A stretch of 64,000 nt of DNA from assembly GCF_032714615.1 (NCBI RefSeq), contig NZ_JAWDKA010000005.1, positions 124,001 through 188,000 on the forward strand, read 5' to 3'. This DNA is from Methanorbis furvi (GTDB lineage Archaea > Halobacteriota > Methanomicrobia > Methanomicrobiales > Methanocorpusculaceae). A model generated the notes under the pieces. The model saw only the letters and a list, made by a program, of their open reading frames with translations. It searched no databases and was not told the DNA's origin. Positions 1 to 64,000 of the stretch are shown piece by piece (the stretch's first letter is position 1; every line of letters begins with the position of its first letter). The position numbers and the translations under genes were made by a program.

Positions 1-945
1 ATTTTCTCCGACATCACGCGTGGACGCATTTCCTCCAAGATCAGGTGTGACAATCCTCAAGGAAAGGGTCTGTTGGACTGCTTTTTCGATTTTTTCTGCT
101 TCAGTTTTCATTCCAAGATACTCAAGAAGCATTGCAGCACTCCTGACTGCTGCGATGGGGTTTGCGATGTTGCGGCCTGCGATGTCAGGCGCGCTTCCGT
201 GAACCGGTTCAAAGAGTGCATGATTTTCTCCGATGTTTGCACTCGGCAGCATCCCGAGTCCACCGGTCAGATATCCGCACGCATCACTGAGAATATCTCC
301 AAACATGTTTGTCGTTACGATCACATCGTACCGGTCTGGATGAAGCAGCACGTCAAGACACAGGGCATCAATGAACATGGAGCGGACCGGCAGATTTTGT
401 GATTCTGCGACAGTGATGCAGGTGTCCCGGAAGAGAATGTCTGACTTTAGCACATTTGCTTTGTGTCCGATCACCAGTGGTGTATTCTGGTTTCTCTGGA
501 TGTTGAGTGAACATGCTTTTTCTGCAATTCGTCTGCTGCCGGCTTTGGTAATCACCCGAAGCGTGGTTGATTTATCCTCTCCGATTTCTTCAATGCCAGA
601 GTAGAGGCCCTCGGTATTTTCCCGGACAATCACGAGATCAACCGATTCAGATTTGACCGGGCGAATGTTTGCATATAGATCCAGTTCATGGCGTATCTCA
701 AGAAGGACGCTTTTGTACTCAGGGTCGGGAGGAGTAGTGACTGCTCCGAAGAGAACTGCATCCATCTCTTTGAGAGTTGTCATGTTTTCTTTGGAACATG
801 CCGAACCGGTTTTTTTCCACTGATCAAAACCGAGCTCTACCTTGACAAACTCTGCGTTCGGCAAAAAAAATCTGAGAATTTTTTCTGCCTCAGGAATTAC
901 CTCCCGGCCGATGCCGTCTCCTTCAACAATTGCAATCTTCGTCAT
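1..945 (-). CDS. aksF: Homoisocitrate dehydrogenase (isopropylmalate/isocitrate dehydrogenase family), cut by the window edge
   Basis: Beta-decarboxylating NAD(P)-dependent dehydrogenase. In coenzyme B synthesis AksF oxidises homoisocitrate and its longer homologues to the next 2-oxoacid. Reading from 945 downwards it opens MTKIAIVEGDGIGREV, the family N-terminus. Further on it shows VRENTEGLYSG, a conserved Lys/Asp region (GHKANVLK), TTNMFGDILSD and the cofactor-binding stretch FEPVHGSAPDIAGRN. It runs off the left edge after 315 codons (..GGNASTRDVGEN), so only a few C-terminal residues should be missing. ATG at 945 (or 948) follows a GGTG Shine-Dalgarno site inside the end of the upstream gene, with about 23 nt of overlap. 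The family also includes LeuB; the neighbours, especially the small dehydratase subunit, favour AksF. Some methanogens may use one enzyme for both pathways. Confidence 0.88.
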   Translation of the reverse strand, partial: MTKIAIVEGDGIGREVIPEAEKILRFFLPNAEFVKVELGFDQWKKTGSACSKENMTTLKEMDAVLFGAVTTPPDPEYKSVLLEIRHELDLYANIRPVKSESVDLVIVRENTEGLYSGIEEIGEDKSTTLRVITKAGSRRIAEKACSLNIQRNQNTPLVIGHKANVLKSDILFRDTCITVAESQNLPVRSMFIDALCLDVLLHPDRYDVIVTTNMFGDILSDACGYLTGGLGMLPSANIGENHALFEPVHGSAPDIAGRNIANPIAAVRSAAMLLEYLGMKTEAEKIEKAVQQTLSLRIVTPDLGGNASTRDVGEN

Positions 946-1420
946 CATCCTGCACCTTTGTTGAGAGATATTCAGCGAGCCCGCCGGCAAGAAGAATCTC
1001 CTGCATGCGCGTCGAAAGTGGTGCTGCTTTGCAGGAAATATTTTCCGTTGTAATTTCGGCAGTCTCCGAGTTGTATACGACCGGCACTCCGTCCTCGCAG
1101 AAAAAATCTGCTTCAATGATGTGGAGTCCGTAGTTGATGCTGTTCCGGAAAAATATTCTCGCAAATGATTGCGCAATGACTGCGCGTACTCCTGCTTCCT
1201 TGAGAGCCACAACTGCCTGCTCGCGTGAAGAGCCGCAGCCGAAATTTTTTCCTGCAACAAGTACTGCGCCGTTCATTTTTCCGGCGAGACAGGGATCATA
1301 ATCTTCAAAGATATGATCGACCCAGACCGACTTGTCAATCGTTCTCAGATAGCGGCCGGCAATTATCATATCAGTGTCAACATCATCACCGATCACTACC
1401 GCGTGGCCTGAGATGATCAT
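923..1420 (-). CDS. aksE: Methanogen homoaconitase small subunit
   Basis: Small (swivelling) subunit of the aconitase-family hydro-lyase that isomerises homocitrate to homoisocitrate for coenzyme B synthesis; 165 residues, normal for the family. The substrate-loop residues read Y24-L25-R26-T27. From memory of work on the Methanocaldococcus enzyme MJ1271, Arg26 and Thr27 mark homoaconitase and replace the hydrophobic residues of isopropylmalate isomerase, so this points to AksE rather than LeuD. Other family features are the GDDVDTDMIIAGR start and the GCGSSREQA segment. The ATG at 1420 overlaps the stop of the large-subunit gene as ATGA, which indicates translational coupling. A longer open frame reaching 1636 lies inside the upstream gene and is not a better start. 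Confidence 0.92.
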   Translation of the reverse strand: MIISGHAVVIGDDVDTDMIIAGRYLRTIDKSVWVDHIFEDYDPCLAGKMNGAVLVAGKNFGCGSSREQAVVALKEAGVRAVIAQSFARIFFRNSINYGLHIIEADFFCEDGVPVVYNSETAEITTENISCKAAPLSTRMQEILLAGGLAEYLSTKVQDDDEDCNC

Positions 1421-2664
1421 TTCAGTCTCCCTTTTGAGAGTACATCTGGTGATGTTATCTCTCCGGTCAGGGCACTTGCCGCAGCAGTTGACGGAGAGCA
1501 GAGATAATACTCTGCTCCAACACCCATCCGATTTTTGAAGTTGCGGTTCGCTGTTGAGAGACCAAGCTCCCCTTCTCCAAGGACTCCCATGTGAACTCCG
1601 AGGCATGGGCCGCATCCGGGAGGACAGATGACGCACCCGGAATTGACAAGATCCGTGATGATGCCTGACGCGGCTGCTCTGCTGTAGACCTCCTTTGATG
1701 CCGGAACGATCAGTGTTCTGACGGCAACCTGTTTTCCTCTGACGATGTTTGCAAACCTCTGAAGATCTTCATAGCGCCCGTTCGTGCAGGTCCCGACAAG
1801 GATCTGATCAACCTGCGTTCCTGCGTATCTGGTTACCGGAACTGCTGTGTCCACTCTGTTGTTTACTGCAAGAAGCGGCTCGACTCTCTCAAGGTCAAGA
1901 TAGATCTCTTTTTCGTAGTCGCAGTCCTCCGGCTTTTGCAGAGAGATCTTTTTTTCCTCAACTCCGTAGTTTTTCAGATAGGTTTTCGTCAATTGGTCCG
2001 CGTAAAACATTCCGGTTTTTGCTCCGGTTTCAATGGCCATGTTACAGAGCGTGAGTCTTGCATCCATTGGCATTGCCGTTGCTCCTTCACCGATAAACTC
2101 CAGAGATTTATAGGTGGCTCCGTCCATTCCAAGATTTCTGACATACGTCAGTGCGACATCCTTCGCCTCCGCATGACCGCTGAGTTTTCCGTCCAGATGG
2201 ATGCCGATGGATTTCGGTACGCGAAACCATGTCTGACCGGTCGCCCAGATTCCTGCCATGTCGGTAGCGCCAACTCCGGTAGCAAATGCTCCGAGAGCTC
2301 CAAGAGTACAGGAGTGAGAGTCTGCCCCGACAACAATTTCATTCGGGAGACAGATTCCTTCACTCATTATCTGGTGACAGATTCCAGAGCCCACATCATA
2401 GAATGAGAAATTCTCTTCTTTGGAGAAACTCCGCAGACGTCCCTGAAGGTTTGCTGTTGTTGAGTTGTTTGCAGGAGCGATGTGATCATATATTATGGAG
2501 ATCTTTTCCGGACTTTTCACTCCTGCATTTTTTGTTATGAAGTTTTGGTATGCTGCAAGTGTCTGCGTTCCTGTTCCATCATGCGCGTAGGCCCGGTCAA
2601 CTTTTCGGTCCACAAAGGCTCCTTCTTCTGCGCCGAGTATCCTCACCGAAAGTGTTTCCTTCAT
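1417..2664 (-). CDS. aksD: Methanogen homoaconitase large subunit
   Basis: Catalytic [4Fe-4S] subunit of the homoaconitase/isopropylmalate isomerase family, 415 residues, typical of the archaeal two-subunit form. Visible signatures are VGADSHSCTLGALG, with the first cluster Cys, VGTCTNGRYEDL, and CVICPPGCGPCLG, with the last two cluster cysteines. It works with the small subunit encoded immediately downstream. Start and stop both overlap neighbours by 4 nt (ATGA junctions at 2661-2664 and 1417-1420), so the cluster is one transcript. By sequence alone it could be LeuC; the assignment to coenzyme B synthesis rests on the partner's YLRT loop and on the AksA-type synthase upstream. Confidence 0.9.
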   Translation of the reverse strand: MKETLSVRILGAEEGAFVDRKVDRAYAHDGTGTQTLAAYQNFITKNAGVKSPEKISIIYDHIAPANNSTTANLQGRLRSFSKEENFSFYDVGSGICHQIMSEGICLPNEIVVGADSHSCTLGALGAFATGVGATDMAGIWATGQTWFRVPKSIGIHLDGKLSGHAEAKDVALTYVRNLGMDGATYKSLEFIGEGATAMPMDARLTLCNMAIETGAKTGMFYADQLTKTYLKNYGVEEKKISLQKPEDCDYEKEIYLDLERVEPLLAVNNRVDTAVPVTRYAGTQVDQILVGTCTNGRYEDLQRFANIVRGKQVAVRTLIVPASKEVYSRAAASGIITDLVNSGCVICPPGCGPCLGVHMGVLGEGELGLSTANRNFKNRMGVGAEYYLCSPSTAAASALTGEITSPDVLSKGRLK

Positions 2665-3788
2665 GATGCACTGCTCCTCGTTTCCGCAATAATTTCAGAG
2701 AGGTACTCTGTTGTTATGCTCTGCTTTGCCTCTGCGGCCGCTTTGATTTTTTCAAGAATTTCGTCGGTCTGTTCGTTTGAACAGGTGTATCCCAGGGTTG
2801 TGAGGATGTGTTCGAGTCCTTTTCGTCCGGTGTGTTTTCCAAGCATGAGTTTCTGCTTTGCACCAACCATCTCCGGCGGGTAGTACTCATAGGTTTGCGG
2901 GTCTTTGATCAAAGCGGCGATGTGAATTCCGCTTTCATGCACAAATGCATGTTCGCCAACCACGGGTTTTGTTTTGGCAACCACAACTCCTGAGTACTGT
3001 TCCACGAGTTTTGAGAGTCTGGTGAGTTCTGTCAGATCATATTTGTCTGTTCCGTTATGCATCCTCAGTGCTACCAGAACTTCTTCCAGTGAAGCGTTGC
3101 CGCACCGCTCACCAATTCCATTTACGGTTGTGTGCAGCTGGAACGCTCCTGCCTGTGCTGCCGTGAAGGTGTTTGCGCTCGCAAATCCGAGATCATTGTG
3201 GCAGTGCACACACAGGGGATTTTTCAGATCCTTTTTGATTTCTCTGACAACATCATACATCATTACCGGCGTCATGCACCCTACCGTATCCGCAAAACTG
3301 CTGTATGCAGCTCCGCGCTCGGCTCCCTCGCGGTACATCTGTTTGAGAAATCCGATGTCTGTTCTCGATGCATCTTCAGCGGAAAATCTGACGCTCAGGC
3401 CATGATCAACCGCATAATCCAGCATGGACAGTGCTGTATCCAGCATCTCTTCCCGGGTTTTGCGATATTTTACTCTGATATGCAGGTCTGAGGTTGCGAA
3501 AAATATGCTTACGAGATCTACGCCACAGTCGAGTGCTGCGTCGATATCCGGCTGGACGCATCTGGCAAGACAGCATACTCTCGAAGATAGTTCCATATCC
3601 ACGATTGCCTTTATGGTCTTTTTTTCTTCGGTCGAAACACTTGGAAATCCGGCTTCGACTATCTCGACTCCGATGTCTGCAAGACATTGCGCTATATCCT
3701 GTTTTTCTTTGCAGGTGAAGGATACGCCCGGAGTTTGTTCTCCGTCCCGCAGTGTTACGTCACAGATTTCAATAGGGAATGATTTCAT
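2661..3788 (-). CDS. aksA: Homocitrate synthase of coenzyme B synthesis (AksA/NifV type)
   Basis: Condenses acetyl-CoA with 2-oxoglutarate and longer 2-oxodiacids, the chain-elongation step that leads to 2-oxosuberate. The DRE-TIM barrel signature DVTLRDGEQTPGVSFT is at residues 9-24, and the metal/substrate motifs include VHCHNDLGFA and NGIGERCGNASLEEV. At 375 residues it lacks the C-terminal LeuA dimer/allosteric domain of true isopropylmalate synthases (about 500 residues). That agrees with AksA or NifV. It overlaps the ThDP-enzyme gene upstream by 20 nt and the large homoaconitase subunit downstream by 4 nt. Citramalate synthase is an alternative member of the family, less likely in this operon. 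Confidence 0.9.
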   Translation of the reverse strand: MKSFPIEICDVTLRDGEQTPGVSFTCKEKQDIAQCLADIGVEIVEAGFPSVSTEEKKTIKAIVDMELSSRVCCLARCVQPDIDAALDCGVDLVSIFFATSDLHIRVKYRKTREEMLDTALSMLDYAVDHGLSVRFSAEDASRTDIGFLKQMYREGAERGAAYSSFADTVGCMTPVMMYDVVREIKKDLKNPLCVHCHNDLGFASANTFTAAQAGAFQLHTTVNGIGERCGNASLEEVLVALRMHNGTDKYDLTELTRLSKLVEQYSGVVVAKTKPVVGEHAFVHESGIHIAALIKDPQTYEYYPPEMVGAKQKLMLGKHTGRKGLEHILTTLGYTCSNEQTDEILEKIKAAAEAKQSITTEYLSEIIAETRSSAS

Positions 3789-4881
3789 GATGTTCCTCTT
3801 TTGGGCATGTTCCTGATACGATGAGTATTTTCAGTCCGTTTTGTTCTGATTTCAGTTCTTTTTCAAGTTCTTCGATCTCTTCTGCAGAAATTGTTCTCGG
3901 ATGAAAGCAGGAGAGATACCTGGTAATGTCCGGACATTTCTGACCGCCGGTCATGGCGAGTGTTCTGTTTTGTAAGATAATGCAGAGCAGTGGATGTCCT
4001 TTTTCTGCAATGTCAATGAGGGCGTTGAGTCCTGAGTGCAGTATCGCATAATCTCCGCTGAGAGCCACTCCTGTACTTTTTGCGGCTACTGCCGGTGATG
4101 ATCCAAGGCCGTAGTTTGCAAGGGAGAGTTCATAGGGTGGTTTTTTTGCGAGCAGTGAACATCCGGTGTCGGCAATTATTTTTCGATTGTTTTCTTTCAG
4201 GAGAGAGAGGAGCGGTTTGTACGGACAGTGTCTGCAGAATGTTGTTATGCTCCCTGCACTCTGGTATGTCTCGGGAATTTTTTTCTGATAATTTTTTTCT
4301 CCTCTCATTTCTGCGGTGAGATTCTCCGCATGTTCGCACATTCCTTTTGTTGTCAGATCTTTTGGGAACTCTTTTTTCGGAGACTGCCGGTGCTGTGGTG
4401 GTGTTCGTCGCTCGGTTTTTTTTGAAAGAGTTGTGGATGTAATTCGTATTACTGCAACCCGCGAGTAGGTCTCTGATGTCTGCATGGCAACCTCGACGAT
4501 GTTGTGGAGTTCATCTGCGTCCGGCTCGAAGACCGGCACGTCTGCGAGGTTTCCAAAGTGGCAGGAGTTTTGTCTGGTCTGCGAGGCGGAGAGTTCGACA
4601 TCGTCTCCTGCAATAATTACCACTCCTGCATGTACTCCCTGCACTGTGGCTGTTGCCAGTGAGTCTGAGAGTGTGTTCATGCCGACGTTTTTTACGATTA
4701 CTATGCTTCGTCTGCCGGAGAGCGAGTCGCCAAGGGCATACTCCAGTGCAATTTTTTCATTGATGGTGTACTCTGCATCGGACAATTCGGCAAGTTCGGT
4801 TATTGGATATCCCGGAACCGCATAGCAGGTGTCGGCTGCCTGCTGAACTGCTGATGAAAGTACCTCTAAACTTTTTGCCAT
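3769..4881 (-). CDS. ThDP-dependent IorA-like enzyme; candidate 2-oxosuberate decarboxylase of coenzyme B synthesis
   Basis: First gene of the aks operon, 370 residues. The N-terminal part (about 1-170) resembles the pyrimidine-binding domain of indolepyruvate:ferredoxin oxidoreductase alpha (IorA): VPGYPITELAEL, then NEKIALEYALG, where the Glu is the expected ThDP-activating residue. A low-complexity linker with many Lys/Arg follows. The C-terminal part (about 205-360) resembles the IorA pyrophosphate-binding domain: CRHCPYK, ADTGCSLL, ALSGDYAILHSG and LQNRTLAMTGGQ. IorA normally continues for another 200 or so residues and ends in a ferredoxin domain with two clusters. That part is absent, and no IorB gene is adjacent. 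Loss of the electron-transfer module fits a non-oxidative 2-oxoacid decarboxylase. Coenzyme B synthesis needs one to convert 2-oxosuberate to 7-oxoheptanoate. The fold is clear; the reaction is inferred from context. Confidence 0.72.
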   Translation of the reverse strand: MAKSLEVLSSAVQQAADTCYAVPGYPITELAELSDAEYTINEKIALEYALGDSLSGRRSIVIVKNVGMNTLSDSLATATVQGVHAGVVIIAGDDVELSASQTRQNSCHFGNLADVPVFEPDADELHNIVEVAMQTSETYSRVAVIRITSTTLSKKTERRTPPQHRQSPKKEFPKDLTTKGMCEHAENLTAEMRGEKNYQKKIPETYQSAGSITTFCRHCPYKPLLSLLKENNRKIIADTGCSLLAKKPPYELSLANYGLGSSPAVAAKSTGVALSGDYAILHSGLNALIDIAEKGHPLLCIILQNRTLAMTGGQKCPDITRYLSCFHPRTISAEEIEELEKELKSEQNGLKILIVSGTCPKEEHHEIIPY

Positions 4882-4936
4882 GTTTTTTCCCGATTTTTTT
4901 CTGTGGCTGACAACGTTCTCGTTGCAAACGATTTTT

Positions 4937-4986
4937 CTGTTAACGATTTTTTCGTTAACGTAATTTGGACGTTACCATATATCTTT
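4937..4986 (-). promoter_or_regulatory. TATA-like box and palindromic operator of the aks operon
   Basis: A perfect inverted repeat GTTAACG-N7-CGTTAAC lies at 4939-4945 and 4953-4959. Related half-sites lie on both sides (TTGCAAACG near 4923-4930, GACGTTACC near 4968-4976). On the minus strand an AAGATATATGG box sits at about 4974-4985, roughly 95 nt before the first start codon. A transcript starting 25 nt after the box would begin inside the repeat, which is the usual position of an archaeal repressor operator. It is not the GGAA-N6-TTCC operator of NrpR. The regulator is not identified. Confidence 0.5.
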
Positions 4987-5138
4987 TTTTCGACGATCAA
5001 TAGGATGCCATCCTGTGAAAAATGCTGATTATTCTAAAAAAATCTTAAAATCATAAACTAATTACTTCTCTCGTGTTTTCGTTTCGCAGCGATGTTTTTT
5101 CGCGGGAGGCAGACTACAAACTCGAAATCAACGGGAAA

Positions 5139-5148
5139 TTATTATAAT
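5139..5148 (+). promoter_or_regulatory. TATA box for a probably leaderless cobS transcript
   Basis: TTATTATAAT is centred about 31 nt before the cobS ATG. Archaeal initiation about 25 nt after the box centre would give a leader of only a few bases, and no Shine-Dalgarno site is visible before the ATG. Confidence 0.45.
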
Positions 5149-5174
5149 CGTTTCAGACTCCAAGAATAATAGAT

Positions 5175-5906
5175 ATGAAGTCGGTTCGTGCCTTGCTGCA
5201 GTTTACTACGATCCTTCCTCTGGGAACCCCCGCGGACTTTGATCAGTTCGCGCGTCGGAGTTGGCTGTACCCGGTTGCAGGTTACGTGACCGGCGCGATT
5301 TCTGCACTGCCGGGAATTCTTGCCTGGTACTTCGGGTACTCCAACTCCCTCGTGGTTGCCGCACTCACCCTCGCTCTTGTTCTCTTCATTACCGGTGCGA
5401 ACCATTTTGACGGACTGCTGGATCTTGGTGACGGACTTATGGCGCATGGGAGCCGTGAGAAACGAGTTGCCGCAATGACCGATCGAAATGTTGGCGCGGG
5501 CGCGCTCGCGCTTGGCATGATCATTCTTCTCATCACCTTCTCAGGCCTCGCCTCCCTCCCTCCTCTTGCAATTGCGGCGGCAGTTCTCTCTGGGGAAGTG
5601 TTCGGCAAAATGGTGATGGGTCTTTTCTCCGCACTTGGAAAACCGTTTCATGAAGGAATCCAGAGTTACATCTACGGACTCTCCAAACGAAGGTTTGCAG
5701 TCTACACCTGCATTCTTGCACTTCCGCTACTTCTGCTTCCGGAAAAAATGGTGGTTGCCGCAGGATTTGTCGCGGCGTTTTTCGTGTTTGTCGTTCTCTG
5801 GTACGTTGCGCGCAGATGTTTCGGCGGCGTGAACGGAGATGTCACGGGTGCCGGCAATGAAATTGCCCGCGCCGCAGTTGTACTCATGTTTGCTTTTTGT
5901 ATCTGA
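5175..5906 (+). CDS. cobS: Adenosylcobinamide-GDP ribazoletransferase (cobalamin synthase)
   Basis: Integral membrane enzyme that joins adenosylcobinamide-GDP to alpha-ribazole in the last assembly steps of the corrinoid cofactor, which methanogens need for methyl transfer. At 243 residues it matches CobS length. It carries the metal-binding motif HFDGLLDLGDGLMA (about 77-90), NVGAGALALG, and the C-terminal GGVNGDVTGAGNEI. At least five hydrophobic segments are visible. It is a single gene divergent from the aks operon, and no other cob gene is adjacent. Confidence 0.95.
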   Translation: MKSVRALLQFTTILPLGTPADFDQFARRSWLYPVAGYVTGAISALPGILAWYFGYSNSLVVAALTLALVLFITGANHFDGLLDLGDGLMAHGSREKRVAAMTDRNVGAGALALGMIILLITFSGLASLPPLAIAAAVLSGEVFGKMVMGLFSALGKPFHEGIQSYIYGLSKRRFAVYTCILALPLLLLPEKMVVAAGFVAAFFVFVVLWYVARRCFGGVNGDVTGAGNEIARAAVVLMFAFCI

Positions 5907-5907
5907 A

Positions 5908-6216
5908 TCAGCGTCTGCGCGAAAGCGTGGCAAAACCGGTACCGGCATCGTCTGCGCACTCAATATCAGTCGAGCTTTTGTCTTCGATAACTGTATTGAA
6001 CATCATCATTCCTTCCATCAGATGCTGATCCATGGGAAGGCCGCCTTTTGATCCGCGAAGCGACTGGGCGTACGGATTTGGCGTCACCCGTCGGTTTACC
6101 CGGATGCCCGCGCAGTGCGCGCAGAACACGCAGGTGCTGTGAACTGATACTTCCTTTCCCTGGCATACAACGGTAGCTTTTCCGTTTTCTTTTTTATTCA
6201 GGGGTAATGTCTTCAT
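5908..6216 (-). CDS. Small cysteine-containing protein of unknown function
   Basis: 102 residues, convergent with cobS and separated from its stop by one base. No family is recognised. The central CVFCAHC (residues about 29-35), with Cys19 and a later Cys87, could bind zinc or an iron-sulfur cluster. The N-terminus is Lys-rich and the C-terminus ends in ArgArgArg. Codon use resembles the neighbours and the frame fills the space between cobS and the EF-1alpha promoter, so it is probably a real gene, though the gap could also hold a shadow frame. Confidence 0.5.
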   Translation of the reverse strand: MKTLPLNKKENGKATVVCQGKEVSVHSTCVFCAHCAGIRVNRRVTPNPYAQSLRGSKGGLPMDQHLMEGMMMFNTVIEDKSSTDIECADDAGTGFATLSRRR

Positions 6217-6462
6217 AACTCAAAATACTGCCTCAAATCCCTATTAGTCTATCGATTCCATTGGCCTTATTCAAAATTCATTTATTCATCCCCTCTCATC
6301 AGTATTGATCGCATTTCAGCCTACGACTCAGGACTCAAAATGCCATGCCCTGATTCATAGATTATTTTATATGGTTCCACATCGAATCTGTTATACTCGT
6401 ATTGAGACAGATACATGCGCTATGCAGTATCTATCAATGAGTCAAAGTGGAGATAAATTACT

Positions 6463-7740
6463 ATGGCAGCAGAAAAGCCCCACATGAACCTTGCCGTTAT
6501 CGGTCACATTGACCACGGTAAGTCCACCACTGTCGGTCGCATTCTTTTCGAGAGCGGCGTCGTACAGCAGCACGTACTTGATGGATACAAGAAGGAAGCA
6601 GAATCCAAGGGTAAGGGAACCTTCGAGTTCGCCTGGGTAATGGACTCCCTCAAGGAAGAGCGTGAGAGAGGTATCACCATTGATATCGCCCACAAGAAAT
6701 TCGAGACTCCGAAGTACTCTTTTACCGTTGTAGACTGTCCGGGTCACCGTGACTTCGTCAAGAACATGATCACCGGTGCATCCCAGGCCGACGCAGCAAT
6801 CATCGTTGTGTCCGGAACTGAAGGCCCGATGGACCAGACCAAGGAACACGTTTTCCTGTCCAAGACTCTTGGTATCAACCAGATCATTGTTGCAATCAAC
6901 AAGATGGACGCTGTCAACTACTCTGAAGAGAAGTACAACGATGCAAAGGACAAGATGTCCAAGCTCATCGCCTCTGTTGGTTTCAAACCGGCCGAGACTC
7001 CGTTCATCCCAATCAGCGCATTCGTTGGCGACAACATCAAGACCGCATCCGCCAACACCCCGTGGTACAAGGGTAAGACCCTTATGGCAGCACTTGATGA
7101 CTTCAAGCAGCCCGACATGCCGACCGACAAGCCGCTCAGACTCCCGATTCAGGATGTGTACACCATCTCCGGTATCGGAACTGTTCCAGTCGGACGTATC
7201 GAGACCGGTGTCTTAAAGAAAGGAATGAAAGTTTCCTTCATGCCGGCAAACGTCGAGGGAGAAGTTAAGTCCATTGAGATGCACCACGAAGAAATCCCGC
7301 AGGCAATGCCCGGAGACAACGTTGGTTTCAACGTCCGCGGTATCGCAAAGAACGATGTCCGCCGTGGCGATGTCTGTGGTCCGATCGAGAACCCGCCGAC
7401 TGTTGCAGAAGAGTTCCAGGCACAGGTCGTCGTGCTCCAGCACCCGTCCGTCCTCTCTGTTGGATACACTCCGGTCTTCCACTGCCACACCTCCCAGACT
7501 GCATGTATGTTCATCTCCCTTGACAAGAAACTCGACCCGCGCACTGGTCAGGTCAAGGAAGAGAACCCGGCATTCCTGAAGGCTGGCGACGCAGCAATCT
7601 GTACCATCCAGCCGACCCGCCCGCTCGTTATCGAGAAAGCAAAGGAACTCCCGCAGCTCGGACGCTTTGCAGTCCGTGATATGGGTATGACCGTTGCAGC
7701 AGGTCTCGTTCTGAACGTTAAACCAAAGCAGATGAGATAA
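6463..7740 (+). CDS. tuf: Translation elongation factor 1-alpha (aEF-1A)
   Basis: GTPase that delivers aminoacyl-tRNA to the ribosome; 425 residues, archaeal type. G1 is GHIDHGKS (14-21), the switch region holds RERGITID, G3 is DCPGH, G4 is NKMD, and G5 lies near PISAF. Beta-barrel domains II and III follow ([12 protein letters not shown], ..[11 protein letters not shown]). A GTGGAG element about 10 nt before the ATG is the likely ribosome site. TTTTATATGG at about 6365-6374 is the best TATA candidate and would give a leader of about 70 nt. S10 follows 35 nt downstream, the usual archaeal pairing. Upstream str-operon genes (fusA, rps7, rps12) are not here. Codon use is highly biased, as expected for a very highly expressed gene. 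Confidence 0.98.
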
Positions 7741-7775
7741 TTCATCTATCACGATATTTTTTGTGGTGATTGATT

Positions 7776-8084
7776 ATGCAGAAAGCCAGAATACGCCTTA
7801 CAGGGACGGATTATGAAAAAGTGGAAACGGTTTGTACCCGTATCCGAGAGATTGCAGAGCGTACCGGTGTAAATCTGGCAGGACCCATCCCGTTGCCGAC
7901 CAAGCGGCTTATCGTGCCGATCCGGAAGAGTCCGGATGGAGAAGGTACCGCGACATGGGATCGCTGGCAGATGCGCGTTCACAAACGCCTCATCGACCTT
8001 GACGCAGATGAGCGTGCGCTCAGACAGCTGATGCGTATCCAGGTTCCAAAGGATATCAGCATCGAGATTGTTCTGGAGAACTAA
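7776..8084 (+). CDS. rpsJ: 30S ribosomal protein S10
   Basis: Small-subunit ribosomal protein uS10, 102 residues from the ATG at 7776. Typical sequence includes [15 protein letters not shown], the loop GPIPLPTKR and [11 protein letters not shown]. The TTG two codons earlier is less likely, because GGTGAT at 7765-7770 is a Shine-Dalgarno site correctly spaced for the ATG. Cotranscription with EF-1alpha is expected from the short gap. Confidence 0.97.
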
Positions 8085-8099
8085 AGGAGGTGAGGGCTT

Positions 8100-9758
8100 A
8101 TGCCCGCTCCAACTTTTTTGTCAAAAATTCATGACCGTGTTCGCATTGAGCACGTGTTTTTTGCTATTCTGATTGTTGCTATAATTTTGAGATTTGCGTT
8201 TTTGGATCTCAAGCTGTTTCATCATGACGAGGCTATTCATGCATGGTTTTCCTACAAACTGTTAACCGAAGGCACCTACATCTATGATCCTGTGTACCAC
8301 GGCCCATTCCTGTACTATGTGACGGCCGGGATGTTTGCACTGTTTGGCGACTCGGATTTTGTGGGAAGAGTTCTGCCGTGCATATTCGGCATTGCACTGA
8401 TTCCTCTGGTGTACTGTCTGTACCGGATGGAGTACCTGTCAGGAAAAACAGCAGTCATTGCCGCAACGTTCATGGCGATTGCTCCTGAGCTGATCTACTT
8501 CTCGCGATTTTTGCGCAATGATGTCTTCGTGGTATTCTTTTCCCTGCTGATCGTCGTTGCGTTCCTTGCCTGGATCCAGAAAGGAAAATGGTATTATCTG
8601 CTGATCGCAGGAGTTGCCGCTGCTCTTGGAATGTGTTCCAAAGAAAATATGCCGCTCGTTCTTGTGACATTCGGTGTGTTTTTCCTGTATCTTGTCTGGA
8701 GCAGAAAACTTGTGTTCCCCAAGATGTGGCTCCGCGATATTGTAATCGCAGTGATCGCGTTTGCCGGAGTTATCTGTCTGTTCTACTCTTCGTTTGGTGC
8801 ACACCCCGAAGTAATTCTCACGGCAGGTCAGTCAGCAATATCTCATTGGCTGAATATGCACAATCAACAGAGAATCGGCGGGCCGCCCTACTATTACATG
8901 CTGCTCTTCGTGCTGTACGAGCTGCCGATTCTGATTCTTGCGATTGCCGGAGTAGTTTTCTATCTCCGCCGCCCGTCCGAGACAGAGAAACCGGATGTGG
9001 AACCAGCCCAAGAAATTGCGGATGCAGAGCTGTACGAGAGCTCTGAAGAAACTGTTTCAGGACCAGAGCCTCCGGCGAAAAAAAAGTTCTCGTTTGCAGA
9101 ACTGTTCCGTCGCCCGGAACGTCCGGTCTCACTGAACCGTCAGGAGGAGTTCATCAGATTTGCCATCTACTGGACAATCATTGCCTGCCTCACGTACGCA
9201 TACATTGGTGAAAAAGTTCCCTGGCTTTCACTGCACCAGCTTGTGCCCATGATCTTTGTTGCCGCATATGCGCTCTCGTTTGCCGGAAAGTACACCAAAC
9301 CGCTGATGATCATTGCCTGTGTATTTCTTTTGGTAATGACATTCCATGTGGCGTTCACGCCCGCAGACATTGCAGAGCCAATCGTGCAGGTTCAAAACTC
9401 AGAGGACCTTGTGGAGATGATGGCAGAAATGGATGCTGCGGATAGAATTGCAATTGCATCTGATCAGTCATGGCCGTACAGCTGGTACTATCGCAGCGAT
9501 GCATGGAATAAGATCAGTTATTATGGAAAAAAGATCTCTGAAGACAGCATCCTCTCCGGCAACTTTGACATTGTCATGATGCATGACGGTGACAGTTATG
9601 AGAGTCTCCCCGGGTACGAAAAGAAAACAATCCGCTTAAGCTACTGGCTTGACGGTGGTGCTACCGGTACTGATCCCGGATGGCTGAAGTACTATCTCAC
9701 ACGTCAGGGAAAGATTGGCAGCATCAACACTGACGTGTTTACGAAGATCTCTTCGTAA
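8100..9758 (+). CDS. Agl23-like membrane glycosyltransferase (flippase activity-associated family)
   Basis: 552-residue multispanning protein of the TIGR03663/Agl23 family, related to GT39 mannosyltransferases and linked in haloarchaea to membrane transfer of lipid-linked glycans. The acidic catalytic-type motif HHDEAIHAWFSY is in the first periplasmic loop (about 41-52). About ten membrane segments are visible, with an unusual charged cytoplasmic insert rich in Glu/Pro/Lys at about 295-355. A very strong Shine-Dalgarno site, AAGGAGGTGA, overlaps the S10 stop and sets the ATG at 8100, so it is probably translated from the same transcript. The exact acceptor is unknown. Confidence 0.85.
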   Translation: MPAPTFLSKIHDRVRIEHVFFAILIVAIILRFAFLDLKLFHHDEAIHAWFSYKLLTEGTYIYDPVYHGPFLYYVTAGMFALFGDSDFVGRVLPCIFGIALIPLVYCLYRMEYLSGKTAVIAATFMAIAPELIYFSRFLRNDVFVVFFSLLIVVAFLAWIQKGKWYYLLIAGVAAALGMCSKENMPLVLVTFGVFFLYLVWSRKLVFPKMWLRDIVIAVIAFAGVICLFYSSFGAHPEVILTAGQSAISHWLNMHNQQRIGGPPYYYMLLFVLYELPILILAIAGVVFYLRRPSETEKPDVEPAQEIADAELYESSEETVSGPEPPAKKKFSFAELFRRPERPVSLNRQEEFIRFAIYWTIIACLTYAYIGEKVPWLSLHQLVPMIFVAAYALSFAGKYTKPLMIIACVFLLVMTFHVAFTPADIAEPIVQVQNSEDLVEMMAEMDAADRIAIASDQSWPYSWYYRSDAWNKISYYGKKISEDSILSGNFDIVMMHDGDSYESLPGYEKKTIRLSYWLDGGATGTDPGWLKYYLTRQGKIGSINTDVFTKISS

Positions 9759-9759
9759 C

Positions 9760-9768
9760 TTTTTTTTT
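9760..9768 (+). terminator. Oligo-T terminator after the agl23-like gene
   Basis: A run of nine T immediately follows the stop codon. It is the usual intrinsic terminator form in euryarchaea and separates this transcript from the helicase gene. Confidence 0.5.
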
Positions 9769-9905
9769 GAAAATTTTGTGCGGTAAAATTTGTGCACACT
9801 CTTTTGAATGGTTAACTCTCATTCACAAAATAACGAACGTCACGCCAAAACTTAGTTACCTCCCCCACACTAATAATAGCTTACCGAAAACGGGGATTCC
9901 ACTGT

Positions 9906-12900
9906 ATGAAAACAGGCGAAACAACATCAGAGCTTGGCACCCTGCGCTCACGTCTCTTAGACCTCACCCTGCGCAACAACCTTCTCCATTACAAACCTTC
10001 CAATAACCGCAGCATTCAGATCAGCGACTGTCTGCCGGCAGCGGTTTACCACAGCCTTGTCATCTGCGAAAAAGGCATGAAGTTTTATCCTGCCGGTAAA
10101 AAAACCGAGGCCGATGCTGAGGAAAAAAATCTGTGGAAGTACCCTGCCTTTGCAAAGCCAACCGCAAAACAGCAGGACACCATTCTCAAAACACCATATG
10201 ACGACATCAGTCTTCGCCAGCGACTGTATGCTCTCTCCAATAAATCCAGAACCGTCTTTGAGGAACAGGGTTATCCGGTCCTCTACCTTGCTCTCGGTTT
10301 TGTCAGCTGGTCGGAAGCCGAGCATCCTGACAAACTCTACAAAGCTCCGCTTCTTCTCATCCCCGTGGAGCTCACCCGCCAAAAAGTCAAAGACAACTAT
10401 GTCCTCACCTGGACCGGTGACGATGCCGTAACCTCGCTCTCGCTCTCGGCAAAACTTGCCGAACAGGGAGTGTCTCTCCCTGAGTTCACCATGCCCGAGA
10501 CTGCCGACGGCCTCATCGCCTATGCCGCATCAGTTGACGCAGCAATCAGAGGAAAAGGCTTTGAGTACTGTCCCGAGATTGCTCTTGATCTCTTCAGTTT
10601 CCGCAAATTTGTGATGTTCAAAGACCTTGACCCTGAGTCATGGGGCAACGGTTTTTCTCTGGAAACCCATCCGCTCATTGCAGAACTGTTCCGTCCCGGC
10701 TCGACCGATGCAAGTGAAGCCGGTGTAACTTTTCCGGAAAACGAGATCGACATCAGACTTCCGTCTGAAAAATCCTACAACATCATGGATGCCGACTCAT
10801 CCCAGATAGCCGTCATCGAAGAGGCAAAGTCAGGCAGAAATCTTGTTGTCGAAGGACCGCCCGGTACCGGAAAGTCCCAGACCATTGCCAACATGATAGC
10901 CGAGATGCTGGCACGCAAAAAAACTGTCCTTTTTGTCTCTGAAAAAATGGCCGCTCTCGAAGTGGTGAAAAGGCGTCTCGACACCGCAGGACTTTCAAGA
11001 TTTTGTCTTGAACTTCACAGTCAGAAAGCGAAAAAGGGTGAAGTCATCCGCGAGCTCGAACGATGCATCCAGCATCCGAACACCACCGCGCAGGCAACAG
11101 ACAGCATCCATCTCCAGATCGATTCACTCAGGCATGAGCTTGACAGTTACTGCCGCGAACTTGCCGCACCTGTCGGAGCTTGTGCATTCACGCCCTACGA
11201 TCTGTTCGGTATCCGCGAACAGTACCGCTACGAGTTTGAAGACAGTCCCGAAGGTCCGGCACGCCGCATTCCGCGCGTCGCTATTCCGAACGCAAAAGAG
11301 ATCACTCCGGATCAGTACAAGGATGCAATCGCTGCACTGCATGACATCGAAGCCCTGCTTCCAGCGCTCATGCCAACCGGCCGTGCCCTCTCCCGTCATC
11401 CGTGGGCAGGCTGTAGTCCCGGCCTTGTCCTGCCGCAGGACCGCGACGAAATTCTTGAGCTTGTTGAAACCTACAGAATTGCCATCGAAAGTCTTCTCTC
11501 CTGCATGCGCAAACTGTCTGATCTCACCGGAGTTCCCGTTCCTCGTGAAGAGACAGGCGTGTCGCGGATGGTTGAGTCCTGCCGGCTGCTGACGAGCGAG
11601 TTTGCTGCTGATGCAAACACACTCACTCATCCTGTCTGGGACAAACCTGCGGAGGTTGCAAGACTCACGGCAAATATGCAGAAACTTTCCGCTCACCGCA
11701 CGCGCGTCCTCGCATCACTTCGTCCGGAAATTTTTTCACGCAACCCGAGCAGACTGTATGCCGCGTTCCGCGAAGTTGCCGGCAAAGGAACAATCGCCAA
11801 AATGTTTTCTGGATCTTACAAAGAGATCAAAACAGAAATCTCCTCGTACTATACCGGCGCTGTTCCTCCTGATGCACAGATTCTCACTGATCTTCTTGAC
11901 GCCCGTGACTATCTCACCGCACGCGATGAATGGGCGAGGGATGAACAGCTGTACGCCGCAGCGTTTGCTCCGGTCTGGCGCGGAGAAGAAACTGACCCCG
12001 CAGCGGTTACGAGATACACCGACTGGATAACTGCGGTCCGGCTCATGGTAAAGGAAGGGCTTGCGACGGCAAAAACTTTTGAGCTTCTTGGCTCAGGATC
12101 CATTACAACTGCCGCGGTCACCCCGCTCTTTGCCGAAGTTGATACTGCGGCTCTTGCCCACAGCGATGCGCGCGCGAAACTTTTCGCACGGATTGGTGTC
12201 TCTGAGATGGAGGATCCAACCTTTGCCGAACAGCGCAAACGCTGCGACCTCTGGTCTTCGGATATTGACGGCATCATTCACTGGAGTAAACTTCTCTCCT
12301 ATACTGATCACTGCAGAGAAACTGCGGCGGCACCGGTTGTTGACCTTCTCTTCACCGACAGACTTGTCCCGGGCGATCTGGTTCCGGCATTTCTTACCGG
12401 TTACGCGGACTCACTTCTGCGCGACGCACTTTCGGAACGTCCGGTCCTTGCCAAGTTCTCCAAAATTCCTCATGAACAAAAAATCGCCGCGTTCACTGCA
12501 TGCGACCGCAGTGCGGTGGCGGAAAACTGCAAAAGAATTGCAGCAATTCTTGAGGGAAAAATTCCCGAGCTCTACTCGGGAGCATCCCGCGACTCGGAGA
12601 TGGGAGTACTTACCGGTGAGTTCAACCGAAAGCGCGGTCACATGTCAATTCGGATGCTCATGAGCAAATCCGGTCAGCTCATTCAGCAGATCAAACCCTG
12701 CTTTATGATGAGTCCCTTGTCTGTTGCCCAGTACCTTGACCCGCGCTCGGTACAGTTTGACATCATCATTTTTGATGAGGCCAGTCAGGTCAGGCCGGAG
12801 GACGCGCTCGGTGCTCTGATGAGAGGAAAACAACTTGTTGTCATGGGCGACTCGCGTCAGCTTCCGCCGACGGCATTTTTTGATCAGATTGCCAGTGATG

Positions 12901-14651
12901 CGGATGAGGATGACGCGGAGTCAGTTGCCAGCATCACTGATATGGAGAGTCTGCTCAATGTCTGCAAACAGTCGTACCAGACGAAACGTCTGCGCTGGCA
13001 TTACCGCTCACGGCATGAGTCTTTGATTGCGGTGTCCAATCAGGAGTTCTATGACGGTAACCTGATGGTTTTCCCTTCCCCTATGCATGAGACTCCTGAT
13101 CTCGGGCTGTCGTTTGTTCACCTGCCGGACACCATCTACGAGCGCGGCAAGGCAGGCGTGAACCGTGGCGAAGCAAAAGCTGTGGCCGAAGCTGTCATCG
13201 AATACTATCGCAGGTTCCCTGACAAGACGCTTGGTGTCGCAACCTTCTCCACCCGCCAGCAGGAGGTTATCCGTCATGAGGTCGAACTTCTTCTCCGCGA
13301 CAACCCTGATGTTGAAGCTCTGATGCGTCCTGAAAACGGAGAAAATTTCTTCGTGAAAAATCTTGAGACCGTTCAGGGTGATGAGCGCGACACGATGCTG
13401 ATCAGTATCGGCTACGGGTTTGATGAGAATCATAAGCTGAGTAAAAATTTCGGCCCCTTGAATCAGGACGGAGGAGAGCGGCGTCTCAATGTTTTGATCA
13501 CCCGCGCCCGCGAGAGGTGTGTAGTGTTTGCCAACTTCCGGGGAACTGATCTTGCGATTGATGCAGGATCTTCTTCAGGAATTTCTGCGCTTGCGACTTT
13601 TCTCAGCTACGCGGCAGACCCTGCATTACCGCTTGATGTATCGGCCGCCGCGCATGATGATGTGGCAGGTCTTTTTGCAGACACAGTCGGACGACTTCTG
13701 GAGGACAACGGTTACACCGTTTCAAAGAATGTCGGGTGCGCAGGGTTCAGGATTGATCTTGCTGTTGAAAATCCAAAAGTTCCGGGAGTCTATCTTGCAG
13801 GAGTTCTGTGTGACGGTCCGTACTACTGGTCGTCTGAGGTTGCGCGCGACCGTGACCGACTTCGCACTCAGGTGCTGGAAGGACTTGGATGGAATCTGAT
13901 CCGCATCTGGGCAACAGAATGGTACCAGCATCCGGCATCCTGTACCAAAGATCTGCTTGATGCGATTGAAGCCGCGAAAAAATCGCCGAAGAAAAAACAA
14001 ACTCAGGCTGCCAAACAAAAACCATCTGCGAAAAGTTCTGTGAAAAAATCCGCAGCCGTTGAAGAAGTACCGGCATCCTCATCTGCGTCCACTACTTCCG
14101 CTCCTGCCAAACTCAGTCTGGAGCTTGCACCCTACATCGCATGCGAAGAGTGTTCTCTTGGAAGTTATCATCAGTTTGCCTCTGTCCCGGACTCGGTTCT
14201 CGGTACTGCAATTGTGCAGATCGTCTCTGTGGAAGGGCCGGTCTCAGAAACTGTTCTTGCCGCACGCATCAAAGAGCTCGGCCGCGTTCCGCGCATGACC
14301 GGTCTTGTGCGGGACCGCATAACCTCGGTTGCCGAAGCCGAAATTACTGAAGGACGGCTTGTCCGCGATGATGAAGGATTCCTTCTCGTTCCTGAATGTG
14401 TAGTCTCCCCGCGCGAACGTCCCTCTAAATGGTCTCCAGCTGACGTCTCACTCGATGAGATTGCCGCAGCCGCTGCAACCATTCTTGCAAAACAGTTTTC
14501 CACTCCCAAAGGAGATCTCATCCGCCACACCGCGGTGGTTCTCGGATTCAAAGCAACCGCCCAAGTCAAGGACCGCATTGAAGCTGGAGTCGATCATGCA
14601 GTTAGTGCCGGACTTATCATAATGGATGAAAACATCTGCAAAACAGCCTGA
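9906..14651 (+). CDS. Giant SF1 helicase with DUF4011, Vsr-like nuclease and DUF3320 domains
   Basis: 1581 residues, COG1112-type superfamily I helicase. The N-terminal DUF4011 region (1-130) opens with RSRLLDLTLRNNLLHY. Helicase motifs are Walker A GPPGTGKSQ (about 317-325), Walker B FDEASQVRPED (about 954-964), motif III GDSRQLPPTAFF (about 980-991), and GGERRLNVLITRARER (about 1188-1203). The large distance between motifs I and II is filled by an inserted helical region. A Vsr-like/MTES_1575 nuclease domain follows (about 1255-1350: GFRIDLAV, VLCDGPYY, RDRDRLR, GWNLIRIW), then a Lys/Ala/Ser-rich linker (about 1358-1400), a DUF3320-like segment and a helical end. Related helicase-nuclease proteins occur in antiviral systems; here it stands alone between housekeeping genes. 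A role in defence or in DNA processing is inferred. Confidence 0.88.
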   Translation: MKTGETTSELGTLRSRLLDLTLRNNLLHYKPSNNRSIQISDCLPAAVYHSLVICEKGMKFYPAGKKTEADAEEKNLWKYPAFAKPTAKQQDTILKTPYDDISLRQRLYALSNKSRTVFEEQGYPVLYLALGFVSWSEAEHPDKLYKAPLLLIPVELTRQKVKDNYVLTWTGDDAVTSLSLSAKLAEQGVSLPEFTMPETADGLIAYAASVDAAIRGKGFEYCPEIALDLFSFRKFVMFKDLDPESWGNGFSLETHPLIAELFRPGSTDASEAGVTFPENEIDIRLPSEKSYNIMDADSSQIAVIEEAKSGRNLVVEGPPGTGKSQTIANMIAEMLARKKTVLFVSEKMAALEVVKRRLDTAGLSRFCLELHSQKAKKGEVIRELERCIQHPNTTAQATDSIHLQIDSLRHELDSYCRELAAPVGACAFTPYDLFGIREQYRYEFEDSPEGPARRIPRVAIPNAKEITPDQYKDAIAALHDIEALLPALMPTGRALSRHPWAGCSPGLVLPQDRDEILELVETYRIAIESLLSCMRKLSDLTGVPVPREETGVSRMVESCRLLTSEFAADANTLTHPVWDKPAEVARLTANMQKLSAHRTRVLASLRPEIFSRNPSRLYAAFREVAGKGTIAKMFSGSYKEIKTEISSYYTGAVPPDAQILTDLLDARDYLTARDEWARDEQLYAAAFAPVWRGEETDPAAVTRYTDWITAVRLMVKEGLATAKTFELLGSGSITTAAVTPLFAEVDTAALAHSDARAKLFARIGVSEMEDPTFAEQRKRCDLWSSDIDGIIHWSKLLSYTDHCRETAAAPVVDLLFTDRLVPGDLVPAFLTGYADSLLRDALSERPVLAKFSKIPHEQKIAAFTACDRSAVAENCKRIAAILEGKIPELYSGASRDSEMGVLTGEFNRKRGHMSIRMLMSKSGQLIQQIKPCFMMSPLSVAQYLDPRSVQFDIIIFDEASQVRPEDALGALMRGKQLVVMGDSRQLPPTAFFDQIASDADEDDAESVASITDMESLLNVCKQSYQTKRLRWHYRSRHESLIAVSNQEFYDGNLMVFPSPMHETPDLGLSFVHLPDTIYERGKAGVNRGEAKAVAEAVIEYYRRFPDKTLGVATFSTRQQEVIRHEVELLLRDNPDVEALMRPENGENFFVKNLETVQGDERDTMLISIGYGFDENHKLSKNFGPLNQDGGERRLNVLITRARERCVVFANFRGTDLAIDAGSSSGISALATFLSYAADPALPLDVSAAAHDDVAGLFADTVGRLLEDNGYTVSKNVGCAGFRIDLAVENPKVPGVYLAGVLCDGPYYWSSEVARDRDRLRTQVLEGLGWNLIRIWATEWYQHPASCTKDLLDAIEAAKKSPKKKQTQAAKQKPSAKSSVKKSAAVEEVPASSSASTTSAPAKLSLELAPYIACEECSLGSYHQFASVPDSVLGTAIVQIVSVEGPVSETVLAARIKELGRVPRMTGLVRDRITSVAEAEITEGRLVRDDEGFLLVPECVVSPRERPSKWSPADVSLDEIAAAAATILAKQFSTPKGDLIRHTAVVLGFKATAQVKDRIEAGVDHAVSAGLIIMDENICKTA

Positions 14652-14696
14652 GAATCGCGTCCTGTAATCCCATACCCTTTTTTTGATGTCGCGTCA

Positions 14697-14706
14697 TACT
14701 ATATAC
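14697..14706 (+). promoter_or_regulatory. TATA box of the ABC transporter operon
   Basis: ACTATATACT is centred 24-25 nt before the ATG at 14725, which predicts a leaderless first message. No Shine-Dalgarno site precedes that ATG, which supports choosing it over the TTG at 14713. Confidence 0.5.
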
Positions 14707-14724
14707 TAACTTTTGGGACTGTCC

Positions 14725-15411
14725 ATGTTTGAAGGAATTACTGCCGTAGTTGAATCCGCGCCTTATCTTCTTGAAGGTATGTGCGTCACTCTCGCTTTAG
14801 TTGGAGTGTCGCTCTTTGTCGGATTTGTCTGCGGCATTGTTCTCACGCTCGGACAGGTTTACGGCCCCTGGATTATCAAACGGGCGGTTGACATTTACGT
14901 CTGGTTTTTCCGCGGCCTGCCAAACATCGTACTTCTGTTTCTCTTTTACTTTGCACTTTTCCCGATGACCGGATTTGACATACCGGCATTCGCGGTTGCA
15001 GTTGTAGTTCTCGGACTTAGAAGTGCTGCATACCAGTCCCAGATTTTCCGCGGCGCAATCTTATCCATTGCCGATGGTCAGATGCTTGCGGCGCGGTCTC
15101 TTGGAATGACAAGATGGCAGAGCATCAAAACCATCATCCTGCCGCAGTCCCTGCGACTGTCCCTTCCCGGATGGTCAAATGAATATCCGGTTCTCTTAAC
15201 CGACTCGGCCGTGGCATATGTGATTGGTGTGGCAGAACTTTTGACCAGGACCAGTCAGGTTATCAGCAAGACCGGTGAACCAATGATTTTGTATCTCACC
15301 TGTGCAATCATCTTCATCCTCCTCAACTATGGCGGCATGATGCTTATTCAGCGGGTGGAAAAGAAAGTCCGCATCCCAGGATTCGGCAACAATGAGGTGA
15401 CAGAGACATGA
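14725..15411 (+). CDS. Polar amino-acid ABC transporter permease (first)
   Basis: Inner-membrane subunit of a His/Glu/Gln/Arg-type importer (HisMQ family), 228 residues from the ATG at 14725. About five membrane helices are visible. The EAA loop that contacts the ATPase reads AARSLGMTRWQSIKTIILPQ. Also typical are YVWFFRGLPNIVLL and the C-terminal VEKKVRIPGFG. The TTG four codons upstream is possible, but the TATA position favours ATG. It overlaps the ATPase gene by 4 nt. The substrate cannot be read from the permease. Confidence 0.92.
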   Translation: MFEGITAVVESAPYLLEGMCVTLALVGVSLFVGFVCGIVLTLGQVYGPWIIKRAVDIYVWFFRGLPNIVLLFLFYFALFPMTGFDIPAFAVAVVVLGLRSAAYQSQIFRGAILSIADGQMLAARSLGMTRWQSIKTIILPQSLRLSLPGWSNEYPVLLTDSAVAYVIGVAELLTRTSQVISKTGEPMILYLTCAIIFILLNYGGMMLIQRVEKKVRIPGFGNNEVTET

Positions 15412-16148
15412 GTGCAACTCCCATTCTCCGGGTCGAGAATCTTTCCAAATCCTACGGTGATCTACAGGTTCTCAAATCCGTATCGTTTGATGTCTACAAA
15501 GGCGATACCAAAGCGTTTATCGGTCCGTCAGGAACGGGAAAAAGTACACTTCTCCGGTGCATCAACCAGCTGACCGTGCCTGACTCCGGTTCCGTCTACC
15601 TCAACGGCGAGGAGATCACTCACTCAGGCGCAAAGATCAATGAGTACCGCCAGAAAATGGGCATGGTGTTTCAGAACTTCAACCTCTTTGATCATCTGAC
15701 TGCTGTTCGCAACGTGGAGATTGCACTTCTCAAAGTCAAAAAGATGGACAAGGCCGAGGCACGCAAAAAAGCAATGTTTGAGCTTGAGCGTGTGGGCATG
15801 GCTGACCGCGCCGACTATTATCCTGCCCAGCTTTCCGGCGGTCAGGCGCAGCGCGTATCTATTGCCAGAGCTCTTGCGATGGATCCTGATGTCATGCTCT
15901 TTGATGAGCCGACATCAGCTCTGGATCCTGAACTCAAGCGTGAAGTCCTTGAGGTCATGCGAAAACTTGCGGCTGACGGCATGACTATGCTGATTGTGAC
16001 GCATGAGATGCATTTTGCAACCTCGTTTGCAACCGAGATACTGTTCATGGAAAATGGTGAGATCGCTGAGCGCGGCAGACCTGCAGACATCCCGACCAGC
16101 CCGTCGTTTGAACGTACCCGTGCCTTTATGGGAACCTATGAAGAGTAG
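15408..16148 (+). CDS. Polar amino-acid ABC transporter ATP-binding protein
   Basis: GlnQ/HisP-type ATPase, 246 residues. Walker A is GPSGTGKST (about 39-47), the Q-loop is VFQNFNLF, the signature is LSGGQAQRVSIARAL, Walker B is VMLFDEPTSALDP, and the switch His is in IVTHEMHFA. It sits between the two permease genes, with ATGA overlap upstream and a 2-nt gap downstream, so the three subunits are co-made. Confidence 0.95.
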   Translation: MSATPILRVENLSKSYGDLQVLKSVSFDVYKGDTKAFIGPSGTGKSTLLRCINQLTVPDSGSVYLNGEEITHSGAKINEYRQKMGMVFQNFNLFDHLTAVRNVEIALLKVKKMDKAEARKKAMFELERVGMADRADYYPAQLSGGQAQRVSIARALAMDPDVMLFDEPTSALDPELKREVLEVMRKLAADGMTMLIVTHEMHFATSFATEILFMENGEIAERGRPADIPTSPSFERTRAFMGTYEE

Positions 16149-16150
16149 TC

Positions 16151-16912
16151 ATGGCCACAGCGACTGATCTTACCACCAATGCGACTGCGCTGTCCGGCGT
16201 GACTGATTTCCTGAGCGAAGCTTGGGCACACATTCTTACAGAGATTCCGTTCTGGCAGGATATTCTCCTGCCCGCACTCTGGGACGGACTTATTGTTACT
16301 CTCGTACTTGTAGCTCTTACAGCCCCGCTTGGATTTTTACTTGGTCTTTTGATCAGCGTTGCCCGTGTTTACGGAGCAAAACCGTTTCAATGGGGCGCGC
16401 AGCTATATGTGATCTTTTTCCGCGGATGTCCGCTTCTTGTGCTGCTGTTCATCATCTACTTTGGTTTACCGTCAATAGGCATTGTTCTCGGCGCGTTCAT
16501 GTCGGCATTGGTTGGCTTTACACTCTGCAACTCTGCCTACAACTCAGAGTACATTCGCGGCGCTCTGCAGTCCATCAAGGGCGGCCAGATGACTGCAGCG
16601 CAGGCTCTCGGGATGACAAAGTATCAGGCGATCAGGTATGTAGTGATTCCTCAGGCACTGCGCAAAGCACTCCCCGGCGTCTCCAATGAGTTCATCTATC
16701 TGATCAAATACTCATCCCTAGCATATGTGGTGACTGTAATTGAGCTGACCGGCGCTGCAAAAATTATTGCGAGCAAATATTTTTCCTACTTTGAGGCGTT
16801 TGCCGCGGTCGGCATTTTTTATCTGGCAATTGTAACCGTTGCCACAATTGCTATCAATAAACTGGAAAAGAAGTATGCCATTCCCGGCACTGGTACTGAG
16901 AAGGTACTTTAA
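16151..16912 (+). CDS. Polar amino-acid ABC transporter permease (second)
   Basis: HisMQ-family permease, 253 residues, paralogous to the first. A hydrophilic N-terminal extension (about 1-45) precedes the membrane helices. The EAA loop reads AAQALGMTKYQAIRYVVIPQ and the protein ends LEKKYAIPGTG. The pair probably forms a heterodimeric channel with the ATPase between them. No periplasmic-type binding-protein gene follows: the next gene is a small membrane protein. The solute receptor must be encoded elsewhere. Confidence 0.92.
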   Translation: MATATDLTTNATALSGVTDFLSEAWAHILTEIPFWQDILLPALWDGLIVTLVLVALTAPLGFLLGLLISVARVYGAKPFQWGAQLYVIFFRGCPLLVLLFIIYFGLPSIGIVLGAFMSALVGFTLCNSAYNSEYIRGALQSIKGGQMTAAQALGMTKYQAIRYVVIPQALRKALPGVSNEFIYLIKYSSLAYVVTVIELTGAAKIIASKYFSYFEAFAAVGIFYLAIVTVATIAINKLEKKYAIPGTGTEKVL

Positions 16913-16947
16913 TATAATTTATATCTGATAGTTGCCAATAGACCCGC

Positions 16948-17184
16948 ATGTCAGTTTCCATTGATGTAATTGATAAACTTGCGGCACTGATCACCGCAGC
17001 GTTTGGTCTTGTGGCAGCACTTGCCTGGAACTCAGCAATTCAGACTATCTTCACGGAAATTTTCGGAAGTCAGAGTAGCATTCCGGCGATGCTCGGGTAT
17101 GCGGTTTTCGTGACGATTATTGCGGTGGTCTTCACCCTCTGGATTGGATATGTGTCCAACAAAGCAAAAGAAAAGATCAATTAA
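16948..17184 (+). CDS. Small membrane protein, DUF5654 family
   Basis: 78 residues with two hydrophobic helices (about 10-30 and 48-70) and a charged tail. It resembles DUF5654, a family of archaeal small membrane proteins of unknown function (VIDKLAALITAAFGLVAALAWN). AT-rich sequence with a TTTATAT element at about 16918-16925 lies just upstream, so it probably has its own promoter. Confidence 0.75.
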   Translation: MSVSIDVIDKLAALITAAFGLVAALAWNSAIQTIFTEIFGSQSSIPAMLGYAVFVTIIAVVFTLWIGYVSNKAKEKIN

Positions 17185-17288
17185 TCTGTGGTCTGTGGGC
17201 CAACCATTTTTTTCAGTCCAAGAGAGAAGATTTATTATTCCTGCTTTGAATATGTGTAGTTAGCGCGTAACAACGCGTTGTAGTTTGA

Positions 17289-18236
17289 ATGGAACTTCTT
17301 TACGCTCTTGTTGTAATCATAGGGCTGTTCATCTTTGAATCGATCGCAAGTATCGATAATGCGATCATCAATGCTGACATTTTGGCCACTATGAAGGAGA
17401 AGGCCAGACGCTGGTTCCTTGTATGGGGAATTCTTCTGTCGGTTTTTCTTGTCCGCGGTATTTTGCCGTGGCTGATCTTATGGGCTGCGAATCCGTCTCT
17501 TGGACCGATCGGTGCTCTTACGGTAACTTTTACGGATGATGATGCGGCTATGGCCGCAATGGAGAGCACTGCTCCTTATCTTTTGATGTTTGGAGGTATG
17601 TTCATGGTGTTTCTTTTCTGCCACTGGCTATTTGCAGAGAAGAAGGACTGTATTATGCCCGGCGAGCGGTTCCTGACAAATCAGGCTCCTTGGTTTTATG
17701 CGGTTGTTTCCGTGATCCTGCTGGCGGTTGTCTGGGCAACGCTTGAGAGTGATCCTCTGCTTGCGTTTGCAGCGGTTGCCGGCTCAACACTGTTCTTTTT
17801 GGTTCAGGGTTTCCGTTTGTCTGCTGATATAAAATCTGCCGAGCTTGGTCATAGTGAAAAATCTGATTCTGCGAAACTGATGCTGCTTCTTGTGATCGAC
17901 AGTACGTTTTCGATTGACGGAGTTATTGGCGCGTTCGCATTTACGTTTTCGGTTCCACTGATCTTTATCGGATGCGGTCTTGGTGCGATTGTGGTCCGCG
18001 AGCTGACGATTAAGTACATCGATACGATTCGTCGTTATGTGTACCTGAAAAATGGTGCGATGTACTCGGTTCTGGTGCTGAGTTTGATCATGGTTGCTGA
18101 AGGTTTCGGCATCCATCTCCCTCCATGGCTTGCTCCGGTTTCTATGATTGTGATCGTCTCTGTGTTCCTGTATATTTCGGTGCTCCGCATTCGTCGCGGT
18201 CAGGTTCCGGTCTGCCCGACGCCTGTTGTGCGATAA
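17289..18236 (+). CDS. TerC/DUF475-family integral membrane protein
   Basis: 315 residues with seven to nine membrane helices. Two repeats of the acidic TerC-type motif are seen: ESIASIDNAIINA (about 18-30) and DSTFSIDGVIGAFAF (about 204-218). Conserved Asp residues of this kind carry metal ions in TerC/Alx-type manganese exporters. DUF475 proteins are often annotated as integral membrane proteins of unknown role; metal export is an inference from the motif. It is a single gene with its own AT-rich upstream region. Confidence 0.82.
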   Translation: MELLYALVVIIGLFIFESIASIDNAIINADILATMKEKARRWFLVWGILLSVFLVRGILPWLILWAANPSLGPIGALTVTFTDDDAAMAAMESTAPYLLMFGGMFMVFLFCHWLFAEKKDCIMPGERFLTNQAPWFYAVVSVILLAVVWATLESDPLLAFAAVAGSTLFFLVQGFRLSADIKSAELGHSEKSDSAKLMLLLVIDSTFSIDGVIGAFAFTFSVPLIFIGCGLGAIVVRELTIKYIDTIRRYVYLKNGAMYSVLVLSLIMVAEGFGIHLPPWLAPVSMIVIVSVFLYISVLRIRRGQVPVCPTPVVR

Positions 18237-18278
18237 TTTCATCACAATCTTTTTTTCGTTTGGTTGCGAAGAGTCAGT

Positions 18279-19052
18279 ATGCGAGTTTACTGCGCTCAGG
18301 CCACGCAGGTGTGGAATGATCCTACGATAATGTTTGCGCGGGCCAGAGAGGCTGTTTTGCGGGCTGTGGATGATGGTGCAGAGATGGTGGTGTTTTCCGA
18401 ACAGTTTGCAACCGGGTGGAGAACATCAGAGGAGTCATCAGAAGTGTCAGGCGATGTGGTGAAGAGTCAGTGGCTGGATCTTGCGCGCGAGTTCGGGGTT
18501 GTAGTTGTAGGGTCGTATGCGCGGGATGTGTTACACTCCCTTCCACAGAATGTGATGCTGGTTGCAGGGCCTCATGGTGAGGTTCTTGCTGAGTATGCGA
18601 AGCTGCATCTGTTTACTCCGTGCGGGGAGGATAGAAGATATTCATCAGGTGATGTGCCTGTTACTTTTTCGTATGGGGGAGTGAAGTTCGGGTGCGCGGT
18701 ATGTTTTGATCTCAGGTTCCCGGAGCTGTTCCGCGCGTACTTGAAAGAAGGATGTGAATGTGTGATTGTGCAGGCAGCTTGGCCTGCTGCGCGCGTTGCT
18801 GACTGGGAGCTTTTGCTTCGCGCGCGCGCTCTGGAGAATCGGGGGTATGTTGTTGGAGCGGGATGTCTTGGGTATGATGCCGTGTCTGGTACGGATTATT
18901 CTGGTTGCGGGATGATTTGTGATTATGAGGGGCGTGTGCGCGCGGATGCCGGGGTGTTTGAGGGGGGCTGCTGTTGTAGTGTGGATGTGGAAGGGGTAAG
19001 GGAGTGGCGGGAGAGGTGGGGGATAGATAGTTTTTTTGTTTTTGTTGGATAA
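18279..19052 (+). CDS. Carbon-nitrogen hydrolase (nitrilase superfamily amidase)
   Basis: 257 residues. The catalytic triad is visible: Glu in FSEQFATGWR (about 41), Lys in AKLHLFTPCGEDRRY (about 108) and Cys in CAVCFDLRFPELFR (about 142). That pattern is nearest to omega-amidase/YafV-type members, which act on short amides such as 2-oxoglutaramate; the substrate is not determined. The ATG at 18279 is preferred to the TTG at 18264 because the protein then begins MRVYCAQ, like the family. The wobble position is rich in G, and the 3' end is strikingly G-rich on this strand (18950-19030), unlike the neighbours. Confidence 0.88.
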   Translation: MRVYCAQATQVWNDPTIMFARAREAVLRAVDDGAEMVVFSEQFATGWRTSEESSEVSGDVVKSQWLDLAREFGVVVVGSYARDVLHSLPQNVMLVAGPHGEVLAEYAKLHLFTPCGEDRRYSSGDVPVTFSYGGVKFGCAVCFDLRFPELFRAYLKEGCECVIVQAAWPAARVADWELLLRARALENRGYVVGAGCLGYDAVSGTDYSGCGMICDYEGRVRADAGVFEGGCCCSVDVEGVREWRERWGIDSFFVFVG

Positions 19053-19201
19053 AGTTGATATTCTTTCCCGCTCATGAATGTATATTAACATTCATTGTGG
19101 GGTTAGGATGTACATGACTCGTAATATAGTATATTCGGATTTTTGTAGTCTATACTCTCTGATAGTATTGTCTTCTAATTAATTGGGTGAAAACGCAATT
19201 C

Positions 19202-20113
19202 ATGAAATCTCCTTGGTATATTTGTGTAAAAAATGGATTTTCTCGCATTTATGCGTGTTCTCATTATCTATGTTTTTCTGTGAGAAATTTTTTTAAGTTT
19301 GGGAAACGGAAATATCGTGATTATCTCTCCATTGTGGCAGTTATTAAAGATGAAGCACCATATCTACGTGAATGGATTGAATTTCACAAACTTATTGGTG
19401 TCGACAAATTTTACTTGTATGATGCAGCAACTGATAACACGAAAGAGATACTTGCTCCATATATTAACTCCGGTGAGGTTGTCTATAGAATAATGCCTGG
19501 AAAATCTGTTCAAATTCCTGCATATAATGATGCAATTTGCAAATATCGATCTCTGACACGATGGCTTGCTGTTGTTGATGCTGATGAGTTTATTGTTCCC
19601 GTTGGTCAGTTTGATACTGTTACCGATTTTCTTAAAAATTATGAAGATTATCCTGCAGTTGGAGTTAATTGGATTATGTATGATTCAAATGGGCATGTCA
19701 CCAAACCTGATGGATTGGTTATAAAAAATTATACCCGTGTTCATGCTGATGACAATCATAAGGACAATCATCTTATAAAATCTATTGTGGATCCCTGTAG
19801 AGTCATGTGGTGTGGCCAACCACATTATTGTCACTATTCCTGGTTGAGTCATCGAAGAAAGGCAGTCACAGAAAACTATAATGAAATTAATATGGGGTCA
19901 TATTCAGAGTATAATTCTGTCTGTAAGATTCGTATTTGTCATTATTATTCGAAATCAAAAGAGGAATTTGAAAAGAAATGTAAACGCGGAATGGCAGACT
20001 CTAACCAGTATCGGACAGTTAGTGAGGAGCAATATAATTATTCTGAAACAAAACAGGATTACACTATGATGAAATATGTTGAGAGAATGGAGGAAATTCT
20101 ACTCACAAAATAA
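19202..20113 (+). CDS. Glycosyltransferase family 92-like protein
   Basis: About 303 residues from the ATG at 19202; GTG at 19187 is an alternative that would extend it by five codons. The GT92/DUF23 core reads LSIVAVIKDEAPYLREW (about 41-57), then LYDAATDNTKEIL and the DXD-like motif VVDADEFIVPV. A His-rich C-terminal part (HYCHYSWLSHRR) is also typical. It should transfer a sugar to a surface glycan. This is the first gene of the AT-rich island, and its base composition is clearly lower in GC than the amidase upstream, which suggests acquisition by transfer. Confidence 0.85.
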   Translation: MKSPWYICVKNGFSRIYACSHYLCFSVRNFFKFGKRKYRDYLSIVAVIKDEAPYLREWIEFHKLIGVDKFYLYDAATDNTKEILAPYINSGEVVYRIMPGKSVQIPAYNDAICKYRSLTRWLAVVDADEFIVPVGQFDTVTDFLKNYEDYPAVGVNWIMYDSNGHVTKPDGLVIKNYTRVHADDNHKDNHLIKSIVDPCRVMWCGQPHYCHYSWLSHRRKAVTENYNEINMGSYSEYNSVCKIRICHYYSKSKEEFEKKCKRGMADSNQYRTVSEEQYNYSETKQDYTMMKYVERMEEILLTK

Positions 20114-20134
20114 TGGGGTACAAATATATTCTAA

Positions 20135-21160
20135 TCAATTCCCCAGTTTTTTCCCCATAGGCGTGAGATTTTTCATCCATCTTGCTGTGAATTTTGCAAG
20201 ATGATAAAATGCCCACTTTGAGATTCTGAAGCAGATTACAGATAGTTGATAGAGATATTTGTCGTGTTTGTGGAGCATTGGCAAATCAGAGATATTTTGT
20301 TTTATGATTTCATGTTTGAATTCAGGATAGTCATAGAGAAGAACACTGGTGTAAATAAGTTCTCGTTTCATCATGGCAAGATAGTCTTCAGAATATATTG
20401 GATCTGTTTTCTGGAAATAATTGATGACATCATTCCGTGATTTTTCGTATCGCATCCACCAATTCTCTGGGGTTACTGTGTGTGTGATAGAAGTTTCATG
20501 CATGATAAAGAGGTATAATTTTTTATCGCTTCTTCCTATTTTTTCTGAGTTTGCAATGAGTTTGTGTGCATAAACCACGTCATCACCGAAGGAGTAATTG
20601 GGAAAGCTGATATCATTATCAATGAGGTACTGCCGTTTTGCAAGGAACAACCAAGGAACGTTTGCGATCTTTTTCCAGAGCAACATATAGAGTGCTTCTT
20701 CTCTTTGAAGCAGATTGTAGGTGGTTGGTGAGTTCTCTACAATTTGCCACCCCTCATCGATAGTACTCTCGAATACTTTGACATAATCACAGCAAACGAC
20801 ATTTAAGCCTGGATGAGTCTGGAAGATGGTGATCATAGTTCGGAGATATTCTGGATGGATCTCATCGTCTGCATCAACGAAGATTACGTATTCTCCTTTT
20901 GCGAGCTGGAAACCACGATTTCGTGCTGTTCCTGAACTTGTGTCTTTTCCAATGTCAATGGTCAAAGGATGGATTTCATTGATTTTTTGGAGAAGGGAGA
21001 GAGTGTTGTCTGTAGATTTTTCGTCATAGGCAATGATGATCTCAAAGTTATGGTAGGTTTGAGCAAAGAGATTATTGAGCGTTGTTTCAATAAATTTTGC
21101 CGCGTTATATGCGGGGATGATAATACTAATTTTTCCTAGGGATTTTTCTGAGGTTTCCAT
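20135..21160 (-). CDS. Glycosyltransferase family 2 (copy A)
   Basis: 341 residues, GT-A fold. The N-terminal IIIPAYNAAKFIETTL (about 14-29) is followed by YDEKSTDNTL, the glycine-containing GTARNRGFQLAKGEY and the nucleotide/metal-binding VFVDADDEIHPEY (about 93-105). The C-terminal half is divergent and Lys/Tyr-rich, and likely sets acceptor specificity. It is convergent with the GT92 gene (21-nt gap). The first 120 residues closely match the next gene, so the two arose by duplication. It is AT-rich, like the rest of the island. Confidence 0.9.
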   Translation of the reverse strand: METSEKSLGKISIIIPAYNAAKFIETTLNNLFAQTYHNFEIIIAYDEKSTDNTLSLLQKINEIHPLTIDIGKDTSSGTARNRGFQLAKGEYVIFVDADDEIHPEYLRTMITIFQTHPGLNVVCCDYVKVFESTIDEGWQIVENSPTTYNLLQREEALYMLLWKKIANVPWLFLAKRQYLIDNDISFPNYSFGDDVVYAHKLIANSEKIGRSDKKLYLFIMHETSITHTVTPENWWMRYEKSRNDVINYFQKTDPIYSEDYLAMMKRELIYTSVLLYDYPEFKHEIIKQNISDLPMLHKHDKYLYQLSVICFRISKWAFYHLAKFTARWMKNLTPMGKKLGN

Positions 21161-21226
21161 TATTATCTTATTTATCGACGTATTTGTAATAATATCACCG
21201 ATATCATTTTTACGTATATTCTGGGT

Positions 21227-22213
21227 TTATATTTTTTTCATATAACGAATTGATCGATAATAGAGGTATTTTGAGATATTAAACACTATTACTGACATTT
21301 TTCCAGATATGCTATCTCCACCCCTGTAGAATGATAAGTGTGATACATCGTATTGATGCAACACAGTAAGATATGTTTTGTAATCGTAAGAACAAGCAGA
21401 TCCGGCGGCTACCAATCGTTGATCTCTATATAATATCTCTTTTGCTGCATTTTGAGGTAGATTCTGTGAGAGTTTTGCAAGTTCATTTCTTGATATTTGT
21501 GATTCTTTCCACCATTTGTCGAATTTAGAGGTGGTAAGTGATTCTGCATGTTTAAGGTAAAGATATACGATTTTTGTGGAGTATCCTATTTTTTCAGCAT
21601 GCATAAACAAATTTAAGGTAAATACCAAGTCTTCTCGAACAGTACAGTCGGGTAATTTGAGATTATTGTCAATAAGAAATGCACGTCTTATCATATGCGC
21701 CCAAATTCCCCATGGAAGGATATCGAATATTTTTAACATTATGGCGTCATCCTTCTGATAGAGAATAATCTCTGTGGGTGAGTTTTTTGCTTTTTGCAGT
21801 CCGTATGGTATTTTTGTATCATGAATAAAGAGGGTACCACAACAGACTACATCGAGTTCTGGGTGCGCCTCGAATACGGTCAGCATTGATTCAAGATAGT
21901 CTGGAAGAATTCTATCGTCTGAATCCACAAAGACTATGTACTCACCCTTAGCAAGTGATATTCCTCTATTTCGTGCAGCTCCAGTACTTGAGTCATTTCC
22001 AATGTCGATGTTTATGGGGTGATTTTTACTGATTTTTTGGAGGAGGGCTAGAGTGTTGTCAGTCGACTTTTCATCGTAGGCAATAATGATCTCAAAGTTC
22101 TGATATGTTTGGGCGAAGAGATCATTTAATGTAGTTTCAATGTAATTTATCCCATTGTATATTGGGATGATGATGCTGACGAGGCTCTTGGATTCTGCAG
22201 ATACTGTACTCAT
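21227..22213 (-). CDS. Glycosyltransferase family 2 (copy B)
   Basis: 328 residues from the ATG at 22213; GTG at 22219 is also open. Motifs are SIIIPIYNGINYIETTL, YDEKSTDNTLALLQKI, GAARNRGISLAKGEY and VFVDSDDRILPDY. Strong N-terminal similarity to the downstream GT2 contrasts with a C-terminus that has diverged apart from shared short blocks, as expected when duplicates take on different acceptors. The two genes are 66 nt apart and probably cotranscribed. Confidence 0.9.
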   Translation of the reverse strand: MSTVSAESKSLVSIIIPIYNGINYIETTLNDLFAQTYQNFEIIIAYDEKSTDNTLALLQKISKNHPINIDIGNDSSTGAARNRGISLAKGEYIVFVDSDDRILPDYLESMLTVFEAHPELDVVCCGTLFIHDTKIPYGLQKAKNSPTEIILYQKDDAIMLKIFDILPWGIWAHMIRRAFLIDNNLKLPDCTVREDLVFTLNLFMHAEKIGYSTKIVYLYLKHAESLTTSKFDKWWKESQISRNELAKLSQNLPQNAAKEILYRDQRLVAAGSACSYDYKTYLTVLHQYDVSHLSFYRGGDSISGKMSVIVFNISKYLYYRSIRYMKKI

Positions 22214-22401
22214 AATCACGGGTTTATTTTGAACTAAGTTATCATATTTGTTTGTTTCGAATTACTTTCCTTGTAATGATATTTTCAGTGTTGTGTCCTT
22301 GTATCTCCAACTGGTATTTATTATCTTAAACATTTTTGGATAATTTTCGACTATTGCTCGTTGGATTATCCTTAGCTCATCTGTATTGCTATTATATTCT
22401 A

Positions 22402-23529
22402 TCATTCTATTTTTTCTCCGAATGGCAGTAAGTTTTTTTTAATAAGAAAAATCATTTTTTTTTCTGGAATTATGTTGTATAATAATGATATAAATGATGT
22501 CTCGTCGTATAATCGCACGAAAAATTTGTCCAGAGATAAACCGCAATGTGTTAGCAAATTATAACGTACTTCATTACTAACAAATGCCTCTGCAATTTCC
22601 AATGCTATGTTCTCATCTGTTAGTGCTTTATTATCATTTTTTTGTATGACTCTGCATATCTTCTCCCGTTCTTTTTACCAATATATGCATAATCCGTTCT
22701 GTTTGGATAATATGTAGTACTGCTTTCTGAACTGGACCTTCTATTTGTATGGGGTGAAATAATGTCAATAGACATATACTGTGAAAATCACGTACTACAG
22801 ATTCCCTATTTTCATCAAAGTGATACTTTCCATAGATATGCCCTACACCTGAAAGGTACAACTCCCCATATCGAATATCTGTAATCCCATTTTCCAACAT
22901 GCACATATACATGTGTTATGAGATATTGGTCCGAATTAGTTCTAATAAGAGAATATGTAGCCATGCATCTGGAAATGTGTGGGAAAATCTGACAAAGCTA
23001 CTTACGTCGCTCTTATTTTTTGGTTGGTAGTAATCGGTGGTAAATGTGATTTTTTGAAATTCAAGATCATTTTTTCTGCAAAACATCGTTTTCTAAATGT
23101 TGTTTATATGTAATCTTCATGTTCATCCAAGAATATAATAGCTTTTATCTGTGATGTTGGTACTTTAACGTCTCTATCAGTGCATATCTGCGAGTATTCC
23201 GTCTCCATATGTTGCACCGCATCTCTCCATTTCCGATAAATATCTCCACCGTATTTTTCCGTTTCCGGCTCGCACTCCAGATGCCGCACATTTGCCTCAA
23301 ATTTCTCACGAATCTTCGCAACTGTCTCCCGATTCATAACCATTTTCTCTTCTGGAGATGAATTCGCCACAATGATCTCTCCGAATGGGAAATGGGCATG
23401 ATACCACAAACATCGCGAAAGATAGTAATTTCGATTGTAAGTCGGAATAACCAGTGTCAGTTTCTTTAACAAAGATAAATCCTTATCTGCATAATACTCA
23501 TCAACAAAATCCATCTCACGCATCATCAA
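22402..23529 (-). pseudogene. Broken TIGR00180-type glycosyltransferase
   Basis: The 5' part (23529-23104) is intact and encodes a family-2-like start, LTLVIPTYNRNYYL, then ICTDRDVKVPTS and FLDEHEDYI, ending in a premature stop. The remainder continues in other minus-strand frames: 23078-22917 (..FVRFSHTFPDAWLHIL), 22912-22634 (DIRYGELYLSGVGHIYGKY, a match to the later part of this family) and 22602-22402 (NEVRYNLLTHCG). The last two pieces join if one base is added or removed in the run of seven A at about 22633-22640 (minus strand). At least two or three disruptions mean the gene is dead unless the assembly is wrong. Its ATG overlaps the epimerase gene upstream by 14 nt. Confidence 0.6.
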
Positions 23530-24274
23530 TCACCTCATGTAACCGTAAAGCATCTCCCCAAAATGCCACACTCTCATATGCGGGGTACCCATACACTCCA
23601 AACTTCAGGGAGATTTTCGCATCCAACTCAGCACCCCGTCTCTCAACAGGCCGCCTCACTGACACGCACTTCCCCGAACAATAGTTTACTATGCCGGAAA
23701 CATCCGATTGCAAAGCAATCCTACAGATATATTCTGCTATTTTTTCCACCGGCAGATAATCTCTCAGTTGTTCCCCACCCGACATCGGAAACTCTGTATC
23801 GCCACGGGCAATCGCCGCATCGATTTGTGGAAACAATGACTTCGGATTCTGTCCCTCGCTGTACAAAAAGAACAGCCGTACCCAGTTCCATGAAAAGCCA
23901 TACTCTTCAGCAAGGAACAAAAGATATCGCCGCAGTGTATCTTTTGCAATTCCGTATACAGTCGTCGGATTTGTCAGCATATCTTCTGACAGACAGCCGT
24001 TTACCACTCCATACTCATAGCACGTACCAGCCACAATGATTTTTGTCTTTCCATACTCTGCAAATGATGGCAGAAATCGCATCTCGACAGGAAGATTTTC
24101 CTCCTCTGAATAATAATCAGCCGCGACAAACTTCACCGAATCATACCATGAAAACTTCTTTGCCTTTTTTTCAGACGTTCCCGTTGTGATTACGCCATAA
24201 TCGTGATTCACCAACCACTGTACTACATGATGCCCGATAAAACCGGTCGCGCCAGTAACAAGGATCTTCGTCAT
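23516..24274 (-). CDS. NAD-dependent nucleotide-sugar epimerase/dehydratase, apparently with an internal deletion
   Basis: Extended SDR family, 252 residues. The Rossmann motif VTGATGFIGHHVV opens the protein; GTCYEYG, then YGIAKDTLRRYL (catalytic Tyr/Lys) and SGGEQLRDYLPVEKIAEYI follow, as in GDP/dTDP-sugar 4,6-dehydratase relatives. The usual segment ending in IHLAW.GLPNY, between the second Rossmann half and the GTCYEYG strand, is missing: ADYYSEEENLPVEM runs directly into RFLPSFAEYGKTKI. About 30-40 residues appear lost in frame, and close relatives are about 285 residues. The enzyme may be inactive. It overlaps rmlC by 4 nt. Confidence 0.75.
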   Translation of the reverse strand: MTKILVTGATGFIGHHVVQWLVNHDYGVITTGTSEKKAKKFSWYDSVKFVAADYYSEEENLPVEMRFLPSFAEYGKTKIIVAGTCYEYGVVNGCLSEDMLTNPTTVYGIAKDTLRRYLLFLAEEYGFSWNWVRLFFLYSEGQNPKSLFPQIDAAIARGDTEFPMSGGEQLRDYLPVEKIAEYICRIALQSDVSGIVNYCSGKCVSVRRPVERRGAELDAKISLKFGVYGYPAYESVAFWGDALRLHEVIDDA

Positions 24275-24633
24275 GCCTTCTCCTGATACATTGATACATC
24301 CAGTCCAGAAAACTCCGGTGTAATCAACGGATGCTTCCTATCCTTCTCTGAAATATCACTCACTTCAAGTGGCCAAAAAATACAGAGCGCTGGATCATCG
24401 AACCGCAGTCCCCTTTCGCTCTCCGGCGAGTAAAACTCTGTTACCAGATACATGATCTCACAGTCCTTCTCAAGCGACTGAAAATCGTGGACGAATCCTT
24501 CTGGAATCACGAACAATTTCATATTCTCTGCTGAGAGTTCCACGCCATAATGCTCGAGAAATGTCGGAGAATCTTTTCTGATGTCCACAACAACATCCTG
24601 AATTTCTCCACGAATGCAGCGTACCACCTTCAT
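24271..24633 (-). pseudogene. rmlC: 5'-truncated dTDP-4-dehydrorhamnose 3,5-epimerase fragment
   Basis: The 120 readable codons match the C-terminal two thirds of RmlC (KVVRCIRGEIQDVVVDIRKDSPT.., FVIPEGFVHDFQSL, ..FWPLEVSDISEKDRKHP). RmlC is normally about 180 residues. The missing N-terminal part contains the catalytic His of the HYQ motif. In-frame sequence upstream of the first Met still reads PASPYAEMKVV, like the canonical PPYAE..LVRC, and a TGA stands just before it at about 24657. The break is therefore near 24650. The ATG at 24633 would be internal to the original gene. It is the first of a decayed three-gene unit with the epimerase and the glycosyltransferase. Confidence 0.72.
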
Positions 24634-24643
24634 CTCCGCATAT

Positions 24644-24766
24644 GGCGAGGCAGGTGTTCAGCTCTTCTCAGAATGGATGCAGCTTGTTGACGATCCGGTA
24701 TCCCAGATCAAATCCATCGACAAACATGGAAAATGGGTAGTCATCACCAAGGAAAAACCAGAGTGA
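24644..24766 (+). pseudogene. Coding-like remnant opposite the broken rmlC
   Basis: A plus-strand frame without a start reads GEAGVQLFSEWMQLV and continues to VVITKEKPE before a TGA. Amino-acid composition looks like a real protein C-terminus, while the antisense frame does not. It begins where rmlC homology ends, so it marks the rearrangement joint. The parent family was not recognised. Confidence 0.35.
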
Positions 24767-24821
24767 AATTTCTCCCAACTCTTTCTTAACCCCAAAGCAC
24801 CAACAGTAATCCAGCAAAAAG

Positions 24822-26294
24822 ATGCCGTCCGCAATCATTTCCCGCATCTCCAATATTCCACCCATTCAGCGTCAGAGCATGATTCAGCTTGGTGTAACCA
24901 TAGCGATAACGCTCCTTGGATTTCTCTCAACCATGCTCTTCACCCATCTTCTTGGAAAAGATCTGATGGGTGTCTATTTCCTCTTCCTCGCATATTTCGG
25001 CATCTTCAATATGATCGGTGACGGTGGTTTTGGCAGTGCCGCAGTCAAACGAATCTCCGAAGGAAAAGATCAGAACGAGTACATTACAGCATATGCGACG
25101 CTTCGACTTCTGTTAATTATTGTGTCAACTCTCCTTCTTCTTGTGATCGGCCCGTACTTTGTGGACCTCGAAGGCTACAATATGATTCTCTGGATTATCG
25201 CAGCTCTTGTTGCGGCATTCTTCAGTCATACTATCACTTACGGCGTATACTCTCTTGGTCATGTAGGCATCTTTAATCTCTCTGCAGGAATATCTGAACT
25301 CTCTCGAATCGGTATACAGGTGGTAGCCGTTCTCTTAGGATACTCTGTTGCCGGACTTTTCGGCGGTTTCGTCATCGGTATGATCTTGTCAGGCATCATC
25401 TGTATCAGATACTTCAAATTCAAACTTGCCCGTTTTGGTTTCCGTCATCTGCAGAGTCTTCTCAGTTACTCAATGTGGGCATTTCTGATTGCATCAGGTT
25501 CAGTAGTGCTCACCTACACCGATACTATCTTCATCGGTTACTTCATGACCAACGGCGATGTTGGTGTTTACCGCGTTGCACTCCAACTCACTACAATAGG
25601 TACCTTCATCACTGCCGCGATTGCCGGCACACTTACGCCAAAGTTCAGCAACTGGAGTGCCAAAGGCGATCTCACTCAGATTCCGGGAATCCTCACAAGA
25701 AGCATCACCTATGGCCTTTTGCTCGCAGTACCCACAGCCGCCGGAGGCGTTCTCCTTTCCGAACGACTGCTTTATTTCTTCTACGGCGCCGACTTTGCTG
25801 TTGGTGGGACGGCATGCTCCATTCTGCTTTTCCTTCAGATCGTCAACGTCTTCATGGTATTCTTTGGAACAACCCTCAGTGCTATCGACCATGCCCGTCA
25901 GTCCTTCTACGCAACCGCTTCAGCTGCGTTGCTCAACATTGTTCTCAACATTGCCTTGATTCCCCTCATTGGCATCGAAGGAGCAGCTGTCGCCTCGCTT
26001 ATTAGCATTATTCTCAATGCTGTCCTTCTCAGACACTTCCTCAAACACTACGTTCCTATCCATGTCGAGGCAAAACCGATTCTCCACATCATCGTAAGTG
26101 CTCTTCTGATGGCAGCATTCATCTTCATCTACAAACAGTTCGTTCCGTTAACCAACGTTTTCCTTGTGCTCATTCCTGTCGCTGTTGGAGCAGTCATCTA
26201 CTTTGTTGTCCTCTTCAAACTTGACAAAGAACTCCACGACGAGATTACGGGTCTTGTAAAACAGTTCGGCATTCCCTGGCCAAGGTGGTTGTGA
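24822..26294 (+). CDS. Oligosaccharide flippase (Wzx/MATE-like polysaccharide transporter)
   Basis: 490 residues with about 14 hydrophobic segments. The N-terminal IQLGVTIAITLLGFLSTMLFTHLLGKD resembles the Polysacc_synt family, which flips lipid-linked glycans across the membrane. Typical internal features are GDGGFGSAAVKRISEG, TDTIFIGYFMTNGDVGVYRVA and LNIALIPLIGIEGAAVASL. It is the transport counterpart of the glycosyltransferases around it. Composition is less AT-rich than the flanking transferase genes, closer to the chromosomal average. Confidence 0.92.
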   Translation: MPSAIISRISNIPPIQRQSMIQLGVTIAITLLGFLSTMLFTHLLGKDLMGVYFLFLAYFGIFNMIGDGGFGSAAVKRISEGKDQNEYITAYATLRLLLIIVSTLLLLVIGPYFVDLEGYNMILWIIAALVAAFFSHTITYGVYSLGHVGIFNLSAGISELSRIGIQVVAVLLGYSVAGLFGGFVIGMILSGIICIRYFKFKLARFGFRHLQSLLSYSMWAFLIASGSVVLTYTDTIFIGYFMTNGDVGVYRVALQLTTIGTFITAAIAGTLTPKFSNWSAKGDLTQIPGILTRSITYGLLLAVPTAAGGVLLSERLLYFFYGADFAVGGTACSILLFLQIVNVFMVFFGTTLSAIDHARQSFYATASAALLNIVLNIALIPLIGIEGAAVASLISIILNAVLLRHFLKHYVPIHVEAKPILHIIVSALLMAAFIFIYKQFVPLTNVFLVLIPVAVGAVIYFVVLFKLDKELHDEITGLVKQFGIPWPRWL

Positions 26295-26299
26295 TGAGT

Positions 26300-26700
26300 C
26301 ACAGCCGTAAAAATACCTTCATTTCTCAATATTTTGCTAAAATTCCTATTCATTCACCCATCTACAAGATAGATACACCTGTTGGTAAAACATCGCTCAA
26401 CTGCCGAAATATCCGTTTCACGAAGCTCGACTCGCAAAAATAGTACTCTACCACACCATACTGCATTTCCGGATGACGTACCTACTTCCAAGATTCAAAT
26501 GGTTACTCACATTCACTTCTTCACAACTCAATCGAAATATAATACTTGTGATACGCCTTTATTCACATTTCTTCTGAATTTCTGTAGATGACGCACCATA
26601 CGATCTTCATACATACATTTCTGGGGTCTCCATCCATGTTCTGAAAAATATCTGTGTTTTTTGTTCTATCGCGGGCGATTTTATCTCTATTTTATTATGC
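26300..26700 (-). pseudogene. AT-rich gap with minus-strand gene debris
   Basis: There is no intact gene between the flippase and the GT32 gene. On the minus strand short coding-like frames remain: EHGWRPQKCMYEDRM and on to VLYFD (about 26660-26526), and YGVVEYYFCESSFV to a stop near 26364. They are in different frames and separated by stops, so they look like remains of one or two genes. The family was not identified and the reading is tentative. Confidence 0.3.
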
Positions 26701-26742
26701 CTATATTTATTTTATTTGAAAGCGTACGGTAATGTTAGATAT

Positions 26743-27555
26743 ATGGTTCATACCACTGAGCAGAATAGGACCTCAATACCTAAGATAATTCATCACACTT
26801 GGTTTGGAAAGGACCCTTATCCTTCCATTGTCAGAAAATGTATTTTCAGTTGGAAAAAATATCTACCTGATTATGAAATTATTCTCTGGACTGCCGACAA
26901 TTTTGACATGGATATTTGTCCTTGGATTCGAGAAGCTTATGATGCAAAAAAATATGCCTTTGTTGCTGATTATGCCCGTTTTTATTTGCTTGCTGAATAT
27001 GGTGGGTTATATCTGGATGCCGATGTGGAAATTTTGAAATGTCTGGATCCTTTGTTGAATCAAAGGGGTTTTGTTGGACGCCTTTCCTCCCCTCTCACAT
27101 ATGAATCGTTAGGGGGTGCTGTGATTGGGTCGGAAAAAGGACATCCTATTTTTTGGGAACTTGCGGATGAGTACAATGCACTCACCTTTGTTTCTGAGAC
27201 GAAAACTCTCAATACTTTTATTACTGAATCTTTTGTGATGTGCAATGTTTTTTCCCGTCATGGACTTGTCCGATCGAACTGTCTGCAATCAATAGAGGGT
27301 ATTACAATCTATCCTTACGAATATTTTCCATGGACTACTGCCCCCGGAATTTTTCAGCCGCTCAACTCAGCATATACGCTTCATCACCCATATGGTTCCT
27401 GGCTCAATGACAAAACGGGTTTTTCAAAACTTTTCCTGAAAGGAAATCGTATTGCCAATCATCATTACATATTTCTGAGCAAAATTCTTAGGAATACCAT
27501 TGGTGAGAAAAATGGAATGCGTCTGATACAATACTATCAAAAACTGCAAAAATAA
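26743..27555 (+). CDS. Glycosyltransferase family 32 (DXD sugar-binding) protein
   Basis: 270 residues from the ATG at 26743; an upstream TTG at 26716 is open but less likely. The motif order is IPKIIHHTWFGKDPYP (N-terminus), SWKKYLPDYEIILW, YARFYLLAEYGGLYLDADVEIL (the DXD motif), and a C-terminal LHHPYGSW, all as in the Och1/capsular GT32 group. It is strongly AT-rich and flanked by gene debris, consistent with a transferred glycan gene. CTATATTTAT at about 26700-26709 is a possible TATA box. Confidence 0.9.
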   Translation: MVHTTEQNRTSIPKIIHHTWFGKDPYPSIVRKCIFSWKKYLPDYEIILWTADNFDMDICPWIREAYDAKKYAFVADYARFYLLAEYGGLYLDADVEILKCLDPLLNQRGFVGRLSSPLTYESLGGAVIGSEKGHPIFWELADEYNALTFVSETKTLNTFITESFVMCNVFSRHGLVRSNCLQSIEGITIYPYEYFPWTTAPGIFQPLNSAYTLHHPYGSWLNDKTGFSKLFLKGNRIANHHYIFLSKILRNTIGEKNGMRLIQYYQKLQK

Positions 27556-27558
27556 CTT

Positions 27559-27789
27559 TTATCTCCCCATCAGCTTCTCATGCAACTCCGCTACCCGCCG
27601 CCGTGCCTCTTCAGTCATCTCAGGTTCAGCCTGAAACGAGATCGACAGAATATCACCGACAGCTACGCCCTCCGGCAACATCGAAAGAGGAACGACCGCA
27701 AACGGTCGTTCCTCTTCCGGCAGCCGGAGAAGAAGCGATGCCTTCTCCCCCTCTATTGCATCAACCGTTATCAGCAGCCTCTCACTCAT
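27559..27789 (-). CDS. DUF3006 domain protein
   Basis: 76 residues. A small beta-rich protein of the DUF3006 family (LLITVDAIEGEKASLLL, ..PLSMLPEGVAVGDIL), commonly encoded next to ComEC-like metallo-beta-lactamase proteins in bacteria and archaea. Here it overlaps that gene by 4 nt (ATGA) and lies downstream of it. The biochemical role of the family is not known. Confidence 0.82.
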   Translation of the reverse strand: MSERLLITVDAIEGEKASLLLRLPEEERPFAVVPLSMLPEGVAVGDILSISFQAEPEMTEEARRRVAELHEKLMGR

Positions 27790-28802
27790 GCTGCTGCCTG
27801 ATTTGGTACAATCACATTCTCGTAGACATGGGCTTTTCGCGTAACCACAGAGTACACATTTCCGTCTGTCGTCACAACTATATCCCCGTCCATATCGGTC
27901 CGATAAATGTGTTTCGTCATCTGCACAAACCGCTCAAGAGGCTCTTTGTGCGGATGCCCGTACTCATTGCCCTCGCCAAGGCTGATAACAATTACCGCAG
28001 GACTCACCGCGTTCAGGAATTTCTGCGTGGAAGACGTCGAACTTCCGTGATGACCTGCCTTCAGAATATCTGCATTCAGATCCTCTCCTGCCGCAAACAT
28101 TGCCTCCTCAGCCTTCTTCTCCGCATCTCCTGTTAAAAGGTAGGACACATTCTGATAGACTGCCTTGATCACAACCGAGTTCTCGTTGATGTCAGGGTTT
28201 TTGCCTGACATGATCAGATCTTTTTGCGGCGACAAAACCTCAAGTGTCACACCCTGCCAGGGCGAAGAGATCACATCCCCTGCCGCAACCACACGGTAGG
28301 GAATTTTCTGATCCAGAATATGGGTCATCAGTTTTTCATAGGTCGCCGAAGTGTGGACAACTCCGTTGTCATAGACCGTGCCCACATCGTACTTTTTCAG
28401 CACATCAAGCGCGCTGCCGATGTGATCATAATCCTGATGCGTCAGCAGCAGGAACTCAAGTCTTGTCACATTCAGCGAGTCAAGATATGCGAAAAGTTTG
28501 TCGCGCGCTTCCCTCTCTGAAGGTTTCATCGTCTCGCCCGCATCAACCAGTGCGAACTTTCCGTCTTTGGACAGAAGAATCGCATCAGCCTGTCCCACAT
28601 CGATCACATGCATCGAAAACGCGTGCTCATCCGTGATGAGAGGCGCGAGGGGGGACGAGGCCGGGCTTATCATGCCGCCGCCAAAGATCACAACACAGAC
28701 GGCAGCAGCAATCACCACCACTGCTGCTGCAATCTGCTTTGACATATTCTTTGATTTCTTCTTGTGTGACGAAGATGTTCGTCCTGATTTTTTCGCAGCC
28801 AT
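27786..28802 (-). CDS. ComEC/Rec2-like secreted metallo-beta-lactamase-fold hydrolase
   Basis: 338 residues from the ATG at 28802 (MAAKKSGRTSSSHKKKSK). The basic N-terminus is followed by one membrane segment (about 22-45), so the hydrolase domain is probably outside the membrane. Metal-binding motifs are HQDYDHIGSA (HxxxDH), LLTGDAEKKAEEAM and KAGHHGSSTS. This is the stand-alone version of the ComEC C-terminal domain, which may degrade DNA or a nucleotide. The longer frame up to 28886 adds nothing family-like and is less likely. It is divergent from the DUF457 gene. Confidence 0.85.
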   Translation of the reverse strand: MAAKKSGRTSSSHKKKSKNMSKQIAAAVVVIAAAVCVVIFGGGMISPASSPLAPLITDEHAFSMHVIDVGQADAILLSKDGKFALVDAGETMKPSEREARDKLFAYLDSLNVTRLEFLLLTHQDYDHIGSALDVLKKYDVGTVYDNGVVHTSATYEKLMTHILDQKIPYRVVAAGDVISSPWQGVTLEVLSPQKDLIMSGKNPDINENSVVIKAVYQNVSYLLTGDAEKKAEEAMFAAGEDLNADILKAGHHGSSTSSTQKFLNAVSPAVIVISLGEGNEYGHPHKEPLERFVQMTKHIYRTDMDGDIVVTTDGNVYSVVTRKAHVYENVIVPNQAAA

Positions 28803-28873
28803 AATTGGTATTCTATTTCTCTGCTGAACAGATAACCATTGATTATTTTCTCTGGACATCCAATACATACCCC

Positions 28874-29632
28874 GTGAAAGGCTCAACTCATATAATGCTC
28901 AGCCTCCTGACCGGTCTTGTCATTCTCGCTCCGATCGCGGGAATAATTGACTGGGTATGGTCGATTGTTATTCTGCTTGGTATCTTCTTTGGATCAATCG
29001 CGCCGGACGTGGACAAAGGCCGCGACTCAGCAATCTTCCACTCGGCAATTCCGGGAGCAAAAGGACGGCGGTTTTTCCTGACTCCGGTTATTGGCTACTT
29101 CCTCTACATCTTCTGCTACAAACCACTCTCGATGGTTTTTGTCGGCATCTTCGGTCAGAAAATTCTCCCAAAACAGGGACACCGTGAACTCCCGCACTCG
29201 CCGATCGGTATCATCTGCATCTCAGCACTTCTGACATTCTGGATCTGGTTATTCTGTTTTGTGCTGTCATTTATTCCGTATCTCGAATTCCTGCGCGACA
29301 ACCCTCTTATCTGGATATTCGGCGCGGCGTTTCTGCTTGGATGTTTCCTGCATCTGCTGGAGGATACCTGTGACAACTCAGGCATTCATTATCTCTATCC
29401 GTTTTCGTTCCGTCGCGTCCGGGGTACGGTTGCCAGTGACGGCAGTGACGTCAGGCCGAAGCTTTACTCCGTGATTTTACTGGTGGTTGCCGTTGTGTTG
29501 TTTTTCGGATTCCTGCTCAGCAAAATTGATGCATCGTATGCGTACTGGGCGGCATTTCTTGTGCCTGCTGCGCTCTGGATTGTGTTTCTGAAAATTTCCG
29601 GGGTGCCGGCAAAAAAAGTGGTATGGGAATAA
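28874..29632 (+). CDS. DUF457-family membrane-bound metal-dependent hydrolase
   Basis: About 252 residues with six to seven membrane helices. The N-terminal KGSTHIML and FFGSIAPDVDKGRDS match the LexA-binding/inner membrane hydrolase family (YdjM/DUF457). Further His/Asp positions are GHRELPHSPIG and LHLLEDTCDNSGIHYLYPF. GTG at 28874 puts the conserved Gly-x-x-His at residues 3-6; ATG at 28895 would remove the His. The function of the family is not established. Confidence 0.82.
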   Translation: MKGSTHIMLSLLTGLVILAPIAGIIDWVWSIVILLGIFFGSIAPDVDKGRDSAIFHSAIPGAKGRRFFLTPVIGYFLYIFCYKPLSMVFVGIFGQKILPKQGHRELPHSPIGIICISALLTFWIWLFCFVLSFIPYLEFLRDNPLIWIFGAAFLLGCFLHLLEDTCDNSGIHYLYPFSFRRVRGTVASDGSDVRPKLYSVILLVVAVVLFFGFLLSKIDASYAYWAAFLVPAALWIVFLKISGVPAKKVVWE

Positions 29633-29665
29633 CATTCTAACCTTTCAGCACCAAATATTTACAGC

Positions 29666-30865
29666 ATGTATCGCCTCGTCTGTGTTCACTGTGGTGCGGA
29701 GTATCCTCCGGACGCAATTGTGTACAACTGTGAGAAGTGCGGCCATCTTCTGGCCGTCAAATATGATCTCGATGAGATCACCATCACCCGCAAAGAACTG
29801 AACCAGCGCCCGATCTCGGTCTGGAGATACAAAGAGTTCCTGCCGGTCAGAATTGAACCGGTCACCCTGCAGGAGGGAGGAACTCCCTTGTACCATCTGA
29901 AAAAGATCGGTGAAGAGCTGGGGCTGCCGAATCTGTATGCAAAGCACGAGGGTATGAATCCGTCCGGCTCCTTTAAGGACCGCGGCATGACACTCGGTGT
30001 TTCGATGGCAAAACAGCTCGGCAAGAATATTGTTGCCTGTGCTTCAACCGGCAACACGTCTGCATCGATGGCAGTGTATGCAGCAAAGGCAGGAATGCCG
30101 TCGGTCGTTCTGCTGCCTGCAGGCCACGTGGCTCTCGGCAAGGTTGCCCAGGCACTGATGCATGGAGCGAAAGTCATCTCGATTCGCGGAAACTTTGACC
30201 GCGCTCTTGAGATGGTGCACGAGCTCTGTGTCAGCCACGGCATCTATCTGTTAAACTCCATCAACCCGTACCGGCTTGAGGGTCAGAAGACGATCGGTTT
30301 TGAGGCGGTTGATCAGCTTGGCTGTGTGCCGGACAGAATTGTTCTGCCGGTCGGCAATGCAGGAAACATCTCCGCGGTCTACAAGGGTCTGTGCGAGTGG
30401 CGCGATGTCGGTTTCATCGACACGCTGCCAATGATGACGGCCATTCAGGCCGAAGGCGCAATGCCTGTCGTCAACGCGATCAAAGGCAATCTGCCTGAAG
30501 TTGTTGTGGAGCAGAATCCTGAGACGGTTGCGTCCGCAATTCGTATCGGTGCTCCGGTAAACGCAGAGAAGGCTCTGCGTGCTATCCGCGAGACAAAGGG
30601 AACCGCAGAGTCCGTGACCGATGCAGAGATTCTTGCGATGCAGCGTGACCTTGCGCGCTATGAGGGTATCGGTGTTGAGCCGGCATCCGCTGCATCCGTT
30701 GCAGGTATCCGCAAGCTTGCCGAGCAGGGCATGCTTGATCCCAGCGAGAAAATTGTCTGTGTGGTTACCGGCCACCTGTTGAAGGATCCGGAAACGGTGA
30801 TTAAGCAATGCGCTCCGCCAATCGAGATCGACCCGACCATCGAAGCACTGCTCTCCGTGCTGTAA
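29666..30865 (+). CDS. thrC: Threonine synthase
   Basis: PLP enzyme converting O-phosphohomoserine to threonine, 399 residues. An N-terminal zinc-ribbon-like segment, CVHCGAEYPPDAIVYNCEKCG (residues 6-26), is typical of archaeal ThrC. The PLP Lys is in PSGSFKDRGM, the phosphate loop is VACASTGNTSAS, and the later glycine loop is LPVGNAGNISAVYKG. It overlaps the next gene by 58 nt, which is unusually long. Confidence 0.96.
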   Translation: MYRLVCVHCGAEYPPDAIVYNCEKCGHLLAVKYDLDEITITRKELNQRPISVWRYKEFLPVRIEPVTLQEGGTPLYHLKKIGEELGLPNLYAKHEGMNPSGSFKDRGMTLGVSMAKQLGKNIVACASTGNTSASMAVYAAKAGMPSVVLLPAGHVALGKVAQALMHGAKVISIRGNFDRALEMVHELCVSHGIYLLNSINPYRLEGQKTIGFEAVDQLGCVPDRIVLPVGNAGNISAVYKGLCEWRDVGFIDTLPMMTAIQAEGAMPVVNAIKGNLPEVVVEQNPETVASAIRIGAPVNAEKALRAIRETKGTAESVTDAEILAMQRDLARYEGIGVEPASAASVAGIRKLAEQGMLDPSEKIVCVVTGHLLKDPETVIKQCAPPIEIDPTIEALLSVL

Positions 30866-31491
30866 CTGCAGTACTGCTGATAGCTGCGCTGCTGGTGCTG
30901 CCGGTGTCCGCAAACTCTGTGGTGTATGCGGTGTCTGAAGACGGCAGCACGCTCTTCGCAGAGGCCTCTCTGGTAAACCAGAGCGGCTATCTGCTGATGT
31001 CTCCCGGTTTTATCGGGGAAGGCGGAGAGCTGAAGGCGAACAATGTTACGCTGACTGCGGAGAATGGAACAGTAGTAAATACTACGAAGAAAAATTCGAT
31101 GGAGCTTACGTTTCCCGAAGGAAATTATACGCTGACCTATGATGCTCCTATTGACGGGAACCTCATCTATGCGCAGTATCTGGTGCCGTTCAATACAACC
31201 GTTCTGCTGCCGCCTGAGTTTCATACGAATAATCTGATTCTCGGACCGGTCAGAGATGGCGGTGTGACCTATACCGGAGACGAGGCAGCCGCTCTTCTTG
31301 AAGAGATGAGTGTTGATTCTGCAAACTACGGGACGGTCGTGGTCTGGACAGAGTCCAAAGATGTGGAGATGCGGTTTTATCCGGTAAGCTATGATACATT
31401 CTTTCCGATCTTTGTCGTGGTCTGGTTAGTTATCTTCGGCATTGCCGGATACCGGTACTGGCGTCTGCGAAGAAAACCAATCTATCCATAA
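30808..31491 (+). CDS. DUF5803-like membrane-anchored protein
   Basis: 227 residues. There is an N-terminal signal (basic RSANRDRPDHR.., hydrophobic core VTAVLLIAALLVLPV), an external beta-rich domain with several Asn-x-Ser/Thr sites, a C-terminal membrane helix (about 197-217) and a basic tail, so the topology is outside domain with short cytoplasmic tail. It resembles DUF5803, a family of methanogen proteins of unknown role. Its start lies inside thrC in another frame; no later good start would keep the basic n-region, and translational coupling to thrC is likely. Confidence 0.75.
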   Translation: MRSANRDRPDHRSTALRAVTAVLLIAALLVLPVSANSVVYAVSEDGSTLFAEASLVNQSGYLLMSPGFIGEGGELKANNVTLTAENGTVVNTTKKNSMELTFPEGNYTLTYDAPIDGNLIYAQYLVPFNTTVLLPPEFHTNNLILGPVRDGGVTYTGDEAAALLEEMSVDSANYGTVVVWTESKDVEMRFYPVSYDTFFPIFVVVWLVIFGIAGYRYWRLRRKPIYP

Positions 31492-31508
31492 TTTTTTTTT
31501 GTTTTTTT
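31492..31508 (+). terminator. Oligo-T terminator after the DUF5803-like gene
   Basis: Nine T, a G, then seven T directly follow the stop codon. This is an archaeal U-rich termination signal in the convergent gap before the Yip1-like gene. Confidence 0.5.
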
Positions 31509-31585
31509 AGTCCACAGAATTTTCACAGTTCAGTGTTTTTTCGTGAACCGCTCACGATTAAAAATCTAAAAAAGTTGTTGGGAAA

Positions 31586-32221
31586 TTATCGCTGCGGCCC
31601 CATGGATACCTGTATGCCGCCTGTCTGAAGATTGTTCATTGCTTCAAGGCTTGTGTAGGTTCCCCATGCGGTGAAGGCGATCATGAGAATGATTGGGATC
31701 AGAATTGCGGTGAAGACTGCTGAGACAGGTACGTCTCCTGCTGCGGCACATCCGTATGCCCAGATGGGCACGCACCATACAAGGATCACCAGATTCAGCA
31801 CAAATCCCATCCAGCCGTCAAAAGTTCCTTTGGCCACGGCGTCAATGATCAGCGTGAGAATCGCTCCGACAAGGAGCGGCAGGGAGGCGTAACCTGTTGC
31901 GATCAGAAATGGTTTGAACCCGGATTTTGTATGGGCGATGAACTTGATGAACACAAAAAACACCAGTGCCACAATAATCCAGGAGATAAATGTCATCACA
32001 AACCCGCTGACCGCACCAATTCCCTGCATCATTCCGGCCATGTCGCCAAGACCGAGCATCTCGGCGGATGCCGCAGACTCCTGTGCACTCACCACTGCTA
32101 CGACAACTGCGTAGATGGCGGTGAACAGCACCGGCAGTTTCAGAGAGCTGGTCTTGGAAGAATCCGCAAAGAACGTTTTGGGATCAAGAAGTAAAGCAAG
32201 CACATCTGTTGCGAACGTCAT
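31586..32221 (-). CDS. Yip1-domain membrane protein
   Basis: 211 residues from the ATG at 32221. The protein has five membrane helices: SWIIVALVFFVFIKFI, YASLPLLVGAILTLIID, LVILVWCVPIWAYG and others. The pattern of short helices with a conserved Pro-rich lumenal start (LLLDPKTFFAD) matches Yip1/DUF1282-like proteins. The longer frame to 32398 overlaps porB and is not expected to be translated. It is last in the por direction and may have a separate promoter. Confidence 0.75.
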   Translation of the reverse strand: MTFATDVLALLLDPKTFFADSSKTSSLKLPVLFTAIYAVVVAVVSAQESAASAEMLGLGDMAGMMQGIGAVSGFVMTFISWIIVALVFFVFIKFIAHTKSGFKPFLIATGYASLPLLVGAILTLIIDAVAKGTFDGWMGFVLNLVILVWCVPIWAYGCAAAGDVPVSAVFTAILIPIILMIAFTAWGTYTSLEAMNNLQTGGIQVSMGPQR

Positions 32222-32270
32222 GGTCGTATATATTGACGCTCTTTGGATTAAGTATTCTGGGAAAAAAATA

Positions 32271-33161
32271 TTATTCAATGTCAATGCCGTACTTCGCGGC
32301 ATTGGCATCAGCGATCGCCTGAATTTTTGCGATCTCTGCATCGTTTCTTGTCGGCTTGAACAGGTGGCGGAACCGTTTCTGGGCCTTGAGATACTCATCG
32401 ACCGGAACGCGCTTGACCTTCTTTACCGAAGTAAGTTTGCCGTCAACGATTTCGTAACATGGCCACAGTCCGCACTCGACCGCCATTCTGCCGATTTCCA
32501 TCGTCTTCGCGCCGTCATATCCCCAGCCGGTACAGCAGGGAGCATGCACCTGAATGTAGCAGGGACCTTGCGTGTTCATCGCCTTCTCGACCTTTTTCAT
32601 CAGGTCCATCGGGTATGCCATGGTCGCGGTCGCCACATAGGGTGATCCGTGGGCAACCAGAATCTGTGGAAGATCCTTTTTCGGCCGGTTGTTTCCGGTC
32701 GAGCAGACGCCGGACGGCGAGGTCGTCGTGTCCGCATCGTAGGGTGTTGCTCCGGAACGCTGAATACCTGTGTTCATGTAGGCTTCGTTGTCATAGCAGA
32801 CATAGGTGAAGTCATGACCGCGCTCGAAAGCTCCTGAGATACAGAGCATACCGATATCAACCGTTGCCCCATCGCCGCCGATGACAAGCACCTTCTCCTT
32901 GCCGAGTCTTCCCTGCTTCTTCAGGGCAGCCTCAACACCTGATGCAACTGCTGATGCATTCTCAAAGAGCGAGTGAATCCACGGCGTCTTCCATGCAGTC
33001 TCAGGGTATGGAGTCGAAAACACCTCAAGACATCCCGTAGGACTGACAACGATCGTGTTTTCTCCGGCACCCTTCAGAATCATTCTGACCGCAGACGATG
33101 CCCCGCAGCCGCCGCAGGCGCGGTGACCGCAGTCGAAGTTTTCAATTGTACGATCTACCAT
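32271..33161 (-). CDS. porB: Pyruvate:ferredoxin oxidoreductase, beta subunit
   Basis: ThDP-binding subunit of the enzyme that makes acetyl-CoA from or to pyruvate and CO2 with ferredoxin; 296 residues. Cluster and ThDP motifs are GHRACGGCGASSAVR (first CxxC), VIGGDGATVDIGMLCISGAFERG (GDG motif), and YDNEAYMNTGIQRSG. Further Cys residues coordinate the proximal cluster, e.g. CCTGWGYDGA. The downstream partner order is porC-D-A-B, with genes one base apart or overlapping, as is usual in methanogens. Confidence 0.96.
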   Translation of the reverse strand: MVDRTIENFDCGHRACGGCGASSAVRMILKGAGENTIVVSPTGCLEVFSTPYPETAWKTPWIHSLFENASAVASGVEAALKKQGRLGKEKVLVIGGDGATVDIGMLCISGAFERGHDFTYVCYDNEAYMNTGIQRSGATPYDADTTTSPSGVCSTGNNRPKKDLPQILVAHGSPYVATATMAYPMDLMKKVEKAMNTQGPCYIQVHAPCCTGWGYDGAKTMEIGRMAVECGLWPCYEIVDGKLTSVKKVKRVPVDEYLKAQKRFRHLFKPTRNDAEIAKIQAIADANAAKYGIDIE

Positions 33162-34319
33162 TTATAACAACTCCTCGCGCAGTCCGTAGAACATATCGCC
33201 TGAACCTTTCTCGGCAAGCTCTACGATCTTCTTGATGTCTTTCTTGCGTACGTCGCGGCCGCCGAGACCAAGGACGTAGTCATAGATTGGAATGCCCAAG
33301 CCGTAGCAGGCATCCTTAACCTCAATTCCTACAGCTCCCTTTGCACCAAGACTGATGTTCTTGTCAAGCACTGCAACCGTCTTCACATGGGCAAGCGCTT
33401 TCGCAATGTCGGCTGCCGGGAACGGACGGAAGCAACGAATCTTTAACAGACCAACCTTCTTGCCTTCCGCACGCATCTCATCGATTGCGTCTTTGGTCGT
33501 TCCGCAGATCGAACCCATCGCAATGATCGCGACCTCGGCATCTTCGAGTCTGTAACCTTCGACAAGCTCGGAGTAGTCGCGGCCGAACTTTTCGCCGAAC
33601 GCTTTTCCATGCTTGCGCAGGGCATCAGCCGCGCGGTGGACTGCCTGATCATGTTCGTAGCGGAACTCAAGATAGTACTCAGGCGTTGCATACATTCCAA
33701 ACGAGATCGGATCTTTGACGTCAAGCTGCTGGTACGGATTGAAAGGACCGAGGAACTCATCAACCTCTTCCTGAGACGGAATGTCAACCGGCTCGAATAC
33801 GTGCGAGAGGATAAATCCGTCAAAGCACACAAAGGCCGGAAGCAGAATGTCGTGGTCCTCACAGATCTTGTAAGCGAGGACGTGCAGATCAACTGCTTCC
33901 TGATTGTCCTCTGCGTAGAGCTGCAGCCAACCGGAGTCTCTCATCATGATGGAGTCCTGCTGATCGTTCCAGATGGACAGCGGTGCGGAGATTGCACGGT
34001 TGGCAATACCCATCACGATTGGCAGCCGCATTCCTGCGGAGTTGAAGACCACTTCAGCCATCAGGGCAAGTCCCTGTGAGGTTGTTGCTGAGTAGACTCT
34101 GCTGCCTGCAGCAGACGCTCCGATACATGCGGAGAGTGCGGAAAACTCAGACTCCACACAGATGTACTCTGCGTCAAGCCGTCCGTCGGCAACAATTGAT
34201 GCGAGACCTTCGACGATATGGGTCTGCGGAGTGATCGGGTATGCGGAGATCACCTGCGGCCGGCAGAGACGAACGGTCTCTGCGACAGCAATGGATCCTT
34301 CCATCATCTGCAGGGGCAT
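33162..34319 (-). CDS. porA: Pyruvate:ferredoxin oxidoreductase, alpha subunit
   Basis: 385 residues. The N-terminal pyrimidine-binding domain starts MEGSIAVAETVRLCRPQVISAYPITPQT, with the ThDP-activating Glu in ICVESEFSALSACIG. Domain II continues to about residue 380 (VLDKNISLGAKGAVG, DYVLGLGGRDV). It abuts porB without a gap, and the porD stop precedes its ATG directly. It is catalytic together with PorB. Confidence 0.96.
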   Translation of the reverse strand: MPLQMMEGSIAVAETVRLCRPQVISAYPITPQTHIVEGLASIVADGRLDAEYICVESEFSALSACIGASAAGSRVYSATTSQGLALMAEVVFNSAGMRLPIVMGIANRAISAPLSIWNDQQDSIMMRDSGWLQLYAEDNQEAVDLHVLAYKICEDHDILLPAFVCFDGFILSHVFEPVDIPSQEEVDEFLGPFNPYQQLDVKDPISFGMYATPEYYLEFRYEHDQAVHRAADALRKHGKAFGEKFGRDYSELVEGYRLEDAEVAIIAMGSICGTTKDAIDEMRAEGKKVGLLKIRCFRPFPAADIAKALAHVKTVAVLDKNISLGAKGAVGIEVKDACYGLGIPIYDYVLGLGGRDVRKKDIKKIVELAEKGSGDMFYGLREELL

Positions 34320-34586
34320 TTATTTTTCCTCCTTGTGCATGGTGATCGCTTTTGCTTTGTCAGGGCACTCTTCGGCACACATGCCGCAGCCTTTGCAGAA
34401 GTCAAGATCAATCTCATAACTTTTGTCAGGCAGCTGGTTGATGCATCCTTCCGGACAGATCAGCTGGCATGTTCCGCACTTGGTACACTTTTCCTTGTCA
34501 AGAATCGGGTAATAGACCCGCCATGAACCGGTTTTGTTGTTTCTTCCCTGACCGGGTCGTGCTGTACATCCTATTCCAAGCGGCAT
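34320..34586 (-). CDS. porD: Pyruvate:ferredoxin oxidoreductase, delta (ferredoxin) subunit
   Basis: 88 residues with two 4Fe-4S motifs: CTKCGTCQLICPEGC and CKGCGMCAEECPDKA. It carries electrons between the ThDP centre and free ferredoxin. The start overlaps the porC stop by one base (TAATG junction). Confidence 0.95.
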   Translation of the reverse strand: MPLGIGCTARPGQGRNNKTGSWRVYYPILDKEKCTKCGTCQLICPEGCINQLPDKSYEIDLDFCKGCGMCAEECPDKAKAITMHKEEK

Positions 34587-35131
34587 TAGACTGCTCCCTC
34601 CTTTACCATATTGTATGCCCGCTGTGCTGCGGCGAAGTTGGTTGCCGCAAGTTTTCCGGGGAACCTCTCTTCAATTGCATCTTTGAGTGCATCTAAGGTG
34701 ATCTCACCGCTTGCTGCGGCGAATGCTCCCATCAGCGTAGTATTGGTGATGGGGAGGCCGATCTCTTCGAGAGCAATCGCTGTTGCGTCGATGACAATCA
34801 GTCTGACACCTGATGGAAGGTTGTAGTTTCCTTTCTTTTCGGTGTTGATGATTGCAATCCCACCTTCCGACATTCCCGCAAATACGTTGACGTCGTGAAT
34901 TAAGGTGCTGTCCTGTACAATTATATAATCCGGCTCGTAGATCTGGCTTCTCAGTCTGATCTTCTCGTTGCTGAACCGTACGAATGCCTGGACGGGTGCG
35001 CCGCGGCGTTCGACACCGAATGCCGGAAACGCCTGGGCGTACACTCCACCTGTGAAGGCTGCGGTAGCAATAAGTTCCGCAGCCGTGACGGATCCCTGTC
35101 CGCCTCTACCATGGATGCGTAGCTCTCTCAC
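34586..35131 (-). CDS. porC: Pyruvate:ferredoxin oxidoreductase, gamma subunit
   Basis: 181 residues beginning at GTG 35131 (MRELRIHGRGGQGSVTAAELIA, the family start). The glycine-rich GRGGQG loop and FPAFGVERRGAPVQAFVR are diagnostic. It is the first gene of porCDAB. On the minus strand TAAATTATACTGG (about 35142-35154) is a TATA candidate 12-25 nt before the start codon; leader length is therefore short or absent. Confidence 0.95.
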   Translation of the reverse strand: MRELRIHGRGGQGSVTAAELIATAAFTGGVYAQAFPAFGVERRGAPVQAFVRFSNEKIRLRSQIYEPDYIIVQDSTLIHDVNVFAGMSEGGIAIINTEKKGNYNLPSGVRLIVIDATAIALEEIGLPITNTTLMGAFAAASGEITLDALKDAIEERFPGKLAATNFAAAQRAYNMVKEGAV

Positions 35132-35264
35132 GTGAATAACCAGTATAATTTATCACGATTAATCAATATGAATCTAATGATTCCGAATATCTCGAAAAAA
35201 TTTGTCTGATTTCTAAAATAGGTGAATATGTTGGGTATTTTGGAGTTGACCTGTTTGAATGGGC

Positions 35265-36197
35265 TTATCTTTCTTGTGGTCGAAATATAATTCGACGATA
35301 CCCGAACATTCGGACGCGAAGTGTTTTGGAAACTGGTATGCCGAGAATCTGTTTTGCCCCGGAAAAGACGTCACGTGCGATTTGTGCAAGTCCGTCAGAT
35401 GCCGCCCACTCGTCGTAAACGATAACCGGTTTTTGCAGAAGCGCGGAAATTTCCTCGGCAAGTTCCGGTGCAAGACTGCCGGCCAGTGCTACCGGAGCTT
35501 CGGGAGCAAGCAGGGCAAGTGATGCGCACTCCATTGCGGCCCACATGGCAACGGTCGGGTTCTGATATTTTTCTTCCATGTGATGCATGACGCCTGCAGT
35601 GGTGAAGGCTTCGTTTGCGGTGAGTTCTCCGCTGTCCACTTTTCGTATTGCTTCGACATCAAGTGCTCCGTGGCGGGTGCCGGGAGCAAACACGCAGGCA
35701 TCGAATGCGCCGATAAACTTTCCTTTTGCGATGAGAAGAGAGACGGTGTTGGAGCTGATGTCAGAAACAATGAAGGTGTCGCCAAGCGTCTTGGATGCGA
35801 GATAGGCGATGCCGAGTTTTTCCGGGCTTGTCTGGTGAGAGTAAATCTTGAATCGCGGGTCGGTATCCGAACCACGGTGAATACCGGGAACGGCAACCGC
35901 CGGAATGCCTGACTCTTTGATCACATCAAAGACCCGCGTCCCTCCGCCGATGTGTTCTCCTGCACCTTCGCGGGTGATGACTCCGCGGTTTTTGAGTTTT
36001 GCAACAGGGGTAATCTCCGTGAAGTTGTCGCCCATCGAGTAGCAAAGAGCAAACCCTTCAATCTCTTCAACCGGACAAATTTTCTGCAGATCCGAAACAG
36101 TAAACTCTTTTGCGTCTTCCCGGGATATTTTGAACCGTTTGCCGGTATCAGTTGCAAAACGCAGAGAGGTTGTTCCGTGATCGATGCCGATGTACAT
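35265..36197 (-). CDS. Methanogenesis marker protein 12
   Basis: 310 residues from the ATG at 36197 (MYIGIDHGTTSLRF), an ASKHA-fold (acetate/sugar kinase-like) protein found in methanogens, with no established function. The phosphate-1 motif is GIDHGTTS, a second is VSDISSNTVSLLIAKG, and ALAGSLAPE precedes the adenosine region. Two in-frame Met codons upstream would add 27 residues that lack family character. It is divergent from the J-domain gene and downstream of porC with a 130-nt gap. Confidence 0.87.
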   Translation of the reverse strand: MYIGIDHGTTSLRFATDTGKRFKISREDAKEFTVSDLQKICPVEEIEGFALCYSMGDNFTEITPVAKLKNRGVITREGAGEHIGGGTRVFDVIKESGIPAVAVPGIHRGSDTDPRFKIYSHQTSPEKLGIAYLASKTLGDTFIVSDISSNTVSLLIAKGKFIGAFDACVFAPGTRHGALDVEAIRKVDSGELTANEAFTTAGVMHHMEEKYQNPTVAMWAAMECASLALLAPEAPVALAGSLAPELAEEISALLQKPVIVYDEWAASDGLAQIARDVFSGAKQILGIPVSKTLRVRMFGYRRIIFRPQER

Positions 36198-36286
36198 GGG
36201 AAGTATATTTGCGGGAAGCAGTGATAAGGATTGGTCTCTGAGTTGTCGGCTCTCTTCGTCCCAGAGAGAAGCAAGCAAGTAAGATT

Positions 36287-37099
36287 ATGATTTCATCCTT
36301 CCAACATATGCACAATAATATGGCCGATACCGATACTGATACTCATTATACCACGCTGGGTATTCCGCGAAATGCGACCGCCGAGATGATAAAAAAGGCC
36401 TACATTTCCCTGGTCAAACAGTATCATCCTGATCGTGCGGGAACTGACGAGGCAAAGCAGGATGAATACAACGAGCGCCTGCTCAAGATCATGGCAAGCT
36501 ACGAGGTTCTCGGAGACGCTGAAAAACGTGCCGAGTACGATGCCTGCCTCTCGGAAAACGCGGAGGAGCAAACCAGCGCACCCAGAGGAAAAAAGATGTG
36601 CGGCATGCCGACCAAAGGCGGAGACATCGAGACGGATTATCCGATATCTCTCGCAATTGCTGCATACGGCAAAGGAAAAATTCCGATGAAGGTCGCAGGC
36701 GAACGGGTCGTTGTCAAGGTGTACCCGGGCGTGCGCCGTTACCGGCTTGAGGGCTACGGTGTACCGGTAGAGCCCGGAAAGCCACGCGGCGATCTTTACG
36801 TGAATCTGAAAATTATTCCTGAAGAGAACTGGGAGCTTGATGATTCGACCAACAATCTGATCCGAAAACTCCAGATAACTCCCAAGCAGGCCGAGCGCGG
36901 AGGCACTGTTCCTGTTCAGATGCTGTTCAATAAAATTCTCAAAGTCACGCTTCCTGCAGACGTCAAGACCGGCGACCGGTTTGCCCCGCCGGAAGGAAAA
37001 GGGCTTGGCGTGATGTCGCCGAAAAAGAAAGGAGATCTGATCATCGAAGTGGAAGTTGTGGAGAAGAAAGGATTTTTGTCCGGACTTTTCGGGAAGTGA
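36287..37099 (+). CDS. J-domain cochaperone (CbpA/DnaJ-like, no zinc finger)
   Basis: Up to 270 residues; starts at 36287, 36308 and 36320 are all possible, and the last gives MADTDTDTHYTTLGI. The J domain (about 17-85) has the catalytic HPD (KQYHPDRAGTDEAKQDEYN) and stimulates Hsp70 (DnaK) ATPase. A flexible part with Cys-Gly follows, then two beta-barrel substrate-binding domains (GRGGD equivalents: GAGERVVVKV, KVTLPADVKTGDRF). There is no Cys-rich central domain, as in CbpA. No dnaK lies nearby. Confidence 0.85.
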   Translation: MISSFQHMHNNMADTDTDTHYTTLGIPRNATAEMIKKAYISLVKQYHPDRAGTDEAKQDEYNERLLKIMASYEVLGDAEKRAEYDACLSENAEEQTSAPRGKKMCGMPTKGGDIETDYPISLAIAAYGKGKIPMKVAGERVVVKVYPGVRRYRLEGYGVPVEPGKPRGDLYVNLKIIPEENWELDDSTNNLIRKLQITPKQAERGGTVPVQMLFNKILKVTLPADVKTGDRFAPPEGKGLGVMSPKKKGDLIIEVEVVEKKGFLSGLFGK

Positions 37100-37106
37100 A
37101 GGAGTC

Positions 37107-37838
37107 ATGACCGAAAAAAAACCCGGTAACCTGACTGCTGCAGATTTTTATCATGCGATGTACAGGCGTTTCGATGCGGCCGCAGAAGAGGGGGAACCCG
37201 CTCTTGAGATCACCGCAGGTGATCTACACAAATCCCTGAAGGCCGCAAACCGTCTCTCGCTCTGCTGCAACTGTCTCTATGACATGCAAAACATCGGCGA
37301 TGTTATTTTACAGGCACCATCCGGTGGAGTTGGCGCGTCCCTTCTCATTCGCTACGCCCTTCCGCGCGAGAAAGGCCTGCATCTTGAAAAAAGCATCTAC
37401 CCTTCTGTGCTGATCAAGTCACAGTCCGAGATGCGGACACGGCAGATGGAAGAGATTGCGAGTGTGCATCCAATCTTTCGCGATCTCGGTATGATCGCAA
37501 GACAAAAAAAATCCGAAGTCTCTACCCGCAAACTCTGTGACATTACCGAGGCTACAGCAGAGCTGATCTGCCGGATGCAAAAAATTCGGATCGACAACAA
37601 AAAATTCGGTACAGTATGTTCATCCATCGGCCGCACCGGCATCCTGAGCCCTGAAGGATTGTATGCGCTGGACTTCGTGCGCATCATTGGCAACACGCAT
37701 GCACGAAAAATTCCTGACGCGTACCTCATGACGCCCGAAGTGTTCGCCTACGCTGCCCACGCATTTTTGATCTTTGCCGATGAAGTTGTGGACAAGCGGC
37801 TGATCTGGAAGAAATCTGAAGAAAAAATAAATTTATAA
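37107..37838 (+). CDS. Hypothetical protein
   Basis: 243 residues from the ATG at 37107, preceded by GTGAAGGAG 7 nt upstream and 7 nt after the J-protein stop, so the two genes are cotranscribed. No family is recognised. The sequence has conserved-looking Cys pairs (SLCCNCLYD, residues about 49-57), charged helices and no signal or membrane segment. An N-terminal extension from 37056 exists but lies inside the J-protein gene. A cytosolic helical protein, perhaps a chaperone partner, is all that can be said. Confidence 0.65.
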   Translation: MTEKKPGNLTAADFYHAMYRRFDAAAEEGEPALEITAGDLHKSLKAANRLSLCCNCLYDMQNIGDVILQAPSGGVGASLLIRYALPREKGLHLEKSIYPSVLIKSQSEMRTRQMEEIASVHPIFRDLGMIARQKKSEVSTRKLCDITEATAELICRMQKIRIDNKKFGTVCSSIGRTGILSPEGLYALDFVRIIGNTHARKIPDAYLMTPEVFAYAAHAFLIFADEVVDKRLIWKKSEEKINL

Positions 37839-37871
37839 AAAAATATTCGTGTTGCCTATTACGTTCTGCTC

Positions 37872-38072
37872 TGCCCACGACTCGCATGCCTGCGGCCTGC
37901 TTACCGCTTCGCGGGAGCACACAGGACACACAGAAAATTTCACGGAAAAAACATCACGGAGCAGACGTGAACATCACTGAATCCGAAAACAATTCATTTC
38001 CGTGATATTCTCGTCTACTCCGTGATGTTTTTTTTCTGTGATATTTCTGTGTTTTCCGTTTTTCCGTGGGCG
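37872..38072. repeat. Dispersed palindromic intergenic element, family B with shared head module
   Basis: In the 306-nt gap between convergent genes. The outer ends are CCCACG (37874) and CGTGGG (38065-38070). A head module (37881-37916, CGCATGCCTGCGGCC.., CCGCTTCGCGGG) is shared with the family A copies. The body holds 25-nt arms at 37953-37977 (ATCACGGAGCAGACG..) and 38002-38026 that are inverted with three mismatches. The transcript would fold as a long hairpin. Confidence 0.8.
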
Positions 38073-38144
38073 GAGCTACGATGAACGTTAGTTGTCAATA
38101 AACGAATTTACTGGGAAAACCAAAAATAAAATATTTTTCGAAAC

Positions 38145-39371
38145 TTACGTTCCGTGATTCCAGCTGCACATGTACTCTTTCTGCTCAGCGGAAAGTTCGT
38201 CCAGTGTTGCTCCGACCGCGTCAAGTTTCAGCCGTGCGATGTACTCATCCATCTCTGTCGGCACATCGTGAACGCCGGCAGAAAGACTGCGCCCGAACTT
38301 TGCCACATACTCAACCGACAACGCCTGCACCGCAAAGCTGAGGTCCATCACTTCGATCGGGTGGCCCATACCTTTCGGGGTTGCGAGGTTGACCAGTCTT
38401 CCTTCCGCAAGCAGGTGAATCTTTTTGCCGTCGATGATGTAGGTATCGATGCCGTCGCGGTGTTCGACAGCTGTTGCATGTTCTGCAAGCCAGATGCCAT
38501 CGATCTCATTGTTGAAGTGGCCGGCGTTGGAGAGAATTGCGCCCGACTTCATCAGTGGGAAGTGGCGGCCGGTGATGATACTGCAGTTGCCGGTTGTCGT
38601 AACAAACAGATCGCCAACCTTTGTCGCCTCAACCATACTCATCACATCAAACCCATCGAAGTGTGCCTGAAGCGCACGGCGGGAATCGATCTCGGTCACA
38701 ATCACGCGTGCTCCAAGTGCCCGCGCTTTGGTTGCAACACCGCGGCCGCAGTAGCCGTATCCAGCAACCACCACATGACGGCCTGCAAGAAGCACGTTCG
38801 TAGTCAGCATGATGGATGCAAGCACGCTCTCGCCAGTTCCGTGCACATTATCAAAATAATGCTTCATCGGCGTATCGTTCACTGCGATAACCGGAAACTC
38901 CAGCTTTCCGTCAGCCTGCATCGCACGCAGGCGGTGAATACCGGTCGTGGTCTCCTCGCATGCGCCAATAATTTCCGGCAGCACATCGCGGCGGTCGATG
39001 TGAACACGGTTGATTAAGTCCATGCCGTCATCGATCGTAAGCGTCGGGCGGGCGTCGAGAACTTTGTCGATAGCCGCATAGTACTCCTCAGTATTGCATC
39101 CTCGTTTTGCATAGCAGGCAATACCTCCCTCGCGAAGGGCGTCTGCCACATCATCCTGCGTTGAAAGCGGATTACATCCGGTGATGTAAACCTCGGCCCC
39201 TCCGGCGGCGAGCGTTCTGACCAGGCATGCAGTCTTTGCCTCAACATGGAGCGCCATACCGATGCGCTGACCTGCAAGAGGCTTCTCCTTTTCAAACCGT
39301 TCACGAATCGCATTCAGGACCGGCATATACTGGGCGGCCCACTGAATTTTCTGTTCTCCGGTATGCATCAT
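38145..39371 (-). CDS. ahcY: Adenosylhomocysteinase / S-inosyl-L-homocysteine hydrolase
   Basis: NAD-dependent enzyme removing the methyltransfer product, 408 or 409 residues from Met 39371/39368. The NAD motif is VVAGYGYCGRGVA (about 197-209). Substrate motifs are AVNDTPMKHYFDN and VGDLFVTTTGN. In several methanogens the physiological substrate is S-inosylhomocysteine, formed by prior deamination; sequence alone does not decide which. The longer frame to 39431 runs into the promoter of the divergent hisF. Confidence 0.93.
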   Translation of the reverse strand: MMHTGEQKIQWAAQYMPVLNAIRERFEKEKPLAGQRIGMALHVEAKTACLVRTLAAGGAEVYITGCNPLSTQDDVADALREGGIACYAKRGCNTEEYYAAIDKVLDARPTLTIDDGMDLINRVHIDRRDVLPEIIGACEETTTGIHRLRAMQADGKLEFPVIAVNDTPMKHYFDNVHGTGESVLASIMLTTNVLLAGRHVVVAGYGYCGRGVATKARALGARVIVTEIDSRRALQAHFDGFDVMSMVEATKVGDLFVTTTGNCSIITGRHFPLMKSGAILSNAGHFNNEIDGIWLAEHATAVEHRDGIDTYIIDGKKIHLLAEGRLVNLATPKGMGHPIEVMDLSFAVQALSVEYVAKFGRSLSAGVHDVPTEMDEYIARLKLDAVGATLDELSAEQKEYMCSWNHGT

Positions 39372-39441
39372 TGCCAGACTGGTTGGTTTTGCAAGAAGAT
39401 AATAGCAATGATAATTTTTCCAGACTCCCAACTATACCTGC

Positions 39442-40248
39442 ATGGGACTTACACGGCGGGTTATTCCCTGTCTTGATCTCAAAGACGGGAGAGTTGTCAA
39501 AGGCGTAAACTTTGAAGGGCTGCGGGATGCGGGAGATCCTGTCGAGCTCGCGCGAACCTATAATGAGCAGGGAGCTGACGAGGTGGTGTTTCTGGATATT
39601 GCTGCTTCCAAAAACAATCGCGAGACGATGGTTGATGTTATCGGACGAGCTGCCGACCAGCTGTTCCTTCCCCTGACGGTCGGGGGAGGCATCCGCACCA
39701 CCAAAGATATTCAGGAGATTCTCCGCGCGGGTGCAGACAAGGTGAGTCTGAACACTGCTGCTGTAAAGACGCCTGAGGTTATCAGCGAAGGAGCGAAGCT
39801 GTTTGGCAACCAGTGCATAGTGCTTGCCGAGGATGTCCGGCGAAACTATGAGATGCGGGATGGTGTAACCCCGGTTCATCTCCGCGACGGCAGGACCTGC
39901 TGGTATGAGGTCGTCATTTACGGCGGCAGTCAGCCGACCGGCATGGATGCAATTTCCTGGGCGCAGGATGCAGTCAATCGCGGAGCGGGAGAAATTCTCC
40001 TGACATCGATGGAGACGGACGGGGTGAAGACCGGTTTTGATCTGGAGATCACTGCGACAATCTCGGAGAACGTGGACGTTCCCGTGATTGCTTCCGGAGG
40101 TGTTGGGACGCTGGAACATTTCTATGACGGCTTCGTGTTTGGAAAGGCGGACGCCTGTCTTGCGGCGAGTGTGTTTCACTACGGTGAGTTGACGGTCCGT
40201 GATGTGAAGGAGTATCTCTCTTCGCGCGGCGTTTCGGTGCGGCTGTGA
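39442..40248 (+). CDS. hisF: Imidazole glycerol phosphate synthase cyclase subunit
   Basis: Makes IGP and AICAR from PRFAR with ammonia from HisH; 268 residues, a (beta/alpha)8 barrel. Catalytic Asp11 is in [12 protein letters not shown] and Asp130 in [11 protein letters not shown], where the family usually reads A-I-D-A-K-R. Phosphate sites are LTVGGGIRT and VIASGGVG. The next gene starts inside its stop (GTG at 40245, overlap 4 nt). HisH is not in the window. Confidence 0.96.
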
Positions 40249-40841
40249 ACGGCTGGGACGCGGATTACTCTGTTCGCGGCAGATTGTGGGGCGGCGCTGC
40301 GGGAGAGCTGCCTGTTCTCCCGAAGGGAAGCCGCGTTCTTGAGTGCGGCTGCGGCAACGGCAAGACGCTTGCTGCGATGAACTCACACGGCTGGGACGCT
40401 GTCGGCGTTGATATCTCTCCTGCGGCGGTCTCGCTCGCTGAAGACACTGGCTGCACGGCAGTTGTTGCTGACATCACTGCTCTGCCGTTTGCGGACTGTT
40501 CGTTTGATGCGGTGTTTGCTTGGCATGTACTCGGCCATCTGCCGAGGGCATTGTGGCAGCCTGCTGCCCAAGAGATGTGTCGTGTTCTGCGTCCATCCGG
40601 AAATATTTTTTTCAAAGGATTTTCCCGCAATGATATGCGGTGCGGGAAGGGAACTGAGGTCGAACCATTTTCTTATCTTCGGGGTGACGGCATTGTCACT
40701 CACTACTTTTCCGAACAAGATCTCCACGAAGTATTTGGCGAAGGAGAACTAACCAGAGTTTCATGGAGTATGCGTGTTCGCGGAACCGAGTACGAGAGGG
40801 AGGAGTTGTGCGGAGTTTTTCGGAGGAGTCCGCATGAATGA
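40245..40841 (+). CDS. Class I SAM-dependent methyltransferase
   Basis: 198 residues from GTG 40245. The SAM motif is [16 protein letters not shown] (about 31-46); the acidic position is [14 protein letters not shown], then [27 protein letters not shown]. It is a small Methyltransf_11-type domain without a clear substrate domain. Both junctions overlap (hisF by 4 nt, next gene by 8 nt), so it belongs to the hisF transcript, but no histidine-pathway role is known. Confidence 0.9.
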
Positions 40842-41106
40842 TCCTATCGTTGGCGACTGGGAGAAGTCCGTGATATTTGCCGGAAGAATGCACTGCCGGT
40901 TTTACCCTGACAACACCGGTGTTGCCATCGGCAAAGTTCTTGGCCACAATATCAATGAGCCGTTCACCTGGGAGGCGAAAGGATGCGGGGTCTATCATGT
41001 CTGTGCTCACGGATATGAGCATGACATCCGCCTTTGCGGTGACCGGCTGGAGACCGAGTTCCAGGGTCACGCCCTTGACATGGCGCGGGTCAGGTACACA
41101 AAATAA
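40834..41106 (+). CDS. Small hypothetical protein
   Basis: 90 residues from the ATG at 40834 ([15 protein letters not shown]). Short beta-type segments with repeated Gly/aromatic residues (GRMHCRFYPDNTGVAIG, CGVYHVCAHGYEH) suggest a small beta-barrel, lipocalin-like protein; the family was not recognised. It overlaps the methyltransferase gene by 8 nt and ends 8 nt before the palindrome. A frame extending to 40774 is inside that gene. Confidence 0.65.
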   Translation: MNDPIVGDWEKSVIFAGRMHCRFYPDNTGVAIGKVLGHNINEPFTWEAKGCGVYHVCAHGYEHDIRLCGDRLETEFQGHALDMARVRYTK

Positions 41107-41114
41107 TTTTTGCA

Positions 41115-41133
41115 GAAACGCGATTCGCGTTTC
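41115..41133. repeat. Minimal 19-bp palindrome of repeat family A
   Basis: GAAACGCGATTCGCGTTTC, both terminal arms of family A joined without the internal part, in the 46-nt gap between convergent genes. It may also serve as a two-way terminator, since a T-rich/A-rich flank follows. Confidence 0.7.
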
Positions 41134-41152
41134 AAAAAAATATTGAAATTTT

Positions 41153-42913
41153 TTAATCCCTGTTCTTGATCTCAGCAGTGATCTTTGTCAGGAACTCTTC
41201 CAGCGTCATCGAGACCGTGTTGCTGTCGCGGGTACGAATCGAGATCGTCTTCGTCTCCAACTCCTTCTCGCCGATGATGATCATGTACGGAACTCTCTCA
41301 GTGTACTGGGCCTGCCGGATCATATAGCCAATCTTTTCATTGCGGTTGTCAAGCTCGCAGCGAATCTTCGCATCTTTTAGCATCTGATACACCTCGGATG
41401 CGTACTCCTCGCTCTTCTTGGAAACCAGCAGAACCTTTGCCTGCATCGGTGCGAGCCAGACCGGGAACTTGCCGGCGAAGTGTTCGGTCAGGATACCAAT
41501 GAATCGCTCGATTGATCCAAAACAGACGCGGTGGATCATAATCGGCCGCGGCCGCTCATCGTTCTCATCAACGTAGGAGAGGTTGAAGTTGATCGGCATC
41601 TGGAAGTCAAGCTGGATCGTTCCGCACTGCCAGGTACGCCCGATGCAGTCACGGAGATGGAAATCGATCTTCGGTCCGTAGAATGCACCATCTCCCTCAT
41701 TGATTGTGTAGGTGAGGTTCAGCTTGTTTAAGGCGTCTACCAGACCGTTCGTTGCCGCCTCCCAGTCCTCGTCGCTTCCCATGCTGTCCTCGGGCCGGGT
41801 TGAAAGTTCCAGGAAGTACTCGAATCCGAACTTGGAGTAGACCTGATCAATCAAACTGACCACTGATGAAATTTCGTCAGCGATCTGATCTTTTCGCATG
41901 AAGATGTGAGCGTCGTCCTGCGTAAAGCTGCGGACGCGGAACAGACCATGCAGTGTTCCTTTCAGCTCGTGGCGGTGAACAATGCCGAGCTCTGCAAGAC
42001 GCATCGGAAGCTCGCGGTAGCTGTGCGGCTCGTTGGCATACACCATGAGGGCACCCGGGCAGTTCATCGGTTTGACGCAGAACTCCTCCTCGTCGATTAT
42101 GGTCGTGTACATGTTTGCCTGGTAGTGATCCCAGTGGCCGCTCGTTTCCCAGAGATGGCGGTTCATGATCAGTGGTGTCGAGATCTCCTGATACCCGTTT
42201 GCCACGTGGAGTTCGCGCCAGTACTCGATGAGGGCATTCTTGACGATCATGCCGTTTGGCAGGAAGAACGGGAATCCCGGACCAACATCCTCGAACATGA
42301 ACAGTTTCATGTCTTTTCCGATCTTGCGGTGGTCGCGGCGCTCGGCCTCTTCGAGAAGCTTCAGATAATCTTCCAGCTCTTTTGAAGTTGCAAAGGCGGT
42401 TCCGTTGATTCTCGTCAGCATCTTGTTTTTGCTGTCGTTCTTCCAGTACGCGCCGGAGAGGCCGGTGAGTTTGAAGGCCTTCAGGGTCTTGGTGTAGGTG
42501 AGGTGCGGGCCCACACACATATCGATGTATTCGCCCTGTTCATAGAAACTCAGCGGCTCATTTTCGTCAAGGTCTGCAATGTGCTCAACCTTGTACGGTT
42601 CATTGCGCTCTTCCATGAGTTTTAATGCGTCCGCACGATTGAGGATGAACGGTTTTACCGGCAGGTTTGCCTTGACGATCTCCTGCATCTCCTTTTCGAT
42701 TGCAGGGAGGTCTGCGTCGGAAAGTTTTGTGTCTCCCAGATCGACATCATAGTAAAATCCTTTCTCGGTTGCCGGTCCGTAGGCGAAGGATGCATGGGGG
42801 TACAGACGTTTCACTGCCTGGGCAAGTACGTGGGCTGCTGTGTGGCGTATTACGTGCAGCTCCTCTTCTTTTGGGCACTCTCCTGTTTTTCCGTCGTTGT
42901 AAATTACTTTCAT
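41153..42913 (-). CDS. thrS: Threonyl-tRNA synthetase, bacterial type
   Basis: 586 residues, class II synthetase. It has the bacterial-type N2 editing domain, with HIRHTAAHVL-like VIRHTAAHVLAQAV (His/His) and DMCVGPHL (Cys), instead of the archaeal DTD-like domain. The catalytic core has KPMNCPGALMVYANEPHSYRELP (zinc Cys), RVRSFTQDDAHIF (zinc His) and IHRVCFGSIERFIGILTEHF. The C-terminal anticodon domain ends EFLTKITAEIKNRD. The TGS (N1) domain of bacterial ThrRS, about 60 residues, is missing: only some 20 residues precede the editing domain. An AGGT site is 1-5 nt before the ATG. The protein is likely of bacterial origin. Confidence 0.95.
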   Translation of the reverse strand: MKVIYNDGKTGECPKEEELHVIRHTAAHVLAQAVKRLYPHASFAYGPATEKGFYYDVDLGDTKLSDADLPAIEKEMQEIVKANLPVKPFILNRADALKLMEERNEPYKVEHIADLDENEPLSFYEQGEYIDMCVGPHLTYTKTLKAFKLTGLSGAYWKNDSKNKMLTRINGTAFATSKELEDYLKLLEEAERRDHRKIGKDMKLFMFEDVGPGFPFFLPNGMIVKNALIEYWRELHVANGYQEISTPLIMNRHLWETSGHWDHYQANMYTTIIDEEEFCVKPMNCPGALMVYANEPHSYRELPMRLAELGIVHRHELKGTLHGLFRVRSFTQDDAHIFMRKDQIADEISSVVSLIDQVYSKFGFEYFLELSTRPEDSMGSDEDWEAATNGLVDALNKLNLTYTINEGDGAFYGPKIDFHLRDCIGRTWQCGTIQLDFQMPINFNLSYVDENDERPRPIMIHRVCFGSIERFIGILTEHFAGKFPVWLAPMQAKVLLVSKKSEEYASEVYQMLKDAKIRCELDNRNEKIGYMIRQAQYTERVPYMIIIGEKELETKTISIRTRDSNTVSMTLEEFLTKITAEIKNRD

Positions 42914-43203
42914 ACCTATTTCCTTGTCCGTGAAAATCAGTTTCAGCGGTATGTATAATTTTCAAAAGCTGATGTGTGTCCTCAGGTTTTGAGGGCATGC
43001 AGAGGTATTCTCTGCTTTCAGCTCAAGATAACCGTACATGTTTTGGTCTTGTAAGGCATATGTGTTTTGGTACTGGAAGCATTCCATAAAATCAAATATT
43101 TTGGCTTTGGAAGAATTTTTCGAAGATCGTCCATGATTGAATATCGAATGTGGGTTAATGGTATACACATCTATATCTGTCATTAATTTGTAATGAATGT
43201 CCT

Positions 43204-43839
43204 ATGAGTGATTTTCCGAAAAAAGGTGAAAAACTTTTTATTTCTGGGGGATATCCAACTGAATATTCGCATATTGCATGGGGTGATATGAATATGCAGT
43301 TTTATGGATATATACAGGGATACAAAAATGCCGCTGACACACTAATCATCCACGCATTAGAAAAAGGCTGTCCCTTTGTTTTAGATACGTGTGTCTTTCC
43401 TGTGTGTTTTCTCTATAGACAATACATAGAACTCGCACTGAAGAAAATATATCTTTCAAATACTAAAGACACAGAAGAGGAAAAAAGACGCACATTACAA
43501 TCTTGTCAGCATGATCTTAGGAAAATCTGGTCAAAAGTGAAGGTATTGATTCGCTCTGATTTTCCTGATGATGACAAGTCAGTCCTCAATGTTGTTGAAG
43601 ATTATATTAACCAATTTGCCAAAGTGGATAAAAACTCATTTGCATTCAGATATCCGATAACCAAAGATTTGACTCTGATAAATGATAAGGAGAAATTTAT
43701 CAATCTCCGTAATTTGGCGGAACGCATGGACGAATTAGAATCTTTCTTATCTACTGTAAGTGGAGTAATGTCTACTCATCGTGATTTTGAAAAGGAAATG
43801 GCGTTATACTACGCTTCGGAGATGGATGGTTATTATTAA
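43204..43839 (+). CDS. Orphan HEPN-like protein
   Basis: 211 residues, AT-rich, standing alone. The helical core reads FPVCFLYRQYIELALKKIYL (about 66-85) followed by SCQHDLRKIWSKVKVL (about 102-117). This pattern of LYRx..IEL..K and then xHDLxxLW is like a widespread uncharacterised family with HEPN-type helical folds found near mobile and defence genes. The Rx..HDL pair would be the candidate active residues. A TATA-like CATCTATATCTG (about 43165-43176) is near position -30. The 290 nt upstream (42914-43203) hold only this promoter and no convincing gene. Confidence 0.6.
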   Translation: MSDFPKKGEKLFISGGYPTEYSHIAWGDMNMQFYGYIQGYKNAADTLIIHALEKGCPFVLDTCVFPVCFLYRQYIELALKKIYLSNTKDTEEEKRRTLQSCQHDLRKIWSKVKVLIRSDFPDDDKSVLNVVEDYINQFAKVDKNSFAFRYPITKDLTLINDKEKFINLRNLAERMDELESFLSTVSGVMSTHRDFEKEMALYYASEMDGYY

Positions 43840-44030
43840 TTCAAAAAACGAGAAAATTTCATTTTTACATGGTCTCCACACTCTCATTATAATCTGATTT
43901 CGTTCCTGTGATATGCTTTATTAGCGTCACGCGATGACTACGCAGCCTCAACATGCGGTTAGTTTTGTTTCAGAATTTTGAATTTCCACAACCGAATATT
44001 TCTGAAAAAACATAACAAAATTTTAGAAAA

Positions 44031-44104
44031 CGGGCCTAAAGGGATTTGAACCCCTGACCTACGGATTAAGAGTCCGTCGCTATTCCTGACTAAGCTATAG
44101 GCCC
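44031..44104 (-). tRNA. tRNA-Lys (CTT), copy 1
   Basis: 74 nt with cloverleaf ends: GGGCCTA pairs with TAGGCCC in the acceptor stem; discriminator G. Anticodon stem ACGGA/TCCGT encloses loop CTCTTAA, anticodon CTT. T arm GGGGTTCAAATCCC. No CCA is encoded. It is identical to the second copy 30 nt upstream in the transcript. Confidence 0.95.
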
Positions 44105-44133
44105 AACAAAAACATTCAACCACATATCAAAAG

Positions 44134-44207
44134 CGGGCCTAAAGGGATTTGAACCCCTGACCTACGGATTAAGAGTCCGTCGCTATTCCTGACTAAGCTA
44201 TAGGCCC
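44134..44207 (-). tRNA. tRNA-Lys (CTT), copy 2
   Basis: 74 nt, identical to copy 1 over its whole length, in tandem, 29 nt apart, presumably transcribed together with this copy first. The TATA site lies 40 nt further upstream. Confidence 0.95.
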
Positions 44208-44244
44208 TTTTGCTATGCCTGTTGACCTAATTAGATTAGACTCA

Positions 44245-44258
44245 TCTATATTTATAGA
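44245..44258 (-). promoter_or_regulatory. TATA box of the tandem tRNA-Lys genes
   Basis: TCTATATTTATAGA (palindromic) is centred about 45 nt upstream of the first tRNA base. Start about 25 nt after it would leave a leader of about 20 nt, removed by RNase P. Confidence 0.45.
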
Positions 44259-44310
44259 TTTCTTCATGATTGGCGTTGGATTTTACAATCCTGAACCGTT
44301 CGCAAAACGC

Positions 44311-44480
44311 ATGCCTGTTCACTGCTCTGCACCTTCGCGGGGACGCACAAAAACAAACTAACATCAGCCTGAGTCAGGGCATCATGAAAATGAATTATTT
44401 TCAAATTTTGCAATGTTATTGTCTGTTAAGTGATGCTTTTTTTCAGTGATATTCTGCATCTTCAGCGTTTTTTGAAGACA
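44311..44480. repeat. Degenerate copy of the dispersed palindromic element
   Basis: Occupies most of the 343-nt gap between the tRNAs and the next gene. CATGCCTGTTCACTGCTC and CTTCGCGGGG (44309-44341) correspond to the head module, and GAAAATGAATTATTTTC (44386-44402) matches the centre of the 59.3-kb copy (AGAAATGAATTATTTTCG). The arms have mostly decayed, so this is an old copy. Nothing else is seen in the gap besides the promoter of the next gene. Confidence 0.5.
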
Positions 44481-44550
44481 ACTCAGAAATAAATCTGCAA
44501 AACTCATGGAGGTCCTACATTAATATCCGCATAACACAAATAGTGGGTAC

Positions 44551-46041
44551 ATGGCTGAGAGTGATGGGGTTCTGCCGTCTAACAACCAAACTCATAAGAA
44601 AATAAAATATATCATCCTTGGCAGCGGCAGTATCGGTTATAATGTCCTCGAGGAACTGAAGGAAAATGACGAAAACGTGCTCGTCATCGACATCAATGAA
44701 AAACGTATAGAGGATCTGCGCGACCATCGTCATCAGGCAATGGTCGGCGACATGACCGATCCGGCTATCATTGGAAAGATTCCGGAGCCCGAGGTTGCCT
44801 TCGTTTTATCTGCCGACAAGGACGCAAACCTTGCAGCAGTCCAGATCATCAAAAGTGCTTATCCTCAGACGCATGTCATTGCCCGGGCGCTTGACCCGTT
44901 CTCTGCCGACCAGCTGGTGGATCACGGCGCAGATGTTGTACTGTATCCTCAGCAGGTCGTTGCAAAATCTGCCGTCAACCACATGAACAATCTGGTCGCA
45001 TCAAGAAACGCCCAGAAACTTTTCTCCCTGCTCAGTTCATGGACCGGCACACTTGGCATCATCACGCACAAAAATCCTGACCCTGACGCAATTTCCAGTG
45101 CCATGGCACTTGCCGCAATCGCCTCAAACGCATCAGGCGGCAAACTCACAACCCGTATTCTCTACGAAGGAAACATCGGTCATCAGGAAAATCGTGCGTT
45201 CGTCAACCTTCTTGAGATCAAAATGGAGCGTCTCACTCCTGAGATATTTTCCACCTGCAACTATCTTGCGCTCGTTGACTGTGTTGCTCCCGGCATGAAC
45301 AATGATCTCCCGCAGGATGCACCGGTCAACATCATCATCGATCATCACAGTGCCGAAGGAATTACCAGAGTGAAAAAACCGGAGTTCCTGGACTCCCGCC
45401 CCAATGTTGGAGCAACTGCATCCATCATGACGCAGTACTTGCAGGAACTGTATCTCCCGATCGACAAAAAAGTTGCAACCGCTCTCTTCTATGGTATCCG
45501 TGCAGACACCAAAGAGTTCCAGCGCAACATCTCTCCGCAGGATCTCTACAACGCCGCATACCTTCTGCCTCTGACTGACCGCTCGCTGCTTGAGGTCATC
45601 ATGGCGCCGTCGCTTTCCCAGGAAACCTTGGACGTGCTCGGCAATGCGATTGTGAACCGTGACGTCAGACACGGCTACCTGTTTTCAAACGTCGGCTATG
45701 TCAGAAACCGCGACGCAATTCCTCAGGCAGCCGACATGCTGCTGAATCTGGAAGGCGTGACAACTGCAATGGTCTACGGCATCACCGACACCAACATCAC
45801 ACTTTCCGCACGCAACAAAGACATTCGTCTGCATGTGGGTGATGTGATGAAAGAGGCGTTCGCAGACATTCCCGGAGCCTCTGCCGGTGGACACGCCACT
45901 ATGGCCGCACTCTCCATTCCTCTGAACGCGTTTTCGCTGGTGAAGGACAAAGAAGAACTTCTCTCGATGATCATCGACCCAGTTCTCTCCAACTTCCTGA
46001 GACTTGTCGGCATATCCGAGGTTGAAGGGGATGAAGACTGA
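44551..46041 (+). CDS. RCK_N (TrkA-N) - DHH/DHHA1 phosphoesterase fusion
   Basis: 496 residues. The N-terminal NAD-binding TrkA-N domain (about 17-140) reads YIILGSGSIGYNVLEEL and VGDMTDPAIIGK. The DHH domain (about 150-330) reads IITHKNPDPDAISSAMAL, ALVDCV and IIDHHSAEG. The DHHA1 domain has ASAGGHATMAAL (GGH). Relatives in bacteria and archaea hydrolyse oligonucleotides or cyclic di-AMP, a regulator of K+ transport, which agrees with the attached RCK domain. The exact substrate is not proven. The mptE gene overlaps its 3' end by 11 nt. Confidence 0.92.
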   Translation: MAESDGVLPSNNQTHKKIKYIILGSGSIGYNVLEELKENDENVLVIDINEKRIEDLRDHRHQAMVGDMTDPAIIGKIPEPEVAFVLSADKDANLAAVQIIKSAYPQTHVIARALDPFSADQLVDHGADVVLYPQQVVAKSAVNHMNNLVASRNAQKLFSLLSSWTGTLGIITHKNPDPDAISSAMALAAIASNASGGKLTTRILYEGNIGHQENRAFVNLLEIKMERLTPEIFSTCNYLALVDCVAPGMNNDLPQDAPVNIIIDHHSAEGITRVKKPEFLDSRPNVGATASIMTQYLQELYLPIDKKVATALFYGIRADTKEFQRNISPQDLYNAAYLLPLTDRSLLEVIMAPSLSQETLDVLGNAIVNRDVRHGYLFSNVGYVRNRDAIPQAADMLLNLEGVTTAMVYGITDTNITLSARNKDIRLHVGDVMKEAFADIPGASAGGHATMAALSIPLNAFSLVKDKEELLSMIIDPVLSNFLRLVGISEVEGDED

Positions 46042-46660
46042 GGAGTGGGAACCCTACTACTCCGAAATTCTCAACTTTTTTGGATTTTCGCGTGACGACG
46101 ATGAGCGTGCGGCACAAATTCTTGCAGATATCCTTCCCCGTGATGATATTTCCCTCCTGAAGCAGATCGTTGCAGGAAACCCCTGCATCGTCTGCGGCAA
46201 CGCTCCTTCGCTTGCAAAAGATATTGCAAACACAGATTTTTCGGACAAAGTGATCATTGCAGCAGATGCTGCGGCACGGATTTTGTTCAAGCATGGGCAC
46301 AGACCTGATGTTATCATCTCAGACATCGATGGTATGGACGATGATTTTCTGGAGATGAATGATAAAGGAACCATTCTCGTCCTTCATGCGCACGGCGACA
46401 ACATTCCGCTGGTGAAGTCCTGGGTTCCAAAGGTCAAAGGGCCGTTTGTCGCAACCACTCAGGCAACGCCGCTGACACATGTCTACAACTTCGGCGGATT
46501 TTCCGACGGTGACCGTGCGGTGTTCTGCGCTCATGAACTTGGGGCCGCGTCCGTTTCCCTCATTGGTTTTGATCTGGATGACTCGTCTGTGGACCCTGTC
46601 AAGCACGGGAAACTGATGATCGCAAGAAAACTTTTGAAGACCCTTGGCTATGACATCTGA
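46031..46660 (+). CDS. mptE: 6-hydroxymethyl-7,8-dihydropterin pyrophosphokinase (archaeal MptE)
   Basis: Transfers pyrophosphate to 6-hydroxymethyl-7,8-dihydropterin in methanopterin synthesis; 209 residues. The DUF115 core has CIVCGNAPSLAKDI, VIIAADAAARILFKHGHRPDVIISDIDGMDD, HAHGDNI and VSLIGFDLDDSS. ATG 46031 (MKTEEWEPYYSEIL) is chosen over the frame-extending start at 46004. It overlaps both neighbours, so the three genes form one transcript. Confidence 0.92.
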   Translation: MKTEEWEPYYSEILNFFGFSRDDDERAAQILADILPRDDISLLKQIVAGNPCIVCGNAPSLAKDIANTDFSDKVIIAADAAARILFKHGHRPDVIISDIDGMDDDFLEMNDKGTILVLHAHGDNIPLVKSWVPKVKGPFVATTQATPLTHVYNFGGFSDGDRAVFCAHELGAASVSLIGFDLDDSSVDPVKHGKLMIARKLLKTLGYDI

Positions 46661-48311
46661 TGCAGTAATCATCGATGGCTATGTGGACGAGCCGGCATGC
46701 CTCGGCGTCCCGCCGTACATTTCTCCGTACATCAGAACAATTGCGGGAGTGTTTGCCGAGCGAAATATTTTCGCAGACTACGTCACCATCGATCAGCTGA
46801 GAAAAGATCCTCTGCGGCTTGCAAAACTTTCCGGATACCGATACGTGGTGATGATTGCAGGCGTCACGGTTCCGGGAAAATATCTTGCCGGAACTCCTGC
46901 GACGTTAACCGAGTTGCAGCAGATAGGATTTATGCTGCGCGGCAGAACGGTTTCCCTTCTCGGAGGGCCGATAGGATTTGGTTACTCGCCTGAAGGTGGT
47001 GCAAAAGCGGTTGCCCAGGCAATCGCCGGATGGTCGGCGATGCTCTCCGGTGAGCCTGCCGCAGCACTTGACGCATATCTGTTCGGCGGCGAGCCGCAAG
47101 GTCTCTGTAATTACGCTGACCTTGACCGGTGGGCGGTTCTCGGTGCTGACATTATCAGAAAACATCCGTTCTACCCATACGTGATGTGCGAACTGGAGAC
47201 CGCGAAGGGATGTTCCCGCGCGGTTTCCGGCGGATGCTCATTCTGCACCGAACCGTTTTACGGTCTGCCCAAACAGCGGGATGCTGGAGCCGTCCGCGAC
47301 GAAGTTGCAGCTCTTGCCGCTGCCGGTGCACAACACTTCCGGCTTGGCCGCCAGCCTGATCTTCTTGCGTTTGGTGCCACAGGCGGCGGTGAGTTTCCAA
47401 CACCAAATCCTGACGCTCTGCGAAACCTCTTCACCAAAATCCGTGAGGCGGCACCTGCCTTGAAGACGCTTCACATCGACAACGTGAATCCGGGAACCAT
47501 CGCGCGACATGAAGAGGCCTCGCGCGAGGCGCTTGCCGCAATTGTTGCCGGCCACACCGCAGGAGACATTGCCGCGTTCGGCATGGAGTCGGCAGACCCC
47601 GCAGTTGTTGCGAAAAATAATCTCAAAGGTGATGCTGATGCAGTGTTTCGGGCGATTGAGATCGTCAACGAAGTGGGCGCGGTGCGCCGCGCGGGAATCC
47701 CTGAACTTCTCCCGGGTCTGAACTTCATCGCAGGACTTGCCGGCGAAACTCCTGAAACATTTGCGCTGAATGAAGCTTTTCTCAAAAAAGTTTTCGACGC
47801 AAACCTTCTGGTCCGCCGCGTGAACATCCGTCAGCTGATGCCGTTTGAAGGAACGCGGGCATACACCGACAACACCCTCGGCAAACATGACAAACTTTTC
47901 CACAGGTTCAAAGACACCGTCCGCGAATCATTCGACGTTCCCATGCTTGCGCGGGTGTTTCCTGTGGGCACCATCCTTTCGGATGTTATCATCGAAGTGT
48001 CGGGAACTACATCCTTTGGCAGACAGATGGGAACGTATCCGATTCTCTGCGGCGCTCCTTTACAGTTGCCGGCAGGAACCGTGCTTGACCTTGCCGTGGT
48101 ATCGTACGGTCAGCGGTCGGTGACCGCGCTGCCGGTACCAATTGAGATCAACTCTCTCAGTGCTGCCGCGCTCAAGTGGCTGCCCGGCATCTCCAAAAAA
48201 TCTGCGGCAAAAATTACCGCCGGGGTTCCCTATCAGGATGCAGCAGCTTTTGCGGCAGCTGTTCAGAACAGTGAACTCGATCCCCTGCTAAAACTGATGA
48301 AGTTTGTGTAA
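46650..48311 (+). CDS. Radical SAM protein of the COG1031 type with non-standard cysteine spacing
   Basis: 553 residues from the ATG at 46650. The N-terminal part (about 1-165) is a B12-binding-like or Rossmann region (SPYIRTIAGVFAE, LLGGPIGFG). The SAM cluster motif is AKGCSRAVSGGCSFC (about 189-203): Cys-x7-Cys-x2-Cys instead of Cys-x3-Cys-x2-Cys. The barrel continues with HIDNVNPGTIARH, FGMESADP and GLPGLNFIAGLAGET-like LPGLNFIAGLAGET. A TRAM-like beta segment (about 425-485) and a C-terminal helix-hairpin-helix (AALKWLPGISKKSAAKI) follow, suggesting a nucleic-acid substrate. The modification is unknown. It overlaps mptE by 11 nt. Confidence 0.85.
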   Translation: MTSDAVIIDGYVDEPACLGVPPYISPYIRTIAGVFAERNIFADYVTIDQLRKDPLRLAKLSGYRYVVMIAGVTVPGKYLAGTPATLTELQQIGFMLRGRTVSLLGGPIGFGYSPEGGAKAVAQAIAGWSAMLSGEPAAALDAYLFGGEPQGLCNYADLDRWAVLGADIIRKHPFYPYVMCELETAKGCSRAVSGGCSFCTEPFYGLPKQRDAGAVRDEVAALAAAGAQHFRLGRQPDLLAFGATGGGEFPTPNPDALRNLFTKIREAAPALKTLHIDNVNPGTIARHEEASREALAAIVAGHTAGDIAAFGMESADPAVVAKNNLKGDADAVFRAIEIVNEVGAVRRAGIPELLPGLNFIAGLAGETPETFALNEAFLKKVFDANLLVRRVNIRQLMPFEGTRAYTDNTLGKHDKLFHRFKDTVRESFDVPMLARVFPVGTILSDVIIEVSGTTSFGRQMGTYPILCGAPLQLPAGTVLDLAVVSYGQRSVTALPVPIEINSLSAAALKWLPGISKKSAAKITAGVPYQDAAAFAAAVQNSELDPLLKLMKFV

Positions 48312-48764
48312 CTACAGATCCTTCCAGAGTGCGAGCCTTGGAACATCAGGATAGAAGTAGCTTGCAATCCTCTCCTTTTGCACAAACCCGAGTTTCAGAT
48401 AAAAGGTGATCGCCGGCATATTTGTCTCTGCAACCGTCAGATGCACCTGCTTCACGCCATGGTTTCTGAGCTCTCTAAACAGCGCGTCTGAAAGCATCGT
48501 ACCGCACTCTTTTCTCTGGTAGTTTGGCACAACACCGATCCGGATCAGTTTGCCGATCCTCTCGTTGTCGAGGTGCACTCCTCCAAGAATATATCCGATG
48601 ATTTCATCGGACTCATTTTCCGCGACAAAGAAGAGCGAAGGAAAGAGTTCTTCGATATGCCGGAACAAAATCGGTCCGCCCATCCCTGCAAACAAAGGTG
48701 CGTCCAGCTCGCAGACCCTTGGATAGTCTGCTGAGGTATAATGTCGGACTCGGACGGATTGCAT
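48312..48764 (-). CDS. GNAT-family N-acetyltransferase
   Basis: 150 residues. The acetyl-CoA motif is IGVVPNYQRKECGTMLSDALF (Q/RxxGxG/A variant, with CG in place of GxG), then HLTVAETNMPAITFYLKLGFVQKERI. It resembles RimI, which acetylates protein N-termini; the substrate is not known. It is convergent with the radical SAM gene without a gap (adjacent stops). Confidence 0.87.
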   Translation of the reverse strand: MQSVRVRHYTSADYPRVCELDAPLFAGMGGPILFRHIEELFPSLFFVAENESDEIIGYILGGVHLDNERIGKLIRIGVVPNYQRKECGTMLSDALFRELRNHGVKQVHLTVAETNMPAITFYLKLGFVQKERIASYFYPDVPRLALWKDL

Positions 48765-48868
48765 ACTTTCACAAGTATATGTGGTTCAGAGATTTTCAAC
48801 GTATCCCTCCGGTCCATACGTTAACATGAAAAATTACTTATGCCTGCGCGAGTATATGTTTCAAAAGT

Positions 48869-49138
48869 ATGAAGTGGCAGATCTCGGATCTCTTTGGTAT
48901 GAATGTCTACTCCGACAAAGCAATCTTCCTCGGCAAAGTTGAGGACGTTGTGCTGGATGTTACCAATAAAAAAATCAGCGGCCTCGCACTGACCAATGTG
49001 AACCAGACCGTGCTTGACATTAAAAATTATCAGGGCATCATCATTCCCTACCGGATTGTAAAAGAGGTCGGAGATATTATTCTCGTGCGCCATATCCCTG
49101 GAGCCTTCAAGGTGGCTGAGCCGCTGTTTGGAGAGTAA
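48869..49138 (+). CDS. PRC-barrel domain protein
   Basis: 89 residues, a single PRC-barrel of the archaeal type: ISDLFGMNVYSDKAIFLGKVEDVVLDVTNKKISGL, then IIPYRIVKEVGDIILVRH. Such proteins are abundant in euryarchaea and are discussed in connection with RNA-processing and cell-division protein partners. It is followed after 8 nt by thg1, and may be cotranscribed. Confidence 0.9.
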   Translation: MKWQISDLFGMNVYSDKAIFLGKVEDVVLDVTNKKISGLALTNVNQTVLDIKNYQGIIIPYRIVKEVGDIILVRHIPGAFKVAEPLFGE

Positions 49139-49146
49139 GTTTTGCA

Positions 49147-49896
49147 ATGAAGGATCACGAGATTTATTCCGGCCTCATCACAACGGTGCCGTTTGTTTTG
49201 CGGCTGGACGGAAGATCCTTTCACCACTTTTCCCGTGATCAGGGTTTTGAAAAACCCTATGATCCCCAGTTTTTCAAAGCCATGGCACAGACCACAGCGT
49301 CGCTTCTCAGCGACAGCGGTCTTGCGCCCTCTTTTGCCTACACGTTTTCCGATGAGATCAGCCTCTATATTGCAACGCCTGTGTTTGACTGCCGGGTGGA
49401 AAAACTTGTCTCGGTTGCCGCAGGTTTTGCTTCGTCAGCGTTTACTCTGCATGCAGGTGCAGATTCTCCGCTCTCGTTTGACTGCCGAATCGTGCCGCTC
49501 GCAGAGTTCCAGCTCCCGAAGTATCTTGCATGGCGTCAGGCCGAGGCATGGCGCAATCATATGAACGGTTATGCTCACAAACTGCTGACCGACACAGGCC
49601 TGTCGGCCACCGTCGCGCAGCGGAAACTGGATGGCATGAAAGCATCCGAGCTGCATGAGCTGGCATTCTCGTTCGGGGTAAATCTCTCCGAGACACCGGC
49701 CTGGCAGCGGCGCGGGACTGCTGTCTACCGGACTCTTGTTGAACGAGACGGATACAATCCGATGACGAAGGAGACGGTGCGTGTTCTGCGCCGCACGATA
49801 ACCATTGATGAGGATTTGCCTCTGTTCAAAACTCCGGAGGGTGCGGCATGGCTTGCGGAAAGGATAGCTGTCCCGCTCGCGGATGTGCGGTCTTAA
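49147..49896 (+). CDS. thg1: tRNA(His) guanylyltransferase (Thg1 family)
   Basis: Adds or repairs nucleotides at the tRNA 5' end in the 3'-5' direction; 249 residues. The palm motif with metal Asp is FVLRLDGRSFHHFSR (about 16-30) and the second is YTFSDEISLYI (about 71-81). Archaeal members include enzymes with template-dependent repair activity. The downstream dapF begins 28 nt after its stop. Confidence 0.9.
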   Translation: MKDHEIYSGLITTVPFVLRLDGRSFHHFSRDQGFEKPYDPQFFKAMAQTTASLLSDSGLAPSFAYTFSDEISLYIATPVFDCRVEKLVSVAAGFASSAFTLHAGADSPLSFDCRIVPLAEFQLPKYLAWRQAEAWRNHMNGYAHKLLTDTGLSATVAQRKLDGMKASELHELAFSFGVNLSETPAWQRRGTAVYRTLVERDGYNPMTKETVRVLRRTITIDEDLPLFKTPEGAAWLAERIAVPLADVRS

Positions 49897-49924
49897 GTTG
49901 GAGCACGTCAAATACTCTACTACA

Positions 49925-50752
49925 ATGACGATCGCGTTTACCAAACTTCACGGAAACGGAAATGATTTCATCCTGATCGATGAGATGAAGGGAACCGTAA
50001 TTCCGGATGATATGAAGGCGCAGTTTGCGGTGAGCTACTGCGATCGCCGGTTTGGAATCGGTGCTGACGGCGTGCTGTTTATCTCTGCATCAGATAATGC
50101 GGATGTGCGGATGCGTCTGTTCCAGCCGGATGCAAGCGAGGCTGAGATGTGCGGCAATGGTATCCGCTGCCTTGCAAAGTATGCGTTTGACGAGAACTAT
50201 GCAAAGACCAAGTCCTTTTCTGTGGAAACTCTTGCCGGCGTTCTGACGGTTCGGGCAGGTTATGACTGCGAGGGCTGTTTTTCTGCAACAATAGATATGG
50301 GCGTGCCAAAATATGATGCGGCTTCAATTCCTGCGGCAGGTCCTGGTGATGTTGCTGCTGACATTGACGGCATGAAAGTGTATGCGGTAAACACGGGCGT
50401 CCCCCACGCGGTTATCTTTGTGGATGATGTGGAGGCCGTCGATCTTGAAGTGGTCGCGCCAAAGATTCGGCATCATGCACTCTTCCCGAAGGGAACCAAT
50501 GTGAACTTTGTGCAGGTCATTGGATCTTCTTCGATTACGATTCGAACTTTTGAACGTGGTGTGGAGGGCGAGACACTTTCCTGCGGAACCGGTTCTACTG
50601 CGTCCGCACTTCTTGCGGAGAAAACCGGCAAGGTCTCTGGCGAAGTTATCCATGTGGAAACTGTCGGCGGACCACTGGAGATTGCTGTGGGCGATCAGGC
50701 GATGATGACTGGACCTGCCGAGACGGTGTTCGTCGGCGAGATCTTGTTCTAA
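49925..50752 (+). CDS. dapF: Diaminopimelate epimerase
   Basis: Interconverts LL- and meso-diaminopimelate for lysine synthesis; 275 residues. Both catalytic Cys are seen: EAEMCGNGIRCLA and TLSCGTGSTASALL. Start: ATG 49925 (MTIAFTKLHGNGNDFILID) is the family start; the frame beginning at 49883 lies in thg1. The end is followed by a repeat element. Confidence 0.96.
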   Translation: MTIAFTKLHGNGNDFILIDEMKGTVIPDDMKAQFAVSYCDRRFGIGADGVLFISASDNADVRMRLFQPDASEAEMCGNGIRCLAKYAFDENYAKTKSFSVETLAGVLTVRAGYDCEGCFSATIDMGVPKYDAASIPAAGPGDVAADIDGMKVYAVNTGVPHAVIFVDDVEAVDLEVVAPKIRHHALFPKGTNVNFVQVIGSSSITIRTFERGVEGETLSCGTGSTASALLAEKTGKVSGEVIHVETVGGPLEIAVGDQAMMTGPAETVFVGEILF

Positions 50753-50772
50753 ATATTACGTGGTGGTGCATA

Positions 50773-50890
50773 TTTCGAAACGCGAATAGCACGAATCGCA
50801 TGCCTTCGGCCTGCTCACCGCTTCGCGGAATAGCGCAAATAAAAAAAAATCGCCAATGGCGATTTTTTATTTGCGGTATTCACGTTTTAA
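50773..50890. repeat. Dispersed palindromic intergenic element, family A
   Basis: GAAACGCGAAT (50777-50787) and a decayed right end near ATTCACGTTTT (50878-50888) frame the head module CGCATGCCTTCGGCC..CCGCTTCGCGGAAT (50797-50831) and an inner hairpin AAATCGCCAATGGCGATTTT (50847-50866). It lies between convergent dapF and pheA. A T/A-rich stretch (50911-50941) between the element and pheA is a likely terminator. Confidence 0.8.
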
Positions 50891-50942
50891 AATGTTCATC
50901 ACCGTTGATATTTTTTCTAAAAAAAAATATTTTTTTATTTTT

Positions 50943-51884
50943 TTATTCCATTGGGAACTGAGGATAATTCCCAAGCAGCTTGAACCAGCTGCTCTGCTCC
51001 CGTACCTTCCCAAGTGCAATCAGTACATTTGCCTGCTCGAGATTTCCTGCAAGATCCAAAAAGAAGACGTACTCCCAAGGGGTCCCTGGTTTTGGCCGCG
51101 ACTGAATCTTGAGGAGGTTCAGGCCGTTGTAGGCAAAGTGGGAGAGCACACTGTACAGCGCACCGCTCGTGTGGGTTGTGGAGAATACAAGACTGATTTT
51201 GTCGCATTTCTCAGAGATTTCCATGTGCCGCGAGAGGATCACAAAGCGCGTGTAGTTATTTTTAGCCGTCTGAATATTTTTTTTCAGGACTGCAAGCCCG
51301 TAGAGTTCTGCGGCACGCAGGCTACTGATGGATGCCTTCTTCGGATCATCTGCTTCTGCAACGTACTTTGCGGCGAACGCAGTGTTTGCATACGGGTATG
51401 CAATCATCCCTGGATGTGTGCGGAGAAACTCCCGGCACTGGCTTATCGCCTGCGTGTGCGAGTAGACCTCCCGAATGTTTTCGGTGGACGACCCCGGAAT
51501 TCCGAGAAGATTGTGACGGACCCGAATGATGTGTTCTCCGACGATGTAGAGATTGCGCGTAGTGATGATGTCTGCGACCTCTAAAACATCTCCAGCGGTT
51601 GAGTTTTCGATCGGCAAAACACCGTACTCAATCTCATTCTTTTCGAGTGCAGCAAGCACATCATCAAACTCTTTGTAGTTCTGAATTGAAATTGCCGAGG
51701 AACCAAAGCACTCCAGTGCCGCCTGCTCACCAAATGATCCGGCAACGCCCTGATACCCGACCTTGGGTGACGGGATGCGTGTGGTGTTGAGGCCTGTTTC
51801 AATCTCTCGCAGAAAATCCTCGCTGCCTGCATACAGATTATCAATGGAGGCATGAAGCACTTTTTCGATCCTGGGCGTGGTCAT
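50943..51884 (-). CDS. pheA: Prephenate dehydratase with ACT domain
   Basis: Converts prephenate to phenylpyruvate; 313 residues from the ATG at 51884 (MTTPRIEKVLHASIDN). PDT domain about 50-225: GYQGVAGSFGEQAAL, VLPIENSTAGDV, and the catalytic NNYTRFVILSR. ACT regulatory domain: GALYSVLSHFAYNGLNLLKIQSRPKP, the ESRP motif here read QSRP, which binds phenylalanine as an inhibitor. The first 45 residues resemble the remains of a linker or chorismate-mutase tail. The next gene starts 7 nt away on the same strand. Confidence 0.94.
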   Translation of the reverse strand: MTTPRIEKVLHASIDNLYAGSEDFLREIETGLNTTRIPSPKVGYQGVAGSFGEQAALECFGSSAISIQNYKEFDDVLAALEKNEIEYGVLPIENSTAGDVLEVADIITTRNLYIVGEHIIRVRHNLLGIPGSSTENIREVYSHTQAISQCREFLRTHPGMIAYPYANTAFAAKYVAEADDPKKASISSLRAAELYGLAVLKKNIQTAKNNYTRFVILSRHMEISEKCDKISLVFSTTHTSGALYSVLSHFAYNGLNLLKIQSRPKPGTPWEYVFFLDLAGNLEQANVLIALGKVREQSSWFKLLGNYPQFPME

Positions 51885-51944
51885 TGTGGTAATACATTGA
51901 CCTGCAAAAATTTGAATGTGAGGATTTACCTCAAACAAAAAAGT

Positions 51945-52883
51945 TCAGTTCTTCTTCTCAAGCTCGTTTATCTGGATGCGGAGTTTTCGCATCTCCTGCA
52001 TCACCTCACGGTGATAGCCGAGAATCATATCACTGATGAAACCGATCATGAACGTGAGAATACCGGCGATGATCAGAAGCATGGTGAGAATGCCCATGAA
52101 AAGATGCTCGATTCCTGCCAGCCACTCAAAGAGCACATACAACCCGAGACAAAATCCTGCGATGCCCATTACAACACCTATCACGCTGAAGTGGAAGAGA
52201 GGATTGTTCATCTTGCCGTACTTGTTGATGGCACGCAGAATTTTGTATCCGTCGCGGACCGGATGCAGTTTTGTCGGAGAGCCGGGACGCTTCTTGTAAA
52301 ATGTCGGCACCACCTCAAACTTCAGTCCCCGATGAATTACGGCTGAGCTTATCTCGGTCTCGATCTCAAATCCTGCCTCTTTGAGGTTCATCTGCTTCAG
52401 GGAGTCAAGCGTGAATGCCCGGTAGCCTGAGAGGATATCGGTCATGTAAACGCCGTGCGCCCACTTGAACAGGGTGTTCATCAGTTTGTTTCCCCAGAGG
52501 TTCAGCCTTGTGAGTGCTCCGCGCTCGTACTCGTTGAGTCTGTTGCCGATCACATGATCTGCACGCCCGCTTGCGAGCGGCTCAATCATCGCGTCCGCAT
52601 ACTCGGGCGGGTTGGTTCCATCCCCGTCCAGCATCAGAATATAGGGCTTGGTGATGACGGAGAATGCTTCAATCATTGCAGCGCCTTTGCCTTTGCCCTG
52701 CTGGGTCATGACGGTCGCGCCAAGATCTCTTGCAATATCTGGTGTTCCGTCCGTGCTGTGGCCGTCCACGACAAGTATATTATGGTATCCGAGCGACTGC
52801 AGTTCCTCGATAACCAGACCTACTGTTGCCTTTTCGTTGAGTGTTGGGATCAGCACACAGACATCATCTTTGGAAAATACCAT
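51945..52883 (-). CDS. aglJ: AglJ-like dolichol-phosphate glycosyltransferase
   Basis: 312 residues. GT2 domain about 1-230: VCVLIPTLNEKATVGLVI, VVDGHSTDGTPDIA, GKGKGAAMIEAF and the DXD-like MLDGDGTNPPEYADA, with the acceptor-part motif LSGYRAFTLDSL. Two membrane helices and a coiled tail (LRIQINELEKKN) follow. This architecture is that of AglJ, the first glycosyltransferase of archaeal S-layer N-glycosylation, adding a sugar to dolichol phosphate. It is separated from pheA by 60 nt. Confidence 0.88.
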   Translation of the reverse strand: MVFSKDDVCVLIPTLNEKATVGLVIEELQSLGYHNILVVDGHSTDGTPDIARDLGATVMTQQGKGKGAAMIEAFSVITKPYILMLDGDGTNPPEYADAMIEPLASGRADHVIGNRLNEYERGALTRLNLWGNKLMNTLFKWAHGVYMTDILSGYRAFTLDSLKQMNLKEAGFEIETEISSAVIHRGLKFEVVPTFYKKRPGSPTKLHPVRDGYKILRAINKYGKMNNPLFHFSVIGVVMGIAGFCLGLYVLFEWLAGIEHLFMGILTMLLIIAGILTFMIGFISDMILGYHREVMQEMRKLRIQINELEKKN

Positions 52884-52958
52884 TCTTGCTACAATAGTAG
52901 GCTGTGGTGCGTAATCAGTATATCCGCTCTGAGGCGGCGATGAGTGGACATAATGAAA

Positions 52959-53142
52959 TTTCGAAACGCGAATCGCACGAATAGCGCGAATTGCATGCCT
53001 TCGGTCTGCTCACCGCTTCGCGGAATAAAAAAATCGCCAATGGTGATTTTTAAGGAGTTATCAAAATTATTTTTTGGACATATCTATCCATTTAGAGATG
53101 CAGAGGATTATTTTTTATTCGCGAAATTCGCGTTTTTGAAAT
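52959..53142. repeat. Dispersed palindromic intergenic element, family A, interrupted copy
   Basis: CGAAACGCGAATCGC (52962) opens the copy; the head module is at 52993-53025, the inner hairpin TCGCCAATGGTGATTTTT at about 53034-53051, and the right end TTATTCGCGAAATTCGCGTTTT at 53116-53136. Between inner hairpin and right end there are about 60 nt of unrelated sequence, an insertion within the element. The element fills most of the 293-nt gap upstream of aglJ and downstream of argG, and holds no gene. Confidence 0.75.
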
Positions 53143-53176
53143 ATTCGCCATCGCGTAACATCAATTGAAAAAAATA

Positions 53177-54385
53177 TTATTTGTTCTGGAGCTGCCAGAC
53201 CATTCTGCCCTGCAGTCCAAAGTATTTGGAAAAGCCGATCGCATCGCGCTGGTCGATGGTTGTCGTGTCAAAGGAGACCATGTCCTGCGAGTAGATGGCG
53301 TTTTCGGATTTTCTGCCGAGAATGTGAAGACCGCCCTTGAACAGCTGAACGTCAACGGTCCCCGAAACACGCTTCTGAGTCTCGTTGATGAACGCGTTGA
53401 GATCATGGTAGAGCGGCTCGTGGACAAGGCCCATGTAGGCGAGCTCTGCCCACTGATCGTCAACGATGTGCTTGAACTTAAGCTCAAAGCGGGAAAGGGT
53501 GAGTTTCTCAAGATCTGCGTGTGCTGCAATCAGCACAGTTGCTGCCGGATGCTCGTAGTTCTCACGGGCTTTGAGTCCGAGAACACGATCCTCAACCATA
53601 TCGTTTCTGCCGACGCCATGCTTTCCTGCAATCTTGTTCAGCTCAACGATCAGGTCGACGCCGTTCATCTTCTTACCGTTCAGTGCAACAGGCACACCGT
53701 TTTCAAACGTAATCGAAACGATCTCAGGAGTGTTTGGTGCAGCTTCAGGAGATGTTGTCCAGTGGTAGATCTCTTCCGGCGGGTGGTAGTCGGTCTCTTC
53801 GAGTCTGCCGCCTTCGATACTGCGGGACCAGATGTTTTCATCAACACTCCATGGTGTGGATTTCTTGACCGGGATTGGGATGCCGTGCTGTTCGGCGTAA
53901 TCGATCTCCCACTCACGGGTCATGTTGTGTTCGCGCATGGGGGCAACGATGTCAAAGCCGTGCATGCGGAAAATGAAGTCGAACCGCAGCTGGTCGTTTC
54001 CTTTGCCGGTACATCCATGACCGATTGCAGTTGCTCCTTCTTTCTTGGCGATCTTGACGATCTCTTCTGCAATCAGCGGACGTGCAAGTGAGGTTCCCAT
54101 CGGGTATCCTTCATAGAGAGCGTTTGCCCTGATTGCCGGGAAAACATGGTTTTTGACGAATGCATCCTTTGCATCGATGGTGTAATGCTTGTCGGCGATG
54201 AGTTTTCCTTTGTCATCTGCCATCTTGACTTCAGCTGCGGGCTGCCCGACATCTACGGCAACGGTGACAATTCTGTCGTAGCCGTACATGTTTTTCAGGA
54301 TCGGGACGCAGACGGAGGTATCAAGTCCTCCGGAAAAGGCGAGTACTACGGTGCCCTTTCCTCCGGCTGATGGTGTATCTGTCAT
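53177..54385 (-). CDS. argG: Argininosuccinate synthase
   Basis: Ligates citrulline and aspartate for arginine synthesis; 402 residues. The N-type ATP pyrophosphatase P-loop is [15 protein letters not shown] (about 16-30), then [15 protein letters not shown] and [16 protein letters not shown]. It begins at the ATG 54385. A divergent gap of 155 nt separates it from the YeiH gene. Confidence 0.97.
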
Positions 54386-54540
54386 TGATGTGTATCTCCA
54401 TTCCGAGAATGTGTGTAGAGTATTAGGTGTTTGGCATATTGAATATGTGCTACTGCCTTTTGCGAAGCAAAATTTTCTGCTGTTTGTGAGGAGGATCTCG
54501 ATCAGTATCTTTTTTGGGAATTGTCTACGTACTGTTATTT

Positions 54541-55656
54541 ATGACAACGTATCGCGAGGATTTTCTCGACTACTTCAGGTCGATCGACCGGAAAATACTT
54601 CCCGGTCTCCTCGTCTGCCTTGTGGTAACTGTTCTCTCGTTTCTTCTCACGCGGGGAACCCTTTGGGATGGAGGCTTTGCCGTTCTTCCACAGGATCTCT
54701 TCATCGACAATCCTATCTTCTCCTTTCTTGCAAAAATCGGTCCGATCGTTTTGGCTCTGGTGATATGTCTCTTCATCAACTACAAATTATTCGACGCAGG
54801 CGGATCGTATGCAGGAAAGTATCTCCTGCGCATTGCAATCATCCTGATGGGTGCGCGGGTTACTGCTGATGTTTTGATGACAGCATCAGTGAACGGTCTT
54901 GTAATTATTCTCGTTGTCCTCGCGCTGACAATTATTCTCACCATGATTCTTGGCAAACGATTTGGTCAGAGCTGGGAGACATCTGCGCTTACGGGAACCG
55001 GCAACAGCATCTGCGGAGTTTCGGCAACACTTTCTGTGGCACCGGTTATTCACGCGGACCAGAAGTATGTTCATGCGGTGGTGGGTGTGATCAGTCTTCT
55101 TGGCATCGTCGGTGTGTTTCTCATTCCGGCAGTAGCGTTTGGTGTTGGAATGACGGACGCTCAGGCCGAGGTGTTTATCGGGGGAACACTGCATGAGATC
55201 GGCAACGTGATTCCGGCAGCTGATCTCTATACTGCCGTATCCGGTGGTGAGGATGTCTCAGCCCTTGCCCTTGCTTACAAAATGATTCGTGTTGCCATGC
55301 TGGTCGTGGTCGCCTCCGCATTTGGCTGGCTGTGGTGCAGACGACAGGAAACACTGCATGCAACCTGTCCTGCCGAGCGGGTGAAGGCAAAGGTGCAGGG
55401 ATTTCTGATTCTGTTCGTGGTTATGGCAGTCGGCATGACCGCTCTTATCATGGCATCCCCGACGTTCGGACATGCAGTTCAGGCTGGTCTGGTGAATATC
55501 TCCGTGACCGTTCTCACCATCGCCATGGCAGGTGTCGGCCTTTCAATGAACCTTCGCCAGACGCTATCGGTCGGCAAAACCCTGCTGCCGCTTGCTTCCG
55601 TCATCTGGGCGGTTCAGGTAATTGTGCTTCTCGGACTTACCCTCTTTCTGGTATGA
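54541..55656 (+). CDS. YeiH/UPF0324-family putative sulfate exporter
   Basis: 371 residues from the ATG at 54541; frame extension to 54514 is less likely. Ten or so membrane helices. Family blocks: LRIAIILMGARVTADVLM, ALTGTGNSICGVSATLSVAPVI, GGTLHEIGNVIPAA. The family is annotated as putative sulfate or sulfonate exporters, without strong experimental support, and is related to AI-2E/bile-acid-type carriers. It is a single gene. Confidence 0.88.
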   Translation: MTTYREDFLDYFRSIDRKILPGLLVCLVVTVLSFLLTRGTLWDGGFAVLPQDLFIDNPIFSFLAKIGPIVLALVICLFINYKLFDAGGSYAGKYLLRIAIILMGARVTADVLMTASVNGLVIILVVLALTIILTMILGKRFGQSWETSALTGTGNSICGVSATLSVAPVIHADQKYVHAVVGVISLLGIVGVFLIPAVAFGVGMTDAQAEVFIGGTLHEIGNVIPAADLYTAVSGGEDVSALALAYKMIRVAMLVVVASAFGWLWCRRQETLHATCPAERVKAKVQGFLILFVVMAVGMTALIMASPTFGHAVQAGLVNISVTVLTIAMAGVGLSMNLRQTLSVGKTLLPLASVIWAVQVIVLLGLTLFLV

Positions 55657-55870
55657 AAATATCTGGAAAATTCATTTTTCCGTTCTTTTTTCAAAGCAAC
55701 ATGTCCCGTTGCCTTAGATTAATATGGTATCATGCTCTACGCATATAAGGATATTTTGCGGTTTGGCGACTGTTCAGTTTACGGCTGATTTTTCGTGAAC
55801 AACGCAGAATGGCACCAATATAATACCACCTCTCATTCATTCCGGCACCATTGTGTACGAGTGATCTCTC

Positions 55871-57256
55871 ATGCTGATTGAGCGTCCCTTCCACCAAAAA
55901 CTTCTCATGATTCTGGCAGCCGCGGCTGTCTTTATGGATTATCTTGACACGAGCATTGTGTCAATTGCCCTTCCTTCAATCTCTGAGAGCTTCGGCTCCG
56001 GCTCGTCACTTTCCTCATGGGTGATGACCTCGTACCTTCTGGCGCTTGGAAGTACACTTCTGCTGTTTGGAAAACTTGCCGACCGGACAGGTCTTCAGCG
56101 TGTTATTTTCACGCTGGGATTTGTTTTGTTTACGGTGGCATCCTTTTTGTGCGGAATTTCAGGCGACATTCCGTCGCTGATTCTGTTCCGGATACTTCAG
56201 GGAGTTGCCGCTGCCATGATGGTTGCAACAGCGACCATGCTTATCACCCTGCATCTGCCAAAGGCGATGCAGCCGATCGGGATGGGGGTAATAGCAACCG
56301 CTGGCGGCGCAGCCTTAGCGCTTGGCCCTGGTATCGGAGGAGTTCTGACCCAGTTCATCAGCTGGCACTGGATATTTTTCATCAACATTCCTGTGGGAGT
56401 TGTCGGCGTCCTTGTTGCTCTCTTCTTAATCCCAAAGCCTGACCCTGCTGATCTTCCAACACGCTCAAAACCCTTTGACTCGCTTGGCGCTGTGTACCTT
56501 GCGGTGACTCTTGTTGCCCTGCTCGCGGGTCTTGAGCTTGGCGTGTCCGAAGGCTGGAGTCCGTTTGTTGTTCTCCTCCTTCTGCTTTCGCCAGTATTCG
56601 GCTATCTGTTCCTGCGCCGCGAACTGCGTCATCCCGACCCCATTCTCTCAGCCCGTCTTCTACTGAACCGGACCGTGATGTGGGCTGCAATATCAACACT
56701 TTGTGTCACGCTCGTATATCTTGGCGTAATCTATGTCATGCCGTTTCTGTTAACCGAACAGTATCTTCTTCCAACAGCAGTTGCGGGGGCCGTCATGCTT
56801 CTGCCACCTGTTGCTATGGCAATTGTGGGAATTCCTGCCGGAGCACTTGTTCGCCGTTTCGGCTGCATGATCCTTTGCAATGCAGCAACCATTCTGCTTG
56901 CCGCAGGCATGGCAATCTTAGGCGGAGGAGTTCTCCTCTCAAATATTTTGCTGATCTTTGCCGGACTTGCGCTGGTTGGTCTCGGCATGGGTCTGAATGA
57001 AGGCCCGAGCATTCAGAGAATAACGGTTCACAGCCCGATTCAGTTGCAGGGCTCGTCAGGCGGTCTGATCTTTACGGTGATGAACGTTGGTTGTGTGCTG
57101 GGTGTCGCGCTCTTTTCGGTTGCGGCCTCTGCCGGATCAGGAAGCGCGGAGGTTTACACCTCAACAGGCGTTGCAGTTGCCTGCATCGCAGGTTTTGCGG
57201 TCTCCATCATTGCTCTCGTCGCGTCCAAACTCGCCAGAGATACCGTGAAGTGCTGA
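55871..57256 (+). CDS. MFS transporter, DHA2 (EmrB/QacA) family
   Basis: Proton-driven multidrug efflux-type carrier, 461 residues with 14 predicted helices. Motif FMDYLDTSIVSIALPSISESF (helix 1, DHA2 motif), motif A-like GKLADRTGLQRVIF, and GPGIGGVLTQFISWHWIFFINIPVG in helix 5. Substrates are not known. It precedes the YbaN-family gene by 1 nt. A long 214-nt AT-rich upstream region (55657-55870) suggests its own promoter. Confidence 0.93.
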   Translation: MLIERPFHQKLLMILAAAAVFMDYLDTSIVSIALPSISESFGSGSSLSSWVMTSYLLALGSTLLLFGKLADRTGLQRVIFTLGFVLFTVASFLCGISGDIPSLILFRILQGVAAAMMVATATMLITLHLPKAMQPIGMGVIATAGGAALALGPGIGGVLTQFISWHWIFFINIPVGVVGVLVALFLIPKPDPADLPTRSKPFDSLGAVYLAVTLVALLAGLELGVSEGWSPFVVLLLLLSPVFGYLFLRRELRHPDPILSARLLLNRTVMWAAISTLCVTLVYLGVIYVMPFLLTEQYLLPTAVAGAVMLLPPVAMAIVGIPAGALVRRFGCMILCNAATILLAAGMAILGGGVLLSNILLIFAGLALVGLGMGLNEGPSIQRITVHSPIQLQGSSGGLIFTVMNVGCVLGVALFSVAASAGSGSAEVYTSTGVAVACIAGFAVSIIALVASKLARDTVKC

Positions 57257-57257
57257 G

Positions 57258-57626
57258 ATGACGTTCAAGCATCAGTGTCTCAAGCTTGCAGGAATTATCC
57301 TCCTCGTAATCGGGGCGGTGGGTATTGTGGTTCCTGTTCTTCCGACCACGCCGTTTGTAATTCTTGCCGCAGCATGCTTCTCTTTAAGCTCTCCCGAGAT
57401 CGCTGCATGGCTTGAAAAAAATCGGTACTTCGGCCCTTATATTGAGCACCACCGCAACAAATCCGGAGTGCCGCTTCGTCAGAAAATTACGGCACTCGTT
57501 TTTTTGTGGGCCATGCTCTGCATCTCGATGATTGTTGTGCAAAAGCTGTTTGTTATTGTGATCCTGTGTCTGGTCGGAGTTCTCGTAACCCTGCATCTTG
57601 TGTTGATGAAGACGAGAAAAAATTAG
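57258..57626 (+). CDS. YbaN-family (DUF454) small membrane protein
   Basis: 122 residues with three helices. [34 protein letters not shown] and [24 protein letters not shown] are diagnostic of DUF454. The function is unknown. It is probably cotranscribed with the transporter. Its end overlaps the stop of the XRE gene on the other strand by 4 nt. Confidence 0.9.
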
Positions 57627-57823
57627 TCGTCGGTGAACTCGAAGAGTTCTTCAACCGAAACCTCCAGAACTTTTGCAATGTCAAACCCGAGTTTCAGTGA
57701 CGGGTTGTATCTGCCGTTTTCTAAGTGGCCAATGGTTTCCCGCCGTACGCCGACAAGTGTTGCCAGCTCTTCTTGTGTGATATTTTTTCGCAAACGATAC
57801 TCGCGGATTTTTGTTTTAAGCAC
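57623..57823 (-). CDS. Small XRE-family transcriptional regulator
   Basis: 66 residues from GTG at 57823 (first residues [37 protein letters not shown]): a single Cro/CI helix-turn-helix and little else. It overlaps the membrane-protein gene by 8 nt and is likely its regulator or partner; such pairs are typical of the DUF3796/DUF2178-like membrane proteins. The longer frame to 57898 lies inside that gene. Confidence 0.88.
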
Positions 57824-58166
57824 TACTCTCCACTCCCCGCTGTTCCAGAAATTCATGGATGATGAGCATACCGATAAATGCGAACATGCTTGCAGCAAAG
57901 GTCAGCGGAAATCCAATCGCGAAGAGTTCTATGTTTCCCATCAGGACAGCTGCAGCATAGATAATGCAAAAGAATACTACCCAGATAAAAAATGCAGTTG
58001 ATGCTGCTTTTCTAACATAAGTTACGAACAGCTCGTCAGGAACAACGCGGATGTAACCGAAGAATACGAAGAATGCGAAAAATGCACAGTAGCTTATTTC
58101 GCTGGTCGGGACAGAGAGGAGTCCAAGAAATCCTATCAGGCCCATGAGACTTAATTTGTTTATCAT
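57816..58166 (-). CDS. Small membrane protein, DUF3796-like, paired with XRE regulator
   Basis: 116 residues from Met 58166 ([19 protein letters not shown]). Four hydrophobic helices with the pattern [42 protein letters not shown], and a C-terminal pair. This resembles DUF3796 and related membrane proteins that occur beside short XRE regulators, also on mobile elements. Role unknown. Confidence 0.7.
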
Positions 58167-58230
58167 AGTTGTATGTGATATATTTCTCACAATATGTTAT
58201 AAATATGTATCATCGTGGTTTGAAAAAAAA

Positions 58231-59232
58231 TCAGGTGTCTGAGGGCAGGTAGATATCCAGCTGTTTCTGAAGTTTGTTTCTCTGAATGTCCCACTTCTCA
58301 TTTATTCTTCTGCGAAGCTCTGCTTCCAGCTCCGGGATTCGGTTTCCAATATATTTCTCGAAAAGTTCGGGTATGATTTTGTCGAAGTCGCGTTCATAAA
58401 CACGTCCGTCTTCACCGATTGTTTGCATGCTTGACTGGAATGCGAGCGGATAGCCGAACGGCAGTATCATGTAGTGCACCACTTCTCTGGCAACCCGTCT
58501 GGTCCCAATTCTGAAGGGTTTGAGTATGCGAAACTCGCGGTGCCAGAGAAAAACCTGTTCCGCCGGATGATAACCGTCTGCGATTCTTTTGTAACATTTG
58601 GTAAGCTGCTTCTGCACCGCAATCTCATTTTCACGGGTGAGTTTTTCCGGTTCATGAATGTTGGCAACAATGGTGTTTCTCAGCCGCTGAATGAAGGAGG
58701 GCGTTACCTTGCGCGGGTTTGCGTTGCGCATCACGCTGCAGGTGTGAAGATTCTGAATTTCGTTGACGTCACGGAGAAATTTGCCGTTCGGAACCCTTCC
58801 GGTCTCAAGCATTGTGGCGACTTCGGAGAAGGTGAAGGTGTTGCCGTTGGTTTTTGCGGATTCGTGAATGTAGTGGTACTCGTGATCGTTTATGTGGTCT
58901 TTGATCTCCTCGGCAGTGAGGTAGTCATGATACCGCAGATCCAGATACCGATATTTTTCCAGCAGGAAGTACGCTTTTCCATCCACTGCATGTTCATATT
59001 TGAAGTTCTCCACCCGGTATGACGCCACTTTTTCACAACATTTCATCTCCAGTTCAAACCCGTGCAGCAGAATTGTTCGTGAGATCTCTGCATCAGTTGG
59101 CATGATTCCTGTTTTGATAAGTTTTGATGCCCGGAACTTTCGTGAGTCGCTGTTTACTTCACGAAGAAGATAATATTTTACGACGCCGTTCTGTACCCGC
59201 GGCTCTATCCGAAAATAGATGTCCTTTTTCAT
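58231..59232 (-). CDS. Fic-fold protein with degenerate active site
   Basis: 333 residues. The N-terminal part (about 1-45, YFRIEPRVQNGVVKYYLLREV) is the usual start of archaeal Fic proteins. It is followed by ESAKTNGNTFTFSEVATML and GRVPNGKFLRDVNEIQNL, which correspond to the inhibitory-helix and linker regions of Fic enzymes. The Fic core at about 226-251 reads WHREFRILKPFRIGTRR followed by VAREVV, where active proteins have HxxFxxIHPFxDGNGRxxR. The catalytic His is Lys, the acidic metal ligand is Ile and the Asn of NGR is Thr; the usual inhibitory Glu is Asn. AMP transfer is unlikely. The gene is intact, so the fold may be kept for binding. Confidence 0.75.
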   Translation of the reverse strand: MKKDIYFRIEPRVQNGVVKYYLLREVNSDSRKFRASKLIKTGIMPTDAEISRTILLHGFELEMKCCEKVASYRVENFKYEHAVDGKAYFLLEKYRYLDLRYHDYLTAEEIKDHINDHEYHYIHESAKTNGNTFTFSEVATMLETGRVPNGKFLRDVNEIQNLHTCSVMRNANPRKVTPSFIQRLRNTIVANIHEPEKLTRENEIAVQKQLTKCYKRIADGYHPAEQVFLWHREFRILKPFRIGTRRVAREVVHYMILPFGYPLAFQSSMQTIGEDGRVYERDFDKIIPELFEKYIGNRIPELEAELRRRINEKWDIQRNKLQKQLDIYLPSDT

Positions 59233-59309
59233 CCTGTACGTATGTGTTGGGACGCGAAAGATGTAGTAAGTTTCGACCGTGACTGTTTTGCATCCTTATT
59301 CATACGTCT

Positions 59310-59469
59310 CCCACGGAAAAGCAGAACACGCGGAGTCTCACTGAAAAAAGATCACGGAGCAGACGAGAACATCACAGAAATGAATTATTTTCGAATTCCG
59401 TGATGTTCACGTCTGCTCCGTGATGTTGAAATATTCTGTGGAATTCCGTGTGTTCCGTTTTTCCGTGGG
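59310..59469. repeat. Dispersed palindromic intergenic element, family B
   Basis: Outer ends CCCACGGAAAA (59310) and TTTTTCCGTGGG (59458-59469). Inner 25-nt arms at 59351-59375 (ATCACGGAGCAGACG..) and 59400-59424 are inverted with one mismatch, around GAAATGAATTATTTTCG. This is the best-preserved family B copy. It lacks the head module found in the 37.9-kb copy. It lies between the Fic-like gene and the MBL gene. Confidence 0.85.
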
Positions 59470-59517
59470 CTAACCTGCGAAGAACATCGGTTGACAAACA
59501 AATAAATTAAAAAAAAA

Positions 59518-60243
59518 TTATGTCCCCAAAACCCAGCTCTGCATATCGCGTGCGCCGTGCTCATAACTCCACCAGATCTTGTGGCTCATGTGGACGCACC
59601 AGAACTCTTTGGGATTGAGCTGTGCTGCAAGCTGCTCTGCATCTTTGATGTTCATGTGTTTGGAGATGTGGACCTCGGGTGGAAAAATTCCATCCAGCAG
59701 CAAAAGATCAGCGCCTTTCATCACGTCAAGCGTCTGCTCCGAAAGATCTGCAGTTGTGTCACAGGAGTAGACAAACACAGCGCCGTCAGCCTCAATCCGC
59801 ACGCCGTAAGTTGGAGCATCATGCATTACCGGAAAAAGCGTCACCTGCATTCCGCAGATGTCGACTGCCTCGTATGCGGTCATTGGAACTTCGTTATGCC
59901 GCATGAACGAAAAGATTCCTCCACAGTAGTCAAGCACTTCGGGTGCACCGTAAACCGTGATAGGCTCGCGCTGCACGCGGTAGAAGTCTCCGAATCCCAT
60001 GAAGTGATCATAGTGCCCGTGCGTCCAGATTACCGCGTCAATGATTGGTGAACCTGCCGCAAGAAGCTGGGCACGCATATCTGGTCCGGTATCAATCAGC
60101 AGATGTTTCCCTGCATGTTCCACAAGAATTGAGGTTCGCAGCCGCTGCTTTCCGGTCTCCCGTGCCTCCGTGCAGACCGGGCAGCTGCACCCGACCTTGG
60201 GCGTTCCGACAACATCCCCAGTACCAAGAACAGTGACCCGCAT
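59518..60243 (-). CDS. MBL-fold hydrolase, PhnP-like
   Basis: 241 residues. The start MRVTVLGTGDVVGTPKVGCSCPVCTEAR is the PhnP family N-terminus, including the CxCxxC zinc site. The metal motif is THGHYDHFMG (HxHxDH), with later His (VMHDAPTYG) and Asp (SCDTTADL) ligands. The family includes cyclic phosphodiesterases and pyrroloquinoline-quinone-related hydrolases. Its function in methanogens is unknown. It ends 49 nt from the repeat and sits downstream of the AAA gene on the same strand (gap 5 nt). Confidence 0.88.
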   Translation of the reverse strand: MRVTVLGTGDVVGTPKVGCSCPVCTEARETGKQRLRTSILVEHAGKHLLIDTGPDMRAQLLAAGSPIIDAVIWTHGHYDHFMGFGDFYRVQREPITVYGAPEVLDYCGGIFSFMRHNEVPMTAYEAVDICGMQVTLFPVMHDAPTYGVRIEADGAVFVYSCDTTADLSEQTLDVMKGADLLLLDGIFPPEVHISKHMNIKDAEQLAAQLNPKEFWCVHMSHKIWWSYEHGARDMQSWVLGT

Positions 60244-60248
60244 GATCT

Positions 60249-61532
60249 TTAGGTACAGCCTGCTCTGGCAATATTTCTGCGGTTCACCAGTTCCATACCT
60301 GCATTGACATCAGTTTCATTGATCTCCTTTCTGCCGGCAAGAAGCGCTGACACAATTGCCTCGGTCAGCATCATCCGAAGATCTGCTCCGGAGAATCCTT
60401 CAGTCTGTTCAGCGATGGTGGCAAAGTCCATCGTGCAGGGGATGTCGGTTGCCACATGCCGAAGAATTGCCTCGCGCATGGATACATCCGGCAGTGTGAA
60501 GGTGACGACTTCGTCAAACCTCCGCCATGCCGCATCATCCAGCATGCCGGCATGATTTGTCGCACCAATCAGGAGAACCTGATCCTTGATCAGATTGATG
60601 TGGTCAATACTTTTGAGAAGTGTGTTTACTGCACGCTTCATGGTACCGTTGTCGTCAGAAATACGGGTCTTGGCGATGTAGTCGAACTCATCGATGAAGA
60701 GAATGCAGGGCGCAATTTTTTTGGCAAGGTCGAAGATTCTGTCGATGTTCTTTGAGGTCTCTCCAAGATACTGCGAGGTCAGCATGGAAAGCCTGACTTC
60801 AAGGACCGGCATGTGCACTGAGCGCGAGAGGGCAAGGGCAAACGAGGTCTTACCGGTTCCGGGCGGACCGACCAGAAGAATTCTTCCCAGTTCGTAGATT
60901 CTGTGTCTGCGCAGGAACTCCTGATTCTCAAGAGAGATCTGCACTTTCCGAACGATCGCCATCTGATCAGAAGTGCAGACCAGATCTTCTAAGGAGAACT
61001 CAATCTCTTCGGGGGCATAGGCGACCACAAGGTCGGCGGCTTCCCGGAACGACTCGGATTTTGCGGTGAGCGCACCAATTTTTCCGGAGAGGGATGCAAC
61101 GGTGTCCTCAAAGAGAGGAATGTTCTCCCGTGCAGTTTTGTAGGAGAGTCCCGATTCTCCTGATGTTTCAAACGAGAGGGCGAGAGCCGGATTTTTCATG
61201 ACCGCCTCAGCACCTGCGTTGCGGAGGTACCATTTCATTGCCGGTGCGAAGGTTGTTACCGCAAACTGGCCGAGGTCGTTCACCACAAGGTAGGAGTTTT
61301 TTCCGTTCGCAATCAGACTGCGGGCAGCAAGGGCAGGGAAGTATGTTTTAAGCTGTCCTTCTTTTATGGCGACCGGCCGGGCGATGACGCCGGGGGCGTC
61401 TGGACAGAAGAGGGGACGCAGAGAAACTGGAAGATCATTTACGCCGAGTGCGGAGTTTCCGTTCACCACTTCTGCTGTCAGCACAATCTCTGTGAGCTGT
61501 AGCAGTCCGGAGTCAGTAGCAGTTGCGTCCAT
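60249..61532 (-). CDS. AAA+ ATPase, CDC48/FtsH-like single domain
   Basis: 427 residues from the ATG at 61532. The N-terminal half (about 1-190) is a non-ATPase domain of unknown type with charged helices. ATPase: Walker A GPPGTGKT (about 220-227), Walker B CILFIDEFD (about 270-279), sensor 1 LLIGATNH, arginine finger region WRRFDEVV and a C-terminal lid GFSGADLRMML. No membrane segment or protease motif is seen, so it is an unfoldase or remodelling factor. The longer frame to 61613 adds residues with no family match. The PhnP-like gene follows 5 nt downstream. Confidence 0.87.
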   Translation of the reverse strand: MDATATDSGLLQLTEIVLTAEVVNGNSALGVNDLPVSLRPLFCPDAPGVIARPVAIKEGQLKTYFPALAARSLIANGKNSYLVVNDLGQFAVTTFAPAMKWYLRNAGAEAVMKNPALALSFETSGESGLSYKTARENIPLFEDTVASLSGKIGALTAKSESFREAADLVVAYAPEEIEFSLEDLVCTSDQMAIVRKVQISLENQEFLRRHRIYELGRILLVGPPGTGKTSFALALSRSVHMPVLEVRLSMLTSQYLGETSKNIDRIFDLAKKIAPCILFIDEFDYIAKTRISDDNGTMKRAVNTLLKSIDHINLIKDQVLLIGATNHAGMLDDAAWRRFDEVVTFTLPDVSMREAILRHVATDIPCTMDFATIAEQTEGFSGADLRMMLTEAIVSALLAGRKEINETDVNAGMELVNRRNIARAGCT

Positions 61533-61622
61533 AGTATTCCATATATATGGGTGAAAAAACGGCATAAGGGTTTTGTACTGAACAGTAGTTCTTTTCCCTG
61601 TGGTTGATGCCAACTAAAATTG

Positions 61623-62495
61623 TTAGAAACTGTTTTCCCGTGCCGCTCTCAGAGCTGCCCAGCGGGTGCGGATGCGGAACTCGTCCCCTGGCTCGGGATT
61701 ATTTTTGAGCGCTTCGCTGTAACAGTCAAGCGCCTCTGCCGACCGCCGCAGCTGTTCAAACACCACGCCTTTCATGAACAGAGTGGACGCAGCCTGTGAG
61801 GGGTCAGCTTCGATGGCCGCATCATAGTAGCGCAAGGCATCATACATCAGGCCTGCAGTTCTGAGATTGTTTGCACGCTCAAGCAATTCTGTGAAATCTC
61901 CTTTCGGCTGTTTGAACCCGCGCCGTTTTTCATACATCTCTGCTGCGTAAGGCGGGGCAAGAATGCCGCCGCTCTCTTTTGCAAGATTGACTTTGCAGAA
62001 CCAGACCTGCGTGAGCATTGAGTCTTCGTTCGCATTACACCACTCTTCAGCGCGGTAAAAACAGTTTCCTGCATCCTCATACGCTTTCTTCTGCACAAAC
62101 GCCTGCCCTCTGACGACGAGCGATGCCGCGTCCGGCGGCCTGAGCTGGTCAGCCTCGTCCAGCACTACAAGTGCTTCGTTTGGTTTTTCCGCATACAGAA
62201 GCGCTTCCGCCTGTAAAACATGCAGCATGGAAACAAAGGCTGCCATTTTTTCCGCGTCTTCTCCTACAAAGTTTTCTGAAGAAATTCCTGCACGTGCGGC
62301 GATGAAACACTCCGCAGACTCGGTGTACATGCCTTTTGCTTTCAGAACCGAGGCTTTGCCAACCCAGGCAAGAGGGTCTGTGCAGTCTGCAGCAATTGCC
62401 GCATCATATGCCCGAAGTGCTTCGTCAAGTTTTCCGGCAAGAGCGAGATCTTCTGCCTGGGTGATCAGGTCAGCTGCATCAGACAATTTTTTCAC
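61623..62495 (-). CDS. Tetratricopeptide-repeat protein
   Basis: 290 residues from GTG at 62495. TPR units are seen at about 16-49 (AEDLALAGKLDEALRAYDAAIAA..), 55-85, 120-150, 215-248 (GLMYDALRYYDAAIEADP) and 250-283 (RRSAEALDCYSEALKNNP), about five in all. It is a cytosolic adaptor. Start GTG follows the cofC 3' end with 17-nt overlap; the longer frame to 62570 is within cofC. It precedes the AAA gene in the same direction. Confidence 0.85.
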   Translation of the reverse strand: MKKLSDAADLITQAEDLALAGKLDEALRAYDAAIAADCTDPLAWVGKASVLKAKGMYTESAECFIAARAGISSENFVGEDAEKMAAFVSMLHVLQAEALLYAEKPNEALVVLDEADQLRPPDAASLVVRGQAFVQKKAYEDAGNCFYRAEEWCNANEDSMLTQVWFCKVNLAKESGGILAPPYAAEMYEKRRGFKQPKGDFTELLERANNLRTAGLMYDALRYYDAAIEADPSQAASTLFMKGVVFEQLRRSAEALDCYSEALKNNPEPGDEFRIRTRWAALRAARENSF

Positions 62496-63117
62496 CGTTA
62501 CGTACAACACCCACGCGGCCGTTCTCCACCGAGAGGGTAAAACCGTGTTCATAGAGCCACTCGCGTGCATTGCCGTGGCCGTGAATCATCAGCTCTACGA
62601 GATCTGAGGGCTCGTCCACGTCGGTTGACATGCGCATGGAGTCGATGATCTCAACCGTGAGGCCGAGTTCTTCGGCAATCTGGAGGTGTCTGCGGAACGA
62701 GAATCCATAATATTCCACGCGGAAGGGTTCGGGACGTTTGACAAAGATGACATTTGTTCCGCCGCCGAGCCCGGGAACAATTGCCATGTCTGCTTTGGTT
62801 GAGAGTACCCGCTGCAGGCTTCCGGGGGTGACCATGGGGAGGTCGGACATGATGATGAGTGCCGGACAGTGAAACTGCGGCAGTGCCCAGTTGATTGCTT
62901 CGTTGAGTCCTTCTTTGCGGATGGCAACGAGCGCTTCTTTGCAGGTGTACGGGGATGTACAGAGCAGTGTTGCCGTGCAGCCGGTTTTTCGCACAGCGGA
63001 GATGACGTCGCCAAGCATTACCTCTGCAAACTCTTCGCGTTCTTCCTGTGTCATAACAGAGGAGAGGCGGGTCTTGGGATTGACCGGTTTGTAGGGAATC
63101 AGGGCGTGGAAGTACAT
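62479..63117 (-). CDS. cofC: 2-phospho-L-lactate guanylyltransferase (F420 biosynthesis)
   Basis: Activates 2-phospholactate with GTP for coenzyme F420; 212 residues from Met 63117 (MYFHALIPYKPVNPKTRLSSV). Family blocks include CPALIIMSDLPMVTP (metal-binding Asp), IVPGLGGGTNVIFV and MRMSTDVDEPSDLVEL. The longer frame to 63198 runs into the repeat upstream. It is followed by an overlapping TPR gene. Confidence 0.92.
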   Translation of the reverse strand: MYFHALIPYKPVNPKTRLSSVMTQEEREEFAEVMLGDVISAVRKTGCTATLLCTSPYTCKEALVAIRKEGLNEAINWALPQFHCPALIIMSDLPMVTPGSLQRVLSTKADMAIVPGLGGGTNVIFVKRPEPFRVEYYGFSFRRHLQIAEELGLTVEIIDSMRMSTDVDEPSDLVELMIHGHGNAREWLYEHGFTLSVENGRVGVVRNGEKIV

Positions 63118-63182
63118 GATAGTAGTAATGGTTGCTGAAAATACTAGAAACTGTTTGTAATGGGCTGGCATGATGAGATTCT

Positions 63183-63283
63183 GAAACGCGAATCGCATGC
63201 CTTCGGCCTGCTCACCGCTTCGTGGAATAACGCGAATAAGAAAATCGCCAATGGCGATTTTTTATTCGCGCCATTCGCGTTTC
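63183..63283. repeat. Dispersed palindromic intergenic element, family A, best-preserved copy
   Basis: Perfect terminal inverted repeats GAAACGCGAAT (63183-63193) and ATTCGCGTTTC (63273-63283). The head module CGCATGCCTTCGGCCTGC.. is at 63194-63226, and the inner hairpin AAATCGCCAATGGCGATTTT at 63242-63261. It lies between cdc48 and cofC, upstream of cofC. The total is 101 nt, small enough for a MITE-like element. Confidence 0.85.
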
Positions 63284-63294
63284 AAAAAAAAGAG

Positions 63295-64000
63295 TTACTG
63301 GTATTCCACCAGATTTTGCACCTGTTTCGGCAGCCCGCCCTTAAACCGCAGACGAATGCCCTCATAATACTCACGGACCCGTTCGTTCATAGTCGGGTGA
63401 ATCCGCAGCTTCGCATCCGCGAAATCTCTCTCGGACACAAACACCGCATTGCGGCGCAGGGAGTGCATTGCCGCCTCACGGCAGAGACTTTCCAGATCTG
63501 ATCCCACATATCCTTCCGTGTCTGCGGCAATCTTTGCAATAAATGCGGAGCGTTCGGGGTCTTCCAGCACAATCTGCTTTTCAGCAGCAGCATCTGTAAT
63601 CAGACGTCTCAGCTGTGGAGCAGAGAGTCCTTCCGGAGACTTTTCAATCTTCTTTGCAAACGTCTTGATCTGTTTGAGTGTAAGCGTCTTTCCGGCAAAC
63701 TTCTCTGCAAGAGCAATCACTGCATCCTCGCTGCATCCTGCAAGCACCTCCGCTGCCTCATCCAGCATTGACTTTTCCAACGGCATGCTCCGCATGTGAA
63801 CCGCAAGAATCGCCTCGCGGTCGGCAAGCTTCGGCTCGGTGATGTAGACCAGCCGGTCGAAACGTCCGGAACGCAACAGCGCAGGATCGATGATGTCAGG
63901 GCGGTTGGACGCCGCCAGAACGACCACGTCATTCAGCGGTTCAATACCATCCATCTCGGTCAGAATCTGGTTGAGCACATTTTCTGAAACCTTGCTGCCC
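63295..64000 (-). CDS. CDC48/VCP-type AAA ATPase, C-terminal part, cut by window edge
   Basis: Only the end of the second ATPase domain is in the window: [19 protein letters not shown], sensor 1 [14 protein letters not shown], arginine fingers [14 protein letters not shown], and the lid [17 protein letters not shown]. Between HMRSMPLE and [10 protein letters not shown], where family members have about 12-15 residues, there are about 90 residues, an inserted helical segment (63535-63785). The C-terminus is short (..[15 protein letters not shown]) without an acidic tail. It unfolds or extracts substrates from complexes. N-terminal part and first ATPase domain lie beyond the edge. Confidence 0.92.

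Follow-up and report, generated by a model that had tools for sequence, protein, structure and literature searches.

The locus described here raises the question of what a Fic protein does once the residues for its reaction and those for its own inhibition have both been replaced. The gene lies in the window, i.e. the whole 64,000-nt stretch of DNA that was analysed, and the genome to which it belongs is 1.85 Mb in 26 contigs. To our knowledge, non-catalytic Fic proteins amount to very few cases (BepC and AvrB), both of which are secreted effectors. Degenerate Fic motifs are already known (PMC4454073, PMC8401265). The gene, called pseudo-Fic below, was delimited as follows.

58231..59232, minus strand: pseudo-Fic gene (group B), 333 aa plus stop, assigned from the ORF, Fic homology, structure model and Foldseek matches

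The ORF is intact, running from an ATG start to a TGA stop with no stop inside, which agrees with the original prediction of a complete, in-frame gene. Human FICD was matched at 2e-7 when pseudo-Fic was used as phmmer query against PDB sequences, and at 7e-8 with the profile of group B (pseudo-Fic and its orthologues at the same locus); the sequence likeness to Fic exceeds chance. Scans of Pfam (E <= 10) and NCBIfam with pseudo-Fic returned no match, whereas canonical paralogues reach 1e-23 in Pfam, and this silence fits a protein without the signature on which the Fic model (PF02661) rests. The AlphaFold2 model obtained from the family alignment had a pLDDT of 86 and a pTM of 0.82. Foldseek comparison of this model with the PDB gave 40 matches at E <= 0.001, every one a Fic protein, with target-normalised TM values up to 0.70, which supports the proposal that the fold is kept. 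The model of group C, the sister group described below, was built on a C-only alignment (pLDDT 87, pTM 0.80) and also had Fic structures as top matches, the confident structure matches of the B and C models being Fic only. By predicted fold, pseudo-Fic belongs to the Fido (Fic/Doc) superfamily, and the modelled Fic scaffold survives even where the motif is deleted (group C).

Three sites, all on the minus strand, carry the losses.

58495..58521, minus strand: residues 238-246, KPFRIGTRR, former Fic core motif (canonical HPFxDGNGR), placed by alignment and profile-profile comparison
58840..58860, minus strand: S125-AKT-N129-G130-N131, former inhibitory-helix motif, with Asn in place of the Glu of (S/T)xxxE(G/N)N
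58624..58629, minus strand: N202/E203 junction, site of the deleted target-docking flap (~17 residues), placed by alignment with canonical relatives

In the profile-profile alignment (hhalign, 100% probability, E 1.4e-40), HREFRILKPFRIGTRRVAREVVHYMILPFGYP was aligned ungapped with the core of canonical Fics from the same taxonomic order. Compared with these, His is changed to K238, Asp/Glu to I242, Asn to T244 and Gly to R245; two Arg residues are retained, R246 at the end of the motif and R249 downstream of it. The core had been written before as KPF-RIGTRR; the loss of His, acidic ligand and Asn read from it stands, but the gap is unnecessary because the core aligns ungapped with HPFxDGNGR. 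No second HPF motif was found elsewhere in the 333-aa protein, by sequence or alignment, and hence no alternative alignment that would place HPF at another position. In the inhibitory helix, the Glu said to be Asn is N129 in pseudo-Fic and Ile or Val in the orthologues, so that the class II motif (S/T)xxxE(G/N) is absent throughout group B. The flap of canonical relatives (GFLISGCDFQLTPSILIEEEL and similar) is deleted as well, a loss that the original prediction overlooked, as it did the PIP-like tail and the sister clade described below. As read from its residues, the protein has lost catalysis, self-inhibition and substrate docking, all three. With the catalytic His, metal ligand, NGR Asn, inhibitory Glu and flap gone, pseudo-Fic should be without AMP transfer and would have no need for self-inhibition.

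Same-locus orthologues were detected in six Methanocorpusculum genomes, five of them intact and one (M. petauri) frame-broken. The core of group B takes the form KPF[RKQN][IVN]G[ST][RK]R; His, acidic residue and Asn of HPFx(D/E)GN(G/K)R are replaced in all members (the acidic residue by Asn in L009), and no member has the inhibitory Glu. The substitutions noticed in the single gene are therefore conserved, and no orthologue with the canonical residues was found. Neighbours shared in 7/7 group B genomes are argininosuccinate synthase (ASS), a YeiH-type transporter, MFS, DUF454, XRE, membrane protein, MBL, AAA, TPR and CofC-like genes, of which MFS, DUF454, XRE, membrane, MBL, AAA and TPR also form a conserved block. 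Within this neighbourhood, no other Fic, no antitoxin-like gene and no toxin-antitoxin operon was found next to pseudo-Fic. A toxin-antitoxin module was considered for the locus and rejected, since no cognate partner gene adjoins pseudo-Fic.

Group C consists of proteins of ~294 aa which retain the N-terminal domain and the helices but have no core loop, no flap and no inhibitory-helix segment. In the ML tree of 58 proteins, for which the program warned of long branches, B (100/98) and C (100/99) are sister clades, and the B+C clade (100/100) stands apart from canonical Fics. The C genes are spread over several loci and differ in the genes upstream of them, and no common synteny of B and C was found; as the C loci differ from the B locus, the orthology of B and C rests on the tree and on single-copy exclusivity. 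This exclusivity was complete among the genus genomes at least 90% complete: 12/12 carry one B or C gene, 0/12 carry both, and the gene is intact in 10. Neither B nor C genes were found in the sister genus.

Two frame-broken copies were looked at, at L004:5001-5997 and L022. The M. petauri copy has its frame broken near codon 85. That of genome G031 is broken near codon 30 and has a short deletion directly before the tail, with VRQKQLDFFG intact.

Plain decay of an old Fic gene is hardly credible given the selection data, although the frame is broken in two of the 12 good genomes (G015 and G031), by which the gene is not indispensable everywhere, and although pseudo-Fic diverges faster than most neighbours (protein identity of 57-62%, versus 82-95% for the neighbours ASS, MBL and AAA). 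The NG86 dN/dS was 0.08-0.12 in group B and 0.06-0.18 in group C, across many lineages, where neutrality would give ~1; these values argue against decay. Even the degenerate core of group B had a pN of 0.02-0.04 versus a pS of 0.18-0.54. Besides pseudo-Fic, five further intact B genes and 12 C genes are known, with invariant tail residues. A new role instead of decay, as had been suggested from the joint loss of both mechanisms, is thus favoured by five intact orthologues with the same losses, by conserved synteny, by the low dN/dS of group B and by an equally constrained sister clade C.

Within group B, K238, P239, F240, G243, R246, R249 and E250 are invariant. This invariance would suit a pocket adapted to a novel reaction or ligand, where K238, R246 and R249 together make a basic site for anions, and in BepC the motif Lys contacts the nucleotide and replaces the Mg ion (PMC7842960). 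Nevertheless, we regard such a pocket as very unlikely, because the flap needed for substrate registration is gone and the whole loop is absent in sister group C. Since the core loop is deleted in group C, it cannot be needed for any function common to B and C.

In the alignment of 18 B and C proteins, the two ends of the protein stood out as conserved.

59005..59232, minus strand: N-terminal domain, residues 1-76, predicted three-stranded beta sheet plus helix, net charge +5
58246..58269, minus strand: QKQLDIYL, residues 322-329, PIP-box-like motif in a low-confidence, disordered tail

In this alignment the mean majority frequency was 0.78 for segment 322-329, 0.70 for the N-terminal domain, 0.38 for the former Fic loop and 0.53 overall, and segment 322-329 is conserved beyond every other delimited segment of B and C. 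The net charge of the N-terminal domain ranges from +5 to +8 in B and from +4 to +11 in C, and scans of the domain against Pfam and PDB profiles gave nothing significant. It might be an arm-type or transposase-like DNA-binding domain, but as it matches no known domain, DNA binding can only be guessed at from its charge.

The PIP box is defined as Qxx-aliphatic-xx-aromatic-aromatic, and the archaeal PIP boxes known in three species sit at the very C-terminus (PMC6881253). In QKQLDIYL, a short motif, positions 1, 4 and 7 match this consensus and position 8 is Leu, not aromatic; for EndoQ, with QRSITEFL and QRTLLQYI, a Leu or Ile there is regarded as typical (PMC4858679). The tails of group C, QKQLDFFG or QKQLELF, are without position 8. 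Residues 318-326 and 328-333 of the AlphaFold2 model have pLDDT below 50. The window genome has a PCNA gene at G000:C7:61378-61677 (locus L154), and its PCNA clients end in GQATLDSWFS (FEN1), SQQSLSDFF (RNase HII) and QQMDLSDFF (DP2). Similar tails (QKTLSSFF, QQKLDRFF, QSRLSDYF, QLTLQSFI) were found in four canonical Fics with the same type of N-terminal domain, from three families of the order. No PIP-like tail occurs among the canonical Fics read that have the IKGNKYLYL N-terminus, nor in the canonical Fics associated with type I restriction-modification. A strict PIP regex on the last 18 residues matched 8/248 ORFs, six of the Fic family and two among ~240 others, this background being ORFs at the loci examined, some perhaps spurious. 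Shuffled tails match the motif in 0.02-0.7% of cases.

Alternatively, the tail of a non-catalytic Fic scaffold might bind another partner or signal degradation or some interaction. In favour of this, the consensus is a short one that group C matches only in part, and the tails of several canonical relatives (L023, L025, L031, L032) are degenerate and have no Gln. We consider this reading unlikely, because position, spacing and disorder of the tail equal those of the PCNA clients in the same genome, the segment is the most conserved of those delimited in B and C, and the motif is rare in other ORFs and in shuffled tails. No Fic protein with a PIP box and no link between Fic and PCNA was found among the open-licence papers searched.

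We therefore favour, with a probability of about 55%, that pseudo-Fic is an adaptor with a Fic fold but no catalysis, held on the PCNA sliding clamp by its tail, where the loss of AMP transfer, the binding of PCNA and the second partner are inferred. The ancestor would have belonged to an archaeal Fic subfamily whose members have a basic beta domain at the N-terminus, several of them also a PIP box at the C-terminus. Pseudo-Fic would have been inherited vertically within Methanocorpusculum, with selection maintaining the N-terminal domain together with the helices of the Fic scaffold and the final eight residues. The tail would dock the protein on the sliding clamp, and there the N-terminal domain and Fic scaffold might hold a second partner, either DNA or a replication or repair protein, or simply occupy the clamp.

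The main rival to the adaptor reading is an immunity or antitoxin-like partner, forming inactive complexes with catalytically active, PIP-tailed Fic toxins whose presence varies across the genus, or competing against them for PCNA. In Campylobacter fetus, Fic1 neutralises Fic2 (PMC5651007); some genomes with B or C also have active PIP-tailed Fics (L018 in G014, L091 in G015), and a common clamp-binding tail would make competition plausible. Such a Fic-Fic antagonist is weakened because many B and C genomes, that of the window included, have no active PIP-tailed Fic. The other Fic of the window genome is of unrelated type, no active Fic adjoins pseudo-Fic, and the inhibitory Glu, normally supplied by a trans-inhibitor, is itself lost, so we judge this alternative rather improbable.

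Returning to the clamp-tethered adaptor, a wider reading can be put forward tentatively and at somewhat less than even odds: methanogens may possess a clamp-tethered Fic family whose active PIP-box members act on clamp proteins, and whose dead member was fixed genus-wide in Methanocorpusculum as a single-copy adaptor or antagonist, selection having shifted from the active site to the N-terminal domain and the tail. The proteins L018, L091, L105 and L092 have intact core motifs together with C-terminal PIP boxes, which suggests that they are active AMP-transferases tethered to PCNA.

Among known systems, the class II Fic AMP-transferases (human FICD/HYPE, BT_2513 3cuc and C. difficile Fic 4x2e) are the best sequence and structure matches of pseudo-Fic and have the same fold, the same helix order and the same positions of inhibitory helix and core loop. 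In contrast to them, pseudo-Fic is without the catalytic His, metal ligand, NGR Asn, inhibitory Glu and flap, and adds the N-terminal beta domain and the PIP-like tail. The nearest precedent for the action of a non-catalytic Fic domain is BepC of Bartonella, whose Fic domain acts by protein binding, with motif and flap dispensable (PMC7842960). However, BepC retains HxFxKGNGRxxR and the flap and is a secreted effector, whereas pseudo-Fic is archaeal and chromosomal and its loss is far deeper. AvrB, a Fido protein with the motif absent (PMC4454073, PMC7842960), resembles pseudo-Fic in having a Fic-like fold with the catalytic residues gone, but it is an effector aimed at plants and still has the beta hairpin, and the two are likened by fold class alone. 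Fic1 and Fic2 of C. fetus (PMC5651007) likewise present a degenerate Fic alongside canonical paralogues, although Fic2 keeps its His, is toxic and is neutralised by Fic1, and such a pairing was not found for pseudo-Fic. The archaeal PCNA clients FEN1, RNase HII, DP2 and EndoQ carry QxxLxx[YWF][FLI] at a disordered C-terminus as pseudo-Fic does (PMC4858679, PMC6881253), but unlike it they are nucleases or polymerases.

No vertically kept archaeal pseudo-Fic, graded loss series or PIP-like tail in common with active Fics was found among the open-licence papers covered. If the adaptor reading is true, a genus-wide, single-copy, chromosomal archaeal Fic pseudoenzyme would connect the Fic fold with the replication machinery of archaea, and the natural series of active, core-degenerate and core-deleted members would show an enzyme becoming a scaffold.

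Other Fic lineages were also noted. Group D (~285 aa; L085-L089 and L053:6956-7840) is a separate degenerate Fic lineage in six Methanocorpusculum genomes, with the core HPFx[TS][AG]NGL against HPFxDGNGR, with deletions that remove the flap and some of the inhibitory helix, and with no PIP tail. As group D is sister to the canonical L033/L090, its flap loss is independent of that in B and C. The canonical Fic L033 lies inside an apparent type I restriction-modification operon (L052:1046-11051), flanked by HsdS-like and HsdR-like ORFs which were named from sequence by eye. Single core changes were seen in L107, L114 and L115, further Fics of Methanomicrobiales, which read HPLVDGN, HPFSRGNGR and HPFLNGNGR.

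Upstream of the pseudo-Fic gene, a nested inverted repeat with arms of 36 and 32 nt occupies positions 59310-59469 of the window. The motif of its inner arm, CATCACGGAGCAGACG, is found again at 37952-38027 with the same 60-nt spacing, and may, given this recurrence at equal spacing, represent a small palindromic repeat element.
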